Source of the DNA: Pseudodesulfovibrio alkaliphilus
Lineage (GTDB): Bacteria > Desulfobacterota > Desulfovibrionia > Desulfovibrionales > Desulfovibrionaceae
Direction of reading: 5' to 3'
DNA length: 64,000 nucleotides
Assembly: GCF_009729555.1 (NCBI RefSeq)
Contig: NZ_WODC01000008.1
Coordinates: 62,001 to 126,000, forward strand
Positions within the stretch are counted from its first letter, which is position 1. Every line of letters starts with the position of its first letter. Positions 1-64,000 of this stretch are shown here, piece after piece. The notes beneath the pieces were generated by a model. That model saw nothing but the letters and a program-made list of their open reading frames with translations. It made no database searches and was not told where the DNA came from. The translations under genes were made by a program, and so were the position numbers.

Positions 1-28
1 TCATGTACTGTTTGGATCGGTGAATCAT
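1..28 (-). CDS. Possible 5' end of a truncated gene
   Basis: An ATG at 28 on the minus strand follows a good ribosome site (GAGGAG, six bases upstream). The frame stays open to the window edge and gives only MIHRSKQYM. It would be divergent from the beta-CASP RNase gene. The product cannot be identified from nine residues, and the call rests on the ribosome site alone. Confidence 0.35.
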
Positions 29-211
29 GCGTTCTCCTCGTCGTGTGTCGGGTCGGAAGGGATTTGTTGCCACCTTGCCCATTATGGGGCATGAAGACCG
101 GGGCGGAGAACGGGTCCCGCCCCGAGCCATTGTCCAGATACACCGAATCTTTTCCTTTCGGAAGCGGATTGTTCCTGTCGGAGCCGCCCGAAAGGGCATG
201 CGAGGATTTTG

Positions 212-1819
212 ATGAAGGTCACATTCATGGGAGCCGCCCGAACCGTGAGCGGCTCCTGCTACATCATCGAGTGCGCGGGCAGGCGGTTCGCCTTGGACTG
301 CGGCCTGCACCAGGGCAACAGGGAGATCGAAAAGCGCAACTGGAACCTGGACGAGTACGGGCCCAGAAAGCTTGATTTCATCCTGCTCACCCATGCCCAC
401 ATTGACCATAGCGGCCTGCTGCCCGCCCTGGTTTCCAAGGGGTTTCGCAGCCCGGTCTATTGCACCGGGCCGACCCGGGACCTGGTGGAGATCATGCTGC
501 TCGACAGCGCCTACATTCAGGAGATGGAGGCCGAGTGGCTCAACCGCAAGTCCTTGCGTGTCGGATCAAAGACACACAAGCCTCTGTATGCCATCGGCGA
601 TGCTGAAAACGCCATCCCGCTGTTGACCACGGTTGACTACGGCCAGACCTTCGAGCCCGTGCCGGGCATACGGGTGACATACAAGAACGCCGGGCACATC
701 CTGGGGTCCGCCTTTATCGAAGTCGAGTACGATCACGAGGGCAGGCGCACCAAGGCCGTTTTTTCCGGCGATCTCGGCCGCCCTGAACAGCTCATCGTTC
801 AGGACCCGGATGATGTGGAAGCCGCGGATTTCATCTTTCTCGAATCCACCTATGGCAACCGCAACCACCCGGACAAGGAACGCAGTCTTGATGAGTTGGC
901 CAAGGCCATCGAGTACAGCTATGCCAACAAGGAGAAGGTGATCATCCCGGCCTTTGCCGTGGAGCGCTCCCAGCAGATCATCTATAGCCTCTTTTTGTTG
1001 CGCAAGCAGGGCCGACTGCCCCACGACATGCCCGTCTACCTGGACAGTCCCCTGGCCATCAGGGCAACGGAAATATTCAGGAAACACCCGGAATATTTTG
1101 ACGAGATAACCAGGGAATACATCAACAACGGCGAACACCCCCTGGACCTGCCCAACCTGCACTTCACCGAGAGCCGCGAGCAGTCCCAGGCCATCAACGA
1201 GTCCAAGGGTCCGGCCGTGGTCATCTCGGCCAGCGGCATGGCCAACGCGGGCCGGGTCAAACACCATCTGCGCCACAATCTCTGGCGGCCCGGAGCCAGC
1301 GTGGTCTTTGTGGGCTGGCAGGGTGTTGGCACTCCGGGCCGCAAGATCCTTGGCGGGGCAAAGAAAATCCGTCTCTTCAGCGAGGAGGTGGCCGTCGCGG
1401 CCAAAGTCTTCACCATCAACAGCTTCTCCGGTCATGCCGGTCAGGACGACCTGATGAACTGGCTGGGTTCGATGCAGGGCCGAAACGTCCAGGTCATTCT
1501 CGTGCACGGAGAGGCCGAAGTGCAGAAGGAATTCGGCGATCTGATCGGCCAGCGGTACGGATTCGAGGTCCATATTCCCGAATATATGGAGGAGCTTGAG
1601 CTGGCTCCCGGTCACGAGATGGCTGCCGTGGTGGACTTGGCTGTGGCCCGTCCCCGCGTGGATTGGGAGTTTCTGCTGCGCGATTCCGAGAACCTCTATG
1701 CGGAGCTTCGCAAGCGGGCCAAGGAGGTTCAGAACCGTCCGTGGGTGGATCAGGTCGACCTTCGCGACAGGCTGCTTGATGTCAATCGCAACCTTGTGGA
1801 ACTCATCTCGGAGATGTAG
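212..1819 (+). CDS. Metallo-beta-lactamase / beta-CASP family ribonuclease
   Basis: Cytoplasmic zinc-dependent nuclease of the CPSF73-like family, probably an RNA-processing endo/exonuclease. The zinc motif HAHIDH is at residues 61-66; a further metal ligand lies in NAGHILGS near 165 and FSGDLG near 187. The beta-CASP insert carries FLESTYGNR, and the C-terminal RMMBL motif is seen as SFSGHAGQDDL. The length of about 535 residues is usual for bacterial members with an alpha-helical tail. ATG 212 is preferred over the TTG at 209 because GAGGA at 202-206 is correctly spaced. rsmD follows after three bases, so the two are probably co-transcribed. The exact substrate is not visible. Confidence 0.9.
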   Translation: MKVTFMGAARTVSGSCYIIECAGRRFALDCGLHQGNREIEKRNWNLDEYGPRKLDFILLTHAHIDHSGLLPALVSKGFRSPVYCTGPTRDLVEIMLLDSAYIQEMEAEWLNRKSLRVGSKTHKPLYAIGDAENAIPLLTTVDYGQTFEPVPGIRVTYKNAGHILGSAFIEVEYDHEGRRTKAVFSGDLGRPEQLIVQDPDDVEAADFIFLESTYGNRNHPDKERSLDELAKAIEYSYANKEKVIIPAFAVERSQQIIYSLFLLRKQGRLPHDMPVYLDSPLAIRATEIFRKHPEYFDEITREYINNGEHPLDLPNLHFTESREQSQAINESKGPAVVISASGMANAGRVKHHLRHNLWRPGASVVFVGWQGVGTPGRKILGGAKKIRLFSEEVAVAAKVFTINSFSGHAGQDDLMNWLGSMQGRNVQVILVHGEAEVQKEFGDLIGQRYGFEVHIPEYMEELELAPGHEMAAVVDLAVARPRVDWEFLLRDSENLYAELRKRAKEVQNRPWVDQVDLRDRLLDVNRNLVELISEM

Positions 1820-1822
1820 CCG

Positions 1823-2383
1823 GTGCGGGTGGTCGGAGGTCGCTTCAAGGGGCGGTCCATCAGGACTTGTGAAGGACCGGGATACCGGCCCGCCACCATG
1901 AAGGTGCGCGAGTCCGTTTTCTCCATGCTCGCGGCCCGTGGGGTGGATTTTTCCACGGCCCGGGTGGTGGACATGTTCGCGGGCAGCGGGAGCCTGGGCA
2001 TCGAATGCCTGAGCCGCGGAGCGCCCCTGGTCTGGTTCATCGAGAAAAGTCCACGGGCCGCCGCCCTCATCCGTTCCAATCTTGCCGATTTCGGGGTGGA
2101 TAAATCTCGGGCAAGGGTGGTCTCAAGGGATGTTTTCATGGTATTGTCAAGTCCGCCCCAGGCGCCATTTGACCTGGTTTTCATCGATCCGCCCTATGGC
2201 CGGGATCTGCTCGTTCCGACTCTGGACATGGCGTTGGCCTCTGGCTGGATTGCGCCCGGCGGATTCCTCCTGGTCGAGGTGGAAGCGTCCGTGTCCGCGC
2301 CGGCCACTGGTCCGGTGGCCGGGCTTGAACTCGTAACCGACCGCGAATACGGTCAGACCAGGATCATTTTATGGCGGAACTGA
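1823..2383 (+). CDS. rsmD: 16S rRNA (guanine-966-N2)-methyltransferase
   Basis: Methylates G966 of 16S rRNA using S-adenosylmethionine during 30S assembly. The N-terminus RVVGGRFKGR and the segment RPATMKVRESVFSML are family hallmarks. Motif I is MFAGSGSLGIE (residues 51-61) and the catalytic motif IV is DPPY at 122-125. The start is GTG at 1823, three bases after the RNase stop. The 3' end overlaps coaD by 13 bases, and the rsmD-coaD neighbourhood is common in bacteria. 186 residues is a normal length. Confidence 0.93.
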   Translation: MRVVGGRFKGRSIRTCEGPGYRPATMKVRESVFSMLAARGVDFSTARVVDMFAGSGSLGIECLSRGAPLVWFIEKSPRAAALIRSNLADFGVDKSRARVVSRDVFMVLSSPPQAPFDLVFIDPPYGRDLLVPTLDMALASGWIAPGGFLLVEVEASVSAPATGPVAGLELVTDREYGQTRIILWRN

Positions 2384-2889
2384 ATCCGAAACTGGCAGTT
2401 TATCCCGGAACCTTCGACCCCCTGACCATGGGCCACGTCAGCCTTATTCGGCGCGGGCGCAAGGTTTTTGACGACGTTATCCTGGCCATTGCCGGGAGTA
2501 CGCCCAAGAAGACGCTTTTTACCCTGGAAGAGCGGGTGGCTCTGGCCAAGGAGGTCTTTCGCGACGATCCGCACATCCTCATCGAGCCCTTCGACTCCCT
2601 GCTCATCGACTATGTGGAGGCCAAGGGCGCGGGCGTGATCATGCGCGGTCTGCGAGCCGTGTCCGACTTCGAATACGAGTTCCAGATGGCGCTGATGAAC
2701 CGCAAGCTCAATCGCGACATCGAAACCGTGTTCATGATGACTGATTTCCGCTGGATGTACCTGAGTTCAACCATCGTCAAGGAAGTGGCCCAGTACGGTG
2801 GCGATGTCTGCGGCCTGGTGCCCGGTCCGGTGGTCAAGGCCCTTAACGTCAAGCTCGGACTCGGGTACGGCTGCGGGGAAGGAGCGTGA
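2371..2889 (+). CDS. coaD: Phosphopantetheine adenylyltransferase
   Basis: Transfers AMP from ATP to 4'-phosphopantetheine, the penultimate step of coenzyme A synthesis. It is a nucleotidyltransferase-fold protein of 172 residues with the nucleotide motif TFDPLTMGH (TxGH at 19-22) and the conserved C-terminal helix LSSTIVKEVA near 131-140. Its ATG lies inside rsmD, so translation is likely coupled. miaA follows closely on the same strand. Confidence 0.95.
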   Translation: MAELNPKLAVYPGTFDPLTMGHVSLIRRGRKVFDDVILAIAGSTPKKTLFTLEERVALAKEVFRDDPHILIEPFDSLLIDYVEAKGAGVIMRGLRAVSDFEYEFQMALMNRKLNRDIETVFMMTDFRWMYLSSTIVKEVAQYGGDVCGLVPGPVVKALNVKLGLGYGCGEGA

Positions 2890-2896
2890 ATCCGCC

Positions 2897-3850
2897 GTGA
2901 CCGCGTCGTCTTGCGGCGCCGTCCAGGCCCCGCCCCTCGTCTGTCTGCTCGGCCCCACAGGAACGGGCAAAACCGCCGCTGCCATCGCCGTGGCCAAGCG
3001 CATGGCCGCCAGCGTCATCAATTTTGATTCGCGACAGGTTTACGCTGATTTTCCAATTATCACGGCCCAGCCGGACGAGGCAGAGCGGGCGGCCTGTCCA
3101 CATCTGCTCTATGGTTTTTTGTCCGCGGACGAGCGGATGACCGCAGCCCGGTTCGTGGAACTGGCCATGGAGGCCATTACCTGTGTCCAGGCTCAGGGGC
3201 GGCTGCCCATCCTGGTGGGTGGGACGGGACTGTACCTCCGCTCGCTGCTTTCTGGCATTGCGCCCATCCCGGAGATACCGGACGACATCCGCCGGAGTGT
3301 GCTGGAGCGGGTGCACATAGAGGGGCCCCAACGCCTCCATGCCGAGTTGGAGAAGACAGACCCTGACTACGCGGCCAGGATTCATCCCAACGACACCCAG
3401 CGCAACGCCCGGGCCGCCGAGGTGCTGCTGGCCACGGGCCGGAGCATGACATGGTGGCACACCCAAAGCGACCACGCTCCCGCACCCTTTGACACCCTCA
3501 AGGTGGGGCTGCGTCTGCCCCTGGCCGAGCTTGAGCCGCGCCTGACAGGGCGCATCGACGCCATGCTCGCAGCCGGGGCCGTGGACGAGGCCAGCCGTGT
3601 CCTTGTCAGACATCCAGACCCGGAAGCGCCGGGCTGGACAGGCATCGGCTGTGCCGAACTGCTCGACCACCTTCGCGGCAAATCCACTCTTGAGCAGGCT
3701 CGGGCCTTGTGGATCAAAAACACTCGGGCCTACGCCAAGCGTCAATTGACCTGGTTTGCCAAGGAGCCCGGCATCCGTTGGTTCGCTCCGGGCGAGAACC
3801 AGGCCGTGGCCGACTGCGTGGCCGACTGGCTCGCCGTCCGCCAGGGGTAG
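2897..3850 (+). CDS. miaA: tRNA dimethylallyltransferase
   Basis: Transfers dimethylallyl to A37 of tRNAs that read codons starting with U. The P-loop is GPTGTGKT near residue 17, followed by FDSRQVYADF with the catalytic Asp and by GGTGLYLRSLL. The frame is open back into coaD, but GTG 2897 behind AAGGAG (2879-2884) gives 317 residues, the usual family length, so I take that start. It ends the rsmD-coaD-miaA run. Confidence 0.92.
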   Translation: MTASSCGAVQAPPLVCLLGPTGTGKTAAAIAVAKRMAASVINFDSRQVYADFPIITAQPDEAERAACPHLLYGFLSADERMTAARFVELAMEAITCVQAQGRLPILVGGTGLYLRSLLSGIAPIPEIPDDIRRSVLERVHIEGPQRLHAELEKTDPDYAARIHPNDTQRNARAAEVLLATGRSMTWWHTQSDHAPAPFDTLKVGLRLPLAELEPRLTGRIDAMLAAGAVDEASRVLVRHPDPEAPGWTGIGCAELLDHLRGKSTLEQARALWIKNTRAYAKRQLTWFAKEPGIRWFAPGENQAVADCVADWLAVRQG

Positions 3851-4165
3851 CATCCGACGCCGCGTGGGGCGATCCAGATGGTCTCTTTGTCACAGGACAA
3901 ACGCACCTCAATATAGCTTGCGGCCAATCCGCTTTCCCCCCATCCCGAGGGAGCTGGCGGGGAGATCGATACCCATGCCCTGACTCTCTCCTTCTCCTGC
4001 ATTGCATCCGGCACGGTCAAGCCATGGCGAAAAAGGTCGGCCGTGACGGGCTTCGTGATGCTCGCTCCCAAGAGTTGTTGTCATCTTCAAGAATCTTGAC
4101 AATCAAACTATCTCGATGCTACGTCGGCGGAATTGGTTTGATGTTCAAACAAAATGGAGTTGTCA
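3851..4165. other. Intergenic region before the metal ATPase
   Basis: About 315 bases with no convincing gene; a 188-codon frame crossing it from within miaA has no family features. The left part has ordinary GC content. From about 4080 it becomes clearly AT-richer than its surroundings and holds two perfect inverted repeats. No rho-independent terminator is seen after miaA. Confidence 0.6.
4078..4150 (+). promoter_or_regulatory. Two palindromes, candidate operators of the metal ATPase
   Basis: TCAAGA-A-TCTTGA at 4086-4098 is a perfect inverted repeat, flanked by TTGTCA (4078-4083) and TGACAA (4097-4102). GTTTGA-TGT-TCAAAC at 4136-4150 is a second perfect repeat, just before the ATPase ribosome site. 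TTGACA at 4096-4101 could be a -35 box, with only a weak -10 (TACGTC) 18 bases on. Metal-sensing repressors bind such dyads, but no regulator gene is adjacent, so the role is inferred. Confidence 0.4.
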
Positions 4166-6004
4166 ATGATAGGACGTCACTCTGGTCTGCATGTGTACAG
4201 AGAGTTATTTCGTTCAAGGGATTTTCTGAAGCTTCTTGTGGGGGCGGGGATCATTCCTGTCGCCCTGTTGATTGATGCCACCTCGCTATCCGGGCTGCCA
4301 GCCATGTCGCTGGGAAGCATCCTGTTGATCGTATCCATCGCCATCAACGGCCTGCCCATCGTCATGGAGGCGGGAAGGGGGCTCATGGCCAGAAAAGTCA
4401 ACGTGGACGAGCTGGTCAGCATTGCCATCATCGCCTGCTTGGTCACGGGCAATTACCTGGAGGGGGCCCTTGTCAGCGCCATCATGGTCTTTGGCTCACT
4501 CATCGAAGAGGCGGTCAGCGACAGCGCGAGGAATTCCATACGCGCCCTCATGGAGGTCACGCCCGAAACCGCCCTGCGCGAAGTGGACGGCAGAGAGGTT
4601 GTCACAAGTGTCAGGGATGTGAAAAAGGGCGATGTCCTTGTCATCAGGGCCGGGGATACCATTCCTGTCGATGGAGTCGTCCTTGAGGGGAAAACCTCGG
4701 TGAACGAAGCTTCCATAACAGGCGAATCCATTCCGGTGATCAAGGCGTCAGACGATGCGGTATATGCGGGAACGGCCTGCGTTGACGGCTTCATCAGGAT
4801 TCGGGCTGACCGGGTCGGTGAAGACTCCACCATCGGGCGGATAGTCCAAATGGTGGAAGCCGCCGAAAGACAAAAGACCGAGAGCGCCAAGATCGTGGAC
4901 AAGTACGCCGCATGGTTTACCCCCGCCATTCTGCTTATTGCCGTCCTCACCTATGTCGCCACCCGTGACGTGACCCGTTCCATCACCGTGCTCATCGTCG
5001 GCTGCCCCTGCTCATTCCTGCTGGCCAGTCCGGTGTCCACGGTGGCCGCCATCGGACGTGCGGCCAAATCAGGAATATTGGTCAAAGGCGGAAAATATCT
5101 TGAAAATCTGGCAACGGCTACCGGATTCTTCTTTGACAAGACCGGGACCATTACCAAAGGAGAGCCTGAAGTGGTGGCAATCCGGCCTGTCCTGGGCCGT
5201 AGCGAGGACGAGGTGCTCTGTCTGGCTGCCGCAGTGGAAACCGGGAGTTTGCATCCCCTTGGCGTTGCTATTGTGGACCGGGCCAGGGCCATGGGCAACG
5301 TCGTTGTCCCCGCAAGGGAGGTTTGCACCGAAGTGGGGCGCGGCATTTGCGGCCAGGTCCAGGGGGCCAGAGTGGAGATCGTCGCCAGCGAGACGGCCGA
5401 AGAGAGCGGGGCCACCACCGTCGATGTCCTGGTGGACGGCGCATTGGCCGGTACCATAAGCCTGCGGGACAATCCCAGGGAGACTGCGGCGGAAACCATG
5501 CGCGAACTTCGCGCCGTGGGCGTCAGGGATCTGGTAATCCTTTCTGGCGACAAGCCCTTGCCCGTGGGCAACATTGCCGAACGGGTGGGGATCAGTCAGT
5601 TTCATGCCGCCCAGAAACCGGACCAGAAGCTCGAAAGGATCAAATCCTACGATCAGGGCAAGACCGTGTACATAGGCGACGGCATCAACGACGCCCCGGC
5701 CCTGAAGGCGGCGTCCACAGGCATCGCCATGGGCCTTCGAGGTTCGGATGTGGCTTTGGAAACGGCAGATATCGTCCTGCTGGGCGACAGGCTCGATCAA
5801 CTGCCCTTCCTGGTGCGTCTTGCCCGCAGGATGTCCGGGATCATCAAAATCGGCATCCTGCTCAGTTTCGCCATCAACTTTCTTGCCATCGTGGCTGGTT
5901 CAGCCGGGTTGCTCACGCCTATCCTCGGGGCGCTGACCCACAACCTTGGGGCGATTATCGTGGTGTCCCTGGCCGCGTCCATCCGGTTCGCCAGAGAGAG
6001 ATAG
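4166..6004 (+). CDS. Heavy-metal P1B-type ATPase without metal-binding domain
   Basis: Integral membrane pump that exports a transition metal at the cost of ATP. Visible motifs: TGES (actuator, 185-188), CPC in the ion-path helix (280-282), the phosphorylation site DKTGT (324-328), SLHPLG (the P1B HP dipeptide, near 366) and GDGINDAP near 488. At 612 residues it lacks the N-terminal HMA or cysteine-rich sensor domain of ZntA and CopA. The last helices contain HNLGAIIVV rather than the DxG of Zn/Cd pumps, so the metal cannot be assigned. ATG 4166 is chosen over 4154 because GGAG at 4156-4159 serves it. The AT-rich leader may point to transfer. Confidence 0.88.
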   Translation: MIGRHSGLHVYRELFRSRDFLKLLVGAGIIPVALLIDATSLSGLPAMSLGSILLIVSIAINGLPIVMEAGRGLMARKVNVDELVSIAIIACLVTGNYLEGALVSAIMVFGSLIEEAVSDSARNSIRALMEVTPETALREVDGREVVTSVRDVKKGDVLVIRAGDTIPVDGVVLEGKTSVNEASITGESIPVIKASDDAVYAGTACVDGFIRIRADRVGEDSTIGRIVQMVEAAERQKTESAKIVDKYAAWFTPAILLIAVLTYVATRDVTRSITVLIVGCPCSFLLASPVSTVAAIGRAAKSGILVKGGKYLENLATATGFFFDKTGTITKGEPEVVAIRPVLGRSEDEVLCLAAAVETGSLHPLGVAIVDRARAMGNVVVPAREVCTEVGRGICGQVQGARVEIVASETAEESGATTVDVLVDGALAGTISLRDNPRETAAETMRELRAVGVRDLVILSGDKPLPVGNIAERVGISQFHAAQKPDQKLERIKSYDQGKTVYIGDGINDAPALKAASTGIAMGLRGSDVALETADIVLLGDRLDQLPFLVRLARRMSGIIKIGILLSFAINFLAIVAGSAGLLTPILGALTHNLGAIIVVSLAASIRFARER

Positions 6005-6144
6005 GCGGCACGGAGGCGCTTGGCTGCCCGGAGTGGTGCCCGGCAAGCGGCTTGCGCAAATGCGGCAGGCGCGATACATGCGTGACTGCGTTCGCGTGGG
6101 CCGTTTCTGGCCCGTGCACCATGACTCAAGGAAGCTTGGAACCT

Positions 6145-7077
6145 ATGTATTCATTGCGACTGGTGTTGATGGCGGCGATGGTCCTGGTGTTTTCCGTCCG
6201 GGTGTTCGCCTTTGAGGGGCTGGTTCAGCCTATGGGCGAGGGCGGTGCCATTGCCTGGGGCAGCGGCGAGGTCGAGGTTGTCCGAGCTCTCGAGCAGGAT
6301 GGGGACGGCGGCGAGCCGACGCCCCTCGCGGTTCGCATGGCAGTGGGACAGGCGCGTAAGCGGCTGCTCGACATCATTTTGGCCGTGCGCGTGGATGCCA
6401 GGGGCACGGTGAGCTCCTATCTCGCCGATGACGAGGACGCTGCGGCCCGTTTACGCAGTCTTGTTCAGAATTCTCCGCTCAAGCGTCCGGCGATGTTCGA
6501 CGACGCGGGCGAGGTGCGCGTCTTCGAACGCCTCCGCGGCCCCCTGGCCGAGCTTGTTTTGCCCACCAGCATCCAATTTCAGAGCGGCATACCGCCTCGG
6601 ATGCCTTCCTCCATGGAGGGCAATATGGCCTTTGAGAGCGAGGGGATGCCCGAGGAGGCCGGGATCGGCGTCAGCGGTTTTACAGGTATCATTGTTGACG
6701 CCAGGGGGCTGCGGGTGACGCCGGCCATGGCTCCGGTCATCTATGGCCAGGACGGTTTGGGGGCCTATGGTCCCTTCCTGGTCAGCCGGGCCAGCGCCAT
6801 CGCCAGCGGGGTGGCCGTGTACGCCGTCACCGATGACCGGGCTGTCCTGCGCGAGCGGGTGGGCGAGAACCCTTTGACGGTCCGTGCCTTGAGCACATTC
6901 GGTTCGTGGCGCACCGATCTGGTTGTATCGTCCCCCATGGCAGCGCTCATCCGGGCCATGATGCGCGTGGGCGATGCCGTGGATCAGTGCCGGGTGGTCA
7001 TCGTCATCGATCCGTTCATCAGTGATCCCGGCGCGGCCCCGGTGCCGGACGCCCCCTTGCCGCAGACAGAGGAGTAA
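6145..7077 (+). CDS. Exported LPP20/FlgP-like protein
   Basis: Starts with a signal peptide (hydrophobic residues 5-20, likely cleavage after VFA); no lipobox is seen. The C-terminal half carries FTGIIVDARGL, then PVIYGQDGLGAYGPF and a GVAVYAV strand. This pattern is typical of LPP20-family proteins such as FlgP, which in Vibrio and Campylobacter decorate the flagellar base. ATG 6145 follows AAGGAAG at 6127-6133; the in-frame ATG at 6121 has no ribosome site. 310 residues. It is two bases from the next exported gene, and the two form a pair. The flagellar role is inferred from fold resemblance only. Confidence 0.6.
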   Translation: MYSLRLVLMAAMVLVFSVRVFAFEGLVQPMGEGGAIAWGSGEVEVVRALEQDGDGGEPTPLAVRMAVGQARKRLLDIILAVRVDARGTVSSYLADDEDAAARLRSLVQNSPLKRPAMFDDAGEVRVFERLRGPLAELVLPTSIQFQSGIPPRMPSSMEGNMAFESEGMPEEAGIGVSGFTGIIVDARGLRVTPAMAPVIYGQDGLGAYGPFLVSRASAIASGVAVYAVTDDRAVLRERVGENPLTVRALSTFGSWRTDLVVSSPMAALIRAMMRVGDAVDQCRVVIVIDPFISDPGAAPVPDAPLPQTEE

Positions 7078-7079
7078 TC

Positions 7080-7979
7080 ATGCGTATTGTTCGGAATATC
7101 ATCCTGACCGGCCTGTGGCTGTGTCTGCTTGCCAGTGCCGCTCAGGCGGTCTCGGTGCGGGTCTTCAAGGCCGGAGAGGCCGGGGTTTCTCCCATGCAAC
7201 TGCGCGAGCGGGCCATGGCTGAGGGTTTTGCCCAGGCCGTGCTGGACGAGTCCCGTGCCCTGATTCCGGCCGAACTGGACGAGGCTCGTGCGGAACTGTT
7301 GCGGTTGTATATGATCGATCACGCCAAGCCCTATGTGCAGGGGTACAAGATTCTCTCGTCCGAGGCCATGGACGCCGGGTTGATTCTCAGCCTCGATGTG
7401 ATCATTGACAGGACGGCCCTGCGAGGCGGTCTCAGAAACATGGGCTTTTTCACCGCCATGGCGGCCCCGCAGCCGGTGAACCTGGTCGTATCCGGGGATC
7501 TGACCCAGGAGGAGGGCAGCGCCTTGGTGGATCTCATGGCTCTGACCGGCCTTCGTCGCGAAACGGCTGGGGCGCCGGTCTTCACTCTGGAGAAGGGCGG
7601 AGGGGGAATGTTCATGGCCCATCTCGATGCCGCCAGCGGCCATTGGACCGCCCGGGGCGAGGATCTGGCCCCTGTCTGGTTCGAGCTGTGGGGCCGGTTT
7701 TTCACCAGCCCCGAGGCAACGGCCCTGCGGACCGACATGCGCGAACTTTCAGTGGCCGGGTGGTTTTCGCCCGATGCCGCCCTGGAGTTCGACAGGGTGC
7801 TGCGCGGATGGGATTCCGCGGTGCAGGAAGTGCAGCTGGTGGAGCTGGACATGCAGCCCTCCGGCGTGGGAGCGAGCTGGCACCTGCGCCTGGTCAACGG
7901 CGAGCGCTTCGCCATGCTCCTTGGCGGCTATCTGCCGCAACGGGGCTTAAGCCATCGGCTGACCGAGGTTGGACCGTAG
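7080..7979 (+). CDS. Exported protein of unknown function, FlgT/DUF2066-like N-terminus
   Basis: A signal peptide (ILTGLWLCLLASAAQA) is followed by an alpha-beta segment of the form LRERAMAEGFAQAVLDE...VQGYKILS...LSLDVIIDR. This resembles the N-domain of FlgT or DUF2066 proteins, where an Ala-rich helix precedes a Gly-Tyr strand. The C-terminal 150 residues are not recognised. 299 residues, start behind GAGGAG, two bases after the LPP20-like gene, so the products probably act together in the periplasm. Confident as a gene, not as a function. Confidence 0.55.
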   Translation: MRIVRNIILTGLWLCLLASAAQAVSVRVFKAGEAGVSPMQLRERAMAEGFAQAVLDESRALIPAELDEARAELLRLYMIDHAKPYVQGYKILSSEAMDAGLILSLDVIIDRTALRGGLRNMGFFTAMAAPQPVNLVVSGDLTQEEGSALVDLMALTGLRRETAGAPVFTLEKGGGGMFMAHLDAASGHWTARGEDLAPVWFELWGRFFTSPEATALRTDMRELSVAGWFSPDAALEFDRVLRGWDSAVQEVQLVELDMQPSGVGASWHLRLVNGERFAMLLGGYLPQRGLSHRLTEVGP

Positions 7980-8078
7980 CATCCTTTTTGCGCAACGGTT
8001 GTCTCTGGCCGCCGGGTTGTCCGCCGTGGCGAGGGTTCAGAGGGGGCTGCGTATTGACTCGGGGAGATTGGCGGCCGC

Positions 8079-8112
8079 AAAAAAGCGTCCGGTCACCGAA
8101 GCGGCCGGACGC
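8079..8112 (-). terminator. Rho-independent terminator of tatA
   Basis: On the minus strand GCGTCCGG (8112-8105) pairs with CCGGACGC (8092-8085) and is followed directly by six T residues (8084-8079). It lies 35 bases after the tatA stop. Confidence 0.85.
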
Positions 8113-8146
8113 GAAAGATGCGTTGTGATGCCCGCGGATGTCCGGG

Positions 8147-8347
8147 CTAGTCGTCTTTCTTTTCTTCCTTTTTCTCTTCCGATTTCGGGGTGACGTCGAT
8201 CTCGTCGGGCTCGTTGGTGGCCTTCTTGAAGTTGCTGATGGCCTTGCCGATGCCGCCGCCGATTTCAGGCAGCTTTTTGGCGCCAAAGATGACCAGCACG
8301 ATGACGAGGATAATCAACAGTTCCCATACTCCGAATCCGCCGATCAT
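8147..8347 (-). CDS. tatA: Sec-independent translocase subunit TatA
   Basis: Pore-forming subunit of the twin-arginine pathway that exports folded, often cofactor-bearing, proteins. 66 residues: a short N-terminal transmembrane helix ([13 protein letters not shown]), the [10 protein letters not shown] hinge, an amphipathic helix, then a charged lysine/glutamate tail. Single-gene unit with its own promoter and terminator; tatC is not in the window. Periplasmic hydrogenases and formate dehydrogenases of sulfate reducers use this pathway. Confidence 0.93.
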
Positions 8348-8398
8348 AAGAAAGCCTCCAAGGGTGGTATTGATGCGTCAAGCCGTGAATTGTCAGAG

Positions 8399-8427
8399 AC
8401 TATACACCCGCCTTGTGGTCAGGTCAA
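8399..8427 (-). promoter_or_regulatory. Sigma-70 type promoter of tatA
   Basis: On the minus strand TTGACC (8427-8422) and TATAGT (8404-8399) are separated by 17 bases, close to consensus. The leader to the ATG at 8347 would be about 45 bases and includes GGAGG. Confidence 0.7.
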
Positions 8428-8570
8428 GAAGATGGAGCTTTTCCCACGGTATCGTCATGGAGCGAAAAACCCTGTTGCGCCTTTACAATCCGGCTTCCGG
8501 GCCTTACACCTTCCAGACGACGCAGGGCGGTCCTTCCGGCGTTTGATCGGGCCGCCGCCCAGGGAGACCC

Positions 8571-8969
8571 ATGGCCGACATCCTGTCCTTGCCCGGCGAC
8601 GTGTGCCGTCACCACATGCGCGGCCGCTGCCTGTATGAGGAACACCTCAATCCGGGGTACTGCGCCGCATGGCGATGTATGGCCATCGCCCGCTGGGAGT
8701 CGGCATTTGACGATTTCCTGGTCCGGGCAGAGCGGTTCGATCTCGGCCAGGAGCAGGCCGCGTCCCTGTGGGAGCGTCGGTTTAGCCGCATGATCCGGTC
8801 TTTTGATTGTGAGCGCTATGAGCCGGACAGCGGGGAGGAAATGCCCGCCTGCGTGCATCTGTGCGACGGATTGTGCTGCCAGGCGCTTCCCCCGTGCGAA
8901 GGGCGGTGTCGTCACTTTCGGCTGCCGCAGATCATTCCGTCCGATCTGCCTTCCGATGAATCCGGTTGA
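8571..8969 (+). CDS. Cysteine-rich protein of unknown function
   Basis: 132 residues with eleven cysteines. The N-terminal part reads VCRHHMRGRC, then NPGYCAAWRC; the C-terminal part reads CVHLCDGLCCQALPPC and GRC. The central stretch is helical and charged. The spacing suggests bound zinc or an Fe-S centre, but it matches no ferredoxin or zinc-finger signature I can name. Good ribosome site (AGGGAG). The stop overlaps upstream sequence of the next gene, so the two are probably co-expressed. No function assigned. Confidence 0.65.
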   Translation: MADILSLPGDVCRHHMRGRCLYEEHLNPGYCAAWRCMAIARWESAFDDFLVRAERFDLGQEQAASLWERRFSRMIRSFDCERYEPDSGEEMPACVHLCDGLCCQALPPCEGRCRHFRLPQIIPSDLPSDESG

Positions 8970-8989
8970 TGAAAGCAAGGAGCCCATTG

Positions 8990-9784
8990 ATGCTGTTGTC
9001 TTTTCCCCATATGCACCCAGTCCTTTTTCCGGCGGAGCGTGTGCCGGGACTGCTGTTTTTTGATCCGGGCATGACCGAAATCCCCTTGCAAGACGGCTTC
9101 AGGCCCGAGGATATGCCCCTGGACCACCGGACCGCCGCCGCCCTGATTCGAGACTGCATCCATTTCGGCGAACAGTTCAAGGACCCTGGCGAGATGGCCT
9201 ATTTCGGGGCCATGACCCCGGACGATTTCTACGAAGGTTCGCCAAGCTCCATCCAGGCACAAATCATGAGCCGTTTTGCCGAGAGCGAGGGGGGGAGGCA
9301 GGGGCGGGGCGAAGCCATGGCCCGCGCCCAGTTTATCATGCTTCTTGCGTGGTTCTTTGAGGAGAAAGCCCTGGAACTCCAGGGGTTGGAGGAGGGCGTC
9401 AAAGCGTCGTGGAGGTCCATGGATGCCACTCTGGGGCTTGACGACGAGGACCGGATCGACGAACGGGTGCTTGCCTTGGGCAATGCCCACAGCCACACTG
9501 GCGGGGTCAGCGATGGTCAGGTCCCGGACTTGCCATGGAGGCGCATGATCGAGGCTTTGCCGACGCTGCTGCCGGAAGAAGTTACGCTGCTCTGCGTTGA
9601 GCCTGCCATCATTTCGGCCTGGGAGGATGCGGGCATAGTCTTTGATTTGGCCGATCCCGAGTCAGGGTTGCCCCAAGGGGCGCGGAAGGCCACGCAGCCC
9701 GCCTGGCGTTTCGCCGGACATCGCAAGCCACCCAGGTCCATGCCGGACACGGCGCGTCAGCTGACTGTCGCTGTCATCGGCTAA
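8990..9784 (+). CDS. Conserved-looking protein of unknown function
   Basis: 264 residues, mostly soluble, with a helical centre (AQFIMLLAWFFEEKALELQG) and an acidic stretch LGLDDEDRIDERV. No signal peptide and no catalytic motif that I recognise. ATG 8990 behind AAGGAG is preferred to the ATG at 8969, which overlaps the previous stop and has no ribosome site. It sits between the cysteine-rich gene and a HAD hydrolase on the same strand. Confidence 0.6.
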   Translation: MLLSFPHMHPVLFPAERVPGLLFFDPGMTEIPLQDGFRPEDMPLDHRTAAALIRDCIHFGEQFKDPGEMAYFGAMTPDDFYEGSPSSIQAQIMSRFAESEGGRQGRGEAMARAQFIMLLAWFFEEKALELQGLEEGVKASWRSMDATLGLDDEDRIDERVLALGNAHSHTGGVSDGQVPDLPWRRMIEALPTLLPEEVTLLCVEPAIISAWEDAGIVFDLADPESGLPQGARKATQPAWRFAGHRKPPRSMPDTARQLTVAVIG

Positions 9785-9798
9785 TCACGGGAGAGTGT

Positions 9799-10479
9799 AT
9801 GGCCTTTGCCAACCAACTCATGAATCCCCGACTGCTGCGGGGACTCAAGTGCATTGTCTTCGACTGCGACGGGGTGCTCATCGATTCCTATGAGGCAAAC
9901 ATGCGTTACTACGGCATGATCAAGGAATGCCTCGGTCTGCCGCCCTTGACTGATTCGGAGAAGTATTACGTCCACACCCGCACCCACAAGGACTCGGTCC
10001 GATATATCGCGCCCGGCGAGCTGAATTCCAGGGCGTGGGAGGTCATCCGGGATTTCGACGCCACCACGTTGCTTCCGTATCTGCGGCGCTCCGAAGGCGT
10101 CCGGGAGTTCCTGTGGTGGCTGCGCGGCGCGGGGTTCAGGCTGGCCGTGAACACCAGCCGTACCGACAGCATGGACTACATCCTTAAGCACATGGACCTT
10201 GAGGGATTCTTCTTCCCGGTCATCACTTCGGGCAAAGTGACCACGCCCAAACCGCATCCCGAGGGGGTGCACCGGATCATGGCCGCGCACCGGCTCTCGC
10301 CCGACGAGGTGGCCTTCATCGGCGACTCGGTGGTGGACGAGCGGACAGCCCGGGCCGCGGGGGTCCGCTTCTGGGCCTATGGCGATCCCGGTCTGACCGC
10401 CCAGGTCCATATCCGCAGCTTCTGGGAGATCAAGGCCGCCATGCAGCGCTGCTACAAAGGGCCGGGCCTGTCGCATTAG
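9799..10479 (+). CDS. HAD-superfamily hydrolase, phosphoglycolate-phosphatase-like
   Basis: Haloacid dehalogenase fold phosphatase. Motif I is FDCDGVLIDS with the nucleophile and acid/base aspartates at 22 and 24; motif II is VNTS; motif III is the lysine in TPKPHPEG; motif IV is FIGDSVVDERTA. A helical cap lies between motifs I and II, as in Gph/PGP enzymes. 226 residues, ribosome site GGGAG, 14 bases after the previous gene. The substrate is not predictable from sequence. Confidence 0.82.
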   Translation: MAFANQLMNPRLLRGLKCIVFDCDGVLIDSYEANMRYYGMIKECLGLPPLTDSEKYYVHTRTHKDSVRYIAPGELNSRAWEVIRDFDATTLLPYLRRSEGVREFLWWLRGAGFRLAVNTSRTDSMDYILKHMDLEGFFFPVITSGKVTTPKPHPEGVHRIMAAHRLSPDEVAFIGDSVVDERTARAAGVRFWAYGDPGLTAQVHIRSFWEIKAAMQRCYKGPGLSH

Positions 10480-10518
10480 GACTTGATTCTTGCACCCTGG
10501 TGTGCGAAATTATCATCA

Positions 10519-10549
10519 TTGACATCACTGGCGGTAATGAAAATTTATC
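10519..10549 (+). promoter_or_regulatory. Possible promoter of the yggT-divIVA run
   Basis: TTGACA at 10519-10524 is a perfect -35 box. The -10 region 17 bases on is only AT-rich (AATTTATC, 10542-10549). It precedes the yggT start by about 20 bases in a short AT-rich gap. Confidence 0.35.
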
Positions 10550-10568
10550 CCGTCTTTCTGGAGGCTTC

Positions 10569-10877
10569 ATGGACTTGATTGTCCGCGCTATCGCAACCGT
10601 TCTCGGCATCGTTCTCAACGCCTATTTCTGGATCGTCATCATCTCCGCCCTGCTTTCCTGGGTGAATCCCGATCCCTACAATCCCATCGTGCGCTTTCTG
10701 CGCGGCGTCACCGAGCCGGTTTTCTACAAGGTCCGACGCTGGATACCCTTTGCCGTGGTGGGCGGGTTTGATCTGTCTCCCATCGTCGTTCTCCTGGCCA
10801 TCAAGGTGTGCGAGATTGTCGTGGTCGGCAACCTGATGCGCCTCGCCTTTTCCATGGGCGCAGGGCCGATGATGTAA
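10569..10877 (+). CDS. YggT family membrane protein
   Basis: Small integral membrane protein of 102 residues with two hydrophobic segments around a conserved loop: LLSWVNPDPYNPIVRFLRGVTEPV, in which the WVNPDPYNP motif marks the YggT family (named after E. coli yggT). ATG 10569 behind TGGAGG is chosen; an upstream ATG at 10500 lacks a ribosome site. In many bacteria yggT lies with septation genes, as here with divIVA, which supports a role at the envelope or division site. Confidence 0.88.
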   Translation: MDLIVRAIATVLGIVLNAYFWIVIISALLSWVNPDPYNPIVRFLRGVTEPVFYKVRRWIPFAVVGGFDLSPIVVLLAIKVCEIVVVGNLMRLAFSMGAGPMM

Positions 10878-10901
10878 CCCCTTGAATCAAGGAGGTTTGT
10901 C

Positions 10902-11405
10902 GTGACCATTTCCAAGGTCGATTTGCTCAACAAGCAGTTCTCGCGCAGTCTGATCGGGTATTCGCGTCTGGAGGTGGACCAGTTTCTGCTGGAATTGGCC
11001 GACGTTATCGGCGAATCGGCCGAGGCGCACAAGGCGCAACGCAGGAAGATCAAGCAGCTTGAGCTGGCGCTCAAAGAGTATCGGCAGCGGGACGAAACCC
11101 TGCGCGATACCCTCATGAGCACGCAGAAGATGGTGGACGACCTCAAGGTGGCCGCCACCAGGGAGGCGCAGCTTATGCTCGACGAAGCCAGAGCAAAGGC
11201 CGACGCCACGGTCCAGCGCGGGCACAACCGGCTGGCCCAGATTCATGAGGAGATCGAAGACCTGAAACGCAGGCGAACCCAGTTCGAGGTTCAGCTCAAG
11301 GGGTTGCTCAAGTCGCATCTGGAGATGATCGAAATGAGCGATCCCGACAGGGACAAGGTGGAAGAGCTTGAGTCCAAGCTCACATACTTGAAGAAAGTCG
11401 AATAA
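10902..11405 (+). CDS. DivIVA-domain coiled-coil protein
   Basis: 167 residues. The N-terminus KVDLLNKQFSRSLIGYSRLEVDQFL matches the DivIVA membrane-targeting domain, normally ending DVDxFL. Long coiled coils follow, from about 35 to 165 (RRKIKQLELALKEYRQRDETL and onwards). DivIVA proteins bind negatively curved membrane at poles and septa and recruit partners. Starts with GTG 10902 behind GGAGG, between yggT and yggU, a division-associated order better known from Gram-positive genomes. Confidence 0.85.
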   Translation: MTISKVDLLNKQFSRSLIGYSRLEVDQFLLELADVIGESAEAHKAQRRKIKQLELALKEYRQRDETLRDTLMSTQKMVDDLKVAATREAQLMLDEARAKADATVQRGHNRLAQIHEEIEDLKRRRTQFEVQLKGLLKSHLEMIEMSDPDRDKVEELESKLTYLKKVE

Positions 11406-11419
11406 GGCGGGATTGTCAT

Positions 11420-11728
11420 ATTTCCCTACCAGAGTTTGTCAGCAGGTGCGGCGGAGGATGGCGCATCGCCGTATGGGTGCAGCCCGGGGCCAGCAGGAGC
11501 GAGGTCGTCGGGGTCTACCAGCAGTGCGTCAGGATTCGGCTGTGCGCCCCTGCAGTGGATAACAAGGCCAATAAGGCCCTCGTGGCCTTTGTGGCCGATG
11601 CGTTGAAGGTGAAGAAGGGTCAGGTGAGCATTGAGTCGGGCCGGAGCGCCCGCAGGAAGACCCTGGCCCTGGATGCGGCGGCGGCGCCAGACTGGATCGG
11701 GCTCTCTCCGGCCGGTTGCCCGCGTTAA
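11420..11728 (+). CDS. DUF167 / YggU family protein, apparent ATT start
   Basis: The core WRIAVWVQPGASRSEVVG and APAVDNKANKALVAFVADAL is that of the YggU (DUF167) family, small alpha-beta proteins of unknown role. The only standard start in frame is GTG 11477, which would cut off the first beta strand (WRIAVWV). Codons upstream are open and read LPEFVSRCGGGWRIAV, as expected for the family, but offer no ATG, GTG or TTG after the divIVA stop. ATT 11420, about eight bases after GCGGG, is the best candidate. Gene identity is secure; the start is not. Confidence 0.72.
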   Translation: MSLPEFVSRCGGGWRIAVWVQPGASRSEVVGVYQQCVRIRLCAPAVDNKANKALVAFVADALKVKKGQVSIESGRSARRKTLALDAAAAPDWIGLSPAGCPR

Positions 11729-11750
11729 CCCGTTAATAAAGGAGCGGTAC

Positions 11751-11981
11751 ATGGAAGCCAAGGATCTTGAACTCATCGAGATGTACGGGGCCGAGGATCC
11801 CGAGCTGATGGCGCTTTGGGAGCAGCATGTCGTGTATGAGAAAATGCTCGACAAGATGGAGGCAAAGTCGTTTCTCTCTCCCACCGAGGCCCAGGAAGTG
11901 AAGGAGCTCAAGAAGAAGAAGCTGGCTGGCAAGACTAAAATGCAGTCGCTTCTGGACAAATATCGGACCCTGGAGGCGTAG
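11751..11981 (+). CDS. DUF465 (YdcH-like) small coiled-coil protein
   Basis: 76 residues forming a helical hairpin: [25 protein letters not shown], then [26 protein letters not shown]. The spacing of the LKKKKLAGK segment is typical of DUF465. Function unknown. ATG 11751 follows AAAGGAGC. It ends one base before ilvB, so it is cotranscribed with the branched-chain amino-acid genes. Confidence 0.82.
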
Positions 11982-11982
11982 C

Positions 11983-13674
11983 ATGAAATTGACCGGGGCC
12001 CAGATGCTGCTCAAGTGTCTGGAAATGGAAGGCGTCGAGGTCATGTTCGGTTTCCCTGGCGGGGCCGTCATCGACATCTATGACGAAATCCCCAATTCCA
12101 CTGTGGAACACATCCTGGTCCGGCACGAGCAGGGCGCCATCCACGCGGCTGACGGCTATGCCCGGGCCACGGGCAGGGTGGGGGTCTGTCTGGTCACTTC
12201 CGGCCCCGGAGCCACCAATACTGTCACCGGCATCGCCACGGCCTACATGGATTCCATCCCGGTGGTCATCTTCACAGGACAGGTGCCACGCGCCCTCATC
12301 GGCAACGACGCCTTCCAGGAAGTGGACATTGTGGGCATCACCCGGTCGTGTACCAAGCACAACTATCTTGTTCAGGACATCGAGGACCTGGCCGTGACGA
12401 TCAAGCAGGCGTTCTATCTTGCTCGCTCCGGTCGCCCCGGCCCGGTCCTCGTGGACCTGCCCAAGGATGTCATGCAGCAGGTGGCCGAGTTCCGCTATCC
12501 CGAGTCCGTACAGATGCGCAGCTACAATCCGACCTGTAAGCCGCATGTGGGGCAGGTTCGCAAGGTTATGAAACTGCTCAGGAAAGCGAAAAAACCGCTC
12601 ATCTATTCCGGTGGCGGGGTGATCACCTCGGGCAGCCACGCGGACCTGACCTGGCTGGCCCGCAACCTCTGCATCCCGGTCACTTCGACTCTCATGGGGC
12701 TTGGGGCTTTCCCAGGCGACGATCCGCTCTTTCTTGGCATGCTCGGCATGCACGGCACCTTTGCGGCCAACATGGCTGTCAACAATTGCGATCTTTTGCT
12801 GGCCGTGGGCGCTCGCTTCGACGACCGCGTCACCGGCAAGGTGGATACCTTTGCCCCCAATGCGACCATCGTGCATATTGATGTGGACCCCACCTCTATC
12901 CAGAAGAACGTCTCAGTCCATGTCCCCCTCGTGGCGGACTGCAAGGCGGCTCTGGCCGCGCTCCGGGCCGAGTCTGAGGCATCGCTGGACGACATCGACT
13001 GGTGCGCCGATCACCGTGAATGGGTCGGACAGGTCCAGGACTGGGGCAGGGAACACCCCCTGACCTACAAGGACGACGATGCGGTCATCAAGCCGCAGTT
13101 CGTGGTGGAGAAGATCTACGAGATCACCAAGGGGGATGCCATCATCGCCACCGAGGTGGGGCAGAACCAGATGTGGGCCGCCCAGTTTTACAAGTACACC
13201 CGGCCCAACACCCTGCTCACCTCTGGCGGGCTGGGGACCATGGGCTATGGTTTTCCTGCGGCCATGGGAGCGCAGCGCGCCTTCCCCGGCAAACTGGTCA
13301 TCGACATCGCCGGGGACGGCTCCATCCAGATGTGCATCCAGGAGATGATGACCGTGGTGTGCAACAGGCTGCCCGTCAAGATCGTCATCCTCAACAACGG
13401 CTATCTTGGTATGGTCCGCCAGTGGCAGGAGCTTTTCTACCGCAAGAACTATTGTGAGACCTGCCTTGACGCGCAGCCCGATTTCGTCAAGCTGGCCGAG
13501 GCCTATGGAGCGGCCGGGTTCCGCGTCACCGAGAAGAAGGACGTGGAATCAACCCTGCGCGAAGCCTTTGCCCTGGACAAGCCGGTCATCGTGGATATCC
13601 GCGTTGCCAGGGAAGAGAACGTCTATCCCATGGTCCCGGCCGGCGCCTCTCTCACCGAGATGCTGCTCGTTTAG
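11983..13674 (+). CDS. ilvB: Acetolactate synthase, large (catalytic) subunit
   Basis: Thiamine-diphosphate enzyme that condenses two pyruvates, or pyruvate with 2-oxobutyrate, in the first common step of valine, leucine and isoleucine synthesis. 563 residues in the usual three domains: an N-terminal pyrimidine-binding domain ([13 protein letters not shown], catalytic Glu in VRHEQGAIH), a central FAD/DHAP-like domain ([11 protein letters not shown]), and a C-terminal PP domain with the GDG...NN motif ([13 protein letters not shown] to [12 protein letters not shown]). Followed by its regulatory subunit. Confidence 0.96.
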
Positions 13675-13684
13675 GAGACAGACG

Positions 13685-15278
<1,594 letters not shown>

Positions 15279-15317
15279 TCGGCAGCCAATGGGCTGCCGC
15301 ATCATAGCGGATGCTCT

Positions 15318-15351
15318 GGGCGACCCTGTTTCGGGGTCGCCCGTTTTTTTT
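15318..15351 (+). terminator. Rho-independent terminator of the ilv operon
   Basis: GGGCGACCC (15318-15326) pairs with GGGTCGCCC (15334-15342), followed by GTTTTTTTT. A second hairpin, CGGCAGCC with GGCTGCCG at 15280-15299, lies just after the ilvC stop. Confidence 0.92.
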
Positions 15352-15424
15352 GTCCGATTCCGCTTGACGAGCGAAAGGGGTAGCCTTAGAAGTCGCTCTC
15401 CATAATTTCCGCGAGGGATAATTA

Positions 15425-15997
15425 ATGCTCGAAAATGTCCTGCTCCTTGGAGCGCTTGTCTTTTTGGCCGAGGTTGCCGTTTTGACTCTGGGCACGGTCC
15501 GAACCATGGTCACTGTGCTTGGCGAGTCCAGGGCCGCCTTTTGCCTTGGCTGCCTGGAGATGACCCTGTGGGTGTTTGGCACCTCGGCCGTGATGCTCAA
15601 GGTGGGTGATGAGCCCGTTCTTGGACTGTGTTACGCTCTGGGTTTTGCGTGCGGTAATGTGGTGGGCATCTGGGCCGAGAAAAAGTTGGCTCTTGGCAAC
15701 GTGGTGGTGCGCATCATCAGTGCCTGGCGCGGTGCGGAGATTGCCCAGGCCCTCCGGGCCGCCGGCTTCGGTATCACCACCGTGGCGGGCGAGGGTTCGG
15801 CCGGACCTGTGACCGTGCAGTTCGTGGTCTGCAAGCGTAAGGATATGAAACTGGTGTTGTCTGCCGCCCGTGCTGCGGACCCGGAGTTCTTCTATACCTT
15901 CGAGGTCGCGGCCGGGGCCAGCGATGTCTACAGTCCGTCGGGCAGCCGGGTGTCCCGGGTACTTGGCCCCCTCAGGCGGCTTGTGCCTCAGTGGTAG
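15425..15997 (+). CDS. UPF0316 membrane protein (DUF5698 + DUF2179)
   Basis: 190 residues. Three hydrophobic segments in the first 90 residues (LLGALVFLAEVAVL, FCLGCLEMTLWVFGTSAVML, LCYALGFACGNVVGIW) form the DUF5698 membrane part. The C-terminal DUF2179 domain (LRAAGFGITTVAGEGSAGPV and FVVCKRKDMKLV) is a ferredoxin-like fold, probably a cytoplasmic ligand sensor. Function unknown in all species. It stands alone between two terminators. Confidence 0.85.
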   Translation: MLENVLLLGALVFLAEVAVLTLGTVRTMVTVLGESRAAFCLGCLEMTLWVFGTSAVMLKVGDEPVLGLCYALGFACGNVVGIWAEKKLALGNVVVRIISAWRGAEIAQALRAAGFGITTVAGEGSAGPVTVQFVVCKRKDMKLVLSAARAADPEFFYTFEVAAGASDVYSPSGSRVSRVLGPLRRLVPQW

Positions 15998-16023
15998 TCG
16001 CTGAGTTGTGATGACCTCATCGG

Positions 16024-16061
16024 GACGCCTGATCCGCTTGTGCGGGTTGGGCGTCTTGTTA
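16024..16061 (+). terminator. Terminator after the UPF0316 gene
   Basis: GACGCC (16024-16029) pairs with GGCGTC (16050-16055), with an inner CCGC/GCGG stem, followed by TTGTTATT. It separates this gene from the convergent alpha/beta hydrolase. Confidence 0.7.
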
Positions 16062-16078
16062 TTGGACGGCCCAGGGAC

Positions 16079-16942
16079 TTAAGTCAGGGCACTCAGAAAG
16101 CGGCGTATCTCGGCGTTGAAGGTATCCGGCTCCTCATAAAAGGGGAGGTGACCGCTGCGCTCCAAGACCGCCAGGTGTGCCCCGGGAATGGACCCGGCCA
16201 CAAACCGGCCCGCAGACGGGCCAAAGCACATGTGGCGCGAGCGGCCGTACACGGCCAGTGCGGGAAGCGTCAGAGAAGGCAGCAGCGGGACATAGTCGCG
16301 GGCGGCGTAATCTTCGTAGACGGCCGCAGCGGTTTGATCGTCCGTCAACAGGTGTTCAGCGCACATCCAGCGCAGGGCGTGGGCCGGGGCCTGCCCTGAA
16401 ATGAACATTTCGTTGACGAAACGGGAGCCGAAGGCGGCGCGGTCCTGGCGCATGGCTTCCATCTCCGTCTGCACCGCCTCTGGGCCGAGGCCGCGAAAAC
16501 GGTGGGTGTTCCACGAGGCGTCGGCCATTGGATAGGGGCTGCTCTCCACCAGGGCGATGCCAGAGAGCCTGTCGCTGCCGAATTGCTGCCAGTATTCGAG
16601 GGCCACTGAGCCGCCCATTGACCAGCCCACCAGCGTCGCCCCCTTGATATCCAGGGCTCGGATCACCTCGCGCAGATCGCGGGCGTAGCGGGGTATGGTG
16701 TGGCCGCGTATCGGGGTTTCCGAGCGGCCGTGGCCGCGCAGATCCAGGGTGACTATCTGGTAGGAGTCGGCCAGACCATGCTGTCTGCGCCAGAAGCGCG
16801 AACTCATGGTCCAGCCATGGACGAAGATCACTGGCCGCCCCTGGCCGCGCACCTCCACCCAGAGCCGGGCGGAATCGGTTGCCGTCACCCACCCGGCGAC
16901 GTGGTTCTCGTCCCGGGTCTCGACGGCCTCGAACATGTCCAT
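16079..16942 (-). CDS. Alpha/beta hydrolase
   Basis: 287-residue alpha/beta-fold hydrolase. VIFVHGWTMSSRFW forms the oxyanion region, GWSMGG holds the nucleophile Ser108, and the catalytic His is in ERSGHLPFYEEP near the C-terminus. The family includes esterases, BioH-like and peptidase-like enzymes, so the substrate is open. ATG 16942 is chosen over the longer frame because an AAGGGA site precedes it and it starts one base after the trmO stop. Last gene of the 24080-to-16079 operon. Confidence 0.82.
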   Translation of the reverse strand: MDMFEAVETRDENHVAGWVTATDSARLWVEVRGQGRPVIFVHGWTMSSRFWRRQHGLADSYQIVTLDLRGHGRSETPIRGHTIPRYARDLREVIRALDIKGATLVGWSMGGSVALEYWQQFGSDRLSGIALVESSPYPMADASWNTHRFRGLGPEAVQTEMEAMRQDRAAFGSRFVNEMFISGQAPAHALRWMCAEHLLTDDQTAAAVYEDYAARDYVPLLPSLTLPALAVYGRSRHMCFGPSAGRFVAGSIPGAHLAVLERSGHLPFYEEPDTFNAEIRRFLSALT

Positions 16943-16943
16943 G

Positions 16944-17351
16944 CTATTTCGATCCCTTGAGCATGGGCTTGATGTCGATGACCGGAGTGTTGTCGATGGC
17001 CTCAAGGGGTTCGACGATCAGGGTCGCAGGCGCTTCGATGGATATCAGTGTGACCCGGTGCAGGCCGATGGGGTTGGGCCGGTTGGGTGAGCGGGTGGTG
17101 AATACGCCGCGCATGGGCTTGTCGGTGGCTCCCCTGGGATGGACCATGAGCGGGGTGCGGTCCGAGAGGTGGAACCATGTGAAGAGTTCGAGTTGAGCAC
17201 CCGGCTCCATGGAATCGAGTCCCTGGGCATAGGCCGGGTCCAGTTCGATGCGGGCGCGCACCGCGCCCTTTTCATGCTCCATCTTGGGTGCGGACTCACG
17301 GTCCTTGATGGATGATCTGATGTGTCCAATGGCGATCAACTGCATGTCCAT
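16944..17351 (-). CDS. trmO: tRNA (N6-threonylcarbamoyladenosine-37) methyltransferase, TsaA/TrmO-like
   Basis: Methylates t6A37 of threonine tRNAs using S-adenosylmethionine. The signature GVFTTRSPNRPNPIGLH and the following V-T-L-I-S-I strand are diagnostic of UPF0066/TrmO. It is 135 residues, against about 235 in E. coli, lacking the C-terminal extension; short forms are common outside gammaproteobacteria. Fourteen bases after thiL. The window also carries tsaE, which is needed to make the t6A substrate. Confidence 0.87.
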   Translation of the reverse strand: MDMQLIAIGHIRSSIKDRESAPKMEHEKGAVRARIELDPAYAQGLDSMEPGAQLELFTWFHLSDRTPLMVHPRGATDKPMRGVFTTRSPNRPNPIGLHRVTLISIEAPATLIVEPLEAIDNTPVIDIKPMLKGSK

Positions 17352-17365
17352 GGCTGCTCCTTGGG

Positions 17366-18331
17366 TCAGGGATGAGATTGCGGATTCTCAAAATGATCGA
17401 AACCTGGGGTCGAAAACGGCGTACCGTTGATTCTGATGCCCTGTGCCTCCGTGACCCGGCCGATCTCGGTAAATCCGGGTACAGAGGCCGCCTTGGGGAA
17501 TTCCTCCTCGCTCACGCAGCCGAGCAGGGCGTAGTCTTCGCCGCCGAGCACGGTCAGTTCCACCGGGTCCAGGCCCATGGCCAGGGCGTAGGCCACCACG
17601 TTGCCGTTGAGCATTTCTCCACGCAGGGTCAGGTCGGCACCGAGGTTCGGTCCCAGGAAGCGGGGCAGGTCGCGGGCCAGCCCATCGGACACGTCCATGA
17701 GCCCCTTGACTCCTGCCGCGTTGAGCAGGGTGCCGATCATCACCTTGGGCTTGGGCCGCAGATGGGCCAGGGCGGCGGTCGGGAATTCTTCTCTTGCCTG
17801 GCGGCCCAGGGCTTCCAGGGTCAGCAGTCCGACTCGGGCAAGCCCCAGCTCACCCACGGTGAAGAGGATGTCGCCGGGTGCGCAGTTGCCTCGCGTCAGG
17901 AACCGGCCCTTGCTGCCGCCCACCCCGAAGATGGAGATGCTCACGCCCAGTCGGTCGGCCCGGCTCAGGTCTCCCCCGGCCAGGGCCATATCTGTATGCC
18001 GGGCCAGCGTGGCCATGCCCTGGAAGAAACCGTTCCAGAACTCCTCGTCAAGCCCCGGGGGAACCATCAGGTCCATGGTGAAGGCGAAGGGCCGCGCACC
18101 CATGGCCGCAATGTCGCTGATATTCACGGCCAGGGCCTTGTGGCCGATGTCTTCTGCTGTGAAATAGTCCCGCCGGAAATGGACATCCTCCAGAAAGAGG
18201 TCGGAGGAGACGCAGATGTCGCGGCCCCCGGCCAGCACGGCGCAATCATCGCCGCGGCCCAGGCGCAGGAGTTCGTGACCAAAGGTGAAGTGGGTGTCGA
18301 TGAGGTCGAGAAAGTCTTGTTCGCTTTTCAT
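17366..18331 (-). CDS. thiL: Thiamine-monophosphate kinase
   Basis: ATP-dependent phosphorylation of thiamine monophosphate to the active diphosphate. 321 residues of the PurM/ThiL fold: GRGDDCAVL and SSDLFLEDVHFRRD near the N-terminus, NISDIAAMGARPFAFTMDL, LAGGDLSR, and DVSDGLARDL followed by LGGEDYALL bind ATP and magnesium. Lies between uvrD and trmO in a tight minus-strand run. The product cofactor is used by the acetolactate synthase also encoded in the window. Confidence 0.95.
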   Translation of the reverse strand: MKSEQDFLDLIDTHFTFGHELLRLGRGDDCAVLAGGRDICVSSDLFLEDVHFRRDYFTAEDIGHKALAVNISDIAAMGARPFAFTMDLMVPPGLDEEFWNGFFQGMATLARHTDMALAGGDLSRADRLGVSISIFGVGGSKGRFLTRGNCAPGDILFTVGELGLARVGLLTLEALGRQAREEFPTAALAHLRPKPKVMIGTLLNAAGVKGLMDVSDGLARDLPRFLGPNLGADLTLRGEMLNGNVVAYALAMGLDPVELTVLGGEDYALLGCVSEEEFPKAASVPGFTEIGRVTEAQGIRINGTPFSTPGFDHFENPQSHP

Positions 18332-18352
18332 GGGGCCAGTCTATGTGGATGG

Positions 18353-20485
18353 TCAAAGCATTTCAAGATAATCCCCAATGATGGTCTTGATGCCGAAACC
18401 GGGGAAGTTCACCTTGTATTTGTTGGGCTCTGGGCAGGCGATGATTTTCCCCCGGCCGAAAATCTTGTGGATGCAGAAGCCCAGTTTATCCGGTTTCGCC
18501 GGGGGGCTGGCGGCTGTGACAGCAGGCGGGGCGTCCTGCATTGTGGCCGCGCCAGGGGATGGCCGGGTGTTTGCCTGACGCCGAACCTCCAGTCCGCCGG
18601 AGTATGATTCCCTGATAGGAGTATAGACCGTATCGGGCAGCTCAAGGACAAAGGGGCTGGGCAAGGTCGGGTCGGAAAGTCCGCTTTGGCGGTTGTAGAC
18701 CGAGCCGGGAACGAAGAGCTTGAGGCAATGCTTGGCCCGGGTGCAGGCCACATACATCAGGCGGCGCTCCTCCTCCATATCCTCGGGTCGTTGCATGGCC
18801 CGCCGCGAGGGAAAGCGGTCTTCGACCAGGTCGATGAGGATGACCGCGCTCCATTCAAGGCCTTTGGCCGAGTGGACTGTGGACAGGACTACCGCGTCTT
18901 CCTTTCGTTTCTCCTCGTCCGGGTCGCCGTCGAGGCTTAGGTCGCCCAGCATCTGGTCCATGTCGACGTAATTGACCGCGATCTGGCCGAGCTGCTCCAG
19001 TCCGGCCTGGCGTTTGGGGTAGTCGTCCGGGTATTTGTCGATGAGGATGGGCTGGTAGAAGACCAGCAGCCGTTCCAGCACGGCCGACGGCCTGCCCCCC
19101 ATGGTGCGCAGCCCGTCGAGTTCATTCAGGATGTCCCTCAGGGATTCATGCTTTTTGGTGGCAGTGGCCAAGTATTTGGCGTCGTCGGTGTGCATGGCCT
19201 TGTAGATTTTGGCCACGGTCTTGGGGCCGACGCCCTTGACATGCTCCAGGGCCCGTTGCCAGGCCATGAGGTCGTGGGGATTGACCACCAGCCGCAGCAG
19301 GGCGAGTACGTCCTTGATGTGCGCCGCTTCGTGGAAGCGGATGCCCCCGAATTTCTGGTAATCAATGCCCACCCTGGTCAGGGCCACCTCAAGGGGAAAC
19401 GACTGGTAGCCTGCCCGGAAGAGAACGGCAACCTCGTGCAGCGGGTACTTCCTGCCCAGGTCGAGGATCTGGTCCACCACCAGCCGGGCCTGGGTCTGGT
19501 CGCTGATGGGGTGGATCAATTCGGGTAGGGTGTCGCCGGGCAGGTCCGAGTAGAGATGTTTGTCGAATTTGGTGGCAGCGCCGCGCAATATCTCGTTGGT
19601 CAGGTCGAGGATGGGCTGTTTCGAGCGATAGTTCTTTTCCAGACGGATGATCTTTGTGCCCTCGAAAATGTTTGGGAAATCAAGAATGTTCGCCACGTTG
19701 GCACCTCGGAAAGCGTAAATGGACTGGGCGTCGTCGCCCACGGCCATGACGTTGCCGCCCTCACCTGCCAGATGCTTGACGATACGCGCCTGGACCAGAT
19801 TGGTGTCCTGATACTCGTCCACCATGATGTAGCGGTAGCGGGTGCGCAATTGGTTGCGCAGGGGCTCGTTGCCCGCCAGGAGCGAGTCGAGCAGGAAGAG
19901 CAGGTCGTCGTAGTCCACCAGGGCGTGCTGGCGCTTGAAGGCGGCGTAGCCTTCGGCAATGGCGTTGAGATCATCAAGGTAGGGCGAGAGGTGGTATGCC
20001 TCGCGCTCCAGGACCGCCTCAATGGGAATCTCCTTGTTGCGCGATTTGGTGATCATGTCGAGCAGGGTGGCCTTCTTGGGGTAGGAGCGGTCGCCCTTGC
20101 CGAGTTTGAGCGTTTCCTTGACATCGCGGCACACGGCCTCGCAGTCGGAGCGGTCCATGAGGGTGAATCCGCCCGGAAACCCGATGTCCTGGGCGTTGCG
20201 GCGCAGGGTGGCGTAGGCAAAGGAGTGGAAGGTCCCGCCGCTGGTGGCGTTGAGGGAGTGGCCGAGGATGGTTCCGGCGCGGAGCAGCATCTCCTGGGCT
20301 GACTTGCGGGTGAAGGTGAGCAGCAGGATCTGGGCCGGGTCCACCCCCTGGCGCACCAGGTGGGCCAGACGGTAGACGATGGTTCTTGTCTTGCCCGAGC
20401 CCGCTCCGGCGATGACCAATACCGGGCCTTCGGTGGTCAGCACCGCCTCGCGCTGGGCGTCGTTGAGTTCGGTGTGCAGGTCCAT
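18353..20485 (-). CDS. UvrD/PcrA-type ATP-dependent DNA helicase
   Basis: SF1A 3'-5' helicase of 710 residues for repair and clearing of DNA. Motifs: Q motif LNDAQREAV, Walker A GAGSGKT (27-33), LLTFTRKSAQEM (Ia), VDEYQDTN (II), GDDAQSIYAFRGA (III), LEKNYRS (IV), LSTVHSAKGLEW (V) and MYVACTRAKHCLKLF (VI). The last 45 residues (KIFGRGKI and FPGFGIKTI) form the Tudor-like tail that in PcrA/UvrD contacts RNA polymerase. It starts directly after the stop of the phosphatase gene, in an operon otherwise rich in membrane genes. Confidence 0.93.
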   Translation of the reverse strand: MDLHTELNDAQREAVLTTEGPVLVIAGAGSGKTRTIVYRLAHLVRQGVDPAQILLLTFTRKSAQEMLLRAGTILGHSLNATSGGTFHSFAYATLRRNAQDIGFPGGFTLMDRSDCEAVCRDVKETLKLGKGDRSYPKKATLLDMITKSRNKEIPIEAVLEREAYHLSPYLDDLNAIAEGYAAFKRQHALVDYDDLLFLLDSLLAGNEPLRNQLRTRYRYIMVDEYQDTNLVQARIVKHLAGEGGNVMAVGDDAQSIYAFRGANVANILDFPNIFEGTKIIRLEKNYRSKQPILDLTNEILRGAATKFDKHLYSDLPGDTLPELIHPISDQTQARLVVDQILDLGRKYPLHEVAVLFRAGYQSFPLEVALTRVGIDYQKFGGIRFHEAAHIKDVLALLRLVVNPHDLMAWQRALEHVKGVGPKTVAKIYKAMHTDDAKYLATATKKHESLRDILNELDGLRTMGGRPSAVLERLLVFYQPILIDKYPDDYPKRQAGLEQLGQIAVNYVDMDQMLGDLSLDGDPDEEKRKEDAVVLSTVHSAKGLEWSAVILIDLVEDRFPSRRAMQRPEDMEEERRLMYVACTRAKHCLKLFVPGSVYNRQSGLSDPTLPSPFVLELPDTVYTPIRESYSGGLEVRRQANTRPSPGAATMQDAPPAVTAASPPAKPDKLGFCIHKIFGRGKIIACPEPNKYKVNFPGFGIKTIIGDYLEML

Positions 20486-21793
20486 TTACGCTTCCTGGGC
20501 CGATAGGTTGAAATGGTCGAGGATGGCCGCCCCTACATCGCGCATGCGTCCGGGCCGCAGGCCAGCCGTATCGGCAAAGATGGCCCCGTGGGCGGTGTGT
20601 GCCCCGGTGCGGCCATGGAGGCCGAAAATCTCCTCGCGATCGAACTTGGCCTTGAGGTCGAACCCCGGCCGTGCCAGGCAGACGAGGTCGGGCACTTGGG
20701 CGCACCGCGAGCCGGGATACAACTCGTCCGAGGTGTAGACATGCTCCATGACCGGCTCGCCGTCAAATGTCAGGCCGCGCAGTCCGTCGCGGATGGCAGC
20801 GGTCAGGGCGGGTTTTTCCGCCTCGTTGACGCTTCCCCGGGCATAGTCGCGAGTGTGAATGTATATGCGTCCCGGGTCCAGGGCAAAAGCCGCGCTCCGC
20901 TCGCCGATGACCCCGGCGTCCCACTCGCTCGACGGTGTTCCTTCTCCCACCAAAAATCCCTGCTGCTTGAGCCAGGTGTTGACGCAAACTTCAACCTGTA
21001 GCTGGGTGAAGCCGTGGTCGGCTACCACCATGAGCCGTTTGGGCTCGGGTAGGGAGTCGTAGCGGGCCAGGAAGCGGCTCAGGGCGTCGTCCCAGTGGGC
21101 CAGCAGACGCATGCAGTCCAGATGCAGCCGATGGCCCGGATCAAGCACCGCGTCCATAAGAAAGTGAAAGAGCCTGTCCGTTTCAGTGAAGACATGCACG
21201 AAAAGATCCCAGGCCAGATCGGGCCAGAGCATGTCCAGGGCGGTCAGGCGTGAGGCCAGGGTGGCTCGCAGTTCGGCCAGAAGATAGTCCGGGTCGCCCG
21301 CGCCCCGGCTTGTGTCCGCCTCAAGCCTGTAGTCCGCCTCGGCCAGTCTCGCGGCCAGGAAGGGCGGATGGGCGGCCCGATGCAGCTCGTGGGAGACGAA
21401 GCCCGTGATCATCATTCCGCGCAGGGGGCGGACAGGATAGGTACCCGGCAGGTTGATGACGCGGGAAACGAGCCCGGCCGCGCCCAACGTATCGAAGATG
21501 GTGGGACAGGCCACCTGCCCACTGTCGGCTATGGACAACTGATAGGTGTGCGGATTCAGGCGCGAGAAACCGAAGACGCCGTGTTTTTCCGGCCCCTTGG
21601 CGGTGAACAGCGAAGTCCAGTTGACCGGCGACAATTCGGGCAGCTCGGCCTGTATTGTGGTCGCGTTTTCGGTCAGTCGCCGGATGGCGGGCAGGGATGC
21701 GCCCAGTCGGCGGGCGAGGTCAAGGGGCAGACCATCCAGGCCGAGTACGACCAGCCGATGGCGGCGCGATGCTGACGAGAGGAGAATGCTCAC
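20486..21793 (-). CDS. Alkaline-phosphatase-superfamily phosphodiesterase / nucleotide pyrophosphatase
   Basis: 435 residues, predicted cytoplasmic (no signal peptide). VVLGLDGLPLDLARRL holds the first metal Asp, SPVNWTSLFTAKGPEKHGVFGF holds the Thr/Ser nucleophile, and later metal ligands lie in FTETDRLFHF, ADHGF and FGLHGRTGAHTAHG. This is the arrangement of type I phosphodiesterases and phosphoglycerate-mutase-like enzymes. It overlaps the DUF2156 gene by four bases, suggesting a shared pathway, perhaps modification of a lipid head group or a nucleotide; that is inference. Confidence 0.8.
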   Translation of the reverse strand: MSILLSSASRRHRLVVLGLDGLPLDLARRLGASLPAIRRLTENATTIQAELPELSPVNWTSLFTAKGPEKHGVFGFSRLNPHTYQLSIADSGQVACPTIFDTLGAAGLVSRVINLPGTYPVRPLRGMMITGFVSHELHRAAHPPFLAARLAEADYRLEADTSRGAGDPDYLLAELRATLASRLTALDMLWPDLAWDLFVHVFTETDRLFHFLMDAVLDPGHRLHLDCMRLLAHWDDALSRFLARYDSLPEPKRLMVVADHGFTQLQVEVCVNTWLKQQGFLVGEGTPSSEWDAGVIGERSAAFALDPGRIYIHTRDYARGSVNEAEKPALTAAIRDGLRGLTFDGEPVMEHVYTSDELYPGSRCAQVPDLVCLARPGFDLKAKFDREEIFGLHGRTGAHTAHGAIFADTAGLRPGRMRDVGAAILDHFNLSAQEA

Positions 21794-22680
21794 GACGCCC
21801 GGGTCAGTTCAGCCTCGTACTTCTTGAGGAAGAAGACGGGGTTGTAGGAGAGCTTGGCCTTGCGCAAGCCCTGGTCGCCCAGGTCCTGCTCCCGGTTGAC
21901 GTTGGTGTATTCGGCGCCGTCGTTCTCCAGGAACATTTGATTTATGGCCTGATACACGCCCTTGTAGCGGATGTCGCCCTTTTCGAAGTGGATGACGATG
22001 GAGTCCTCGCACAGAGGTTCGGCCACGGTATAGGCGATGACCTTGCCGTCCACGCGCAGGGTCGCGCCCATGAGGCCGGTGATCTGGTCGAAGTTGTGCA
22101 GCACGCGGGTGATGGCGCGGTTTTCCGCCTTGAGCGCCTCGGAGGGGTTGTTTTCCTCGTACCACTTGTACCATTCGTCCTGCATTTCGAGAACTTCTTC
22201 CACGCACTCGGGGCCCATGGACTCGTAGCGGAAGTCATACCCTTTGATGAACTGGTTGAGCAGGTTCTTTTTCTTGTGGAATTTCTTGCCCGTGAGGCTG
22301 ATCAGCTCTTCCACCGAGTAGATGTAGTCCCAGTGGTCCCGGCTCTCGGTGATGGTGATGTCGTCGCCGTAGGCGGCTTTCCAGAGGGCTGCCAGCTCCT
22401 CGGGAACACGGGTGAAGCGGGCGCTTTCGCGCATGGCGCGGCAGGTGGCCCAGTCGTATTTTTCCCACGGGCCGACAGGAGCCCAGTGGATCACCTCGGG
22501 CTTGGTCTGGCGGACGAAGCACATGTCCTTGTGAAAGGCCCACTCCAGTCCGTAATGCTCGCTCCAGCCGAAGATGTTGGCAAAGGAGAAGTCGCTGGTC
22601 AGTAATTGCGGACAGCCGGTCAGGGCTGCATGGTATTCCTTTTGTCTGTCGAGGGACACAGGGGCGAAATCGAGGGTCAT
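21790..22680 (-). CDS. DUF2156 (phosphatidylglycerol lysyltransferase C-domain-like) protein
   Basis: 296 residues with the double-GNAT fold used by aminoacyl-lipid synthases: LTSDFSFANIFGWSEHYG at the N-terminus, SLTGKKFHKKKNLLNQFIKG (the RK-rich acceptor region) in the middle, and YTNVNREQDLGDQGLRKAKLSYNP at the C-terminus. It is the soluble catalytic half only; no MprF flippase segment is fused. The ATG at 22680 overlaps the MATE stop by four bases, and its own stop overlaps the phosphatase start by four. The acceptor (lipid or peptide) is unknown. Confidence 0.82.
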   Translation of the reverse strand: MTLDFAPVSLDRQKEYHAALTGCPQLLTSDFSFANIFGWSEHYGLEWAFHKDMCFVRQTKPEVIHWAPVGPWEKYDWATCRAMRESARFTRVPEELAALWKAAYGDDITITESRDHWDYIYSVEELISLTGKKFHKKKNLLNQFIKGYDFRYESMGPECVEEVLEMQDEWYKWYEENNPSEALKAENRAITRVLHNFDQITGLMGATLRVDGKVIAYTVAEPLCEDSIVIHFEKGDIRYKGVYQAINQMFLENDGAEYTNVNREQDLGDQGLRKAKLSYNPVFFLKKYEAELTRAS

Positions 22681-24080
22681 GCAATGTCCTTGAAGGCAGC
22701 GTTGGAGCCGTTGCGCATCTTGACCATGGAGAAACGCTGCCAGTTTTTGAAGGTGAAGAAATAGAGCAGGATCAGGGCCTGGACGGCCTGGGAACAGAAC
22801 ATGGCGATCCAGATGCCTTCGGCGCTGTCCAAGGCATGGTGGCCGAGCCACCAGGCCAGGGGCAGACGCAGCAACCAGATGGAGCTGCCCAGGATCAGCA
22901 TGTTGTATAGGGTCGCCCCTGCGCCGTTGAAGGCTCCGGCCAGGATCAGGGTGGTCAGGGTGAAGGGAACGGCAAGCACGTTCCATTTCAGGTAGCTGAC
23001 GGCCTCGGCGGCCACGGCAGCGTCCCGGGTGAGCAGGGCGACCCAGGGGGTGACGAATTGCCAGATGACTATGGTGAACAGACAGATGGAGACCATGCCC
23101 AGTCCCAGGATGCGAAAGCCCACCCGTTTTGCTTCCGCGGGCTGGCGTGCGCCCAGTGCGTTGCCAACCAGTATTCCTGCGGTCATGTTAAAGGCCATGG
23201 CAGGCAGGAACAGCAATGCCTCGATGCGCAGGCCGATGGCCATGCCCGCCAGGGCGTTGACCGCGTCGCGGGGCAGGCTCCCGGTGATGGTGTAGAGGAC
23301 CAGATAACCGGAATGCCAGATGATCTGCATCAGCCCGGACGGCCAAGCTACTTTGAGGAGATAGGGCATGGCGCGTTTGGCCCAGCGCATGGGGGCGAAG
23401 CTTGACGGTTTAAGTAAGCCCTTGCGCCACAGCGCGACGATATTGAGCGCCGCGCCCGCGGCAACCGAAGCGAATGTGGCCCAGGCCAATCCCTTGAAGC
23501 CGAGGTTGGGCATGCCCCACCAGCCGAGGCCCAGACCGATGTCGAGCACCGTGTTGGTGGCCGTGACCAGGATCATGCAATAGAGGGGGTACATGACTTC
23601 TTGCCGTGCCCGGAAGATGGCATTGGTAATGATGAGCAGATAGTAGGGGGGCAGCACAAGGAGATACACTTCAAGGAAGTATTCGGTGATGGGCCGCAAG
23701 TCGTCGGGCACCTGGAGCGCGGTGACAAGCCAGCCTTTCATGGGCAGGACAACAGCCAGGAACAGGCCGCCGATCAGGACAGCGAGAATGAGGCACAGCC
23801 CGATGTAGCGCTGCACCCGTCTGTGGAGGCCGGCGCCCATGGATTGGCTGATGGCCGCCACTGCGCCGTTGGCCACGGCCTGAGCCAAGACCAGCAGGAA
23901 GAAAAGGGACTGGGTGATGATGCCAAGGGAAGCCTGGACTTCGCGGTTGATGTGCCCTGCCACCCATACATCGGTCAACCCGATGAGAAAATGGAAAAAC
24001 ATCATCAGCAGCTGAGGCCAGGCCAGATGCCAGATGGTGCGGTATGATGTTTTATTGATCGCGTCGGGGGTGTCGGGCAT
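22677..24080 (-). CDS. MATE family efflux transporter
   Basis: 467-residue membrane protein with about twelve hydrophobic segments, of the multidrug and toxin extrusion family (NorM/DinF-like), which couples export to a Na or H gradient. Seen: LAWPQLLMMFFHFLIGLTDVWVAG in helix 1, SQSMGAGLHRRVQRYIG, and in the second half NMTAGILVGNALGARQPAEAKR, the classic VGQ/GA-type repeat. ATG 24080 after AAAGG is chosen over a longer frame. First gene of the operon; its tight coupling to DUF2156 suggests the exporter may act on a modified product. Confidence 0.9.
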   Translation of the reverse strand: MPDTPDAINKTSYRTIWHLAWPQLLMMFFHFLIGLTDVWVAGHINREVQASLGIITQSLFFLLVLAQAVANGAVAAISQSMGAGLHRRVQRYIGLCLILAVLIGGLFLAVVLPMKGWLVTALQVPDDLRPITEYFLEVYLLVLPPYYLLIITNAIFRARQEVMYPLYCMILVTATNTVLDIGLGLGWWGMPNLGFKGLAWATFASVAAGAALNIVALWRKGLLKPSSFAPMRWAKRAMPYLLKVAWPSGLMQIIWHSGYLVLYTITGSLPRDAVNALAGMAIGLRIEALLFLPAMAFNMTAGILVGNALGARQPAEAKRVGFRILGLGMVSICLFTIVIWQFVTPWVALLTRDAAVAAEAVSYLKWNVLAVPFTLTTLILAGAFNGAGATLYNMLILGSSIWLLRLPLAWWLGHHALDSAEGIWIAMFCSQAVQALILLYFFTFKNWQRFSMVKMRNGSNAAFKDIA

Positions 24081-24128
24081 CAGTGGTCGCCTTTGAGGAA
24101 TGTGCCGCAAGCGGTTCGGTATCGGTGA

Positions 24129-24156
24129 ATTATAAGGCCGTATCCCGGGTTGCCAA
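24129..24156 (-). promoter_or_regulatory. Sigma-70 type promoter of the MATE-to-hydrolase operon
   Basis: On the minus strand TTGGCA (24156-24151), 16 bases, then a perfect TATAAT (24134-24129). The leader to the ATG at 24080 would be about 42 bases. The remaining gap to cbiO (24157-24311) shows nothing further. Confidence 0.68.
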
Positions 24157-24311
24157 GATCCAGGCGGCGCTTTTCCGGGAAAGTTGTCATTCGGTCCCGG
24201 GCGCGTCGGGTGGAGGGGGGCAAGTTTGCGCAAATGCGGCCCTGCGGTCAAGTCGCAAGACGAAGCCGGGTCGGGGTGGCTTGGCCCTGAGCGGCGCGAT
24301 TCGGGGATGGC

Positions 24312-25028
24312 TCAATGCTGGTGCGGGATGTCGCCCTCTTCGTGGACATGGACATGAGCGTGCGGGGTGAGGCGGCCGGGTACGATGCGGCCGCCGCGCA
24401 GGGCTATGAGCGTGTCCGTGGTGGCGGCCAGGAAGTCGGGTTCGTGGGAGACCACGAGGCGGGCCATGGGCAGTCCGGTCAGGATGGACACCAGCCGTTC
24501 CCTGGACTCGGGAGAAAGGCCGGTGGTGGGCTCGTCGAGCACCAGCACTTCCGGCTGCATGGACAGAATGGTGGCCAGGGCCACAAGCTTCTTTTCACCG
24601 CCCGAGAGCCGATAGGGCACATGGTGCTCAAAGCCTGCGAGTCCTACGGTGGCCAGGGCTTCGGTGGCCCGCTGTCTGGCCTTGTCCCGTGACAGCCCCT
24701 GGTTGAGCGGGCCAAAGGCCACATCGTCGAGCACGGTAGGGCAAAACAGCTGGTCGTCGGCGTTCTGAAACAGGAATCCGATGCGAAGTCTGCTCTCGTC
24801 AAAGGCCCGGCCGTTGACCATGGTTTCGCCGAAAAGGCGCACATGGCCCCGCTGCGGCGCGAGCAGACCCATAAGAATGTGGAGCATGGTGGTCTTGCCT
24901 GCGCCATTGGGACCGAACAGGCCGACCTTTTCCCTCTCGTTGAGACGGAAATTCAACCCGGACAGGCAGATGTCGCGGTCGGGAAAGGCGAATTCGATGT
25001 CCGTGAGTTCAATGACGGCGCGAGTCAT
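24312..25028 (-). CDS. cbiO: Energy-coupling-factor transporter ATPase (cobalt/nickel type), His-rich tail
   Basis: 238-residue ABC ATPase that powers ECF import of cobalt or nickel with CbiQ. Walker A GPNGAGKTT, Q-loop FLFQNADDQLF, signature LSGGEKKLV, Walker B VLVLDEPTTGL. The protein ends with a histidine-rich tail, HAHVHVHEEGDIPHQH, seven His in the last 16 residues, which could bind the metal. Overlaps cbiQ by four bases. No substrate-binding cbiM is adjacent, so the metal identity rests on family and tail. Confidence 0.9.
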   Translation of the reverse strand: MTRAVIELTDIEFAFPDRDICLSGLNFRLNEREKVGLFGPNGAGKTTMLHILMGLLAPQRGHVRLFGETMVNGRAFDESRLRIGFLFQNADDQLFCPTVLDDVAFGPLNQGLSRDKARQRATEALATVGLAGFEHHVPYRLSGGEKKLVALATILSMQPEVLVLDEPTTGLSPESRERLVSILTGLPMARLVVSHEPDFLAATTDTLIALRGGRIVPGRLTPHAHVHVHEEGDIPHQH

Positions 25029-25807
25029 GCAAGCCCCCTGCGGCTGATCTCAAGCCAGATGAAGGTTGCGGCCATGACGGCACAGCCGACCAAGAGCATC
25101 ATGTCGCGCCGCGATACCGCGAAGCGGGCCAGGGAGTGGAAGCGGCCCCGGAAGCCCCGGCAGCGCATGGCGTTGTGGACGCGTTCGGCCCGATCCCAGC
25201 TTCTGACCAGAAGCATGCCCAGCATCCAGGCCATGGAGCGGTAGGTGTGGCTGTTGGTGCCGGGCGTGAAGCCCCGCACGGCCATGGCACGACGCATAGT
25301 GTGGTATTCCTGATGGATAACGAAGAGGTAGCGGTAGGTGAAGAGGAGAATGTGGCAGAGTTTTTCCGGCATCTTGAGCCGCTGCATGGCCGGACCGAGC
25401 TCCTGCATGGGAATGGTGCCCATAAGCGCGAGCAGAGTCAGGACGATGGCGTTGGACTTGATCGTGATCAGCAAGGCGAGATCCACGCCCTCGCGGCTTG
25501 CCCCCAGCGGGCCGAGGCGCAGGAGCGCCGCATCCAGAGGGCCCGTAGGGACGGAAAAAGGCAGAAATATCCAGAGAAAGACGATGAACACGTTGACCAC
25601 GGCCAGACGCCGGATCACGGCCAGCGGCCTCAGCCCGGCCAGGAGAGTCAGCCCGGCCCCGGCTGCCAGGGCGAGCAGGGCCGGCGGCAGCCAGTGGACC
25701 AGAGCTGTGGTGACAGTGAGCAGCACGGCGCAGCAGAGCCGCACCCGGGGGTCCGTGGTGTGGATGATGGAGTCGCCAAGGGCCAGGGTCTGGTCGATTG
25801 CCGCCAC
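25025..25807 (-). CDS. cbiQ: Energy-coupling-factor transporter transmembrane subunit
   Basis: 260-residue membrane scaffold of an ECF transporter. Hydrophobic helices in the first 110 residues are followed by the two coupling helices with Ala-Arg-Gly motifs, seen as AMAVRGF and AMRCRGF, which dock to the ATPase. Start GTG 25807 after GGAG. A perfect CTTCCGG/CCGGAAG hairpin (25822-25838) lies just upstream. The usual cbiM/cbiN genes are absent from the window. Confidence 0.9.
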   Translation of the reverse strand: MAAIDQTLALGDSIIHTTDPRVRLCCAVLLTVTTALVHWLPPALLALAAGAGLTLLAGLRPLAVIRRLAVVNVFIVFLWIFLPFSVPTGPLDAALLRLGPLGASREGVDLALLITIKSNAIVLTLLALMGTIPMQELGPAMQRLKMPEKLCHILLFTYRYLFVIHQEYHTMRRAMAVRGFTPGTNSHTYRSMAWMLGMLLVRSWDRAERVHNAMRCRGFRGRFHSLARFAVSRRDMMLLVGCAVMAATFIWLEISRRGLA

Positions 25808-25932
25808 ATCTGCTCCGGTGTCTTCCGGTGGCCGGAAGGGTTGTCGTCAGCACACTCTGGCGTAGTACAAAGACACCTGCCGCGCAACCATGGGATGATT
25901 GCGGTTCGCTTGCTTCATGTGCCGTTGGTCAA

Positions 25933-26496
25933 TCATTCGGGCGCAAGCCCCACTTGGGGCGCGATGTCGGCAACGGCGTCGATAGCTACCTGGAGGAACT
26001 CGCCAAGCTCAAGGCCGATGCGTTCACATTCGCGGATGCAGTCTCGGTTGACACTGGCAGCGAACGCTTTGTCCTTCATTTTCTTTTTCAGGCTCTTTGG
26101 CTGCATGCCGTCAATGCGGGTGGGGCGGACCAGTGCGCCCGCGTGGACCATGCCGGTGACGGTCTCGCCGCAGCGCAGGGCATGGTCGAACTCGGTTTGC
26201 GGCCCCTCGGACCCGTTCATTTCCGAGGCGTGGCGCCTGATGGCGTCCAGGGCCTCCTGCGGCAGCTTGTCGGCCAGCATGTCCACGGAGTCAAGGCCGT
26301 GGCGGGCGTGATTGTCGCGGGTGGCGGCGTAGTCCAGGTCGTGGAGCAGGCCGGTCAGGCCCCATAGTTCCTCGTCGCGCCCGAGCCGACGGGCCAGACC
26401 GCGCATGACCGCCTCGGATTCCAGGGCGTGGTGGATCAGATTGGTTTCGTCGTTGTGTCTCATGAGCAGGGTCAGGGCCTCGTTGCGACTGATCAT
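25933..26496 (-). CDS. HD-domain phosphohydrolase
   Basis: 187 residues with the metal-binding HD pattern: HH at 22-23 (NLIHHALESEAV), HD in GLLHDLDYAATRD, H in NHARHGLDS, and further residues in RRHASEMNG. Such small HDIG-type proteins hydrolyse phosphomonoesters or nucleotides; the substrate is unknown. Own AT-rich upstream region with overlapping palindromes. Followed after 125 bases by cbiQO. Confidence 0.82.
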   Translation of the reverse strand: MISRNEALTLLMRHNDETNLIHHALESEAVMRGLARRLGRDEELWGLTGLLHDLDYAATRDNHARHGLDSVDMLADKLPQEALDAIRRHASEMNGSEGPQTEFDHALRCGETVTGMVHAGALVRPTRIDGMQPKSLKKKMKDKAFAASVNRDCIRECERIGLELGEFLQVAIDAVADIAPQVGLAPE

Positions 26497-26514
26497 GGCA
26501 GGCTCCGCGGGATA

Positions 26515-26537
26515 TTAAAGTTAAACTTTAAGTTTAA
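26515..26537 (-). promoter_or_regulatory. Overlapping AT-rich palindromes upstream of the HD gene
   Basis: TTAAAGT-TAA-ACTTTAA (26515-26531) and TTAAACTT-T-AAGTTTAA (26521-26537) are both perfect inverted repeats and share eleven bases. They sit about 20-40 bases before the HD gene start, in the only strongly AT-rich stretch nearby, where a promoter is expected. A two-state operator is possible; no known regulator motif is recognised. Confidence 0.45.
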
Positions 26538-26646
26538 GAAAATAAGCATTGATTCAAGGCTATTAAAGATGTCGTAAAGTAAAGTATGCGTCTGGTTGCT
26601 TGGAGTCCAGGCACAGTTGCCGACTCTTTTGTGCATGACAGAAAGA

Positions 26647-27600
26647 TCAATGCAGCCAGCAGGCCACCTGGATGCCGGGCGCCACTTCCCGGAGTTCGGG
26701 TCGTTGTGCCGGGCAACGATCAAACGCCTTGGGACAGCGGGGGTGGAAGGGGCAGCCCGAGGGCGGGTTCATGGGGCTTGGGAGTTCTCCTTGCAGGGGA
26801 ATGCGCTTGGTTTGTTGCGCGGGATCGGGTGTGAGCACGGATGAAAGCAGGGCTTCGGTATAGGGGTGCCTGGGGGCGGCGAATATTTCCGCGCCCGGAG
26901 CGATTTCCATGATCCGGCCCAGGTACATGACGGCCACCCGATCTGCGATGTGGCTGACCACGGACAGGTCGTGTGAGATGAAAACATAGGTCAGGCCCAG
27001 TCGACCCTGCAGAGCCCTGAGCAGCCGCAGGATCTGAGCCTGGACCGAGACATCCAGTGCCGAGACCGGCTCGTCGCAGACGATCAGGTCCGGGTCCAGG
27101 GCCAGGGTGCGGGCCACGGCCACGCGCTGGCGTTGGCCGCCGGAGAACTCATGGGGATAGCGCGTGGCGTGCTCGGGACGCAGGCCAACGAGGCCGAGCA
27201 GCTCATCCACCCGGGCTCGACGTTCGGCCCGGGTGCCGATGGCGTGGATGTCCAGCCCTTCGCGGATGATGGAGCCGATCTTTTGGCGCGGATTAAGCGA
27301 CGAGTAGGGGTCCTGGAAGATCATTTGCATCTTGCGGCGCAGCGCCTTTTCGGGCCAGTCGGCCATGTCGCGGCCCTGAAATACGATGTTGCCGGAACTG
27401 ATGGCCTCAAGGCCCATGATGCACCGGGCCAGAGTGGATTTGCCGCAGCCCGACTCTCCCACCAGACCGAGGGTCTCGCCCTGGCTGACGGTCAGGCTGA
27501 CGCCGTCCACGGCCCGGACGGCGTCGATCTTGAGGCCCAGCAGGCCGCTGGTGACTCTGTAGTGCTTGCCCACGTCGATGAGTTGGAGAAAGGCGGAAAT
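26647..27600 (-). CDS. Oligopeptide/dipeptide ABC transporter ATPase (OppF/DppF), apparent ATT start
   Basis: Cytoplasmic ATPase of a peptide importer. Walker [11 protein letters not shown]-loop [14 protein letters not shown], signature [13 protein letters not shown], Walker [17 protein letters not shown], and the C-terminal oligo_HPY Fe-S/zinc-like region ([21 protein letters not shown]). The first standard start, GTG 27573, would delete the initial strand [14 protein letters not shown] 27600 lies eight bases after a perfect AGGAGG (27614-27609) and gives [14 protein letters not shown], exactly the family N-terminus. In frame with oppD, separated by one TAG. 317 residues from ATT. Confidence 0.9.
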
Positions 27601-27612
27601 GGCGGAAACCTC

Positions 27613-28575
27613 CTATTGATGGAGCCAGCAGCGCACCTGACGGCCGGGGCCGGTCTCAAGGAGCGGCGGCAGCGTTGTGCAGCGTTCAAAGGCGTGTTGG
27701 CAGCGCGGTCGGAAGCGGCATCCCTCGGGCAGATCAAAGATGCCGGGCACAATGCCGGGGATGGGGTTCAGCTCGCTCCTGTCGCCCAGCACCGGCACCG
27801 AGGCGAGCAGACCCTGGGTATAGGGGTGCAGCGGCTCGGCGAAGAGCGGCCCGACCTCGCACAGCTCCACCACCTTGCCCGCGTACATGATCGCCACCCG
27901 TCGGGCCATGCGCGCCACCACGCCAAGATCGTGGGTGATGAGCATCAGCGAGCCGTTCATTCGCGCCTTGAGGTCGTTCATCAGGTCAAGGATCTGGGCC
28001 TGGACCGTGACATCCAGGGCCGTGGTCGGTTCGTCGGCGATGAGCAGGGAGGGGTTGCAGGCCAGGGCCATGGCGATCATCACCCTCTGGCGCATTCCGC
28101 CGGAAAGCTCGTGGGGATAGGCGCGGGCCACTTTGGCCGGATTGGGGATGCCAACCCGGGCCAGGGCGTCCACAGCCCCGGCCAGGGCAGTGCGTCCGTC
28201 CAGTCCCTGGTGCAGCCGCAGCGGCTCGGCGATCTGGTCGTCAATGCGGAAGACCGGGTTCAGCGCGGTCATGGGCTCCTGAAAGATCATGGAGATCTGG
28301 TTGCCCCGGATTCGGCGAAGCTCGGATTCGTCCATGGCGAGCAGGTCGCTTCCCTTGTAGAGAATGGAGCCGTCCGTGACCCGCCCCGGCGGGTCGGGCA
28401 CCAGGCCAAGGATGGACAGGGCGAGCACGGTCTTGCCGCACCCGGACTCGCCCACCACGGCCAGGGTTTCTCCTTGCATTAGGGAGAGGCTGACGGTATC
28501 CACCGCCTTGGCGATGCCTTGCGGGGAGGAAAAGCGGGTGGTCAGTCCGCGTATGTCCAGAAGAGTGTCGTGCAT
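27613..28575 (-). CDS. Oligopeptide/dipeptide ABC transporter ATPase (OppD/DppD)
   Basis: Partner ATPase of the peptide importer, 320 residues. Walker [11 protein letters not shown]-loop [14 protein letters not shown], signature [13 protein letters not shown], Walker [17 protein letters not shown], and the same C-terminal cysteine region ([15 protein letters not shown]). Start ATG 28575 after a weak GGAAAAG; GTG 28599 is an alternative. Its TAG stop is part of the ribosome site of the next gene. No permease or binding protein is adjacent, since upstream is the divergent trmFO. Confidence 0.92.
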
Positions 28576-28664
28576 TGTCTTTTCCGTCTGGCTTTTCACT
28601 GGTTCGCCATTTTGGCCCGTATACGGCATATCGCGGCGAACGTAAACGATACCGGGGATATGAA

Positions 28665-29993
28665 ATGGCACGGGTTGCGATTATCGGCGGCGGTCTGGCC
28701 GGGTGCGACTGCGCTTGGCAGCTTGCTCGGGCCGGAGTGTCCGTCGAACTCTATGAAATGAAGCCCCACCTGCGCTCGGAGGCCCATACCGAAGACGGGC
28801 TTGCCGAGCTGGTCTGCTCCAATTCCTTCCGAGCCACCGGCCCGGCCGCGGCCATCGGCCTGCTCAAGGAGGAGTTGGACTGCCTGGGCAGTCTGGTCAT
28901 GGAGGCGGCCCACGCCACCCGTGTTCCGGCGGGCGGGGCGCTGGCCGTTGACCGGGCGCTCTTTTCGGACCACGTCACCCGCAGGATTGGGGAGCATTCG
29001 TTGATCACGGTCATCCGCCGCGAGATTGCGGACCTGGACGCACCCGAACTGGCGGGGACCGACGCCGTGGTCGTGGCCGCCGGTCCTCTGGCCAGCCCTA
29101 CGCTGACGGCCAGTCTGATCCGTGTGGTGGGCGACGAGCGGCTCTATTTCTACGACGCCATCGCGCCCATTGTCACCCGCGAGTCCATCGACTTTGCCAA
29201 GGCTTTCTGGGGCTCCCGCTGGAAACCCGAGGACGATGACTATCTCAACTGCCCCATGACCGAGGACGAGTACAAGGCTTTCGTGGCCGAGTTGCTGGCG
29301 GGCGGGAAGGTCCGGCCCCGCGACTTCGAGCAGGAGGTCCATTTCGAGGGGTGTCTGCCCGTGGAAGCCATGGCCGAGCGTGGGGAGATGACCCTGGCCT
29401 TCGGCCCCCTCAAGCCTGTGGGACTGGTGGACCCGAGAACCGGCGAGCGGCCCTTTGCCGTGGTCCAGCTACGCACCGAGAACCGCGACAAGACGGCCTT
29501 CAACCTGGTGGGCTTTCAGACCAAGCTCACCTACCCGGAGCAAAAACGCATTTTCCGCATGATCCCCGGTCTTGAGAAGGCCGAGTTCCTGCGCCTGGGT
29601 TCCATCCACCGCAACACCTACGTCAACGCGCCCGATGTGCTTGACGGCGACCTCCAGCTTCGGGCCAGACCCGGTTATTATCTTGCCGGGCAGATCACCG
29701 GGGTGGAGGGGTATCTGGAATCCTCTGCCTGCGGGCTCTGGGTGGGGCTGTCGCTGGCGCGGCGGCTGTCGGGCGGGTCAGTGCTTGCGCCGCCTCCCGA
29801 GACGGCCCTGGGGGCGCTTCTGGGTCATCTGGCCACAAAGCCCGACAAGCGTTTCCAGCCCTCCAACGTGAACTTCGGCCTCATGCCCGGATTGTCCGGC
29901 AAGATGAAAAAGAAATTCCGCAAGGAGGCCTATGGCGCTCGTGCCGTGGAGGCTTTCGCCTCCTGGATCGAACGGGCCGGACTGGGCGGCTGA
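28665..29993 (+). CDS. trmFO: Methylenetetrahydrofolate--tRNA-(uracil-5-)-methyltransferase
   Basis: Folate- and FAD-dependent enzyme that forms m5U54 in the T-loop of tRNA. The FAD-binding [14 protein letters not shown] starts at residue 8. [10 protein letters not shown] and the [13 protein letters not shown] motif with catalytic cysteine are diagnostic, and the C-terminal [16 protein letters not shown] closes the FAD site. 442 residues. ATG 28665 is the start; the upstream open codons are not family-like. Divergent from oppD across 89 bases. Confidence 0.95.
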
Positions 29994-30111
29994 TCCAGGG
30001 GGCCGAAACATCAAGGCTTGCCTAAAGGGCGGCTTTTGCGCAAGGTGAAGTGGAGGGACTGCCCGCAAGGCTTGCGGCAGACCGGAATCTATCACTCACA
30101 GGAGCGCAACC

Positions 30112-31416
30112 ATGGCTGTCAAACCCCTGGGGCCGCAGACCCTGGCCCTGCATGCGGGACATTCGCCCGATGCCGACACCGGCTCCAGGGCAGTGCCCGT
30201 GCATCTGACCACCAGCTACGTCTTTCGCGACACCGAGCACGCGGCCAACCTCTTCGCCCTCAGGGAGCCGGGCTACATATACACCCGGCTGATGAACCCG
30301 ACCACCGACGTTCTGGAGCGGCGTCTGGCCGAGCTGCACGGCGCTGCCGCAGCGCTGGCCACGGCCTCGGGCATGGCTGCCATTTTCTACGCCGTGACCA
30401 CCATCACCTCGGCCGGACAGAACATCGTCACGGGCTCCAACCTCTATGGCGGCACCCAAACCCTGTTCGAGCATACCTTGAAGCGCTTCGGCATCGAGGC
30501 GCGGTTCGTGGACTCGTCCGACCCTGCCAACTTCGAGGTGGCCATCGACAAGAACACGCGGCTTGTCTACACCGAATCCATCGGCAACCCGCGCTGCAAC
30601 GTGGACGACATCCAGGGCATCGCCGATGTGGCCCACGCCCACGGTCTGCCTCTGGTGCTTGATGCCACGGTTTCGCCGCCGCCCATGTTCAACGGGTTCG
30701 ATCACGGGGCCGACATCCTGGTCTATTCCCTGACCAAGATTATCGGCGGCCACGGTACGGCCATCGGCGGAGCCATCGTGGACAAGGGCGAATTCGATTG
30801 GGGCGTCTCGGGCAGATACCCCGAGCTGACCGGGCCGGACCCTACCTACGGCGGGGTCAATCTCTGGGAGGCCCTGGGGGGTGCGCAGGGCACTCCCTGC
30901 CCGGCGCTGGCCACCAAGGCGCGTATCGGTCTGCTGCGGGACACGGGCGCGGCCCTGTCGCCCATGAACAGCTTTCTCATTCTTCAAGGGCTCGAAACCC
31001 TGCCCCTGCGTGTGCGCAGGCATTGCGAGAATGCCCGCAAGGTGGCCGAGTTCCTGGACACGCATTATGCCGTGGAGTGGGTCAACTACGCGGGGCTGCC
31101 CGGCCACAAGGACCACGGCCGGGCCTCGGCCATGTTCCCGCTGGGACCGGGCGCGGTCTTCGGCTTTGGCATCAAGGGCGGGCTTGCGGCCGGGCAGCGG
31201 TTCATCGAGTCGGTCAGGCTCTGCTCGCACCTAGCCAACATCCTCGACGCCAAGACCCTGGTCATCCATCCGGCTTCGACCACCCATTCCCAGTCCACCC
31301 CGGCCGAGCAACTGGCCGCGGGCGTGCCGCCGGACATGATCCGCATCTCTGTTGGCATCGAGGATGTGGAGGACATCATCGCCGACCTGGATCAGGCCCT
31401 GGCCAAGTCGCAATGA
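30112..31416 (+). CDS. metY: O-acetylhomoserine sulfhydrylase-type PLP enzyme
   Basis: Cys/Met-metabolism PLP enzyme of 434 residues that most likely makes homocysteine from O-acetylhomoserine and sulfide, well suited to a sulfide-producing cell. Seen: YIYTRLMNPTTDVLERR (phosphate-binding), ASGMAAIFYAV, YTESIGNPRCNV, DATVSPPP where most homologues have D-N-T-x-A-T-P, and the PLP lysine in VYSLTKIIGGHGTAIGG. The length and the SLTK..GGHG pattern fit MetY better than MetB or MetC. A methionine gamma-lyase activity cannot be excluded. Ribosome site AGGAGC. The 118-base upstream gap holds a hairpin (30059-30080) but no riboswitch I can recognise. Confidence 0.85.
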   Translation: MAVKPLGPQTLALHAGHSPDADTGSRAVPVHLTTSYVFRDTEHAANLFALREPGYIYTRLMNPTTDVLERRLAELHGAAAALATASGMAAIFYAVTTITSAGQNIVTGSNLYGGTQTLFEHTLKRFGIEARFVDSSDPANFEVAIDKNTRLVYTESIGNPRCNVDDIQGIADVAHAHGLPLVLDATVSPPPMFNGFDHGADILVYSLTKIIGGHGTAIGGAIVDKGEFDWGVSGRYPELTGPDPTYGGVNLWEALGGAQGTPCPALATKARIGLLRDTGAALSPMNSFLILQGLETLPLRVRRHCENARKVAEFLDTHYAVEWVNYAGLPGHKDHGRASAMFPLGPGAVFGFGIKGGLAAGQRFIESVRLCSHLANILDAKTLVIHPASTTHSQSTPAEQLAAGVPPDMIRISVGIEDVEDIIADLDQALAKSQ

Positions 31417-31596
31417 CGCATTGAAAGAAAAGGAAACACCCCGTAATCCTCCAAGGGACAGGAGGTGTCTGATACACTGTGAGTGTCGTCGCATTGCCTG
31501 AGGGCGGCATACAGGCAACTTGTTGAGAATGCCCATAATTGTTCTGGACATGGGCCCCAGCAAAAGGGCCACCAGAAATTCCATCATGCTGTACAT
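31231..31596 (-). CDS. Possible small ORF with hydrophobic N-terminus
   Basis: ATG 31596 sits six bases after AGGGGG, with an N-terminus MYSMMEFLVALLLGPMSRT that is hydrophobic and could insert in the membrane. The first 60 codons occupy the gap after metY; the rest runs antisense into metY, where coding sense is doubtful, so the true 3' end or even the gene is uncertain. The ribosome site is inside a strong hairpin. It could be a small membrane peptide, a toxin-like peptide, or chance. Confidence 0.25.
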   Translation of the reverse strand: MYSMMEFLVALLLGPMSRTIMGILNKLPVCRPQAMRRHSQCIRHLLSLGGLRGVSFSFNASLRLGQGLIQVGDDVLHILDANRDADHVRRHARGQLLGRGGLGMGGRSRMDDQGLGVEDVG

Positions 31597-31598
31597 AA

Positions 31599-31633
31599 GA
31601 ATCCCCCTAGCTGTTGGCACAGTAGGGGGATTC
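31599..31633 (-). promoter_or_regulatory. Strong hairpin covering a ribosome-binding site
   Basis: GAATCCCCCTA (31633-31623 on the minus strand) pairs perfectly with TAGGGGGATTC (31609-31599). An inner CTGT/ACAG stem around a GCCA loop extends it to about 15 base pairs with one bulged C. The right arm contains AGGGGG, the ribosome site of the ATG at 31596. No T-run follows on either strand, so it is not a standard terminator. Confidence 0.6.
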
Positions 31634-31686
31634 CGGTTGTGTAAGGCAAAAGCGATCCGGGGTTTTTCATTGCCGGAGTTTCCGCG

Positions 31687-32019
31687 TCAGAAGAGAATCT
31701 TCTCCGGCGGCCGCCGCTCGGGCACGACCCGCTTTTCGATGGCGTCCTCGTTGAACTCCCGGCTGACGTACAGGCCGCAGAAACAGGCCCCGTACTCGGC
31801 TACGTCCGCCTCGCGGTAAACGCAGGGACAGATGATGTCCCGGTCGCTCTCCAGGTCGCCGTTGGCCAGCCGGCAGGGGCAGGCCATGTAGCCCAGGCGT
31901 TCCTTGCAGGTGAGCAGGCTCTCCATGAGGGCCATGGTCATCTCCATGTCCTTGTTGAAGAAATACCCTTTGGGTTCCTGAATTTTTCTGAGTCGGTCAT
32001 AGAGTTCCTTTGCGTCCAT
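31687..32019 (-). CDS. Ferredoxin:thioredoxin reductase catalytic subunit-like protein
   Basis: 110 residues with the FTR-beta cysteine pattern: CPCR (C47, C49), CPC (C64, C66) and CFC (C79, C81, CHC in plants). Four of these bind a [4Fe-4S] cluster and two form the redox disulfide that passes ferredoxin electrons to a thioredoxin-type protein. The spacers are 14 and 12 residues, against 16 and 8 in plants. C38 is an additional cysteine. ATG 32019 follows AAGGAG, two bases after the glutaredoxin stop, so the two are surely coupled. There is no variable (alpha) subunit. Confidence 0.88.
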   Translation of the reverse strand: MDAKELYDRLRKIQEPKGYFFNKDMEMTMALMESLLTCKERLGYMACPCRLANGDLESDRDIICPCVYREADVAEYGACFCGLYVSREFNEDAIEKRVVPERRPPEKILF

Positions 32020-32021
32020 GC

Positions 32022-32273
32022 TCACTCCTTCAGGGCTTCGTCGATCTGGTCCTTGTGGAAGCCCACGATGACCTTGTCCTTGATCACGATGGTGGGAAAG
32101 GACACGGCGGGATTGTGTCCTTTGACTTCCTTGATGATCTCCTTGCGCTCGTCGCCGGTCAGCTCGTCCACGTGGACGCATTTGTATTTGATGCCGCATT
32201 CGTCCAGGTATTTCTTGGCATTGCGGCAGTGGATACAGGTCGAAAGGGCGTACACCTTGACATCGTCGCTCAT
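32022..32273 (-). CDS. Glutaredoxin-family protein
   Basis: 83-residue thioredoxin-fold protein with the active site CIHC (C13-C16), the cis-proline in SFPTIVIKD, and the C-terminal VGFHKDQIDEAL helix. The C-x-x-C is not the CPYC of classical glutaredoxins and resembles NrdH-like or archaeal redoxins. Because the FTR catalytic subunit follows directly, it is the likely electron acceptor of that enzyme. GGAGG ribosome site. Confidence 0.9.
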   Translation of the reverse strand: MSDDVKVYALSTCIHCRNAKKYLDECGIKYKCVHVDELTGDERKEIIKEVKGHNPAVSFPTIVIKDKVIVGFHKDQIDEALKE

Positions 32274-32342
32274 TCTGGTGGCCTCCGTTTTGGGTGGTTG
32301 GGTGTCGTGCCTGTCGTCCGGCCCGGCGGATGCCGGTGTCGA

Positions 32343-33233
32343 CTATCCGCGTCCGGCGAGGGCAACCTCAAGCCTGCGCACAGCCAGGGAGCAGGCAAAG
32401 GTCAGGACAAAATACATGACCAGCACGGTGGTCCATATCTCGAAGCTGCGGTAGGTCGTGGTCATTATCTGCTGAGCCTGGAAAGTCAGCTCTTCGATGG
32501 AGATGACCGAGACGATGGCCGAGTCCTTGATGATGGATATAAACTGTCCGGCCAGAGCTGGCAACATGCGCTGCATGGCCTGGGGCAGCACGATGTGGCG
32601 CATGGCCCTGGCCCGGCCCATGCCCAGCGCCGTGGCCGCCTCCCACTGGCCGCGCTCCACGGACTGGATGCCCGCCCGCACGATCTCGGCGATGTATGCC
32701 CCTTCGATCAGGGCCAGGGTTATCACGGCCGAGAGGAATTGCGGAAAGCGGTCCATCCGTCCGAAGAGCCAGGACATCCCGGCCCGTGTCTCGTCTGACA
32801 GGGAGCGCGTGAAGTGGTCCACCCCAAGCCAGTGCATGATCTGATCGCCGATGAAGAAGTAGAAGACGAAGATCAGCACCAAAGGCGGGGTATTGCGGAT
32901 CAGGCCCACATAGGTGGCGGCCAACTGCCGCGACAGCAGGCGGGGGCTGACGCGCATCAGTCCCGCGGCAGTGCCGATGACCGTTCCAAGCACCCCGGCC
33001 CACAGGCTTAAGCGCAGGGTGGTGATCAGCCCCTCGGCGAGCAGGCCGGGCCGCCACGTCCCGGCCGTCTCGTCGAAACGAAACAGATAGTGCCAGACCG
33101 CGTCCCATCGCCAGTGGTAGTTCAGTCCGGTGGCGGCGCGATAGGCCATGTAGGCTGTCCCGGCCGCTATCGCCGTCAGCAGGGCGATGTCGAGCAGGGT
33201 GATCCGCCGTGCGGGGCTCCCTTTGTCCTTCAC
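32343..33233 (-). CDS. Amino-acid ABC transporter permease (HisM/GlnP family)
   Basis: 296-residue inner-membrane permease of a polar amino-acid importer. Hydrophobic helices begin at about 10, then after LAEGLITTLRLSLWAGVLGTVIG. The EAA-type coupling loop is seen as EAATALGMGRARAMRHIVLPQA. RNTPPLVLIFVFYF is typical of the His/Glu/Arg permease family. Start GTG 33233. Thirteen bases after the binding-protein gene. Confidence 0.9.
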   Translation of the reverse strand: MKDKGSPARRITLLDIALLTAIAAGTAYMAYRAATGLNYHWRWDAVWHYLFRFDETAGTWRPGLLAEGLITTLRLSLWAGVLGTVIGTAAGLMRVSPRLLSRQLAATYVGLIRNTPPLVLIFVFYFFIGDQIMHWLGVDHFTRSLSDETRAGMSWLFGRMDRFPQFLSAVITLALIEGAYIAEIVRAGIQSVERGQWEAATALGMGRARAMRHIVLPQAMQRMLPALAGQFISIIKDSAIVSVISIEELTFQAQQIMTTTYRSFEIWTTVLVMYFVLTFACSLAVRRLEVALAGRG

Positions 33234-33246
33234 TGCGACTCGCCCG

Positions 33247-34089
33247 CTACTCTATCAGGCTTTCCCATTCGCTGGTGGCGAACCAGTAGTGGTAGCGGTT
33301 TTGCAGCCACCCTTTGCTCAATGTCACGCGCACCCAGTTGTCGAGCCAGTTGAGGAAGTCGAGGTCGCCCTTGCGCACGGCAAAGGCGATGGGTTCGCTG
33401 GTGAAGTCGTCGTCAAGGGGCAGATAGAGCCTGTTCGCGTATTCGGCCGCCAGATTGGCGGGCAGGGGACTTGAGGCCACCAGGGCGTGAGCCCGGTTGT
33501 TGAGCAGTTCCTGGATGGTCTGGGATTCCTCGTCAAAGAAGAGGATCTTGGCCTTGGGCAGAAAGTTCTTGGCAGCCTCGGCGGCCGTGGTGCCCAAGCG
33601 CACGGCGATGGTCGTCTCCGGGGTGTTGAACTGTTCCAGGGAGTCGCGCCCTGGGGCCAGCGTGCCTGACGCCACCATGGACATGCCCGAGAATTCGTAA
33701 GGGGCGGAGAAGTTCACCTTCAGGTTGCGGGCCGGGGTCACGGACATGCCTCCGATGATGATGTCGAACTTGCCGGTGAGCAGGGCCGGGATGATGCCCG
33801 ACCACTTGGTGGGCACGAATTCGACATCCACGCCCATGTCCTCGGCCAGTTTTTTGGCGACCTCGATCTCGAAGCCGATGTAATTACCGTCCCTGTCTTT
33901 AATGGCCCAGGGTTTGAAGGTGTCGAAGCCGACCCGGATGGTGCCGCGCTTGAGGATTTCCTCAAGCTGGCTTGTCCTGGCGTCGGACGGGGCAGGGGTG
34001 GACGATTCCCGGGGGGGCTGGCCGCACCCCTGGGCGAGCAGGACGAGGCAGAGCAGGGCTGCCGTGGCCGTATGGCGGAATAATTTCAT
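33247..34089 (-). CDS. Amino-acid ABC transporter substrate-binding lipoprotein
   Basis: 280-residue type-3 solute-binding protein. The signal ends in the lipobox LAQGC (Cys22), so it is membrane-anchored in the periplasm. The mature part begins with a Pro/Ser linker, then GTIRVGFDTFKPWAIKDRDG, IGFEIEVAKKLAEDMGVDVE and WSGIIPALLTGKFDIIIGGMS, the ligand-binding hallmarks for basic or polar amino acids. Ribosome site AAAGGAG. It lies between two permeases; the ATPase gene is not in the window. Confidence 0.92.
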   Translation of the reverse strand: MKLFRHTATAALLCLVLLAQGCGQPPRESSTPAPSDARTSQLEEILKRGTIRVGFDTFKPWAIKDRDGNYIGFEIEVAKKLAEDMGVDVEFVPTKWSGIIPALLTGKFDIIIGGMSVTPARNLKVNFSAPYEFSGMSMVASGTLAPGRDSLEQFNTPETTIAVRLGTTAAEAAKNFLPKAKILFFDEESQTIQELLNNRAHALVASSPLPANLAAEYANRLYLPLDDDFTSEPIAFAVRKGDLDFLNWLDNWVRVTLSKGWLQNRYHYWFATSEWESLIE

Positions 34090-34113
34090 GGCGGACTCCT
34101 TTGATCCGGCCCC

Positions 34114-34233
34114 TCAGGCCGGGTTGATGGTCTGGTCTTTCCGGCACGAGGCCTGAGCGAAGGTGACGTGGGACACGCCCAAAATGACTATCATGACGCC
34201 TTTGTCGGTCTTGATCGCTCTCCAGATGGTCAT
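34114..34233 (-). CDS. 39-residue ORF coupled to the permease
   Basis: ATG 34233 overlaps the permease stop as ATGA and is preceded by AGGAGCGCATCCC, a good ribosome site. The peptide MTIWRAIKTDKGVMIVILGV... has a hydrophobic middle (residues 12-25) and a polar Cys-containing end, and stops 24 bases before the binding-protein ATG. It may be a small membrane accessory of the transporter or a translational coupler. No homologue can be named from memory. Confidence 0.5.
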   Translation of the reverse strand: MTIWRAIKTDKGVMIVILGVSHVTFAQASCRKDQTINPA

Positions 34234-35078
34234 GGGATGCGCTCCTGTGGTTGAAAGTCATGGCCGTTGGTCTTGTCGCGCTGCTCAAGCATCCTGGCCG
34301 CGCCGGACAGAACGAGGGTCACGGCCAGATACACGGCTGCGACAGTGAACCATATCTCAAAGGTCAGAAAGGTCTCGGCGTCGATCATCCGTCCCTGCTG
34401 GGTCAGGTCCATGATGGCGATGGTGCTGACCAGTGCGGAATCCTTGACCAGCGACACGGCCTGGCTGGTCATGGGCGGCAGGACGCGGCGCACGGCCTGG
34501 GGCAGGATAATGTGCCGATACATGGCAAAGGGGCTCATGCCCAGGCTCCTGGCGGCCTCCCACTGGCCCGCGTGGATGGAGGTGATGCCTGCGCGAAGGA
34601 TTTCCGAAGCGTACGCCCCCTCGAACAGGCTCAAGGCAATGACAGCGGCCCAGAAGGCCGGGATGTCGAGGATGGGTGCGATGACGAAGTAGATGAAGAA
34701 GAGTTGGATGAGCAGGGGGGAGTTGCGGATCAATTCCATGTAAACCCTGGCCGTGCCGCGAGCCACCAGAGAGGCGGACATACGCATCAGCGCTGTGACA
34801 AGACCGATGCACAGCATCAGCCCCATGCTCACGGCGGTGATCTGCAGGGTGACGCCAAATCCCTGCATGAGCGGCCCCCAGGCCAACCCCTGGTCGGTAA
34901 TCTGCCAAAGATATTTGGGAATCTGATACCACTGCCAGTTGTATCCCGACTGCTGGGTGCCCTCTGCCAGCAGCCAGACCATACCGGCCATGAGGCAGAG
35001 GTACAGGCCGGTGTCCGTCAGCGCGTTACGGGCTATTCTCCTGGTCCAGGCTGGCCTCGGGCGGCGTGGTTGCTCCAT
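34230..35078 (-). CDS. Amino-acid ABC transporter permease (HisQ/GlnP family)
   Basis: 282 residues, second permease of the importer. A first helix (LYLCLMAGMVWLLAEG) is followed by a periplasmic loop with WQWYQIPKYLWQI, then LQITAVSMGLMLCIGLVTAL. The EAA loop is EAARSLGMSPFAMYRHIILPQA and RNSPLLIQLFFIYF the family strand. ATG 35078 after AGGAAA is preferred over a longer frame. First gene of the transporter operon. Confidence 0.9.
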   Translation of the reverse strand: MEQPRRPRPAWTRRIARNALTDTGLYLCLMAGMVWLLAEGTQQSGYNWQWYQIPKYLWQITDQGLAWGPLMQGFGVTLQITAVSMGLMLCIGLVTALMRMSASLVARGTARVYMELIRNSPLLIQLFFIYFVIAPILDIPAFWAAVIALSLFEGAYASEILRAGITSIHAGQWEAARSLGMSPFAMYRHIILPQAVRRVLPPMTSQAVSLVKDSALVSTIAIMDLTQQGRMIDAETFLTFEIWFTVAAVYLAVTLVLSGAARMLEQRDKTNGHDFQPQERIP

Positions 35079-35188
35079 CTGTTTCCTGTCGGGGCGGCGG
35101 GTTGCATGGCAAAAGGGGCTGTCGACATCAGCATAGCATATTTCCCGAGGGTGTCTACGCGCCAAGCCTGTGAAGCTCGGCGGGGGGC

Positions 35189-35830
35189 TTAGACAAGCCC
35201 GGGCTGGTGCGTATCGATGAGCGCCCTGATTCGGCCGAAGACTTCTTCGGGAGCGGAGGAGGCGTCGGCCACCTTGATCCGGTCGCGGTTGAGGGCAGCC
35301 CAGGTCAGGTACCCCTCGCGGATTCGGCGGTGGAATGAGAGATGTTCGGCTTCGAAGCGGCCCTCGGCCAGGGTTTTGTCGTCCTCCATGTTGCGCCGGG
35401 TGGCCCGGTCAAGGCCCAGTTCGGGATCAAGGTCGAGGACGATGGTAAGGTCCGGCCAGACGCCGTTCACGGCAACTTCGTTGAGCTTTTTGAGCATATC
35501 GATGTCCAGGCCGCGCCCAAAGCCCTGATAGACGATGGTCGAGTCAGCGAACCGATCGCAGAGCACCACGCGGCCCGCTTCGAGCTGGGGTTTGATTATC
35601 TGGGCCACATGTTGGGCGCGGTCGGCCAGATAGAGGAAGAGTTCGGTGATGGCCGTCAGGTCCGAGTTGTCCACATGCAGAAGCATCTGACGCAGTTCCT
35701 GGCCCACGCGGCTTCCACCGGGCTCGCGGGTGAGGAAGACCTCCCTACCCTTGCTCTCTAGGTGGTCGCGCAGTCTTGCGATCTGGGTGGTTTTGCCCGT
35801 GCCCTCTATGCCTTCAAAGGTAACAAACAT
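35189..35830 (-). CDS. tmk: Thymidylate kinase
   Basis: Phosphorylates dTMP to dTDP. P-loop FEGIEGTGKTTQ at 4-15, the DR motif in VLCDRFADSTIVYQGFGRG, and the LID region RATRRNMEDDKTLAEGRFE. 213 residues. ATG 35830 follows GGAGAATCA and overlaps the end of the upstream HD gene by 25 bases. The gene pair suggests co-expression with nucleic-acid metabolism. Confidence 0.95.
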   Translation of the reverse strand: MFVTFEGIEGTGKTTQIARLRDHLESKGREVFLTREPGGSRVGQELRQMLLHVDNSDLTAITELFLYLADRAQHVAQIIKPQLEAGRVVLCDRFADSTIVYQGFGRGLDIDMLKKLNEVAVNGVWPDLTIVLDLDPELGLDRATRRNMEDDKTLAEGRFEAEHLSFHRRIREGYLTWAALNRDRIKVADASSAPEEVFGRIRALIDTHQPGLV

Positions 35831-36873
35831 TGATTCTCCGGGATGTCGGTCTTGCGCCTGGTCGTGTCCGGCGTGGCCGGGGCGCGGTAGACGTTGCGTT
35901 CGAGGTAGCGCAGATAGGGGGACCATTGCTGTTCGCTGCCGTTCATCTCCCCGTAGGCCTGGTCAATGATGTTCAGCTTGGCGTCCATGTTGTCCGCGAA
36001 GTGGAGCACGAATGCCTCAGGGGTCTTGGGACGCACGGGCGAGCCGAATTCGTGCTCGCCGTGGTGGCTGGTGATCAGGTGCCGCAGGTGCAGTTTGAGC
36101 GGTTCTTCGAGCTGTCGGCTGCGGGCGAGGAAAGGTTCGAGCCTGTCAAGCCCGATCTGGATGTGGCCGAGAAGGCGGCCTTCGTCGGTGTAGTCGTTGG
36201 CCAGTCCGCCGGTCAGCTCCCACGCCTTGCCCAGGTCGTGGAAGACGGCCCCGGCCAGCAGTGTCTGCCGGTCCAGTCCGGGATAGACATCGCACAGGGC
36301 CATGCAGGACCGGGCCACACCCAGGGTGTGTTCGACCAGCCCGCCCACATAGGCATGATGCACAGTCTTGCCCCCGGGGGCGGTCATGAAGCGTTCACGG
36401 ACTTCCCCGCTGCCAAGCACCTTGCGGCAGAACGTGCGCCAGGGTTTATGGCGCATGTGTTCGGTGATCAGGTCTTCGAGTTCTTCCATGAGTCGCGCAG
36501 GCGGCGTGGCGCTGGCGGGCATGAAGTCCGCGTAATCCACCTCGTCGGCTGCCGGATCGAGAATCTCCAGATGATCGACCTTCAGCTGGTTCCGATCGCG
36601 GTAGCTCTCGACAAAGCCGAGGACCCGGGTCATCTGGCCCGGTTCCAGAAGGGGGTATTCCTGGCTCTTGGGGCTCCATATCTTGCCGTCGATCTTGCCA
36701 GTGGCGTCCTGAAATGTCAGACTCCAATAAGGGCCGTTTCTTGATTGCGCCAGGGACGAGGCGGCCAGGACGAACAGGTCGTCCACGCGGATGCCGGGGG
36801 TCAGGTCATTTATATATTGCGACTTTTTGGTCACGTGCCTTGCCATCTGTTTGATGTTGTTGTACCCCGCCAT
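35806..36873 (-). CDS. OB-fold plus HD-domain 3'-5' exonuclease (YhaM-like)
   Basis: 355 residues: an N-terminal OB domain (GPYWSLTFQDATGKIDGKIW near 47-66), a linker, then an HD domain with HHAYVGGLVEHTLGVA, GAVFHDLGKAWEL and HLITSHHGEHEFGSP giving the metal-binding His/Asp set. This order matches YhaM/CBF1-type exoribonucleases. The ATG at 36873 has a weak ribosome site; ATG 36846 is an alternative that removes nine residues. Overlaps tmk. Confidence 0.85.
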   Translation of the reverse strand: MAGYNNIKQMARHVTKKSQYINDLTPGIRVDDLFVLAASSLAQSRNGPYWSLTFQDATGKIDGKIWSPKSQEYPLLEPGQMTRVLGFVESYRDRNQLKVDHLEILDPAADEVDYADFMPASATPPARLMEELEDLITEHMRHKPWRTFCRKVLGSGEVRERFMTAPGGKTVHHAYVGGLVEHTLGVARSCMALCDVYPGLDRQTLLAGAVFHDLGKAWELTGGLANDYTDEGRLLGHIQIGLDRLEPFLARSRQLEEPLKLHLRHLITSHHGEHEFGSPVRPKTPEAFVLHFADNMDAKLNIIDQAYGEMNGSEQQWSPYLRYLERNVYRAPATPDTTRRKTDIPENQCLLPLKA

Positions 36874-37002
36874 CCAGGCCGGAAAGAGGCCGCGGGGCGG
36901 GCGGAAGGGGCGTTGACGAGCCCTTGGTGAGCGGTTGAATCCGCTCCGCTTTATGAACCTGATTTCACTCGAATTGTCAAATCGAGTCAGGATGGAGATT
37001 TC

Positions 37003-37764
37003 ATGAGAATTTTACTTGCCAACGATGACGGCATTCAGGCCGTGGGCCTTCGCTCCCTGTATTTCGCCCTGGTTGAGGCCGGGCATGATGTGCGCGTGGT
37101 TGCGCCGGTCGCAGAGCAGTCGGCCGTGGGTCATGCCGTGACCCTGTCCATGCCTCTTCGGGTCAAGGAGTTTCGTGAAAATGGCTTCAGGGGCCAAGGT
37201 GTGTATGGCACTCCGGTGGATTGCGTCAAGCTGGCCCTGTCCACGCTGCTGGATGCCGCGCCGGATCTCGTGCTTTCGGGCATCAATGCCGGGGCAAACG
37301 TGGGCGTGGACATCCTGTATTCTGGAACGGTGTCCGCCGCCACCGAAGGGGCGCTGATGGAGATTCCCTCCATGGCCGTGTCCGTGGACGACTTTAACCC
37401 CGTGGATCTTTCGGCTCAGGCGAACTATTGCGTCCGGCTGCTGTCCCGCATTCCCTGGGCCGAACTGCCCAAGAAGTGCGTGGTCAATCTCAACTTTCCG
37501 GCCTGTCCCATGGACAAGGCGCACGAACTGGTGGTCTGCCCGCACACCCGTGCCTCCTACCGCGACTGGTACGACACCCGTACCGATCCGCGGGGCAGAT
37601 TCTATTACTGGCTTGATGGGGCGATTCCACCCGAGCGCATCAGTCCCGACCGGGACAGGGCTTTGCTGACACGGGGGCATGTCACTCTGACGCCGCTGCA
37701 TTTCGATTTCACCGATCGTGACGCCATGGACATGCTGGCGCGGAATCTCGCCACCCCCCGTTGA
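37003..37764 (+). CDS. surE: 5'/3'-nucleotidase SurE
   Basis: Metal-dependent phosphatase that removes phosphate from nucleoside monophosphates. The N-terminal ANDDGIQAVGLRSL (metal Asp pair), VVAPVAEQSAVGHAVT and LVLSGINAGANVGVDILYSGTVSAA are diagnostic. 253 residues. The 129-base upstream gap contains two hairpins, GAGCGG/CCGCTC at 36929-36946 and ACTCGA/TCGAGT at 36967-36987. These might regulate surE or end the opposite HD transcript. Confidence 0.95.
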   Translation: MRILLANDDGIQAVGLRSLYFALVEAGHDVRVVAPVAEQSAVGHAVTLSMPLRVKEFRENGFRGQGVYGTPVDCVKLALSTLLDAAPDLVLSGINAGANVGVDILYSGTVSAATEGALMEIPSMAVSVDDFNPVDLSAQANYCVRLLSRIPWAELPKKCVVNLNFPACPMDKAHELVVCPHTRASYRDWYDTRTDPRGRFYYWLDGAIPPERISPDRDRALLTRGHVTLTPLHFDFTDRDAMDMLARNLATPR

Positions 37765-37841
37765 CGAAACGTGTCGGCGAACGTAGAGATTGTGTCATTA
37801 CCCGGAGAGTGATCTTGAACAATACAGAAATAGGAGGAGCC

Positions 37842-38825
37842 ATGGCCACAAAGATAGGTCTCAACGGATTTGGACGGATCGGACGGTACCTGACGCGCCT
37901 GTTGGCTGAGGAGAGCGACCTGGAACTGGTGGCGGTCAATGCCCGCGCCTCCAATGAGGACCTCGCCCATCTGCTCAAGTACGACTCGGTCCACGGCAGA
38001 TATCCGGCCGTTGAACCCGCCGGGAACGGCTTCAAGGTCAATGGCAAGGACGTGATCGTGACCCGCGATGCGCCCGGCGAGTGGAAGTGGGGCGATATGG
38101 GTTGCGACATCGTGGTGGAGTCCACGGGCAAATTCACCGACCGTGCAAGCTGCGAGAAGCATCTGGCCTGCGGAGCGAAGAAGGTGCTCATCAGTGCGCC
38201 CGGCAAGGAGGCCGACGCCACGGTAGTCATGGGCGTCAACGAGGAAACGCTCAAGCCCGAACACAAGATCGTCTCCAACGCCTCCTGCACCACCAACTGC
38301 CTCGCGCCTGCGGCCAAGGTGATCAACGACACCTTTGGCATCAAGCACGGCATCATGACCACGGTCCACTCATACACCATGAGCCAGCGCATCCTCGACG
38401 GTTCGCACAAGGACATGCGCCGCGCCCGCGCCTGCGCCGTAAACATGGTGCCCACCACTACCGGCGCGGCCAAGGCCGTGGGGCTGGTCATTCCCGAACT
38501 CGCGGGTGTCCTCGATGGTATGGCCATCCGTGTGCCCACGCCCAACGTGTCGCTGGTGGACCTTGTCTGCGAGCTCAAGAAGCCCACCACGGCCGAGGAG
38601 GTCAACGCGGCCATCAGGGCGGCAGCCGGCGAATCCATGGGCTATACCGACGAACCGCTGGTGTCCGTGGACTTCATGGGTTCCACCTATGGCGGCGTTG
38701 TGGACTGCGGCCTGACCCGGGTTATGGGCGGCACCCAGCTCAAGCTCATCGTCTGGTACGATAACGAAGCCGGATTCACCAATCAGCTGCTGCGTTTGAC
38801 CAGAAAGGTCTCCGGGATGCTTTAG
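37842..38825 (+). CDS. gap: Glyceraldehyde-3-phosphate dehydrogenase
   Basis: Oxidises glyceraldehyde-3-phosphate with phosphate. GFGRIGR at 9-15 binds the dinucleotide, the catalytic Cys149 is in SNASCTTNC, and the catalytic His is in TTVHSYT. 327 residues. After the second beta strand the sequence is VAVNARASNED, where NAD-specific enzymes have N-D, so cofactor preference may be relaxed toward NADP. Strong ribosome site TAGGAGG. Erythrose-4-phosphate dehydrogenase is a less likely alternative. Confidence 0.93.
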   Translation: MATKIGLNGFGRIGRYLTRLLAEESDLELVAVNARASNEDLAHLLKYDSVHGRYPAVEPAGNGFKVNGKDVIVTRDAPGEWKWGDMGCDIVVESTGKFTDRASCEKHLACGAKKVLISAPGKEADATVVMGVNEETLKPEHKIVSNASCTTNCLAPAAKVINDTFGIKHGIMTTVHSYTMSQRILDGSHKDMRRARACAVNMVPTTTGAAKAVGLVIPELAGVLDGMAIRVPTPNVSLVDLVCELKKPTTAEEVNAAIRAAAGESMGYTDEPLVSVDFMGSTYGGVVDCGLTRVMGGTQLKLIVWYDNEAGFTNQLLRLTRKVSGML

Positions 38826-38848
38826 GCGACAAATCGTGAAGCCACGTT

Positions 38849-38880
38849 GGGCCGCTCCGCATGGGGCGGCCCTTCATTTT
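38849..38880 (+). terminator. Terminator after gap
   Basis: GGGCCGC (38849-38855) pairs with GCGGCCC (38866-38872), followed by TTCATTTT. Distance to the stop codon is 24 bases. Confidence 0.8.
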
Positions 38881-39022
38881 GGTCTTTGGGCGGGTGTTGC
38901 TCGCGGGTAGGCGCGATAATCATTTACATGGCACGGGGTTTTGATTTACCAATCAATGGGAATTATCTAACAATTGTTTGAAATGGCGGCAGACATTCAC
39001 TCGGGTCGAGGAGGCTGCTTTC

Positions 39023-40276
39023 ATGGCTGATGCCGTTGTCCAGTGCCAATCACTGCCTGAAGAGCCGTTGCTTGTGGTCAGGCAGCCCATCTTTGACCGC
39101 GACAAGTCCGTGTGGGGGTACGAGCTGCGGGCCGGCTCGACCCGGCCGGACGGGAGCCCCGCGACCTTGGCCGATATCCTTGACGCCTACAGGGCCACCC
39201 TGGGTCCGGAAGGCGGCACAGCTCTGGTCAGGGACAAGAAAATCCTGTTGAGTATTGCCGCAGAGAACGGGTTCGACGGTTCCTTGGCCGACATCGACTG
39301 CTGCGTGTTCGGCCTGTGCGGGCGGGCAGCGTCGTCGTCCCGGTGCCGGGATCTGGTGGAGGCCCTGCATGAACGGGGCGGCATCGTTGCCCTGGATGTC
39401 GATGCGGACGGGACCGCAGACCCCGAGCTGGTCAGGAAGGCGGACATCGTCAAGGTCAGCCTGTCGGGCAAGACCCCGCCGGAGATCGTCAGGCTGCGGG
39501 CCAGATTCAAGTCCTTTGGTGGCGAGCTGCTGGCCACGGACGTGTCTGGATGGGAGGCTTTCGAGGGAACGCGGGCTCTGGGTTTCCGCTACTTCCAGGG
39601 GCCGTTCTTCGGAGTTCCCCTGTCAGGCGGCGAAGCCGCGCTGGCCGCCACGGCAACAGCCAAGCTGCAATTGCTGCGGGAGCTGGCCAATCCCGAGTGC
39701 GAGATGGACGAGCTTGCGGGAATCATCGCCTCGGACATCACTCTGAGCTATCGCATGCTCAAATACATTAACTCCGCGTCCTTTGGTCTACGCAATAAGA
39801 TCAAGTCCATCCAGCAGGCCGTATCTCTGCTCGGCCTCAACGAAATTCGCCACTGGGCCACGGTGGTGGTCGTGACCGATCTCGACTCCACACCCAAGGG
39901 CGAGGAACTGGCCTACATGGCGCTTCAGCGCGGCCGGTTTCTGAGCAAGCTGGCCGGAACAATCAAGGGATTTCCCCATTCGGCCAGCACCATGTTCATG
40001 CTCGGTCTTTTTTCGTTGCTTGACGCGCTGCTTTCCTATCCCATGGACAAGGCGCTTGAGGGGGTGCCGCTTGACGACGAGATCAAGGCCGCCTTGTGCG
40101 GTACGCTCAACGAGTTTCGCGATTGGTTGCTCATGGTCGAGGCCGTGGAGCTGGGCAACTGGACCGTGGCCAACGAGATATTGAGCCGTTACGGCGCTTG
40201 TTTCACCCAGGCGGCCACCCAGTATATGAAGGCGTCTGCCTGGGCCGCCAGCCAGATTCCCAACATGCGCAAGTAG
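39023..40276 (+). CDS. EAL-like/HDOD domain signalling protein (YuxH type)
   Basis: 417 residues. The N-terminal part (VVRQPIFDRDKSVWGYELRAG) is an EAL-like fold lacking the usual catalytic residues, and the C-terminal HDOD domain (LQLLRELANPECEMDELAGI, SYRMLKYINSASFG, IQQAVSLLGLNEIRHWATV) is a non-enzymatic HD relative. Such proteins are adaptors in motility and stress signalling. ATG 39023 after GAGGAGG is preferred over the longer frame. Upstream, TTGATT-TACC-AATCAA (38941-38956) is a perfect inverted repeat in an AT-rich stretch, a possible operator. Confidence 0.85.
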   Translation: MADAVVQCQSLPEEPLLVVRQPIFDRDKSVWGYELRAGSTRPDGSPATLADILDAYRATLGPEGGTALVRDKKILLSIAAENGFDGSLADIDCCVFGLCGRAASSSRCRDLVEALHERGGIVALDVDADGTADPELVRKADIVKVSLSGKTPPEIVRLRARFKSFGGELLATDVSGWEAFEGTRALGFRYFQGPFFGVPLSGGEAALAATATAKLQLLRELANPECEMDELAGIIASDITLSYRMLKYINSASFGLRNKIKSIQQAVSLLGLNEIRHWATVVVVTDLDSTPKGEELAYMALQRGRFLSKLAGTIKGFPHSASTMFMLGLFSLLDALLSYPMDKALEGVPLDDEIKAALCGTLNEFRDWLLMVEAVELGNWTVANEILSRYGACFTQAATQYMKASAWAASQIPNMRK

Positions 40277-40291
40277 CCAGGTTCTTGACGC

Positions 40292-40328
40292 AAAAAAATG
40301 GCCGGGCTTCATTGGCCCGGCCTTTTTT
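40292..40328. terminator. Bidirectional terminator between the HDOD gene and cimA
   Basis: GGCCGGGC (40300-40307) pairs with GCCCGGCC (40315-40322). Seven A residues precede the stem and six T residues follow it, so it can stop transcripts from both sides. Confidence 0.9.
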
Positions 40329-40368
40329 ATATTCGGCATGGTTCCCCGGCGTCCAGGGCATGGTGTGA

Positions 40369-41976
40369 TTACTCTTTGGCTTCCTTGGCCCGGCGCTTGT
40401 CGTCGCGCAAGAGTTTGTAGTTGATGGAGTCCACCACGGCCTGCCAACTTGCCTCGATGATGTTGTGGGACACGCCCATGGTGGTCCAGCGCTCGTGCCG
40501 GTCGCCGGTTTCGATGAGCACGCGGACGAAGGAGGCGGTACCGCCCGTGTCGCGCACCGCGCCCGAGAGGACGCGGACCTTGAAGTCGAGCAGGCGGATT
40601 TCGCTCAGATTGGGATAGAACCGCTCAAGCCCCTTGCGCAACGCTCGGTCCAGGGCGTTGACCGGACCCATGCCCGTGGCCGCCGTGTGTTCTGCCTGCC
40701 CTTTGACGTTGATGATTACGGTGGCCTCGGTGAAGGGCTCGGCATCTTCCTCGCGTTTGGCGTCCACCACGAAAAAATGGCGGAATGTGAAGTAGTCTGG
40801 TTTCCTGCCCAGCGCCTCAAGGAGCATGAGTTCAAAGGATGCTTCGGCCACCGAATACTCGAAGCCCATGCTTTCTTTGAGCTTGAGTTCCTTGAGCAGG
40901 GCGTCGACAGTGGTGTCTGTCTTGTCCAGGTCGTATCCAAGCTCGCGGGTTTTGAAGAGTATGTTGCTGCGACCGGCCTGATCCGAGAGCAGCACACGCT
41001 GGGAGTTGCCCACCGTCGTGGGGTCTATGTGCTCGTATGTCCTGGAATCCTTGAGAATTGCGCTGACGTGGATGCCTCCCTTGTGGGCAAAGGCCGAGGC
41101 CCCCACAAAGGGCTGGCGCATGAAGGGGCGCAGGTTGGCAGTTTCACTGACAAAGTGGGAGGTGATCAGCAGCCGCCTGAGGTTTTCTGGACCGATGGCC
41201 TGGATGCCCATCTTCAGTTCGAGGTTGGGGATGATGGAGCAGAGGTTGGCGTTGCCGCACCGCTCGCCGTACCCGTTGATGGTGCCTTGAACCTGGGTTG
41301 CGCCCAGGCGCACGGCCTCAAGGGAGTTGGCCACGGCCAGTTCCGAGTCGTTGTGGGCGTGGATGCCGATCTCGGCGTCGGGCAGGGCGGTCATGACTGC
41401 CTTGACGGTCTCGGACAGCTCGGAGGTCAGGGTGCCGCCATTGGTGTCGCAGAGGATGAGTCGGGCGGCTCCGGCTTCGCTGGCGGTCCTGATGGCCAGC
41501 AGGGCGTATTCGGGATTGTGTTTGAAGCCGTCGAAGAAGTGCTCGGCGTCGAAAATGACCTCGTCAACCCGGGAGGCCAGATAGGCGACGCTGTTGCGGA
41601 TGAGTTCGAGATTGCGCTCCAGGCTGACGCCGAGCGCCTTGGTGGCGTGCATATCCCAGGTCTTGCCGAAGATGGTTATCACCGGGGTCTCGGCGGCCAG
41701 CAGGGCGGCCAGATTCGGGTCGTTTTCCGGGGTGGTGCGGTTGAGGTGGGTGGAGCCGAAGGCAACCAGCCGCGCATTGGCAAAGGTGTGGCTTTTGACG
41801 GTGTCGAAGAAGCTGGCGTCCGTGGGGTTGGAGCCAGGCCAGCCAGCCTCAATGTAGTGGATGCCCAATTCGTCGAGCTTTCGAGCGATGCGCAATTTGT
41901 CCTGGGCCGTCAGGTTGAGTTCTTCGGCTTGGGCACCGTCCCGCAGTGTGGTATCGTATATGGTGACGTGTCTCAT
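40369..41976 (-). CDS. cimA: (R)-citramalate synthase
   Basis: Condenses pyruvate and acetyl-CoA to citramalate, giving 2-oxobutyrate for isoleucine without threonine deaminase. 535 residues: HMGL-like TIM barrel (YDTTLRDGAQAEE at 7-19, GIHAHNDSELAVANSL, and INGYGERCGNANL), an internal linker (FAHKGGIHVSAI), and a LeuA-type dimer/regulatory domain at the C-terminus (LDFKVRVLSGAVRDTGGTA). The barrel start TTLRDGAQ and the total length match the CimA group rather than LeuA. Overlaps lysC by four bases; its product feeds the ilvBNC enzymes encoded near 12-15 kb. Confidence 0.92.
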   Translation of the reverse strand: MRHVTIYDTTLRDGAQAEELNLTAQDKLRIARKLDELGIHYIEAGWPGSNPTDASFFDTVKSHTFANARLVAFGSTHLNRTTPENDPNLAALLAAETPVITIFGKTWDMHATKALGVSLERNLELIRNSVAYLASRVDEVIFDAEHFFDGFKHNPEYALLAIRTASEAGAARLILCDTNGGTLTSELSETVKAVMTALPDAEIGIHAHNDSELAVANSLEAVRLGATQVQGTINGYGERCGNANLCSIIPNLELKMGIQAIGPENLRRLLITSHFVSETANLRPFMRQPFVGASAFAHKGGIHVSAILKDSRTYEHIDPTTVGNSQRVLLSDQAGRSNILFKTRELGYDLDKTDTTVDALLKELKLKESMGFEYSVAEASFELMLLEALGRKPDYFTFRHFFVVDAKREEDAEPFTEATVIINVKGQAEHTAATGMGPVNALDRALRKGLERFYPNLSEIRLLDFKVRVLSGAVRDTGGTASFVRVLIETGDRHERWTTMGVSHNIIEASWQAVVDSINYKLLRDDKRRAKEAKE

Positions 41977-43205
41977 GCGTTCCCTAATGGGCCGTTTTCG
42001 AGCTCAAAGGCTTTGTGGAGCGTACGCACGGCCAGTTCCGTGTATTTGTCGTCGATCAGGCAGGTGATCTTGATCTCCGAGGTGCTGATCATCAATATGT
42101 TGATATTCTCATCGGCAAGCGCCCGGAAGGCCCGTGAGGCCACGCCGGAATGGTTGCGCATGCCGACGCCGATAATGGATACCTTGGAGACGTTGAGATT
42201 GCTGTCGATGGCGTCGAAGCCGATTTCATAGCGCAGGGCGTCCAGGGTCTTGAGGGTCTGGTCCACATCGGCTCGGGGCACGGTGAAGGTCATGTCGGTC
42301 TTGCCGTTCTTGCTCGGGTTCTGGACGATCATGTCAACCAGGATGCGCTGGTTCGCCAGGGGGGTGAATATCTGGGCGGAGACGCCGGGCTTGTCCTCAA
42401 GGTTGATCAGGGTGATCCGTGCCTGGTCCTTGTCATATGCAATACCTGAGACGAGAGCGGCTTCCATGGTGGGGTCCTCCTTGGTGACTACTGTGCCCGG
42501 CTCGTCGGAAAAAGTGGAGCGGACATGGACTGTTACGTTGTATTTCTTGGCAAATTCCACGGACCTGATCTGGAGTACCTTGGCACCCATGCTCGCCATT
42601 TCCAGCATCTCGTCATAGGTGATTCTGTCGAGCTTTCGCGCATCGCTGCACATATTGGGGTCAGTGGTGAAAACACCGGGCACGTCGGTGAAAATCTCGC
42701 AGATGTCGGCCTTTACCGCTGCGGCCAGGGCCACGGCAGAGGTGTCGGAACCGCCTCGGCCCAGGGTGGTGATCCGCAGGTCGTCGTCGCAGCCCTGGAA
42801 ACCGGCCATGACCAGGATGTCGTATTCATTGAGCATCTCCTTGATCCGGGTTTCGTCGATGTCTACGATTCTGGCCTTTCCGTAGGCACAGTCCGTCTTG
42901 ATGGGGGCCTGGAATCCGAGCACCGAGCGGCAGGCGACACCCTGTTGCTTGAGGAGCATGGTAAAGAGTGCACAGGAAATTTGCTCGCCTGTGGAAACCA
43001 GCGAATCCGCTTCAGCCGGGTCCGGGTTGTCTGACCATTCCCTGGCCAGGGCCAGGAGCCGGTTGGTTTCTCCGGACATGGCCGAAAGGACGACGATGAC
43101 CTTGTTGCCCTCGCGGTATGGGCGCAGCACCTTTTGCATGACCTGGCGTTGGCATTCGAGGTTGCGAACCGATGTTCCACCGAATTTTTGTACGACGATG
43201 TTCAT
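41973..43205 (-). CDS. lysC: Aspartate kinase
   Basis: Phosphorylates aspartate at the entry to lysine, threonine and methionine synthesis. KFGGTSVRN at 7-15, TTLGRGGSDTSAVALA and FTDVPGVFTTDP bind nucleotide and substrate. Two C-terminal ACT domains (ARITLINLEDKPGVSAQIF and VSIIGVGMRNHSGVASRAF) give feedback control. 410 residues, monofunctional type. Overlaps tsaE and cimA by four bases on each side. Confidence 0.95.
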   Translation of the reverse strand: MNIVVQKFGGTSVRNLECQRQVMQKVLRPYREGNKVIVVLSAMSGETNRLLALAREWSDNPDPAEADSLVSTGEQISCALFTMLLKQQGVACRSVLGFQAPIKTDCAYGKARIVDIDETRIKEMLNEYDILVMAGFQGCDDDLRITTLGRGGSDTSAVALAAAVKADICEIFTDVPGVFTTDPNMCSDARKLDRITYDEMLEMASMGAKVLQIRSVEFAKKYNVTVHVRSTFSDEPGTVVTKEDPTMEAALVSGIAYDKDQARITLINLEDKPGVSAQIFTPLANQRILVDMIVQNPSKNGKTDMTFTVPRADVDQTLKTLDALRYEIGFDAIDSNLNVSKVSIIGVGMRNHSGVASRAFRALADENINILMISTSEIKITCLIDDKYTELAVRTLHKAFELENGPLGNA

Positions 43206-43711
43206 TGGAGCCCTGTGGGATTGTTTGAAATGTGATCAAGTTCGTGGGCCAGGGAGCCGAGCATCTCCCGGGCGGTCCTTCCCCGAGTACGTATGATGAG
43301 GCCGCGCCCTGCGCTGGTGGGGAACCACGACAGCTCCAGCGCCTCATCGGGCCAGAGCTTCCGGTCGAGAAACTGGGCCCATTCGATCACCACCAGCATG
43401 GTCCGGTCTTCAAGCAGTTCCAGCAGCGCGTCGTCCGGGCCCATGCCTTCCAGCCTGTAGAGGTCGCAGTGGGCCACAGGCGGAGTCGTGGGGTAGAGGT
43501 TGCATATGTTGAAACTCGGGCTGGAAACCTCGGCCTGGTCCGAACCGGGCAGGGAGCCGACCAGTCCTCTGACCAGGGTGGTTTTTCCCGCTCCGAGATC
43601 GCCTTGCAGAAGCAGGGCGGGGGGGAGCGACTCCCTGGTCAGGGCTTTGGCCAGTGCGCGGCCGAGGGCGAGGGTGGCCGCCGCATCGGCAAGGCGAAGT
43701 TCCCGGTCCAT
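43202..43711 (-). CDS. tsaE: tRNA threonylcarbamoyladenosine biosynthesis ATPase TsaE
   Basis: ATPase that drives the TsaB-TsaD complex making t6A37 of tRNA. LLQGDLGAGKTTLVRGL is the P-loop, followed by SSPSFNICNLYP and the VIEWAQFLD motif. 169 residues. ATG 43711 is chosen since residues before it do not fit the family. Sits first in the tsaE-lysC-cimA coupled run. Confidence 0.93.
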   Translation of the reverse strand: MDRELRLADAAATLALGRALAKALTRESLPPALLLQGDLGAGKTTLVRGLVGSLPGSDQAEVSSPSFNICNLYPTTPPVAHCDLYRLEGMGPDDALLELLEDRTMLVVIEWAQFLDRKLWPDEALELSWFPTSAGRGLIIRTRGRTAREMLGSLAHELDHISNNPTGLQ

Positions 43712-43721
43712 TGCCGTAGTG

Positions 43722-44174
43722 CTAGCCCTGAAGCAGGGTCTTGAGCACGTCCTCCTTGCCCACCACTCCCACCAGACGGCCATCTTCAATGACCGGCAGA
43801 GTGTAGAGTTTCTTGTTGGCCATCATGGTGGCAATGTCGTCGATGCCGGTTTCCGGCGTGACGGAAACAGGGCTTGAACTCATGGCATCGCCCACTTTAA
43901 TGGCTGAAATTTTGGTGATTTCCCGCTCCAGTTCATCATGGGAAGAGAGCGGAAACACGCCGTCCAGCAGGGTGAAGAAGGACGGCAGCGTGATTTTCTT
44001 CTGCTGGGCCACGAGATCGGCCTGACAGAGTACGCCCACGACCCGGCCGTGCTCGTCGATCACTGGCGCACCGTTGATCTTGTTCTCTATCAGCAGGCGG
44101 GCGGCGGAGGAGATGTCCGTGTCTGGGGTCAGGGTGATGCACTCTTTGGTCATGATGTCCTTGGCTTTCAGCAC
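43722..44174 (-). CDS. CBS-domain pair protein
   Basis: 150 residues comprising two CBS motifs (AKDIMTKECITLTPDTDISS...GVLCQADLV and VGDAMSSSPVSVTPETGIDD...GVVGKEDVL) and nothing else. These pairs bind adenosyl ligands and modulate partner proteins. Its start overlaps the end of nnrDE by seven bases and it precedes tsaE by ten, so it belongs to this operon. The partner is unknown. Confidence 0.88.
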   Translation of the reverse strand: MLKAKDIMTKECITLTPDTDISSAARLLIENKINGAPVIDEHGRVVGVLCQADLVAQQKKITLPSFFTLLDGVFPLSSHDELEREITKISAIKVGDAMSSSPVSVTPETGIDDIATMMANKKLYTLPVIEDGRLVGVVGKEDVLKTLLQG

Positions 44175-45742
44175 GGGGAGAACTCCTTTGCCGCTTGCGG
44201 CAGCATGTCTGCGATTTCGGAAGCCAGGTTGCCCCTGGCCGGATAGTTTTCACGGAGCAGCCGACCTGTCGTCCCATGCCAATGGACACCGAGGGCTGCG
44301 GCCTCGGCCGGGCGCATTCCCCGGGCCATGAGGGCGGCGATGACCCCCGCCAGCACGTCGCCCGAACCACCTACGGCCAGGTTTGGCTCTGCATGCGGGC
44401 TGATGCGCACCCGATCCCTGTCGGCAATCAGGGTTCCGGCCCCCTTGAGGACCAGGACAGAGCGGCACGTCTCGACGAATGTTCGGGCCGTATCAAGTCT
44501 CGCGGCCTGGATTTCGTCCGTTGATTGTCCAATAAGCCTTGCCATCTCGCCTGGATGCGGTGTCAGAATGGTCGTTTCGGAGAGGCGGTGGACCGTCTCG
44601 GGAATCTGGGCCAGGCAAAACAGCGCATCCGCGTCCAGAACCGTGTGCGTCGGACACTGTGCTACAAAGGACTTGAGAAAATCAACTGTTTTCATGGTCC
44701 GCCCCAGGCCGGGGCCAACCACCACGGCATGGAAACGGCCCAGCTCGGCCTGAAGAATGTTCGCAAGCTCCGGGGTCCATTCCCGACCGGAACCAAGGGG
44801 TAGGGTCATGATGTCCGCCGAGCCGCCCTTGACGCTGTCGGCCAGCCCGCCGGGACAGGCCACCGTGACCAGCCCGGCCCCGGCGCGAAGAGCGCCAAGG
44901 GCCGCAAGCCGGGGGGCGCCTGTCAGGCCGGGAGAGCCGCCGATAATGAGCACGCTCCCCGCACTGCCTTTGTGCATGGCCGGGTCGGGCCTGGGTATGC
45001 GGCTCAGGATGGCGTCGGTGAGTAATTCATGGCGGGCGGGATTCTCGCGTATGATTCGGTTCGGGATGCCGATGGGCCGGACATGTATGGAGCCCGTGAA
45101 CTGCGCGGCACCGGGCATGGCCAGCCCGAGCTTGGCCGCCTGGAAAGTGACCGTGGCATCGGCATGGACCGCTTCGGGTTGGGGTTGTCCGGTCAGGCCG
45201 CTCAGCCCCGAGGGGATATCGATGGAAAGGACGAAGGCCCGACGGCCCAGACGGTTCACGGCCCGGACCAGGGCCAGGGAGTCGGGTCGAAGGGGGCCCG
45301 TGAGGCCGGTGCCCAGCAGGCCGTCCACGACGATGTCAGGCTGGGGCAGTCCGGCCGCGTCCGCAGCATCGAGATGGCGCATGGATACGCCGACACGCCG
45401 TGCCAGCTCCAGATGAATACGGGCCTCGCCCCGGTAACGCTTCTTGGGCAGGGTGTGGAAGACGGTTACGTCTGCGCCCAGATCGGTCAGGTGGCGGGCC
45501 ATGGCAAAAGCGTCTCCTCCATTGTTGCCCGACCCGGCGAAACAGAAGATTTCCTGTCCGTCAAGAGGGCCCTGGCCGATGGAGGGAGTGTGCCGGTCGT
45601 TGGCTCCGTTGGTCTTGAGCAGCACGGCCACGGCCTCCCGTGCGGCGGATTCCATGAGGGTGACACCTGGGATGCCTATGGTCTTGATGGTTTTGTGGTC
45701 CCATATGGCCATTTCGGCCGGGGTGGGCAGGGGGAGCAGCAT
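44168..45742 (-). CDS. Bifunctional NAD(P)H-hydrate epimerase / ADP-dependent dehydratase
   Basis: Repairs hydrated NADH and NADPH. The N-terminal YjeF_N epimerase domain shows GSGNNGGDAFAMARHL; the C-terminal ribokinase-like dehydratase domain shows GSAGSVLIIGGSPGLTGAP, TVLDADALF, LTPHPGEMARL and NLAVGGSGDVLAGVIAAL. 524 residues is the normal fused length. ATG 45742 follows AAAGGAGG. Downstream of acpS by 20 bases, a common pairing. Confidence 0.93.
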   Translation of the reverse strand: MLLPLPTPAEMAIWDHKTIKTIGIPGVTLMESAAREAVAVLLKTNGANDRHTPSIGQGPLDGQEIFCFAGSGNNGGDAFAMARHLTDLGADVTVFHTLPKKRYRGEARIHLELARRVGVSMRHLDAADAAGLPQPDIVVDGLLGTGLTGPLRPDSLALVRAVNRLGRRAFVLSIDIPSGLSGLTGQPQPEAVHADATVTFQAAKLGLAMPGAAQFTGSIHVRPIGIPNRIIRENPARHELLTDAILSRIPRPDPAMHKGSAGSVLIIGGSPGLTGAPRLAALGALRAGAGLVTVACPGGLADSVKGGSADIMTLPLGSGREWTPELANILQAELGRFHAVVVGPGLGRTMKTVDFLKSFVAQCPTHTVLDADALFCLAQIPETVHRLSETTILTPHPGEMARLIGQSTDEIQAARLDTARTFVETCRSVLVLKGAGTLIADRDRVRISPHAEPNLAVGGSGDVLAGVIAALMARGMRPAEAAALGVHWHGTTGRLLRENYPARGNLASEIADMLPQAAKEFSPC

Positions 45743-45762
45743 CGGGCCTCCTTTGTCCCCGG

Positions 45763-46146
45763 TCAGCGGGGATCGCCCTCGAGCACCACGGTGGCAGCGG
45801 CCGTGTCGCGGGAGTGGGTCAGGGAAATATGCGCCGCAGTGACGCCACGAAGGTCGCAGATATCTCTTCCGCGATCCAGGAAGGCGATTTCCGGCTTGCC
45901 GCTCCGGGCGTGCAGGATCTCCACGCACTTGAAGTGGACCCCGTCGGCAAAGCCGGTTCCCAGTGCCTTGACCGCCGCCTCCTTGCCCGCGAACAGGGCG
46001 GCCAGTCTGGGCACGGGGTCGTGGCTGGGCAGTTGCGCCAGCTCGCGTTCGGTCAATATCTTTGCCGCGAACCTGGGGCCGAAGCGGTTCCAGATGTCGC
46101 GGACGCGGTGCAGTTCGGTCAGGTCGATTCCGAGTCCCTTGATCAT
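45763..46146 (-). CDS. acpS: Holo-[acyl-carrier-protein] synthase
   Basis: Transfers the phosphopantetheine arm of CoA to acyl carrier protein. The magnesium Asp8 is in GLGIDLTE and Glu56 in FAGKEAAVKAL; SLTHSRDTAAATVV is the C-terminal family strand. 127 residues. The CoA used is made by the coaD pathway also represented here. Between pdxJ and nnrDE. Confidence 0.94.
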   Translation of the reverse strand: MIKGLGIDLTELHRVRDIWNRFGPRFAAKILTERELAQLPSHDPVPRLAALFAGKEAAVKALGTGFADGVHFKCVEILHARSGKPEIAFLDRGRDICDLRGVTAAHISLTHSRDTAAATVVLEGDPR

Positions 46147-46167
46147 GGATTCTCCCGGTGCCTGGGG

Positions 46168-46893
46168 TCAGTCCGCAAAAGTGCGGATGATGGCCGCCAT
46201 GTCGCGCACGGCGCGGTCCAGGCCCACGAAAATGGCCTTGGACATGATGGCGTGGCCGATGGAGTATTCGCTGACACCTTCGACATGCCTGAAGGCCAGG
46301 ACGTTGCGGTAGTTGAGCCCGTGTCCGAGATTGACCTTGAGGCCAAGGGAGCGGGCCACCCGGATGCCTTCCAGGATGGAAGCCAGCTCTTTGCGCCGGT
46401 CGCGGATGTCCTTGGCGTCGGCGTAATGGCCAGTGTGGATTTCCACAAACTCGGTACCCGTGGCCGCAGCCGCCTCGATCTGCGCCGGGTCTGCGTCGAT
46501 GAACAGGCTGGAGCGGATGCCCCGTTCATGCAGAGGGGCAAGGTAGTCGGCCAGTTCGCCCTCGCGCCCCAGGCAGTTGAGCCCGCCTTCGGTGGTCAGC
46601 TCCTGCCGCTTTTCGGGTACGAGGCAGACGATCTCCGGGGCGATGTCCAGGGCTATGGACCGCATTTCTTCGGTGGCGGCCATTTCCAGGTGCAGGCGGG
46701 TGTTGCAGGTCTTGCGGATCAGTTCCACGTCGCGGTCCTGAATATGTCTGCGGTCTTCGCGCAGGTGGACGATGATGCCTGTGGCGCCGGCCAGTTCTGC
46801 CATGTGGGCGGCGGTCACTGGTTCGGGTTCTATGCCCATTCTGGCCTGTCTTAAGGTGGCCACATGATCGACGTTGACGGTGAGTGACGGCAT
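46168..46893 (-). CDS. pdxJ: Pyridoxine 5'-phosphate synthase
   Basis: Condenses 3-amino-2-oxopropyl phosphate with deoxyxylulose phosphate to give pyridoxine phosphate. [14 protein letters not shown] at the N-terminus, [37 protein letters not shown] and [11 protein letters not shown] line the active site. 241 residues. ATG 46893 is preceded by GGAGG. First gene of the minus-strand run to cimA. PLP is used by metY here. Confidence 0.95.
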
Positions 46894-46983
46894 TCGTCTT
46901 TCCTCCATTGGATGATGTCGTGCTATCCCCGTTGATTACGACTTCCGGCCGGAAATGGCAACACGCTGGCGCGGTCCTTCGAG

Positions 46984-47013
46984 TTGACAGCAAAAGCGCA
47001 CTAAAGGTATCGC
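46984..47013 (+). promoter_or_regulatory. Possible promoter of ugd
   Basis: TTGACA (46984-46989), 18 bases, TATCGC (47008-47013). The -35 box is perfect, the -10 box weak. The leader to ATG 47060 is about 40 bases. The same gap must also contain the pdxJ promoter on the other strand. Confidence 0.4.
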
Positions 47014-47059
47014 CATGGCCTGAAAACGAGCAAACCCTTAGCATCGGAGTCATCCTTCA

Positions 47060-48397
47060 ATGAACGTATGCATCGTCGGCACAGGTTATGTGGGGCTCGT
47101 CTCCGCCGCTTGCTTTGCCGAAATGGGCAACAGGGTCGTCTGCGTGGATGTCAATCCCAGTGTGGTCGAGACACTCAAGGCCGGCAAGGTCCATATTTAC
47201 GAGCCTGGGCTTGAGGAGCTGGTGCGCCGAAACAACGAGCAGGAACGACTGCACTTCACCACCAGCCTTGAAGAGGGCATGGCCGATAGCGAGGTGGTCT
47301 TCATCACTGTCGGCACTCCCCAGGCCGTGGACGGCACCTGCGACCTCTCCCATGTCGAGGCTGTGGCCCGGGAGATAGGCCAGTGCATGACCGCGCCCAA
47401 GATCGTGGTGGACAAGTCCACCGTCCCGGTGGGCACGGCCGATCGCGTCCGCGCCATCATTGCCGGGGAACTCGGCAGACGCGGGGTGGACATCGCCTTT
47501 GACGTGGTCTCCAACCCGGAATTTCTCAAGGAAGGAGACGCCGTGGGCGACTTCATGAAGCCCGACAGGGTCATCGTGGGCAGCGACGACGAGAACTCGG
47601 CCAAGGTTCTCGGTGCGCTCTACGCCCCCTTTGCCCGCAGCCGCGACAAGCTCATCATCATGGGAGTGCGCAGCGCGGAGATGACCAAGTACGCGGCCAA
47701 CTGCATGCTGGCCACCAAAATCTCCTTCATCAACGAGATAGCCAACATCTGCGAGCGGGTGGGGGCCGATGTCAGCGAAGTGCGCACGGGTATCGGTTCG
47801 GACAGCCGCATCGGGTACAGTTTCATCTATCCGGGGGCGGGGTATGGCGGCTCGTGCTTTCCCAAGGATGTCAAGGCGCTCATCAGCACTGCCGACGCCC
47901 ATGGCTACGACGCCCGGCTGATCCGCTCCGTGGACGAGGTCAACAACGCCCAGAAGCATGTGCTGGCCGACAAGATCATCGCCTACTTCGCCGAGCAGGG
48001 TGGGGTGTCGGGGCGCACCCTGGCGCTTTGGGGCATCGCCTTCAAGGCCAATACCGACGACATCCGCGAGGCGTCGTCCGTCGAGGTGATCAGGGATCTG
48101 ACCGGGCTTGGCATGAAGGTCCGCGCCTTTGACCCGGTGGCTGGAGAGCGCGCCAGGGAAGAGCTTGGGCGTCTTGCCAATCTCGAGATAGTGGACAGCC
48201 AATACGAAATGCTGGACGGAGCCGACGCCTTGGCCGTGGTCACGGATTGGAACCAGTTCCGCAATCCTGACTTTGCGAGGATACGCACACTGCTCGCGGC
48301 TCCTGTGGTCTTTGACGGCCGCAACCTCTACCAGCCCGTACGTATGGGCAGGGAAGGGTTCGCTTATTTCAGCATTGGCCGGACTCCTGTTCTCTAG
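47060..48397 (+). CDS. ugd: UDP-glucose 6-dehydrogenase
   Basis: NAD-dependent four-electron oxidation of UDP-glucose to UDP-glucuronate for surface polysaccharide. GTGYVG at 7-12, SNPEFLKEGDAVGDF, KYAANCMLATKISFINE, the catalytic Cys266 in GYGGSCFPKD, and the C-terminal WGIAFKANTDDIREASS. 445 residues. Stands alone, ended by a strong terminator; no other capsule genes are nearby. Confidence 0.95.
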   Translation: MNVCIVGTGYVGLVSAACFAEMGNRVVCVDVNPSVVETLKAGKVHIYEPGLEELVRRNNEQERLHFTTSLEEGMADSEVVFITVGTPQAVDGTCDLSHVEAVAREIGQCMTAPKIVVDKSTVPVGTADRVRAIIAGELGRRGVDIAFDVVSNPEFLKEGDAVGDFMKPDRVIVGSDDENSAKVLGALYAPFARSRDKLIIMGVRSAEMTKYAANCMLATKISFINEIANICERVGADVSEVRTGIGSDSRIGYSFIYPGAGYGGSCFPKDVKALISTADAHGYDARLIRSVDEVNNAQKHVLADKIIAYFAEQGGVSGRTLALWGIAFKANTDDIREASSVEVIRDLTGLGMKVRAFDPVAGERAREELGRLANLEIVDSQYEMLDGADALAVVTDWNQFRNPDFARIRTLLAAPVVFDGRNLYQPVRMGREGFAYFSIGRTPVL

Positions 48398-48411
48398 CCC
48401 GTAATGGTGCG

Positions 48412-48452
48412 CAAAAAAAATCCCCGCTCCTCGGATGAGGGGCGGGGATTTT
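48412..48452. terminator. Bidirectional terminator between ugd and a small gene
   Basis: TCCCCGC (48421-48427) pairs with GCGGGGA (48442-48448). Eight A residues precede it (a strong T-run for the minus-strand gene) and TTTT follows it for ugd. Confidence 0.88.
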
Positions 48453-48474
48453 CTTCTGTCTGCTGCGGGTGCAA

Positions 48475-48690
48475 TCAGAATTGGCCCTTGAAACAGGTGC
48501 GGAACTGAAGTTCCTGAAGGATGACCCGTTCGTATTCGGGGTTGTATTCGACATCCAGCTGTTCCGACTGATCCAGCATTCTCGCAAGCTGTTGGGTTTC
48601 TTCCCAGAAGTCGAGCAGCTCCTCGTCGGCCAGATTCTTCACCTGGGCCTCAAGGGAACATTGGTCATTGAAGGAGGCGTACTGACCCAT
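48475..48690 (-). CDS. Small acidic protein of unknown function
   Basis: 71 residues, mostly helical and acidic (NLADEELLDFWEETQQLARM, then YNPEYERVILQELQFRTC), with two cysteines and no signal peptide. It ends 23 bases before the shared terminator. A possible minus-strand promoter, TTGACG with TAACTT after 17 bases, is at 48787-48759. The defined promoter and terminator support a real single-gene unit, but the family is not known to me. Confidence 0.65.
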   Translation of the reverse strand: MGQYASFNDQCSLEAQVKNLADEELLDFWEETQQLARMLDQSEQLDVEYNPEYERVILQELQFRTCFKGQF

Positions 48691-48987
48691 GCGGTGCGGT
48701 CCTTCCTTGTGTAGAAAATTCTTAAAAAAATCAACCCTATAGACGTTTCGTGTGGACTAAGTTAGACCTTTATGACAGGCCCGTCAACTAGACTTTGTCC
48801 GCGACACGGTATTATCGTACCGATGCCGGGTCGCTTTAGCTCTGTCGGAGCACGTGCTGTGGTGCGGCGTGATGCCCGGCGCGGGTTGCCGGGATATTTC
48901 CATTGACAAAGCTGACATCGGTTGACAGATTGTTTTCACTGAAAAATCAGCCTGTGTTCCCGAAAGAGGGCTGCCGACGAGGTCCCA
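48691..48987. other. Structured divergent intergenic region
   Basis: About 300 bases without an ORF. It holds a nested stem, GCGAC (48801-48805) with GTCGC (48830-48834) enclosing CGGTA/TACCG (48807-48822), and a second hairpin CCCGGC/GCCGGG at 48875-48893 followed by ATATTT. Two TTGACA boxes near 48903 and 48922 lack good -10 partners. It may contain the cheW promoter and possibly a small RNA. Confidence 0.4.
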
Positions 48988-49488
48988 ATGAGCATACAAG
49001 TCGATCCCATGTACGATGCCGACGAGGTCGAGGCCGATCTGGAACTCATCCAGCTTGTCACCTTCAGCATCGGCGAGGAGGAGTTCGGGGTGAACATCCT
49101 CCAGGTGCAGGAGATTATTCGCACCATGGAGATCACCAAGGTTCCCCGCGCTCCCGCCTTTGTGGAGGGCGTCATCAACCTGCGCGGCAAGGTCATCCCC
49201 ATCGTGGACATGCGCAGCCGTTTTGGTCTGCGTGCCAAGGAGCACGATAAGTACACACGTATCATTGTCATTGAGATCGACATGATCATCGTCGGCTTCG
49301 TGGTTGATGCCGTGTCCGAGGTGTTGCGCCTTCCGGCCAATGCGGTCCAGCCCCCGCCGCCCGTGGTGGCGGGCATGGATGCCGATTACATCGACGGTGT
49401 GGGCAAGCTTGACGAGCGACTGCTTATCCTGCTCGATCTCAACTCCCTGCTCGACAGCGACGAGAAGGAAGCTCTGACCGGCGTGTGA
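48988..49488 (+). CDS. cheW: Chemotaxis coupling protein CheW
   Basis: Adaptor linking receptors to the CheA kinase. 166 residues with a 20-residue acidic N-terminal extension, then LVTFSIGEEEFGVNILQVQEI, the receptor-binding VINLRGKVIPIVDMRSRFGL and the second SH3-like barrel (IIVGFVVDAVSEVLRL, LLILLDLNSLL). No other che gene is adjacent. Confidence 0.93.
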   Translation: MSIQVDPMYDADEVEADLELIQLVTFSIGEEEFGVNILQVQEIIRTMEITKVPRAPAFVEGVINLRGKVIPIVDMRSRFGLRAKEHDKYTRIIVIEIDMIIVGFVVDAVSEVLRLPANAVQPPPPVVAGMDADYIDGVGKLDERLLILLDLNSLLDSDEKEALTGV

Positions 49489-49512
49489 ACTCCTCGCGAT
49501 TTCCTGGTGACA

Positions 49513-49552
49513 AGCCGTCCTGCTCCCGATAGGGAAGAGGCGGCTTTTCCGT
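49513..49552 (+). terminator. Terminator between cheW and mfd
   Basis: AGCCG (49513-49517) and CTCCC pair with GGGAAG and CGGCT (49541-49545) in an imperfect long stem around GATA, followed by TTTCCGTTT. Confidence 0.65.
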
Positions 49553-49589
49553 TTCCTTTCCTCAACCCCAAGCCGTGCCGGTCGCATTC

Positions 49590-52500
49590 ATGTCATCCAT
49601 TCTTCCAGGTGCACTTTCCGAGTTCATAGCGGACAAAACCAAGAACCTGCGGGTGTTCAAAGGCGGGCCTGGGACTCAGGCCATGGTTGCCCGCAGTATG
49701 CTGGATCAGGGCCGAAGCGCGGTTCTGGTGGTGCCTGGCGTACAGGAATTCAAGCAGGTCCGTGCGCTTCTGGCGCTCCTTTCGGGATCAGGGGGGGAGA
49801 AACATTCCCCGAGCTGGGAGCGTGACTGGCTCTTTCTGCCTCCCTATCTCTCCCGTCATCCCGAGGCCCAGGCCTGGAGCGAGCGTTGGGCCGCCCTTTA
49901 CGGGCTGACCTACGGCAAACGCCCCCTCGGGGTACTCATGACCGCCGATAACCTCCTGCCGCACTGGCCTGCGGCATCGGTGGTGCGCGAGAACTGGGTG
50001 GCCCTGACTCGTGGCGAGGAAATGTCTCCAGAAATTCTGCTGGAGCAGCTCGTGGCCTGGGGATATGTGCGGCGAAAATTCGTCTCCGGCCCCGGAGAGC
50101 TGGCCATGCGCGGGGATATTCTCGACATCTACGCCTCGGGCTATGATCTCCCCCTGCGTCTCGAGTTTTTCGGAGACTCCATTGAGGAGATCCGGCTTTT
50201 CGACCTGGCCAGTCAGCGTTCCCGGTCCGATCTGACCGAGGCCGTTCTGCTGCCCGTAGCCCCGGCCATCACCTCCGGCGAGTATGGGGACAGGGCGCGT
50301 GAGCTTTGGAACCGGCTGCGCCGTACCGGAGAAATGGGAGCGGCCGAAGAGTCCGCGCTGCTTGGCCGCCTTGAGGCAGCGGACGGCTTTTTCTGGCCCG
50401 GCCTTTACTATCCCGATCCGGTGAGTATCGAACGTCATTTTCCCGAGGACGCGGCTTTTCTTCTCTCGGGCGATTTGCGGGGACGGCTGGAGGACCAGGA
50501 TCAGGCATGGCGCGATTTCGTTGACGAGGAACTGCGTCAAAAAGGGCTGCGTTGGCCTCTTCGCTTTTTCTGCCGTACCCATGAAGGGGCTCGTACGGCC
50601 TGGCGCGACGCCCGGCAACTGGTCTTTGACGAATTGACCGTCGGCCGGGACAAGCACGGCATTGATCTGGCCGAGACACCCTACAGCGACTTCACCGACA
50701 TTTTCTGGCAGCCCGAGGCATCGCGTCGGCCGTGGTCGGCCCTGGTCGCCGGCCTCAGGGAGTGGAACAGAGCGGGATTCCGAACCATTCTCAGCTTCCG
50801 GTCCGAACGCTCCCGTGCCAAGTTCCTGAGCATGGCCGAGCCCGAGCAGTTGCCCATATCCCTTGATTATGCTTCGGGTTCCTGTGGGGTGTTCGCCCTG
50901 GTCTCGCCACTGAGGAGGGGCATGGAGCTGACTTGGAGCCGCACACGCATTCTGGGCGAGGAGGTGCTCCAACCGGAACCATCTCGGACGCATGCCGTGC
51001 GCGACACGGCCTTTCAGGGGCTCGACCGCTACGAGGATCTCGCTGACGGCGATCTGCTGGTGCATCGTGACTACGGCCTGGCCCAGTTTGGCGGTCTGCA
51101 CCATATGAATATCGGCGACGCGGCCAATGATTATCTGCTGCTTTATTTCGCAGGAGAGGATAAGCTTTATCTGCCCGTGGACCGGCTCAACCTCGTGCAG
51201 CGTTTCAAGGGGCCGGAGGGGGGGCGGCAGCCTGCCCTGGACAAGCTGGGGGGCACTCGCTGGAGCACCACAACGGCGCGGGTGCGCAAAGCGGTCGAGA
51301 AGATTGCCCACGAGCTGGTCGAGATGTATGCCTTTCGCCGGGTGGGCAAGGGGTATTCCTATGGGCCGCCCGACGACATGTACGCCGAGTTCGAGGCCAC
51401 CTTCGGGTTCGAGGAAACCCCGGATCAGGATAAGGCTGTGCGCGACGTGTTTCGCGACATGGAAAAACCCGAGCCCATGGATCGGCTGATCTGTGGCGAT
51501 GTGGGGTTCGGCAAGACCGAGGTGGCCCTGCGCGCTGCTTTCCGTGCGGCTCTGGAGGGACGCCAGACGGCCCTGCTGTGCCCCACCACGGTGCTGGCCG
51601 AACAGCATTACCAGACCTTCTCCAGACGTATGGAGGGTTTTCCCGTACGTATTGGACTTCTCAGCCGATTTGTGCCCGCCAAGCGTCAAAAAGACGTACT
51701 CCAGGCCGCTGCGCAGGGCGAGTTGGACATCCTCATTGGCACGCATCGCATCCTGTCAAAGGATGTGGAGCTGCCCAACCTCGGCCTGTTGATTCTCGAC
51801 GAGGAGCAGCGTTTCGGCGTCAAGCACAAGGAACGGCTTAAGCATTTCCGGCAGAATATCGATGTGTTGACCCTGACGGCAACGCCCATTCCGCGCACTC
51901 TCCAACTGTCGCTTTCGGGCATCCGGGGGCTGTCGGTCATTGAGACCCCCCCATTGGACCGCAAGCCCGTAGAGACTGCTATCACCGAGCGTGACGCCCA
52001 GGCGTTGCGAGGCGTACTGCGTCGCGAACTGGAGCGGGGCGGACAGGTCTACTGGGTCTACAACCGTGTCAACGGTCTGGAGCGGGTGGCCGAGTTCGTT
52101 CGAGAGCTGGTGCCCGATGCCCGTGTGGGCATGGCCCACGGACGGATGAGTGAAAAGGGACTTGAGGAGGCCATGCGTGGCTTCTGGCACGGCGAGGTGG
52201 ATGTGCTTGTGTGTACGGCCATCGTGGAGTCGGGGCTTGACTTCCCCAATGCCAACACCCTTATCGTGGATCAGGCCCAGCTCTTCGGTCTGGGCCAGCT
52301 CTATCAACTGCGCGGCCGGGTGGGGCGTAGCGAGCGGCAGGCCTACGCCTATTTCGTGGTTCCGAGCATCGATGATCTGAGTGAAACGGTGCGTAAACGC
52401 TTGCGTATCATTCTGGACATGGATTATCTGGGGGCAGGGTTCAAGATCGCCATGGAGGATCTGCGTCTGCGCGGCGCGGGCAACATCCTCGGCGAAGCCC

Positions 52501-53066
52501 AGTCCGGACAAATAGCCAAGGTCGGGCTTGACCTCTTCCTCGAGATGCTTGAGGAAGAGGTGCGCAGGGTGCGCGGCGAGACCGAGATCAGGGCCAGCGA
52601 GCCAGAGCTCAACTTTGTCTTTGAGGCCCATATCCCGGGTTCGTGCATTCCCGATGCCCGTGAGCGGCTGCGCTATTATCGGGCGCTTTCCTCGGCCCGG
52701 GACGAGGCGGCTCTGTGCGAGTTGGAAGCCGAGATGCGTGACAGATTCGGCCACCCGCCCCGTGAATTGGAAACATTTTTGGGCGTCCTGCGTCTCAAGC
52801 AGACGCTGTCGCGATTGCGTGCTGCCCGGGCCGAGCTGTATCCCGCCCGGGCAGTGGTCTCCTGGGACGACGGTGCGCCAACCGTGAGCACCCAGGCGCT
52901 GCTCGACTGGGTCGCCCGGCGCGACGGGCGGGCCAGGTTGATGCCTCCGGCCAAGCTTGAAATCCGCTACCTTGAGGCGGAATCAACGCGCCTTGCCCTT
53001 GAAAACACGGCCGCCGAGTTGGAGGAACTGCTCGACACGGCGCCCGCCAAACCGCAGGCATCGTAG
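49590..53066 (+). CDS. mfd: Transcription-repair coupling factor
   Basis: Removes stalled RNA polymerase and recruits UvrA. About 1158 residues: an N-terminal UvrB-like region (RGDILDIYASGYDLPLRLEFFGD), the RNA-polymerase-interacting domain (LVHRDYGLAQFGGL and YFAGEDKLYLPVDRLNLVQRF), the RecG-like motor with Walker A GDVGFGKT near 636, DEEQ near 736, LTATPIPRTL and the QLRGRVGRS motif, and a C-terminal TRCF domain. ATG 49590 is chosen, though neither it nor GTG 49575 has a clear ribosome site. Opens the run mfd to glyS. Confidence 0.96.
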   Translation: MSSILPGALSEFIADKTKNLRVFKGGPGTQAMVARSMLDQGRSAVLVVPGVQEFKQVRALLALLSGSGGEKHSPSWERDWLFLPPYLSRHPEAQAWSERWAALYGLTYGKRPLGVLMTADNLLPHWPAASVVRENWVALTRGEEMSPEILLEQLVAWGYVRRKFVSGPGELAMRGDILDIYASGYDLPLRLEFFGDSIEEIRLFDLASQRSRSDLTEAVLLPVAPAITSGEYGDRARELWNRLRRTGEMGAAEESALLGRLEAADGFFWPGLYYPDPVSIERHFPEDAAFLLSGDLRGRLEDQDQAWRDFVDEELRQKGLRWPLRFFCRTHEGARTAWRDARQLVFDELTVGRDKHGIDLAETPYSDFTDIFWQPEASRRPWSALVAGLREWNRAGFRTILSFRSERSRAKFLSMAEPEQLPISLDYASGSCGVFALVSPLRRGMELTWSRTRILGEEVLQPEPSRTHAVRDTAFQGLDRYEDLADGDLLVHRDYGLAQFGGLHHMNIGDAANDYLLLYFAGEDKLYLPVDRLNLVQRFKGPEGGRQPALDKLGGTRWSTTTARVRKAVEKIAHELVEMYAFRRVGKGYSYGPPDDMYAEFEATFGFEETPDQDKAVRDVFRDMEKPEPMDRLICGDVGFGKTEVALRAAFRAALEGRQTALLCPTTVLAEQHYQTFSRRMEGFPVRIGLLSRFVPAKRQKDVLQAAAQGELDILIGTHRILSKDVELPNLGLLILDEEQRFGVKHKERLKHFRQNIDVLTLTATPIPRTLQLSLSGIRGLSVIETPPLDRKPVETAITERDAQALRGVLRRELERGGQVYWVYNRVNGLERVAEFVRELVPDARVGMAHGRMSEKGLEEAMRGFWHGEVDVLVCTAIVESGLDFPNANTLIVDQAQLFGLGQLYQLRGRVGRSERQAYAYFVVPSIDDLSETVRKRLRIILDMDYLGAGFKIAMEDLRLRGAGNILGEAQSGQIAKVGLDLFLEMLEEEVRRVRGETEIRASEPELNFVFEAHIPGSCIPDARERLRYYRALSSARDEAALCELEAEMRDRFGHPPRELETFLGVLRLKQTLSRLRAARAELYPARAVVSWDDGAPTVSTQALLDWVARRDGRARLMPPAKLEIRYLEAESTRLALENTAAELEELLDTAPAKPQAS

Positions 53067-53079
53067 CCAGAGAAAGCTC

Positions 53080-54210
53080 ATGTTCCGTAATCTCGCCGTT
53101 TTTATCCTGACCCTGGCCCTGCTGGCCGGATGCTCCAATACTGCCGATGAAATCGGAGTGGTAGCCCGCGTCAACGGTGCACCCATTTATCTTTCGCAGC
53201 TTGAATTCCAGCATGACCAGTTCCAGGTGGACGCCGTGGGCGGCTATGTGCCCAGCGTGGAAAACCTCAAGAACGAGTACGGCGAGATCCTGGCCGAACT
53301 CATCGTGCAGGAGCTGGTTGTCCAGGAGCTTGAAAAACGGGACATCGGCGTCTCGGACCACGAGATGCTCAAGGCCGAGGAGGAAGTCCGGGCCGACTAT
53401 CCCGAGGGAGCCTTCGACCAGATGCTGGTGGAGGAGTATATCGATCTCAAGGCGTGGCGTCTCCAATTGCGCAACCATCTGGCCATGCGGAAGTTTTTTT
53501 ATCAGGTGCTGCGGCCCCAGATCAAGATCGACTATCGCGAGGCCGAACAATATTATCGTGACCGAATCTCGGACTTTTATCTTCCCGAATCGCTGCGTAT
53601 CCTGGTGGTGCGCGGCCCCAGCCGCGAGATAGTGGGCAAGGCCGTGGAGCGCTTTCTGGCCGAGCGGGACCATCTGGACCTGACCACCGCCTTTGGCGAG
53701 GTGGAGACCCGCGATGTGATGATACGGGAGGAACGGCTGTCTGCCACCTGGAAAAACGCCCTGACCGGCGTGGCTCCAGGGCAGGCCAGCGGCGTACTCA
53801 CAGATCGTTTCGGTTTTGAAGCCCTGGTTTTGCTGGAGCGCAGCCCGGCCAAGGTTCTTGAGCCCGCCCAGGCCTACCCCCTGGTGGAAAACGCCCTGGT
53901 CGAGCGCAAGTTGCACGATGCCTTTGACGCATGGCTCGACACGGCCATGGCCCGCGCCAGGATTTCCTTGAGCAGCCACCTGTTGTCTTCGGAAGAATTC
54001 CCGCAGCTTGCGCCGTTGCCCATGTCCGACCCGGAGGATTCCGATGGAGCGGAGCCGGAGCCCTTGATGCAGGACCTTCAGGACGAGGACCTGAGTGACG
54101 ATGTTTCCGGCGCGGACGAATCCGAGGGAGACGAATCAGGAGAGGACGAGATGGGCTCGGAAGACGAGTTCAACGGTCAAGAATCCATCAATGACGCCGA
54201 AAATGGATAA
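53080..54210 (+). CDS. SurA-like folding lipoprotein with acidic tail
   Basis: 376 residues. A lipobox LLAGC (Cys18) directs it to a membrane. The body resembles the SurA N-domain plus a parvulin-like segment (VVARVNGAPIYLSQLEFQHD, ELIVQELVVQELEKRDIGVSD, and LRILVVRGPSREIVGKAVERF). The last 60 residues are strongly acidic (EDEDLSDDVSGADESEGDESG-like). Parvulin active-site residues are not clear, so it may be a chaperone only. It precedes the canonical surA gene. Confidence 0.8.
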   Translation: MFRNLAVFILTLALLAGCSNTADEIGVVARVNGAPIYLSQLEFQHDQFQVDAVGGYVPSVENLKNEYGEILAELIVQELVVQELEKRDIGVSDHEMLKAEEEVRADYPEGAFDQMLVEEYIDLKAWRLQLRNHLAMRKFFYQVLRPQIKIDYREAEQYYRDRISDFYLPESLRILVVRGPSREIVGKAVERFLAERDHLDLTTAFGEVETRDVMIREERLSATWKNALTGVAPGQASGVLTDRFGFEALVLLERSPAKVLEPAQAYPLVENALVERKLHDAFDAWLDTAMARARISLSSHLLSSEEFPQLAPLPMSDPEDSDGAEPEPLMQDLQDEDLSDDVSGADESEGDESGEDEMGSEDEFNGQESINDAENG

Positions 54211-54301
54211 CCCGGCGCGTTCGTTGCATAGTTTGCATAAAGAGACTAGAATCCGTCACCATCAGCGAATCAAGCCCTCCGGGGTTTTTGGGAGACACTT
54301 C

Positions 54302-55240
54302 GTGGCACGACGATTTTCCTTGCTCACCCTTTTGGCATTATTCCTTTTCTTTACCAGCTCCTGGGCGCAGGAGGAGGCGTACGACAGGATTCTGGTCAAG
54401 GTGAACAGCGGCATCATCACTCAGTACGACCTTGAAGAGGAAATGCGGCCCATCCTGGCATCCGTCAGAGGGCGGCAGATGACCCAGGCCGAGCGGAAGC
54501 AACTGGCTGATCTGCGTCGGCAGATCCTTGAGCGGATGGTCAATGACATGCTCATGAAGCAGGAGATAGCCAAGTATCAGATCGAGGTGTCGGACTCCGT
54601 GCTGGACGACGAGATCCGCAGGATGCGCGATGAACGCGGTCTGAGTGCCGAGGAGTTCGAGGAGACCGTCAGGCGCGATGGATTATCCATGCAGGAGTTC
54701 CGGCACAAGCTCCGGGGAATCATCGAGAAGCAGGAGCTGCTCGGTTACATGGTCCACAGCAAGGTAGTGGTGACCGATACGGAAATCCAGGCCGAGTACG
54801 AGGCCAAGCGAGACAATTATACTCTCGACAAGATGGTCACTCTGGCCATTATCATGCTGCCTGCGGATGTCTCGGCCATTGAGGTCAAGAAACGCATCGA
54901 GGGCGGTGAGCTGACCTTTTCCCAGGCGGTCGAGAGGTACAGCGTCGGCCCTGGCAAGGATTCGGGCGGTGTTATCGGTGAGGTCAACTGGGCTGATCTG
55001 GCGGACGACTGGCGCGAATCCATTGAGGGCGTCAAGCAGGGCGGTGTTGGGCAGCCTCTGGAAGTGCGCGGCCATACTGCGCTGCTTTCTCCGGCGTCAA
55101 TTGCCTCCGACAGGCTTGTTCCCCTTGAGGATGTGCGCGATGCCATCTTCGAGCGGCTCATGGAGACCAAGCGGGATACAATTTTCGACGAGTACTTTGA
55201 GAAGCTCAAGCAGAGTTCCGTCATAATCTACATGGACTGA
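54302..55240 (+). CDS. surA: Periplasmic peptidyl-prolyl isomerase / chaperone SurA
   Basis: 312 residues. GTG 54302 after GGGAGA gives a clear signal peptide (FSLLTLLALFLFFTSSWA, then Q). The SurA N-domain follows (ILVKVNSGIITQYDLEEEM, QLADLRRQILERMVNDMLMKQ), then one parvulin domain (LDKMVTLAIIMLPAD, RYSVGPGKDSGGVIGEVNW). Only one isomerase domain is present, against two in E. coli. It assists outer-membrane protein folding, probably with the lipoprotein encoded upstream. Confidence 0.85.
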   Translation: MARRFSLLTLLALFLFFTSSWAQEEAYDRILVKVNSGIITQYDLEEEMRPILASVRGRQMTQAERKQLADLRRQILERMVNDMLMKQEIAKYQIEVSDSVLDDEIRRMRDERGLSAEEFEETVRRDGLSMQEFRHKLRGIIEKQELLGYMVHSKVVVTDTEIQAEYEAKRDNYTLDKMVTLAIIMLPADVSAIEVKKRIEGGELTFSQAVERYSVGPGKDSGGVIGEVNWADLADDWRESIEGVKQGGVGQPLEVRGHTALLSPASIASDRLVPLEDVRDAIFERLMETKRDTIFDEYFEKLKQSSVIIYMD

Positions 55241-55268
55241 CGATACCGTTCGTCAATGGAGAAACCTG

Positions 55269-56273
55269 ATGAATTTCGAGGAGCTTGGACAAACGCTCAG
55301 AGAAGAGCGCGAGAGGCAGGGGCTGACTGTGGCTGCGGTTATGGAAGCCACCAAGATCAGCCGCACCAACATCGAGGCCATGGAGTCCGGGAATCGATCC
55401 ATGTTGCCCCATCCTGTGTATGCAAAGGGTTTTGTTAAAAGTTACGCCAGATTCCTTGGCCTGGATGCCGAAGAGCTGGGCATGGTCATGGATCGGGAGT
55501 TTCAGGATCAGGAATGTGAGCCCAGAGACCCTGGTTACGATGTTTCCCCAAACGCAGAAAAGGCTTTTCTTGCCAGGGCATGCGCCAGTCCCGAGGGACG
55601 GCGTTCCCGGGTGGTGCTTGTCGTGGCCCTGTTGTTCCTTTTTGCCGTGGTGGGGCTTCTGGTGTTCAGTTTCAGCGCTGGCGACAAGGGTGCGCCTCCT
55701 CAAACAGCTGGTACCGAATCTTCCGTGGTGGAAGGCCCGGATCTCCGGGTTGACGAGGTTGAGATGGTCGAGCCGGAAGCTTCGGGCGAAGGTGCGGAGG
55801 CGGAGGATGCTCCGGCGTCTGTGTCTGGCCGGGAAAGTGCATCCGTCGCCAATTCAGCCGGTTCGGCAGAGTCCGCGTCCGGCGTTCAGGAGGGGGCCGC
55901 TGCCGGGAGCGGCGCTGCAATTCCGGCTTCTGCCCCCTTGGGCGGCAGGCCCACGGACAGGGCCGTTGAATCCGAGGAGGAGGGGTTTTCCACTTCTGAT
56001 GTCGAGGCGGGCACACAGAAATACGATCATGTGGTGATCATCCGCGCCACCACCTCCAAGGGGTGCTGGATTGGAGTGTGGCAGGGCGAGGAGACGAACA
56101 TGTCCCGTGATTTCGTCCTGCGCGAGGGTGAGCCTCTGCGGTTGATGTTCAACAGCCCGCGGCGCATCCGTATCGGCAATGTGGCGGGCGTCACCGTCAC
56201 TTACAACGGCAAGCCCTATCCCCTGGAAAACGCCCGGGGGAACATCCAGACCCTGCGTTTCGGCATGGACTAG
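55269..56273 (+). CDS. RodZ-like helix-turn-helix / DUF4115 membrane protein
   Basis: 334 residues: a cytoplasmic HTH_25 domain (FEELGQTLREERERQGLTVAAVMEATKIS, then YAKGFVKSYARFLGLD), a transmembrane helix near 116-138 (VVLVVALLFLFAVVGLLVF), a low-complexity Ser/Glu/Ala-rich periplasmic linker, and a C-terminal DUF4115 beta domain (KGCWIGVWQGEE, LMFNSPRRIRIGNVAGVTVTYNG). The layout matches RodZ, which anchors MreB for rod shape. Located between surA and recO. Confidence 0.88.
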   Translation: MNFEELGQTLREERERQGLTVAAVMEATKISRTNIEAMESGNRSMLPHPVYAKGFVKSYARFLGLDAEELGMVMDREFQDQECEPRDPGYDVSPNAEKAFLARACASPEGRRSRVVLVVALLFLFAVVGLLVFSFSAGDKGAPPQTAGTESSVVEGPDLRVDEVEMVEPEASGEGAEAEDAPASVSGRESASVANSAGSAESASGVQEGAAAGSGAAIPASAPLGGRPTDRAVESEEEGFSTSDVEAGTQKYDHVVIIRATTSKGCWIGVWQGEETNMSRDFVLREGEPLRLMFNSPRRIRIGNVAGVTVTYNGKPYPLENARGNIQTLRFGMD

Positions 56274-56306
56274 CCCGACCGGGGACTGACGTTTCGGAAG
56301 GCCTGC

Positions 56307-57065
56307 ATGGACGCCACCGAAAAAGCCCTGGTCCTTAAGGTGGGCTGCTTCCGGGAGGCGGACTGCTGGGTCAGACTCTTCACCCCCACGCGGGGTATCT
56401 TCAACGCCTTTGCCTTTGGGGGTAGCCGGAGCCGTCGCCGCTTCGTGGGCTGCCTCGATCCCCTGAGCCTTGTCCTTTTTTCCATCGGGTCTGATCGCCG
56501 GGGAGCCTATTCCGTGCTCGGCGAAGGGTCGTTGCTGCATAATTTCCCCGGCATCCGGGCTGATGCGGCCGCTGCCGGTCTGGCCGCAAATTGTGTCCGC
56601 TTTGTTGAGGCGGTGGAGATTGATCCCTCGGACGCCGCCCCGGTGTATCACCTGCTGCTGAACACGCTATACCTGCTTGACTCTGGCCAGGGCAGCCCGG
56701 ATTTCGTGCCGTGGTTTTTTCGGGCCAGACTTGCCTTTGCTATGGGGTATGATCCGGATTTCGAAAATTGCGGAACATGCGGCAGTCCCGTGAGCCAGGG
56801 GCGGGGGCACCTGTTCGTGGTGGAGCAGGGCCAAGTGGTCTGTGCGGCTTGTCATTCGGTCGGGAAACCGTTAGATGGACTTGCCCGGTCGGTTTCCCCC
56901 GGTGTGTTGCGCGCTCTGGAGTGGATCCGCGAAAGCGATCCGGGCGATTGGGGGCGGGTGGTGCTGGACCGTGAGGTCAGACGCCAGGTCAGCCAGCTCG
57001 TGGAAATGTTTGTCGCCTATCATCTGGGCCTCTCCTGGGAGAACGGCATATATAAAAAGGTCTGA
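56307..57065 (+). CDS. recO: DNA repair protein RecO
   Basis: Helps load RecA at gaps by annealing SSB-coated DNA. 252 residues: an N-terminal OB fold ([21 protein letters not shown] to [10 protein letters not shown]-type), a helical middle, and a zinc-binding CGTCG...VCAACHS segment near 155-185. It follows the rodZ-like gene by 33 bases and precedes glyQ by 13. Confidence 0.9.
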
Positions 57066-57078
57066 GTTGGAGTATTCG

Positions 57079-57948
57079 ATGAATTTTCAGGACGTGATAT
57101 TGAAACTTCAGGGTTTCTGGGCCGAATACGGCTGCGCCGTGGTCCAGCCTATGGACATCGAGTGCGGCGCGGGAACCTTCAATCCTTCGACGTTTTTCCG
57201 TGTCATCGGGCCGGAACCGTGGAAGACGGCCTATGTGGAGCCTTCGCGCAGGCCCACTGACGGCCGTTACGGCGAGAATCCGAACCGTTTGCAGCACTAT
57301 TATCAATTTCAGGTTATCCTCAAGCCTTCGCCGGACAACATCCAGGAGCTGTACCTTGAGAGCTTGGCCGCTCTGGGCATCGACGCTTCCTGCCACGACA
57401 TCCGGTTCGTGGAGGACGATTGGGAATCGCCAACCCTGGGCGCCTGGGGTCTGGGCTGGGAAGTCTGGCTCAACGGCATGGAAGTGACGCAGTTCACTTA
57501 TTTCCAGCAGGTGGGCGGGATCGATCTTAAACCCGTGTCCGTGGAGATCACGTATGGTCTTGAGCGTATCTCCATGTATCTCCAGGAAAAAGAGTCTGTC
57601 TACGACCTTGCCTGGAACGACGAGATCACCTACGGCCACGTCTACCACCAAAATGAGGTGGAGCAGTCCAAGTACAACTTCGAGCTGTCCGACCCGGCCC
57701 TGCTCTTCGAGCTGTTCAACAGGTTTGAGGCGGAATGCCTCAGACTGTGCGAGGAAGGACTTCCCTGGCCTGCCTACGATTGCTGCCTGAAGTGCTCCCA
57801 TTCCTTCAACATGCTCGACGCACGGGGGGCCATCTCCATCACCGAGCGGGCCACCTATATTGGCCGTGTGCGCAATCTGGCCTCCAAGATCGCCCGGCTT
57901 TATGCCGACCAGCGCGAGGCCATGGGTTATCCCATGCTGAAGAAATAG
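57079..57948 (+). CDS. glyQ: Glycyl-tRNA synthetase alpha subunit
   Basis: Class II catalytic chain of the alpha2-beta2 enzyme that charges tRNA-Gly. [22 protein letters not shown] at the N-terminus, [41 protein letters not shown] (motif 2) and [18 protein letters not shown] are diagnostic. 289 residues, ATG 57079 after TTGGAG; an upstream open frame is not family sequence. Confidence 0.96.
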
Positions 57949-57987
57949 GGCGAAAGCCAAGCGAACCGAGAAGAAAAGAGTACACAC

Positions 57988-60099
57988 ATGGCCGAATTCA
58001 TATTGGAAATCGGAACCGAGGAAATGCCTGCCCGCTTTGTGCCCAGGCTGGCGACCGAGCTTGAGCAGACCTTTGCCCGGCTGCTTGAGGAGGCGATGGT
58101 CGAAAACCATGGTGTGTGCACGTATGCCACGCCCCGCCGCATAACGGCCCATGTTGCCGACATGGCCGACTTCCAGCGGCGACAGGAGGAGACCGTCACC
58201 GGCCCTCCCGCCCGTATCGCCTTTGATGCGGAAGGCAATCTGACCAAGGCCGGACAGGGCTTTGCCAGGACGCAGGGGGTGGACGAGTCGGCCATTTTCC
58301 GCCTTGAGACGGATAAAGGCGAGTATCTCGCCGTCACCAAGACCGTCGGCGGCGGCAGAGCCATCGACATCCTGCCTGCCCTCTGCGTCAGGGCGGTGGA
58401 GTCCCTTTCCTTTCCCAAGAAGATGCGCTGGGGCGGCTACGATTTTGCCTTTGGCCGTCCGGTGCGCTGGCTGTTGGCCCTGCTGGATGAGACGGTTGTG
58501 GAGTTTTCGGTGGAGAATCTTAACTCCGGGCGTGTCACACGCGGTCATCGGGTCATGGGGCCTGGACCCTTCGAGGTGCCGTCCGCCGCGGACTATTTTT
58601 CCGTTGTCGAGAACCAGTGCCGGATTGTCATTGATCCCGAGGTGCGCAAGGGGGCCATCGTGGCCGAGGGCGACCGGCTGGCCGCGGCCCTTGGCGGTAC
58701 CGTCGTCTGGGATGACGCGCTTCTTGACGAGGTGGCCAACCTCGTGGAGTACCCGCGCCCGCTCATCGGCGACATCGACCCCCGCTATTTGGAACTGCCA
58801 CGAGAGGTGCTGCTGACCTCCATGCAGTCCCACCAGAAAAGCTTCGGCGTACAGGGGCCGGACGGCGGACTCATGCCGTATTTCCTGACCACCCTGAACA
58901 TCGAGCCTGCAGACATCGCCCTGGTCAAGAAGGGCTGGGAGCGCGTGCTCAAGGCACGGCTGGAGGACGCCCGTTTCTTTTGGGAGGCAGACTGCAAGGT
59001 CGATTTTCGCACCTGGCTGGACAAGCTGGATAACGTGGTCTTCCTCGGCCCGCTGGGCTCGGTAGGCGACAAATCGCGCCGCATCGGCGTCTTGTGCGCC
59101 GGGCTGGCCGAAAAGCTGGCTGCCTCCAAGGGGCTTCTGCCCGGCGTGTTCGAGGCCTATGCCCAGGCGGGACGTTTGTCCAAGGCCGACCTCGTGTCCG
59201 AGATGGTCATCGAGTTCGACACCCTTCAGGGCAAGATGGGCGGTATCTATGCCGAGCGTTCGGGCAAGGGCGACATCGTCTCGCAGGGCATCTACGAGCA
59301 GTATCTGCCCGCCGGGCCGGAATCCCCTGTCCCTGGAAGCCTGTCCGGGGCCTTTGTTTCCATGGCCGACAAGGCGGACACCCTGGTGGGGTGCTTCGGT
59401 CTGGGTAAGGCGCCCACCGGGGCCAACGACCCCTATGCCCTGCGTCGCTGCGCCTTGGGCATCGCCCGCATTGTCATGGAGCATGATCTCGATCTCGATC
59501 TGCGGGAGTTCCTGGCCGCCGCGCAGAATGCTTACGACAAGGACATTCCCTGGAAGATCGGGCGGGATGAGGCCCTGGAAAGGTTGCTGGACTTCTTCGG
59601 CCAGCGGCTGCGCGCCCTGTTTACCGGACTGGGCATCGAGACCCGGGTGGTGGACGCAGCCCTGGGCGCAGGGTTCACGGACATCCGCACTCTCAAGGCC
59701 CGGCTCGACGCCCTCGACGCCTTCAGTCGGGAGCCGGATTTCGAACAGGCAGTGCTGACCTTCAAGCGGGCGGCCAACATCATCCGCAAGCAGGGGGATG
59801 AGGCCGGGCAGGAGTTGACCGGCGGCTACGACCCGGACCTCTTTGAAGGCGACCATGAGACCGCCTTTGGCGCCAGGCTGGAGGAGACCGGCCCCCGGTT
59901 CGATGCCCTCTGGGAAAACCGTGATTTTGCCGGTTTGCTTGGGCTGTTGCGTGAGTTGCGGCCATCGGTCGATGGGTTCTTCGACAATGTCATGGTCATG
60001 TGTGATGATGTCGATGTACGCCTGAACCGGCTCAATCTGCTCAAGGCCCTTGTGGACAGGCTGGGCCGTCTGGCCGACTTCAACGCCTTGCAGGTCTAA
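57988..60099 (+). CDS. glyS: Glycyl-tRNA synthetase beta subunit
   Basis: tRNA-recognition chain partner of GlyQ. 703 residues: EFILEIGTEEMPARFVP at the N-terminus, FPKKMRWGGYDFAFGRPVRW, an HD-like central domain (SHQKSFGVQG region and AGRLSKADLVSEMVIEFDTLQG), and the C-terminal DALR anticodon-binding domain (FFDNVMVMCDDVDVRLNRLNLL). Completes the run starting at mfd. Confidence 0.95.
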   Translation: MAEFILEIGTEEMPARFVPRLATELEQTFARLLEEAMVENHGVCTYATPRRITAHVADMADFQRRQEETVTGPPARIAFDAEGNLTKAGQGFARTQGVDESAIFRLETDKGEYLAVTKTVGGGRAIDILPALCVRAVESLSFPKKMRWGGYDFAFGRPVRWLLALLDETVVEFSVENLNSGRVTRGHRVMGPGPFEVPSAADYFSVVENQCRIVIDPEVRKGAIVAEGDRLAAALGGTVVWDDALLDEVANLVEYPRPLIGDIDPRYLELPREVLLTSMQSHQKSFGVQGPDGGLMPYFLTTLNIEPADIALVKKGWERVLKARLEDARFFWEADCKVDFRTWLDKLDNVVFLGPLGSVGDKSRRIGVLCAGLAEKLAASKGLLPGVFEAYAQAGRLSKADLVSEMVIEFDTLQGKMGGIYAERSGKGDIVSQGIYEQYLPAGPESPVPGSLSGAFVSMADKADTLVGCFGLGKAPTGANDPYALRRCALGIARIVMEHDLDLDLREFLAAAQNAYDKDIPWKIGRDEALERLLDFFGQRLRALFTGLGIETRVVDAALGAGFTDIRTLKARLDALDAFSREPDFEQAVLTFKRAANIIRKQGDEAGQELTGGYDPDLFEGDHETAFGARLEETGPRFDALWENRDFAGLLGLLRELRPSVDGFFDNVMVMCDDVDVRLNRLNLLKALVDRLGRLADFNALQV

Positions 60100-60106
60100 A
60101 AAAAAC

Positions 60107-60134
60107 TTGACATAGGAAAGAGAGTCCATATAAA
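60107..60134 (+). promoter_or_regulatory. Strong sigma-70 type promoter of rpsT
   Basis: Perfect TTGACA (60107-60112), 16-base spacer, TATAAA (60129-60134). It sits eight bases after the glyS stop and leaves a leader of about 60 bases before the rpsT start, with a GGAG ribosome site. Confidence 0.78.
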
Positions 60135-60202
60135 AGGCTCTCCCTTTGGGAAAATCAGTAAGACAAGCGTTTCACTACGATAAACGATCAGGAGTATCCA
60201 CC

Positions 60203-60466
60203 TTGGCTAATCACAAGTCCGCCCTGAAGAGGCACCGTCAGAGCTTGAAGCGTCGCGCCCGCAACCGCATCTCCAAGACCCGCATCAAGAACACCGTCAA
60301 GGCCGTTCGGCTGGCGATTGAGGAGAATGATGTCGCAAAGGCCCAGGAGGCGCTGAAGGCCGCCATGTCCGTGCTGGACAAGGCCGCCCGCAAAAAGGTC
60401 ATTCACGACCGTCAGGCCCAGCGCCGCGTTGCCCGTCTTCAGGCCGCGATCAACAAACTGGCCTAG
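60203..60466 (+). CDS. rpsT: Ribosomal protein S20, TTG start
   Basis: 87 residues, basic: ANHKSALKRHRQSLKRRARN, RIKNTVKAVR, and the C-terminal ARKKVIHDRQAQRRVARLQ. The family N-terminus is MANHKSA, and the codon before GCT-AAT is TTG at 60203 with GGAG nine bases upstream. In-frame ATG at 60146 would add nineteen unrelated residues. A rare UUG start is also used by E. coli rpsT, where it takes part in autoregulation. Confidence 0.95.
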   Translation: MANHKSALKRHRQSLKRRARNRISKTRIKNTVKAVRLAIEENDVAKAQEALKAAMSVLDKAARKKVIHDRQAQRRVARLQAAINKLA

Positions 60467-60500
60467 CCCGGATTCTCGTCCTTTTCGCTGTATGAGAGCC

Positions 60501-60531
60501 GCCCGCCGCACATTTGTGCGGCGGGCTTTTT
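60501..60531 (+). terminator. Terminator of rpsT
   Basis: An 11-base-pair perfect stem (GCCCGCCGCAC with GTGCGGCGGGC, 60501-60526) with a four-base loop, followed by five T residues. Confidence 0.93.
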
Positions 60532-60579
60532 GCGTTGGGCGATTGTGCCGATGCTGGCGGCTGGGGCGGGTCGTCGGAG

Positions 60580-61260
60580 TCAGCGGCCTTCCTCGGCCAG
60601 TTCCTCCAGGCGTTTCCTGTCGATGATGGTGATCTCCCGGCCATTGATGGCGATGATCTCCTCATCGGTGAGGCGTTTGAAGATACGTGAGAGTGTCTCC
60701 TGAATTGTTCCGAGATAAAAGGCGATCTGTCCTTTTGGGAGATCGAGGCGGAGGGTATCCGAATCCTGCGACGAGCGCAGGAGCAGCAGGTAGGAGGCCA
60801 CTCGTGCCGGGGTTTCCTTGAGGCTGAGGTCATCGATCTTGTTGACCAGCAGACGCAGCTTCTGGGAGAGCATGGCCATCATTTTCATGGCGATGTCCGG
60901 GTCTTTTCTGATCAGGTTCTCGAAGTCGCGACGGGGAAAAAAGAGCGCTTCGCAGGGTTCCAAGGCCTGGGCATGGGCCGGGAAGGTCCTGCCCTGGAAG
61001 ACCGGAACCTCGCCAAAAGCCTCGCCCGGGCCAAAAACATGCAGGATGTGCTCCTTGCCCGAGGGCGAGGTGCGATAAATCTTGACCCTGCCCATGGTCG
61101 GCGCAAAAAAACCGTGGGCCGGAATGTCGGCCTCAAAGAGCACCTCGCCCTTGTCATAGCGCTTGATCACGGCGATATCCGCGATTCTGGCCAGTTTTTC
61201 CTCAGGCAACCCCTCGAAAAACGTGATGGACCTGACCGCTGCGAGTTTGTCCGTCGCCAT
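60580..61260 (-). CDS. Crp/Fnr family transcription regulator
   Basis: 226 residues: a cyclic-nucleotide-binding-type barrel (YDKGEVLFEADIPAHGFFAPTMGRVKIY, FGPGEAFGEVPVFQG), a dimer helix (MMAMLSQKLRLLVNKIDDLSL), and a C-terminal HTH (LPKGQIAFYLGTIQETLSRIFKRL). It lacks the N-terminal cysteines of oxygen-sensing FNR. The HTH resembles the HcpR group of nitrosative-stress regulators in sulfate reducers; the effector is unknown. Divergent from the Fe-S genes it probably controls. Confidence 0.88.
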   Translation of the reverse strand: MATDKLAAVRSITFFEGLPEEKLARIADIAVIKRYDKGEVLFEADIPAHGFFAPTMGRVKIYRTSPSGKEHILHVFGPGEAFGEVPVFQGRTFPAHAQALEPCEALFFPRRDFENLIRKDPDIAMKMMAMLSQKLRLLVNKIDDLSLKETPARVASYLLLLRSSQDSDTLRLDLPKGQIAFYLGTIQETLSRIFKRLTDEEIIAINGREITIIDRKRLEELAEEGR

Positions 61261-61295
61261 TGATTCTCCCTGGTTTGACGAATAATTATTCCAAT

Positions 61296-61309
61296 TTGAC
61301 CTAAGTCAT
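61296..61309 (+). promoter_or_regulatory. Candidate Crp/Fnr-family operator
   Basis: TTGAC-CTAA-GTCAT is an FNR/HcpR-like dyad with the conserved TGAC-N4-GTCA core, in the gap between the regulator and the polyferredoxin gene. An adjacent perfect palindrome GAATAATTATTC (61280-61291) could serve as a -10 region. Self- and target-control is inferred from position. Confidence 0.45.
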
Positions 61310-61343
61310 GGCTGTCGTCAAAAAGAAAGGCCAACCTTGGACC

Positions 61344-62669
61344 ATGACGAAGCGAGAAAAACACCTCCTCATGATCCTGCCCGGCATGGCCCTGCTGCTT
61401 CTTGCAGCACACAGCTTGCGGCTCGGTGATATCGGCATGGTCGCCGCGTTGATCGTCCTGATCGGCCTGATGCTGTTCAGGCGTGGCTGGGTGCGTATTG
61501 TGCTGATGGCCGCGCTTGCCTGGGGTGCTTTTGTCTGGGCGGAAACGACCCTGAATCTCGTCGGATTCCGTCAAGCCATGGGAGCGCCATGGATGCGGCT
61601 CCTGGCCATCATGGTCGGCGTTGTGGTCATTGACCTTTTGGCTCTGCTGGCCGTCGCGGCAGAACCGGGCAGACGGTTCTTTCATCAAGGGGATAACGCC
61701 TTAGCGCGGGCTGCCGTATTTTTGCTCTCCGTGGTAGCTCTGGCTATGATCCGTTCCAAGGTGCCGTTTCCCATCCTTTTGGCAGACAGGTACTTTCCGG
61801 CCTGGGGTTGGCTTGAGATCATGGCTCTTGGCATCTATGCCCAGTGGATAGCCGGTCTGATGCTTGCTCCCGGAGGGCACGGGTTTGTCAGGCCGCGCAT
61901 CTGGGCCTTGTTCTCGGCCGTGTTTTTCGGCCAACTCGCCCTCGGGTTGGCGGGCATGGAGTCCATGCTCATGACTGGTTCCCTCCACCTGCCCGTGCCC
62001 GCGCTTATTGCAGCCGGCCCAGTGTTCAGGGGCGAGGGGCTGTTCATGCCCATTCTCTTTGGCGTGACCGTGCTTCTGGTCGGTCCGGCCTGGTGCAGCC
62101 ATCTTTGTTACATCGGAGCGTGGGACGACGCCATGAGCCGTCGCGGTCCGCGTCCTGGTCCATCGGCATCAGTGCGCCGCCTGAGCGTGTTCGGTCGCGG
62201 TGCAGCCCTGATACTGGTGGTGGCGACGGCGCTGGCCTTGCGGGCGATGGGTGTTCCCGGTGCCACTGCGGTGCTCATGGCCGCCGGGTTCGGCTTGATC
62301 GGCGTGGGCGTTATGGTTCTGGTTTCCAGCAGGATGGGACTGATGGCCCACTGCACCGCCTATTGCCCCATGGGAATTGTTTCCAATGTCCTTGGTCGTC
62401 TTTCTCCCTGGCGGATGCGTATAGATCGCGACTGCTGTGCTTGCGGTGCCTGTTTCAGCCGTTGTCGCTACGGCGCTCTTGATACCGAGCGCGTGGTCAG
62501 TGGTGCCCCATCCCTGTCCTGCACCCTGTGCGGGGATTGCGTGTCCTCCTGCCCTCACGGACAGATAGGCTACCGTTTCCCCGGCCTTTCTCCGGATGCG
62601 GCCCGAACCGTGTTCATTGTTTTGATCGTCAGCCTGCACGCCGTATTTCTCGGGGTGGCAAGAATATAA
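61344..62669 (+). CDS. Membrane-bound polyferredoxin (NapH/CcoG-like)
   Basis: 441 residues, about nine hydrophobic segments. A cytoplasmic/periplasmic loop carries GPAWCSHLCYIGAWDD, a motif of NapH/RdxA-type electron carriers. Near the C-terminus are two Fe-S motifs: CCACGACFSRC (CxxCxxCxxxC) and CTLCGDCVSSCP. A final helix follows. It would pass electrons from the quinone pool or ferredoxin to the enzymes downstream. ATG 61344 is chosen because the ATG at 61308 has no ribosome site and overlaps the putative operator; the difference is 12 residues. Confidence 0.85.
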   Translation: MTKREKHLLMILPGMALLLLAAHSLRLGDIGMVAALIVLIGLMLFRRGWVRIVLMAALAWGAFVWAETTLNLVGFRQAMGAPWMRLLAIMVGVVVIDLLALLAVAAEPGRRFFHQGDNALARAAVFLLSVVALAMIRSKVPFPILLADRYFPAWGWLEIMALGIYAQWIAGLMLAPGGHGFVRPRIWALFSAVFFGQLALGLAGMESMLMTGSLHLPVPALIAAGPVFRGEGLFMPILFGVTVLLVGPAWCSHLCYIGAWDDAMSRRGPRPGPSASVRRLSVFGRGAALILVVATALALRAMGVPGATAVLMAAGFGLIGVGVMVLVSSRMGLMAHCTAYCPMGIVSNVLGRLSPWRMRIDRDCCACGACFSRCRYGALDTERVVSGAPSLSCTLCGDCVSSCPHGQIGYRFPGLSPDAARTVFIVLIVSLHAVFLGVARI

Positions 62670-62697
62670 TCCAGATTTCTAAAAAAGAGGTGATACC

Positions 62698-63510
62698 ATG
62701 GCTTACATGAGAAAAATGATCAGTATAGACGAGGAATTGTGTAATGGTTGCGGCAACTGTGTCCCGTCGTGCGCCGAGGGAGCGCTGGCCATCGTGGACG
62801 GCAAGGCACGGCTGGTCAAGGAACAGTACTGCGATGGTCTGGGCGCGTGTCTGGGCGATTGTCCTACCGGAGCCCTCAAGGTAATTGAGCGAGAGGCCGA
62901 GGACTTTGATCCCGAGGCAGTGGCCGAACACCTCAAGGCTCAGGGCCGCGAGGTGCCTGATCACATGCCGTCGCCCGAGAGTCTGCGGCTGGTCCCCGGT
63001 CCGGCGCATGTGTCTCCGGTCCGTCCCATGGGCGGCTGTCCGGGCGCGGCCATGCGGACCATGACCCCGTGCGAACGGGCCAACATACCTTCGTTCCGGG
63101 CTTCGGGCAGGGCGCAGGGAGGCGGTTCCGCTCTTGCCCACTGGCCGGTGCAGCTTCGCCTGGTGCCGCCTTCCGCACCGTTTTTGCGGGGGGCGGACCT
63201 GCTGCTGACTGCGGATTGCGTCCCCGTGGCCCTGCCTGCCTACCATGCGGATTTCCTGCCGGGCCGGGTGGTGCTCATGGGCTGCCCCAAGTTCGATAAT
63301 CAACAGGAATACGTTGATAAACTGGCTGCCATCATCGCCGAAAACGATCTCAAGTCCATTACCGTCATGGAGATGGAGGTGCCATGCTGCTCGTCCATGA
63401 GCGCAATTCTCGCCCACGCCATCAAGGGCGTAAGGGGACCGGCGAACATCAGGCGTGTCATTGTGTCTCTCGACGGCCGGATTCTTCGTACCGAGCCGTT
63501 CAACGCATAG
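62698..63510 (+). CDS. 4Fe-4S ferredoxin-domain protein
   Basis: 270 residues. The first cluster motif is complete (C15, C18, C21, C25). In the second (C45, C51, C55) the expected second cysteine is Leu48, so a 3Fe-4S or incomplete site is likely. The remainder has further cysteines in PMGGCPGAA, TPCERANIP, LLTADCVPVALP, VLMGCPKFDN and EVPCCSSM, which suggests a second Fe-S domain. Families with this tail are often found beside hybrid-cluster protein or nitrite-stress genes. Twenty-eight bases after the polyferredoxin. Confidence 0.85.
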   Translation: MAYMRKMISIDEELCNGCGNCVPSCAEGALAIVDGKARLVKEQYCDGLGACLGDCPTGALKVIEREAEDFDPEAVAEHLKAQGREVPDHMPSPESLRLVPGPAHVSPVRPMGGCPGAAMRTMTPCERANIPSFRASGRAQGGGSALAHWPVQLRLVPPSAPFLRGADLLLTADCVPVALPAYHADFLPGRVVLMGCPKFDNQQEYVDKLAAIIAENDLKSITVMEMEVPCCSSMSAILAHAIKGVRGPANIRRVIVSLDGRILRTEPFNA

Positions 63511-63525
63511 CCCAGGGAGGCTTTC

Positions 63526-63843
63526 ATGAAGAAGATAGAGCTGTTCAAGGAACACGGCTTCAAGGACCTGACCTTCTCCAACTATCTGGCCCACGAGTCC
63601 GAGTACATGAAGGTGATCAACTTCAACTTCAAGGCCGGGCAAAAGCTGCCTGTCCATTCCCACGAGCTGGAAGGGGAATTGACTCTGGTGATTCTCGAAG
63701 GCGAGGGTGAGTTTCTGGGTGCTGACGGGGCGACCATGCCCGCCCGGCCGGGCGACGTACTGGTTTCAATGATCGCCGAGCCTCACGGCGTTCGAGCCAT
63801 CACGGACATGCGTGTACTGGTGACTATCGCCCCGCCCATCTGA
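63526..63843 (+). CDS. Small cupin-domain protein
   Basis: 105 residues forming one beta-barrel: the metal-binding histidines appear in LPVHSHELEGELTLVILEGEG and in MIAEPHGVRA. Cupins bind iron, nickel or small effectors. The gene follows the ferredoxin by 15 bases and precedes the reductase-like gene, so it likely belongs to the same redox unit, perhaps as a sensor or sulfur/metal handler. Confidence 0.85.
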   Translation: MKKIELFKEHGFKDLTFSNYLAHESEYMKVINFNFKAGQKLPVHSHELEGELTLVILEGEGEFLGADGATMPARPGDVLVSMIAEPHGVRAITDMRVLVTIAPPI

Positions 63844-63906
63844 TGCGGCCGTGGAGTGCGGCATCAGTGGTGGGGATCAGCAAGCATGGACATCAAAGGA
63901 GAGAAG

Positions 63907-64000
63907 ATGAAAACGGAAGTATTGCCCGAAGGGGTTTTGGCCCAGCGTCAGGAGGGGGTGTACTCCATTTCCCCGCGAGTGGCGTTGGGTCGTATCACTC
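63907..64000 (+). CDS. Nitrite/sulfite reductase-like protein (5' part only)
   Basis: Truncated by the window edge after 31 codons. ATG 63907 follows AAAGGAG. The visible sequence EGVLAQRQEGVYSISPRVALGRIT matches the first ferredoxin-like half-domain of siroheme nitrite/sulfite reductases and small NirA-like proteins, which usually continue with a PEQL helix. If right, the cluster ends in a siroheme enzyme or its maturation partner. Moderate confidence because only the start is seen. Confidence 0.6.
   Translation, partial: MKTEVLPEGVLAQRQEGVYSISPRVALGRIT

Follow-up and report, generated by a model that had tools for sequence, protein, structure and literature searches.

Comparative evidence for a conserved AUU or AUC start codon of yggU in Pseudodesulfovibrio

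Introduction

Where does translation begin in a gene whose conserved N-terminus lies ahead of every standard start codon in its frame? This question is raised by yggU of Pseudodesulfovibrio alkaliphilus, which is found in the window (the whole stretch of 64,000 nucleotides analysed here) on the 185-kb contig C8 of a 3.2-Mb genome. An ATT codon stands at the position where the protein would be expected to start. AUU and AUC start codons are rare and weak, and they usually keep a protein scarce.

The yggU locus

The gene order at the locus is HAD phosphatase, yggT, divIVA, yggU, a DUF465 gene and ilvB; the names HAD, yggT and ilvB were taken from the translations. The positions of the relevant features are given in Table 1.

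Table 1. Positions in the window of the features discussed
Feature	Position	Strand	Remarks
divIVA, upstream gene, GTG start	10902..11405	+	PF05103, 110 bits; stop TAA 11403-11405
TAAGGCGGG, Shine-Dalgarno-like	11403..11411	+	overlaps divIVA stop codon; 8-base spacer to ATT
T at -1 of yggU ATT	11419..11419	+	T in 22 of 24 ATT/ATC species
ATT, predicted start codon of yggU	11420..11422	+	ATT in 19 and ATC in 5, together 24 species, one clade
yggU (DUF167), 102 aa	11420..11728	+	read from ATT 11420; stop TAA 11726-11728
GTG, sole canonical in-frame codon near yggU N-terminus	11477..11479	+	rejected as start; not conserved
DUF465 gene, 3' of yggU	11751-11981		
dppF/oppF-like ABC ATPase	26647..27600	-	from ATT 27600-27598; PRK11308, ABC_tran

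The yggU frame is open from an in-frame TGA at 11369-11371 to the TAA at 11726-11728. Read directly from the sequence, it holds no ATG, GTG or TTG between that TGA and GTG 11477, and the claim of a preliminary description of this DNA that no standard start lies in reach of the N-terminus is thereby borne out. Fourteen bases separate the divIVA stop codon from the ATT in the window. The first eight bases of TAAGGCGGG are the same as TAAGGAGG but for one mismatch, and a ribosome binding site at a workable spacing is thus present in the window. The upstream region of the relatives contains a G-rich stretch that varies in strength, and when the 24 bases ahead of the start are compared across 23 species, -10 and -9 belong to the most constant ones. 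Two other codons were considered as the start of yggU and rejected. ATA 11402, which overlaps the divIVA stop codon, has a counterpart at that codon in one relative only (G015), and TTG 11413 lies in another frame and is missing in the same relative.

Where coding begins

Read from the ATT, the product matches PF02594 with 82.8 bits (cut-off 30.9) over positions 1-75 of the 76 in the profile, and TIGR00251 with 85.7 against a curated cut-off of 35. An alternative reading is that the true start is the internal GTG 11477, which would give an 83-aa protein that lacks the first strand, and that the conservation upstream of it is incidental. No canonical codon precedes this GTG in the frame, and a protein started there still scores 72.3 bits in Pfam; however, the match then covers positions 9-75 and positions 1-8 are lost. 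The preliminary description had placed the segments LPEFV and WRIAVWV upstream of the sole GTG; both are in frame with ATT 11420 and with GTG 11477. The structure of E. coli YggU (1n91) aligns at query residues 13-83, and residue 13 is the GW of GWRIAVWV, so that a segment upstream of the GTG falls inside a known YggU structure.

The divergence among species also bears on the GTG. It was calculated for the 23 species in which the ATT or ATC codon lies exactly at -20 from the QPGA motif; G019, where the codon is at -19, was omitted. Over the 24 bases that precede the ATT or ATC, pairwise divergence is about 0.55 whatever the phase; at the start codon itself it is 0.00/0.00/0.30 by codon position, and in the 19 codons that follow it is 0.25/0.30/0.53. 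Because the pattern changes at that codon, from one that is the same in all phases to one that depends on codon position, coding appears to begin at the ATT, and it is from there that the alignment has the character of a protein. In the stretch before GTG 11477 a Pro, a Gly and two Trp residues are invariant in the 23 species and third positions are free. For yggU, dN is lower than dS in all seven pairs with a computable dS (of eight compared). In addition, 9 of the 24 ATT/ATC species have their first canonical codon 28-39 codons downstream of the ATT or ATC. A start at the GTG is therefore very improbable.

Distribution of the AUU/AUC start in the genus

A yggU match was found in 32 of the 36 genomes of the genus. 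The start of yggU in these carriers is ATT in 19, ATC in five, an ATG at -27 in six, an ATG at -23 in one (G010) and a TTG at -18 in one (G022). The ATG at -27 overlaps the divIVA stop codon in all six of its carriers, and in G019 the ATT/ATC codon is one codon nearer to the YggU core than in the other species. The proposal that ATT 11420 is the initiator behind a G-rich site gains weight from these counts, since 24 of the 32 genomes with yggU share an ATT or ATC at this site. The counts also speak to a miscalled base that hides an ATG, one of the two explanations the preliminary description had offered for odd starts. ATT or ATC stands at the site in 24 assemblies, and several of these consist of a single contig. 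The record of the close relative P. pelocollis SB368, whose YggU is 91-92% identical, also has ATT. The chance of such an error is negligible.

Could the codon simply be an internal isoleucine codon? In 17 of the 24 ATT/ATC species there is no canonical in-frame codon between the upstream stop and codon +16, and the other seven have one nearby (TTG at -6 in G017, GTG at -2 in G028, and GTG at +4 in G002, G012, G033, G027 and G032), counts in which the species share ancestry. ATT makes up 9-40% and ATC 48-86% of the isoleucine codons in six sampled genomes, and the start of yggU is ATT in 19 of the 24 species; this excess of ATT is suggestive, though shared ancestry keeps it from being a clean test. 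The codon at -20 in the six species with ATG is ATC, ATA, CCA, ACA, ACA and GAA. By simple counting, indels aside, two of the six do have isoleucine there (ATC, ATA), and the position is not a conserved isoleucine among the ATG species.

A tree was built from DivIVA, YggT, the HAD protein, IlvB, OppF and InfC (36 rows, 1347 columns) by a quick method with no bootstrap; G032, G031 and G013 cover less than half of the columns, and the N-termini of OppF and InfC were left in. All 24 ATT/ATC species are found in one 29-member clade with an SH-aLRT of 100; 26 of its members carry yggU, and ATT or ATC is the start in 24. G010, G022 and three species without yggU also fall within this clade, while the six ATG species and G013 lie outside it. 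The start state changes three times in all on the tree. In the outgroup genera of the family, a canonical codon occurs in the frame no more than about 31 codons ahead of the motif in 23 of 25 loci; the exceptions are G133, with no canonical codon, and G122, with none close, both of which are draft assemblies. Two loci of the sample from the order, L044 and L045, were misread by the search motif and enter none of the counts. As AUU/AUC extends across one large clade and the carriers outside it have canonical starts, a single origin of the AUU/AUC state through the loss of an ATG is most likely, and within the genus ATT is most likely the derived state. Judged by position, the weak start can also be lost again: the ATG of G010 stands three codons further upstream, and in G022 a TTG is found two codons further downstream.

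Some further observations were made in the course of this comparison. In G011, G018 and G030 (loci L060, L059 and L058), which are tree neighbours of G022, divIVA is present and no yggU was found at the locus or in a genome search. Neither yggU nor divIVA was found in the 81%-complete genome of G013. Elsewhere in the family, in a different genus, the codon that is the yggU ATG in G157 (L221) reads AGG in the draft assembly of G122 (L210); this is either an error or another odd start.

The base before the start codon and infC

A T precedes the yggU ATT or ATC in 22 of the 24 species (the exceptions are G028 and G002), as against 11 of 118 canonical starts (9%) on contig C8, and it is kept while the neighbouring bases vary among the 23 species compared. 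On contig C8 and its counterparts in six genomes, T is found at -1 in 15% of 597 ATG starts and 6% of 35 GTG starts. The T before the yggU start looks compensating. Esposito (2003) reportedly described a U at -1 that pairs with the anticodon loop of the initiator tRNA and aids weak codons.

The start of infC has the same feature. infC is present in all 36 genomes of the genus, and in each of the 30 loci fetched and read (L061-L090) its start is ATA, after T, behind GAGG, so that infC has a non-canonical start in the same organisms in which yggU has AUU or AUC. For the outgroup, 16 of 28 infC loci could be read by script, with 12 giving no pattern match, and all 16 have an inferred start of ATA, ATT or ATC that follows a T. 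As a separate observation, T stands at -1 in 8 of 16 TTG starts (50%, six genomes), a pattern that would fit a preference of weak starts for U at -1; these numbers are small.

A second gene and the frequency of AUU starts

The preliminary description referred to a second gene in the window with an ATT start, without naming it here. The best candidate is the dppF/oppF-like ATPase, which is a real gene with ATT in four species; acpS was also considered and was set aside, as it has an ATG. The start region of the oppF-like gene reads TAG GAG GTT TCC GCC ATT TCC. A match was found in 32 genomes of the genus, 30 loci were fetched and 29 were read (that of G007 was truncated). The start is ATT in the window genome (G000) and three relatives (G015, G003 and G001), ATC in G004, ATA in G023 and ATG in 23, with four state changes on the tree. 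Since a GTG is found nine codons downstream of the ATT in G000, G015 and G003, a shorter product is possible in these three genomes. The ATT of oppF follows a C and not a T, and U at -1 is therefore not general. From these alignments, AUH starts (AUU, AUC or AUA) appear to have more than one origin in the genus.

Is ATT used as a start codon more often in this organism than in others? Open reading frames of contig C8 with at least 50 codons and matches in at least two of five relatives (G003, G001, G005, G017 and G026) were surveyed; 171 were kept and 170 aligned. Eight were flagged, and yggU and oppF alone survive inspection; both lie in the window and both had prompted the search. No AUH-start gene survived in the 121 kb of contig C8 outside the window. 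The other six flagged frames were rejected: 649 is at a contig edge, 348 and 605 reflect a conserved ribosome site or leader, 1070 and 1049 were judged antisense and 1679 has a usable ATG. In a start-column test of 144 frames, ATT, ATC or ATA filled 4 of 788 cells. One is in ORF 1280 of G001, whose frame is doubtful, one is an internal column of the oppF frame and two belong to a MATE gene, of which the window copy has an ATG seven codons upstream; the second MATE cell is from G003. In a second sample, the 100 kb around infC, 26 frames were kept and 18 aligned, synteny being lost, and infC, the positive control, was the only one recovered. At the scale of a contig these counts provide no sound evidence for an elevated use of ATT starts, and the suggestion that ATT initiation is unusually frequent here finds no support, as only two already known genes survive among the 170 conserved frames.

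A SurA-like peptidyl-prolyl isomerase at 54210-54300 on the + strand has an ATG in G003 and seemingly no start in the window, where one of two upstream TTG codons would be needed.

Proposed mechanism

The explanation that best fits the data as a whole is that yggU is translated from AUU 11420 by weak initiation just after divIVA and is probably sensitive to IF3, and it is regarded as highly probable. Comparison brings initiation at the AUU close to established, and sensitivity to IF3 is likely by analogy, judged from the class of the codon. Initiation at the AUU with fMet-tRNA would be carried out by ribosomes that have just terminated on divIVA, or by 30S subunits that bind at TAAGGCGGG. The U at -1 may help through extended pairing with the anticodon loop of the initiator tRNA, an idea from earlier work, and the yield of YggU would be low. 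Since IF3 rejects AUU, AUC and AUA, translation of yggU is expected to depend on IF3; abundant IF3 would lower it and scarce IF3 would raise it, together with that of infC with its AUA start. According to an excerpt of the source (PMC2268962), re-initiation in E. coli is reduced by additional IF3, and work cited there has IF3 inhibit non-canonical starts.

The closeness of divIVA and yggU could also be explained by a DivIVA-YggU fusion made by frameshift or readthrough. The divIVA stop is only 9-17 bases from codon -20 of yggU in 31 of the 32 genus loci, those measured, as a fusion would allow; however, for 23 of the 24 ATT/ATC species the frame relation between the two genes is 0 in nine, 1 in three and 2 in 11, and most bases between the divIVA stop and the yggU start vary. 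In these 23 species the divIVA stop is 9-15 bases from the yggU start, and because this spacing occurs in all three frames, a fusion is extremely improbable and re-initiation or Shine-Dalgarno-guided initiation of yggU is likely.

Does the weak start have a regulatory meaning? It has about an even chance of having none, the AUU being a tolerated weak start that was fixed once in a gene whose product is needed in small amounts; this reading disputes regulation and not the start itself. The single origin on the tree agrees with it, as does the modest pressure on the start suggested by the two canonical-start species and the three species with no yggU found inside the clade. On the other hand, ATC occurs in five scattered species and ATG never took the site, although it is one base change away; these events are too few for a test. 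The retention of T at -1 among varying neighbours also argues against mere tolerance.

A more far-reaching proposal, which is speculative and rather unlikely as it stands, is that Pseudodesulfovibrio keeps a small IF3-responsive set of AUH-start genes (infC with AUA, yggU with AUU/AUC and some oppF genes with AUU/AUC/AUA), that the yggU start and its U at -1 are under selection, and that the output of YggU after divIVA would report the ratio of IF3 to 30S subunits. If this is true, the set would tie YggU, a widespread and uncharacterised small protein, to the state of the ribosome and to cell division.

Comparison with known systems

A known gene of this kind is infC, which encodes IF3, starts with AUU, AUC or AUA and is autoregulated. 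Like infC, yggU has an AUH start behind a Shine-Dalgarno stretch; however, YggU is no translation factor, so there would be no autoregulatory loop, and the AUU/AUC start of yggU is found in one clade of one genus. The AUU start of pcnB in E. coli is said to limit expression of that gene. It belongs to a different protein, and it was shown by experiment whereas the start of yggU is supported by comparison.

Three further cases are described in sources available as excerpts. sigR of Streptomyces has a GTC start that is repressed by IF3 and is kept in 32 of 34 species (PMC5472188). It resembles yggU, as far as that excerpt goes, in being a rare non-AUG start conserved across a genus, but the codon is GTC, the gene encodes a stress sigma factor and the effect of IF3 was measured. 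In S. aureus, cvfC1 starts with AUU, and ccpN and infC with AUA, with an output of about 10-30% of that from AUG (PMC13009471). On this partial account, cvfC1 and ccpN are, like yggU, conserved AUH starts outside infC; they have an extended Shine-Dalgarno sequence and reporter data, whereas the stretch before yggU is shorter and varied and in the window overlaps the upstream stop codon. Fixed non-canonical starts in Listeria core genes are reported, again in excerpt, for six of 2265 conserved genes, including infC with ATT and rnhC with ATC (PMC13068326). They are likewise rare, but were found within one species, while that of yggU is shared by 24 species.

In the literature surveyed as titles and abstract openings, no non-AUG start of yggU or DUF167 and no study of start-codon use in Pseudodesulfovibrio was found. 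Errors of gene finders at the starts of sigR and infC are documented in the excerpt of PMC5472188, and gene finders limited to ATG, GTG and TTG would probably shorten or miss YggU in these genomes. In the same body of partly seen work, conserved AUH starts outside infC are rare, and the reported ones were found by experiment. For yggU, comparison alone points to an AUH start that is kept in most of a genus, arose once and reverted twice to canonical codons. The species that carry the gene could thus serve as a natural series (ATG, TTG, ATT, ATC) for studying the tolerance or use of weak starts in bacteria and the role of U at -1. On the evidence of the aligned genomes, the start of yggU is a real and conserved non-AUG start on a gene other than infC, and it joins a kind already known from infC, sigR and cvfC1.
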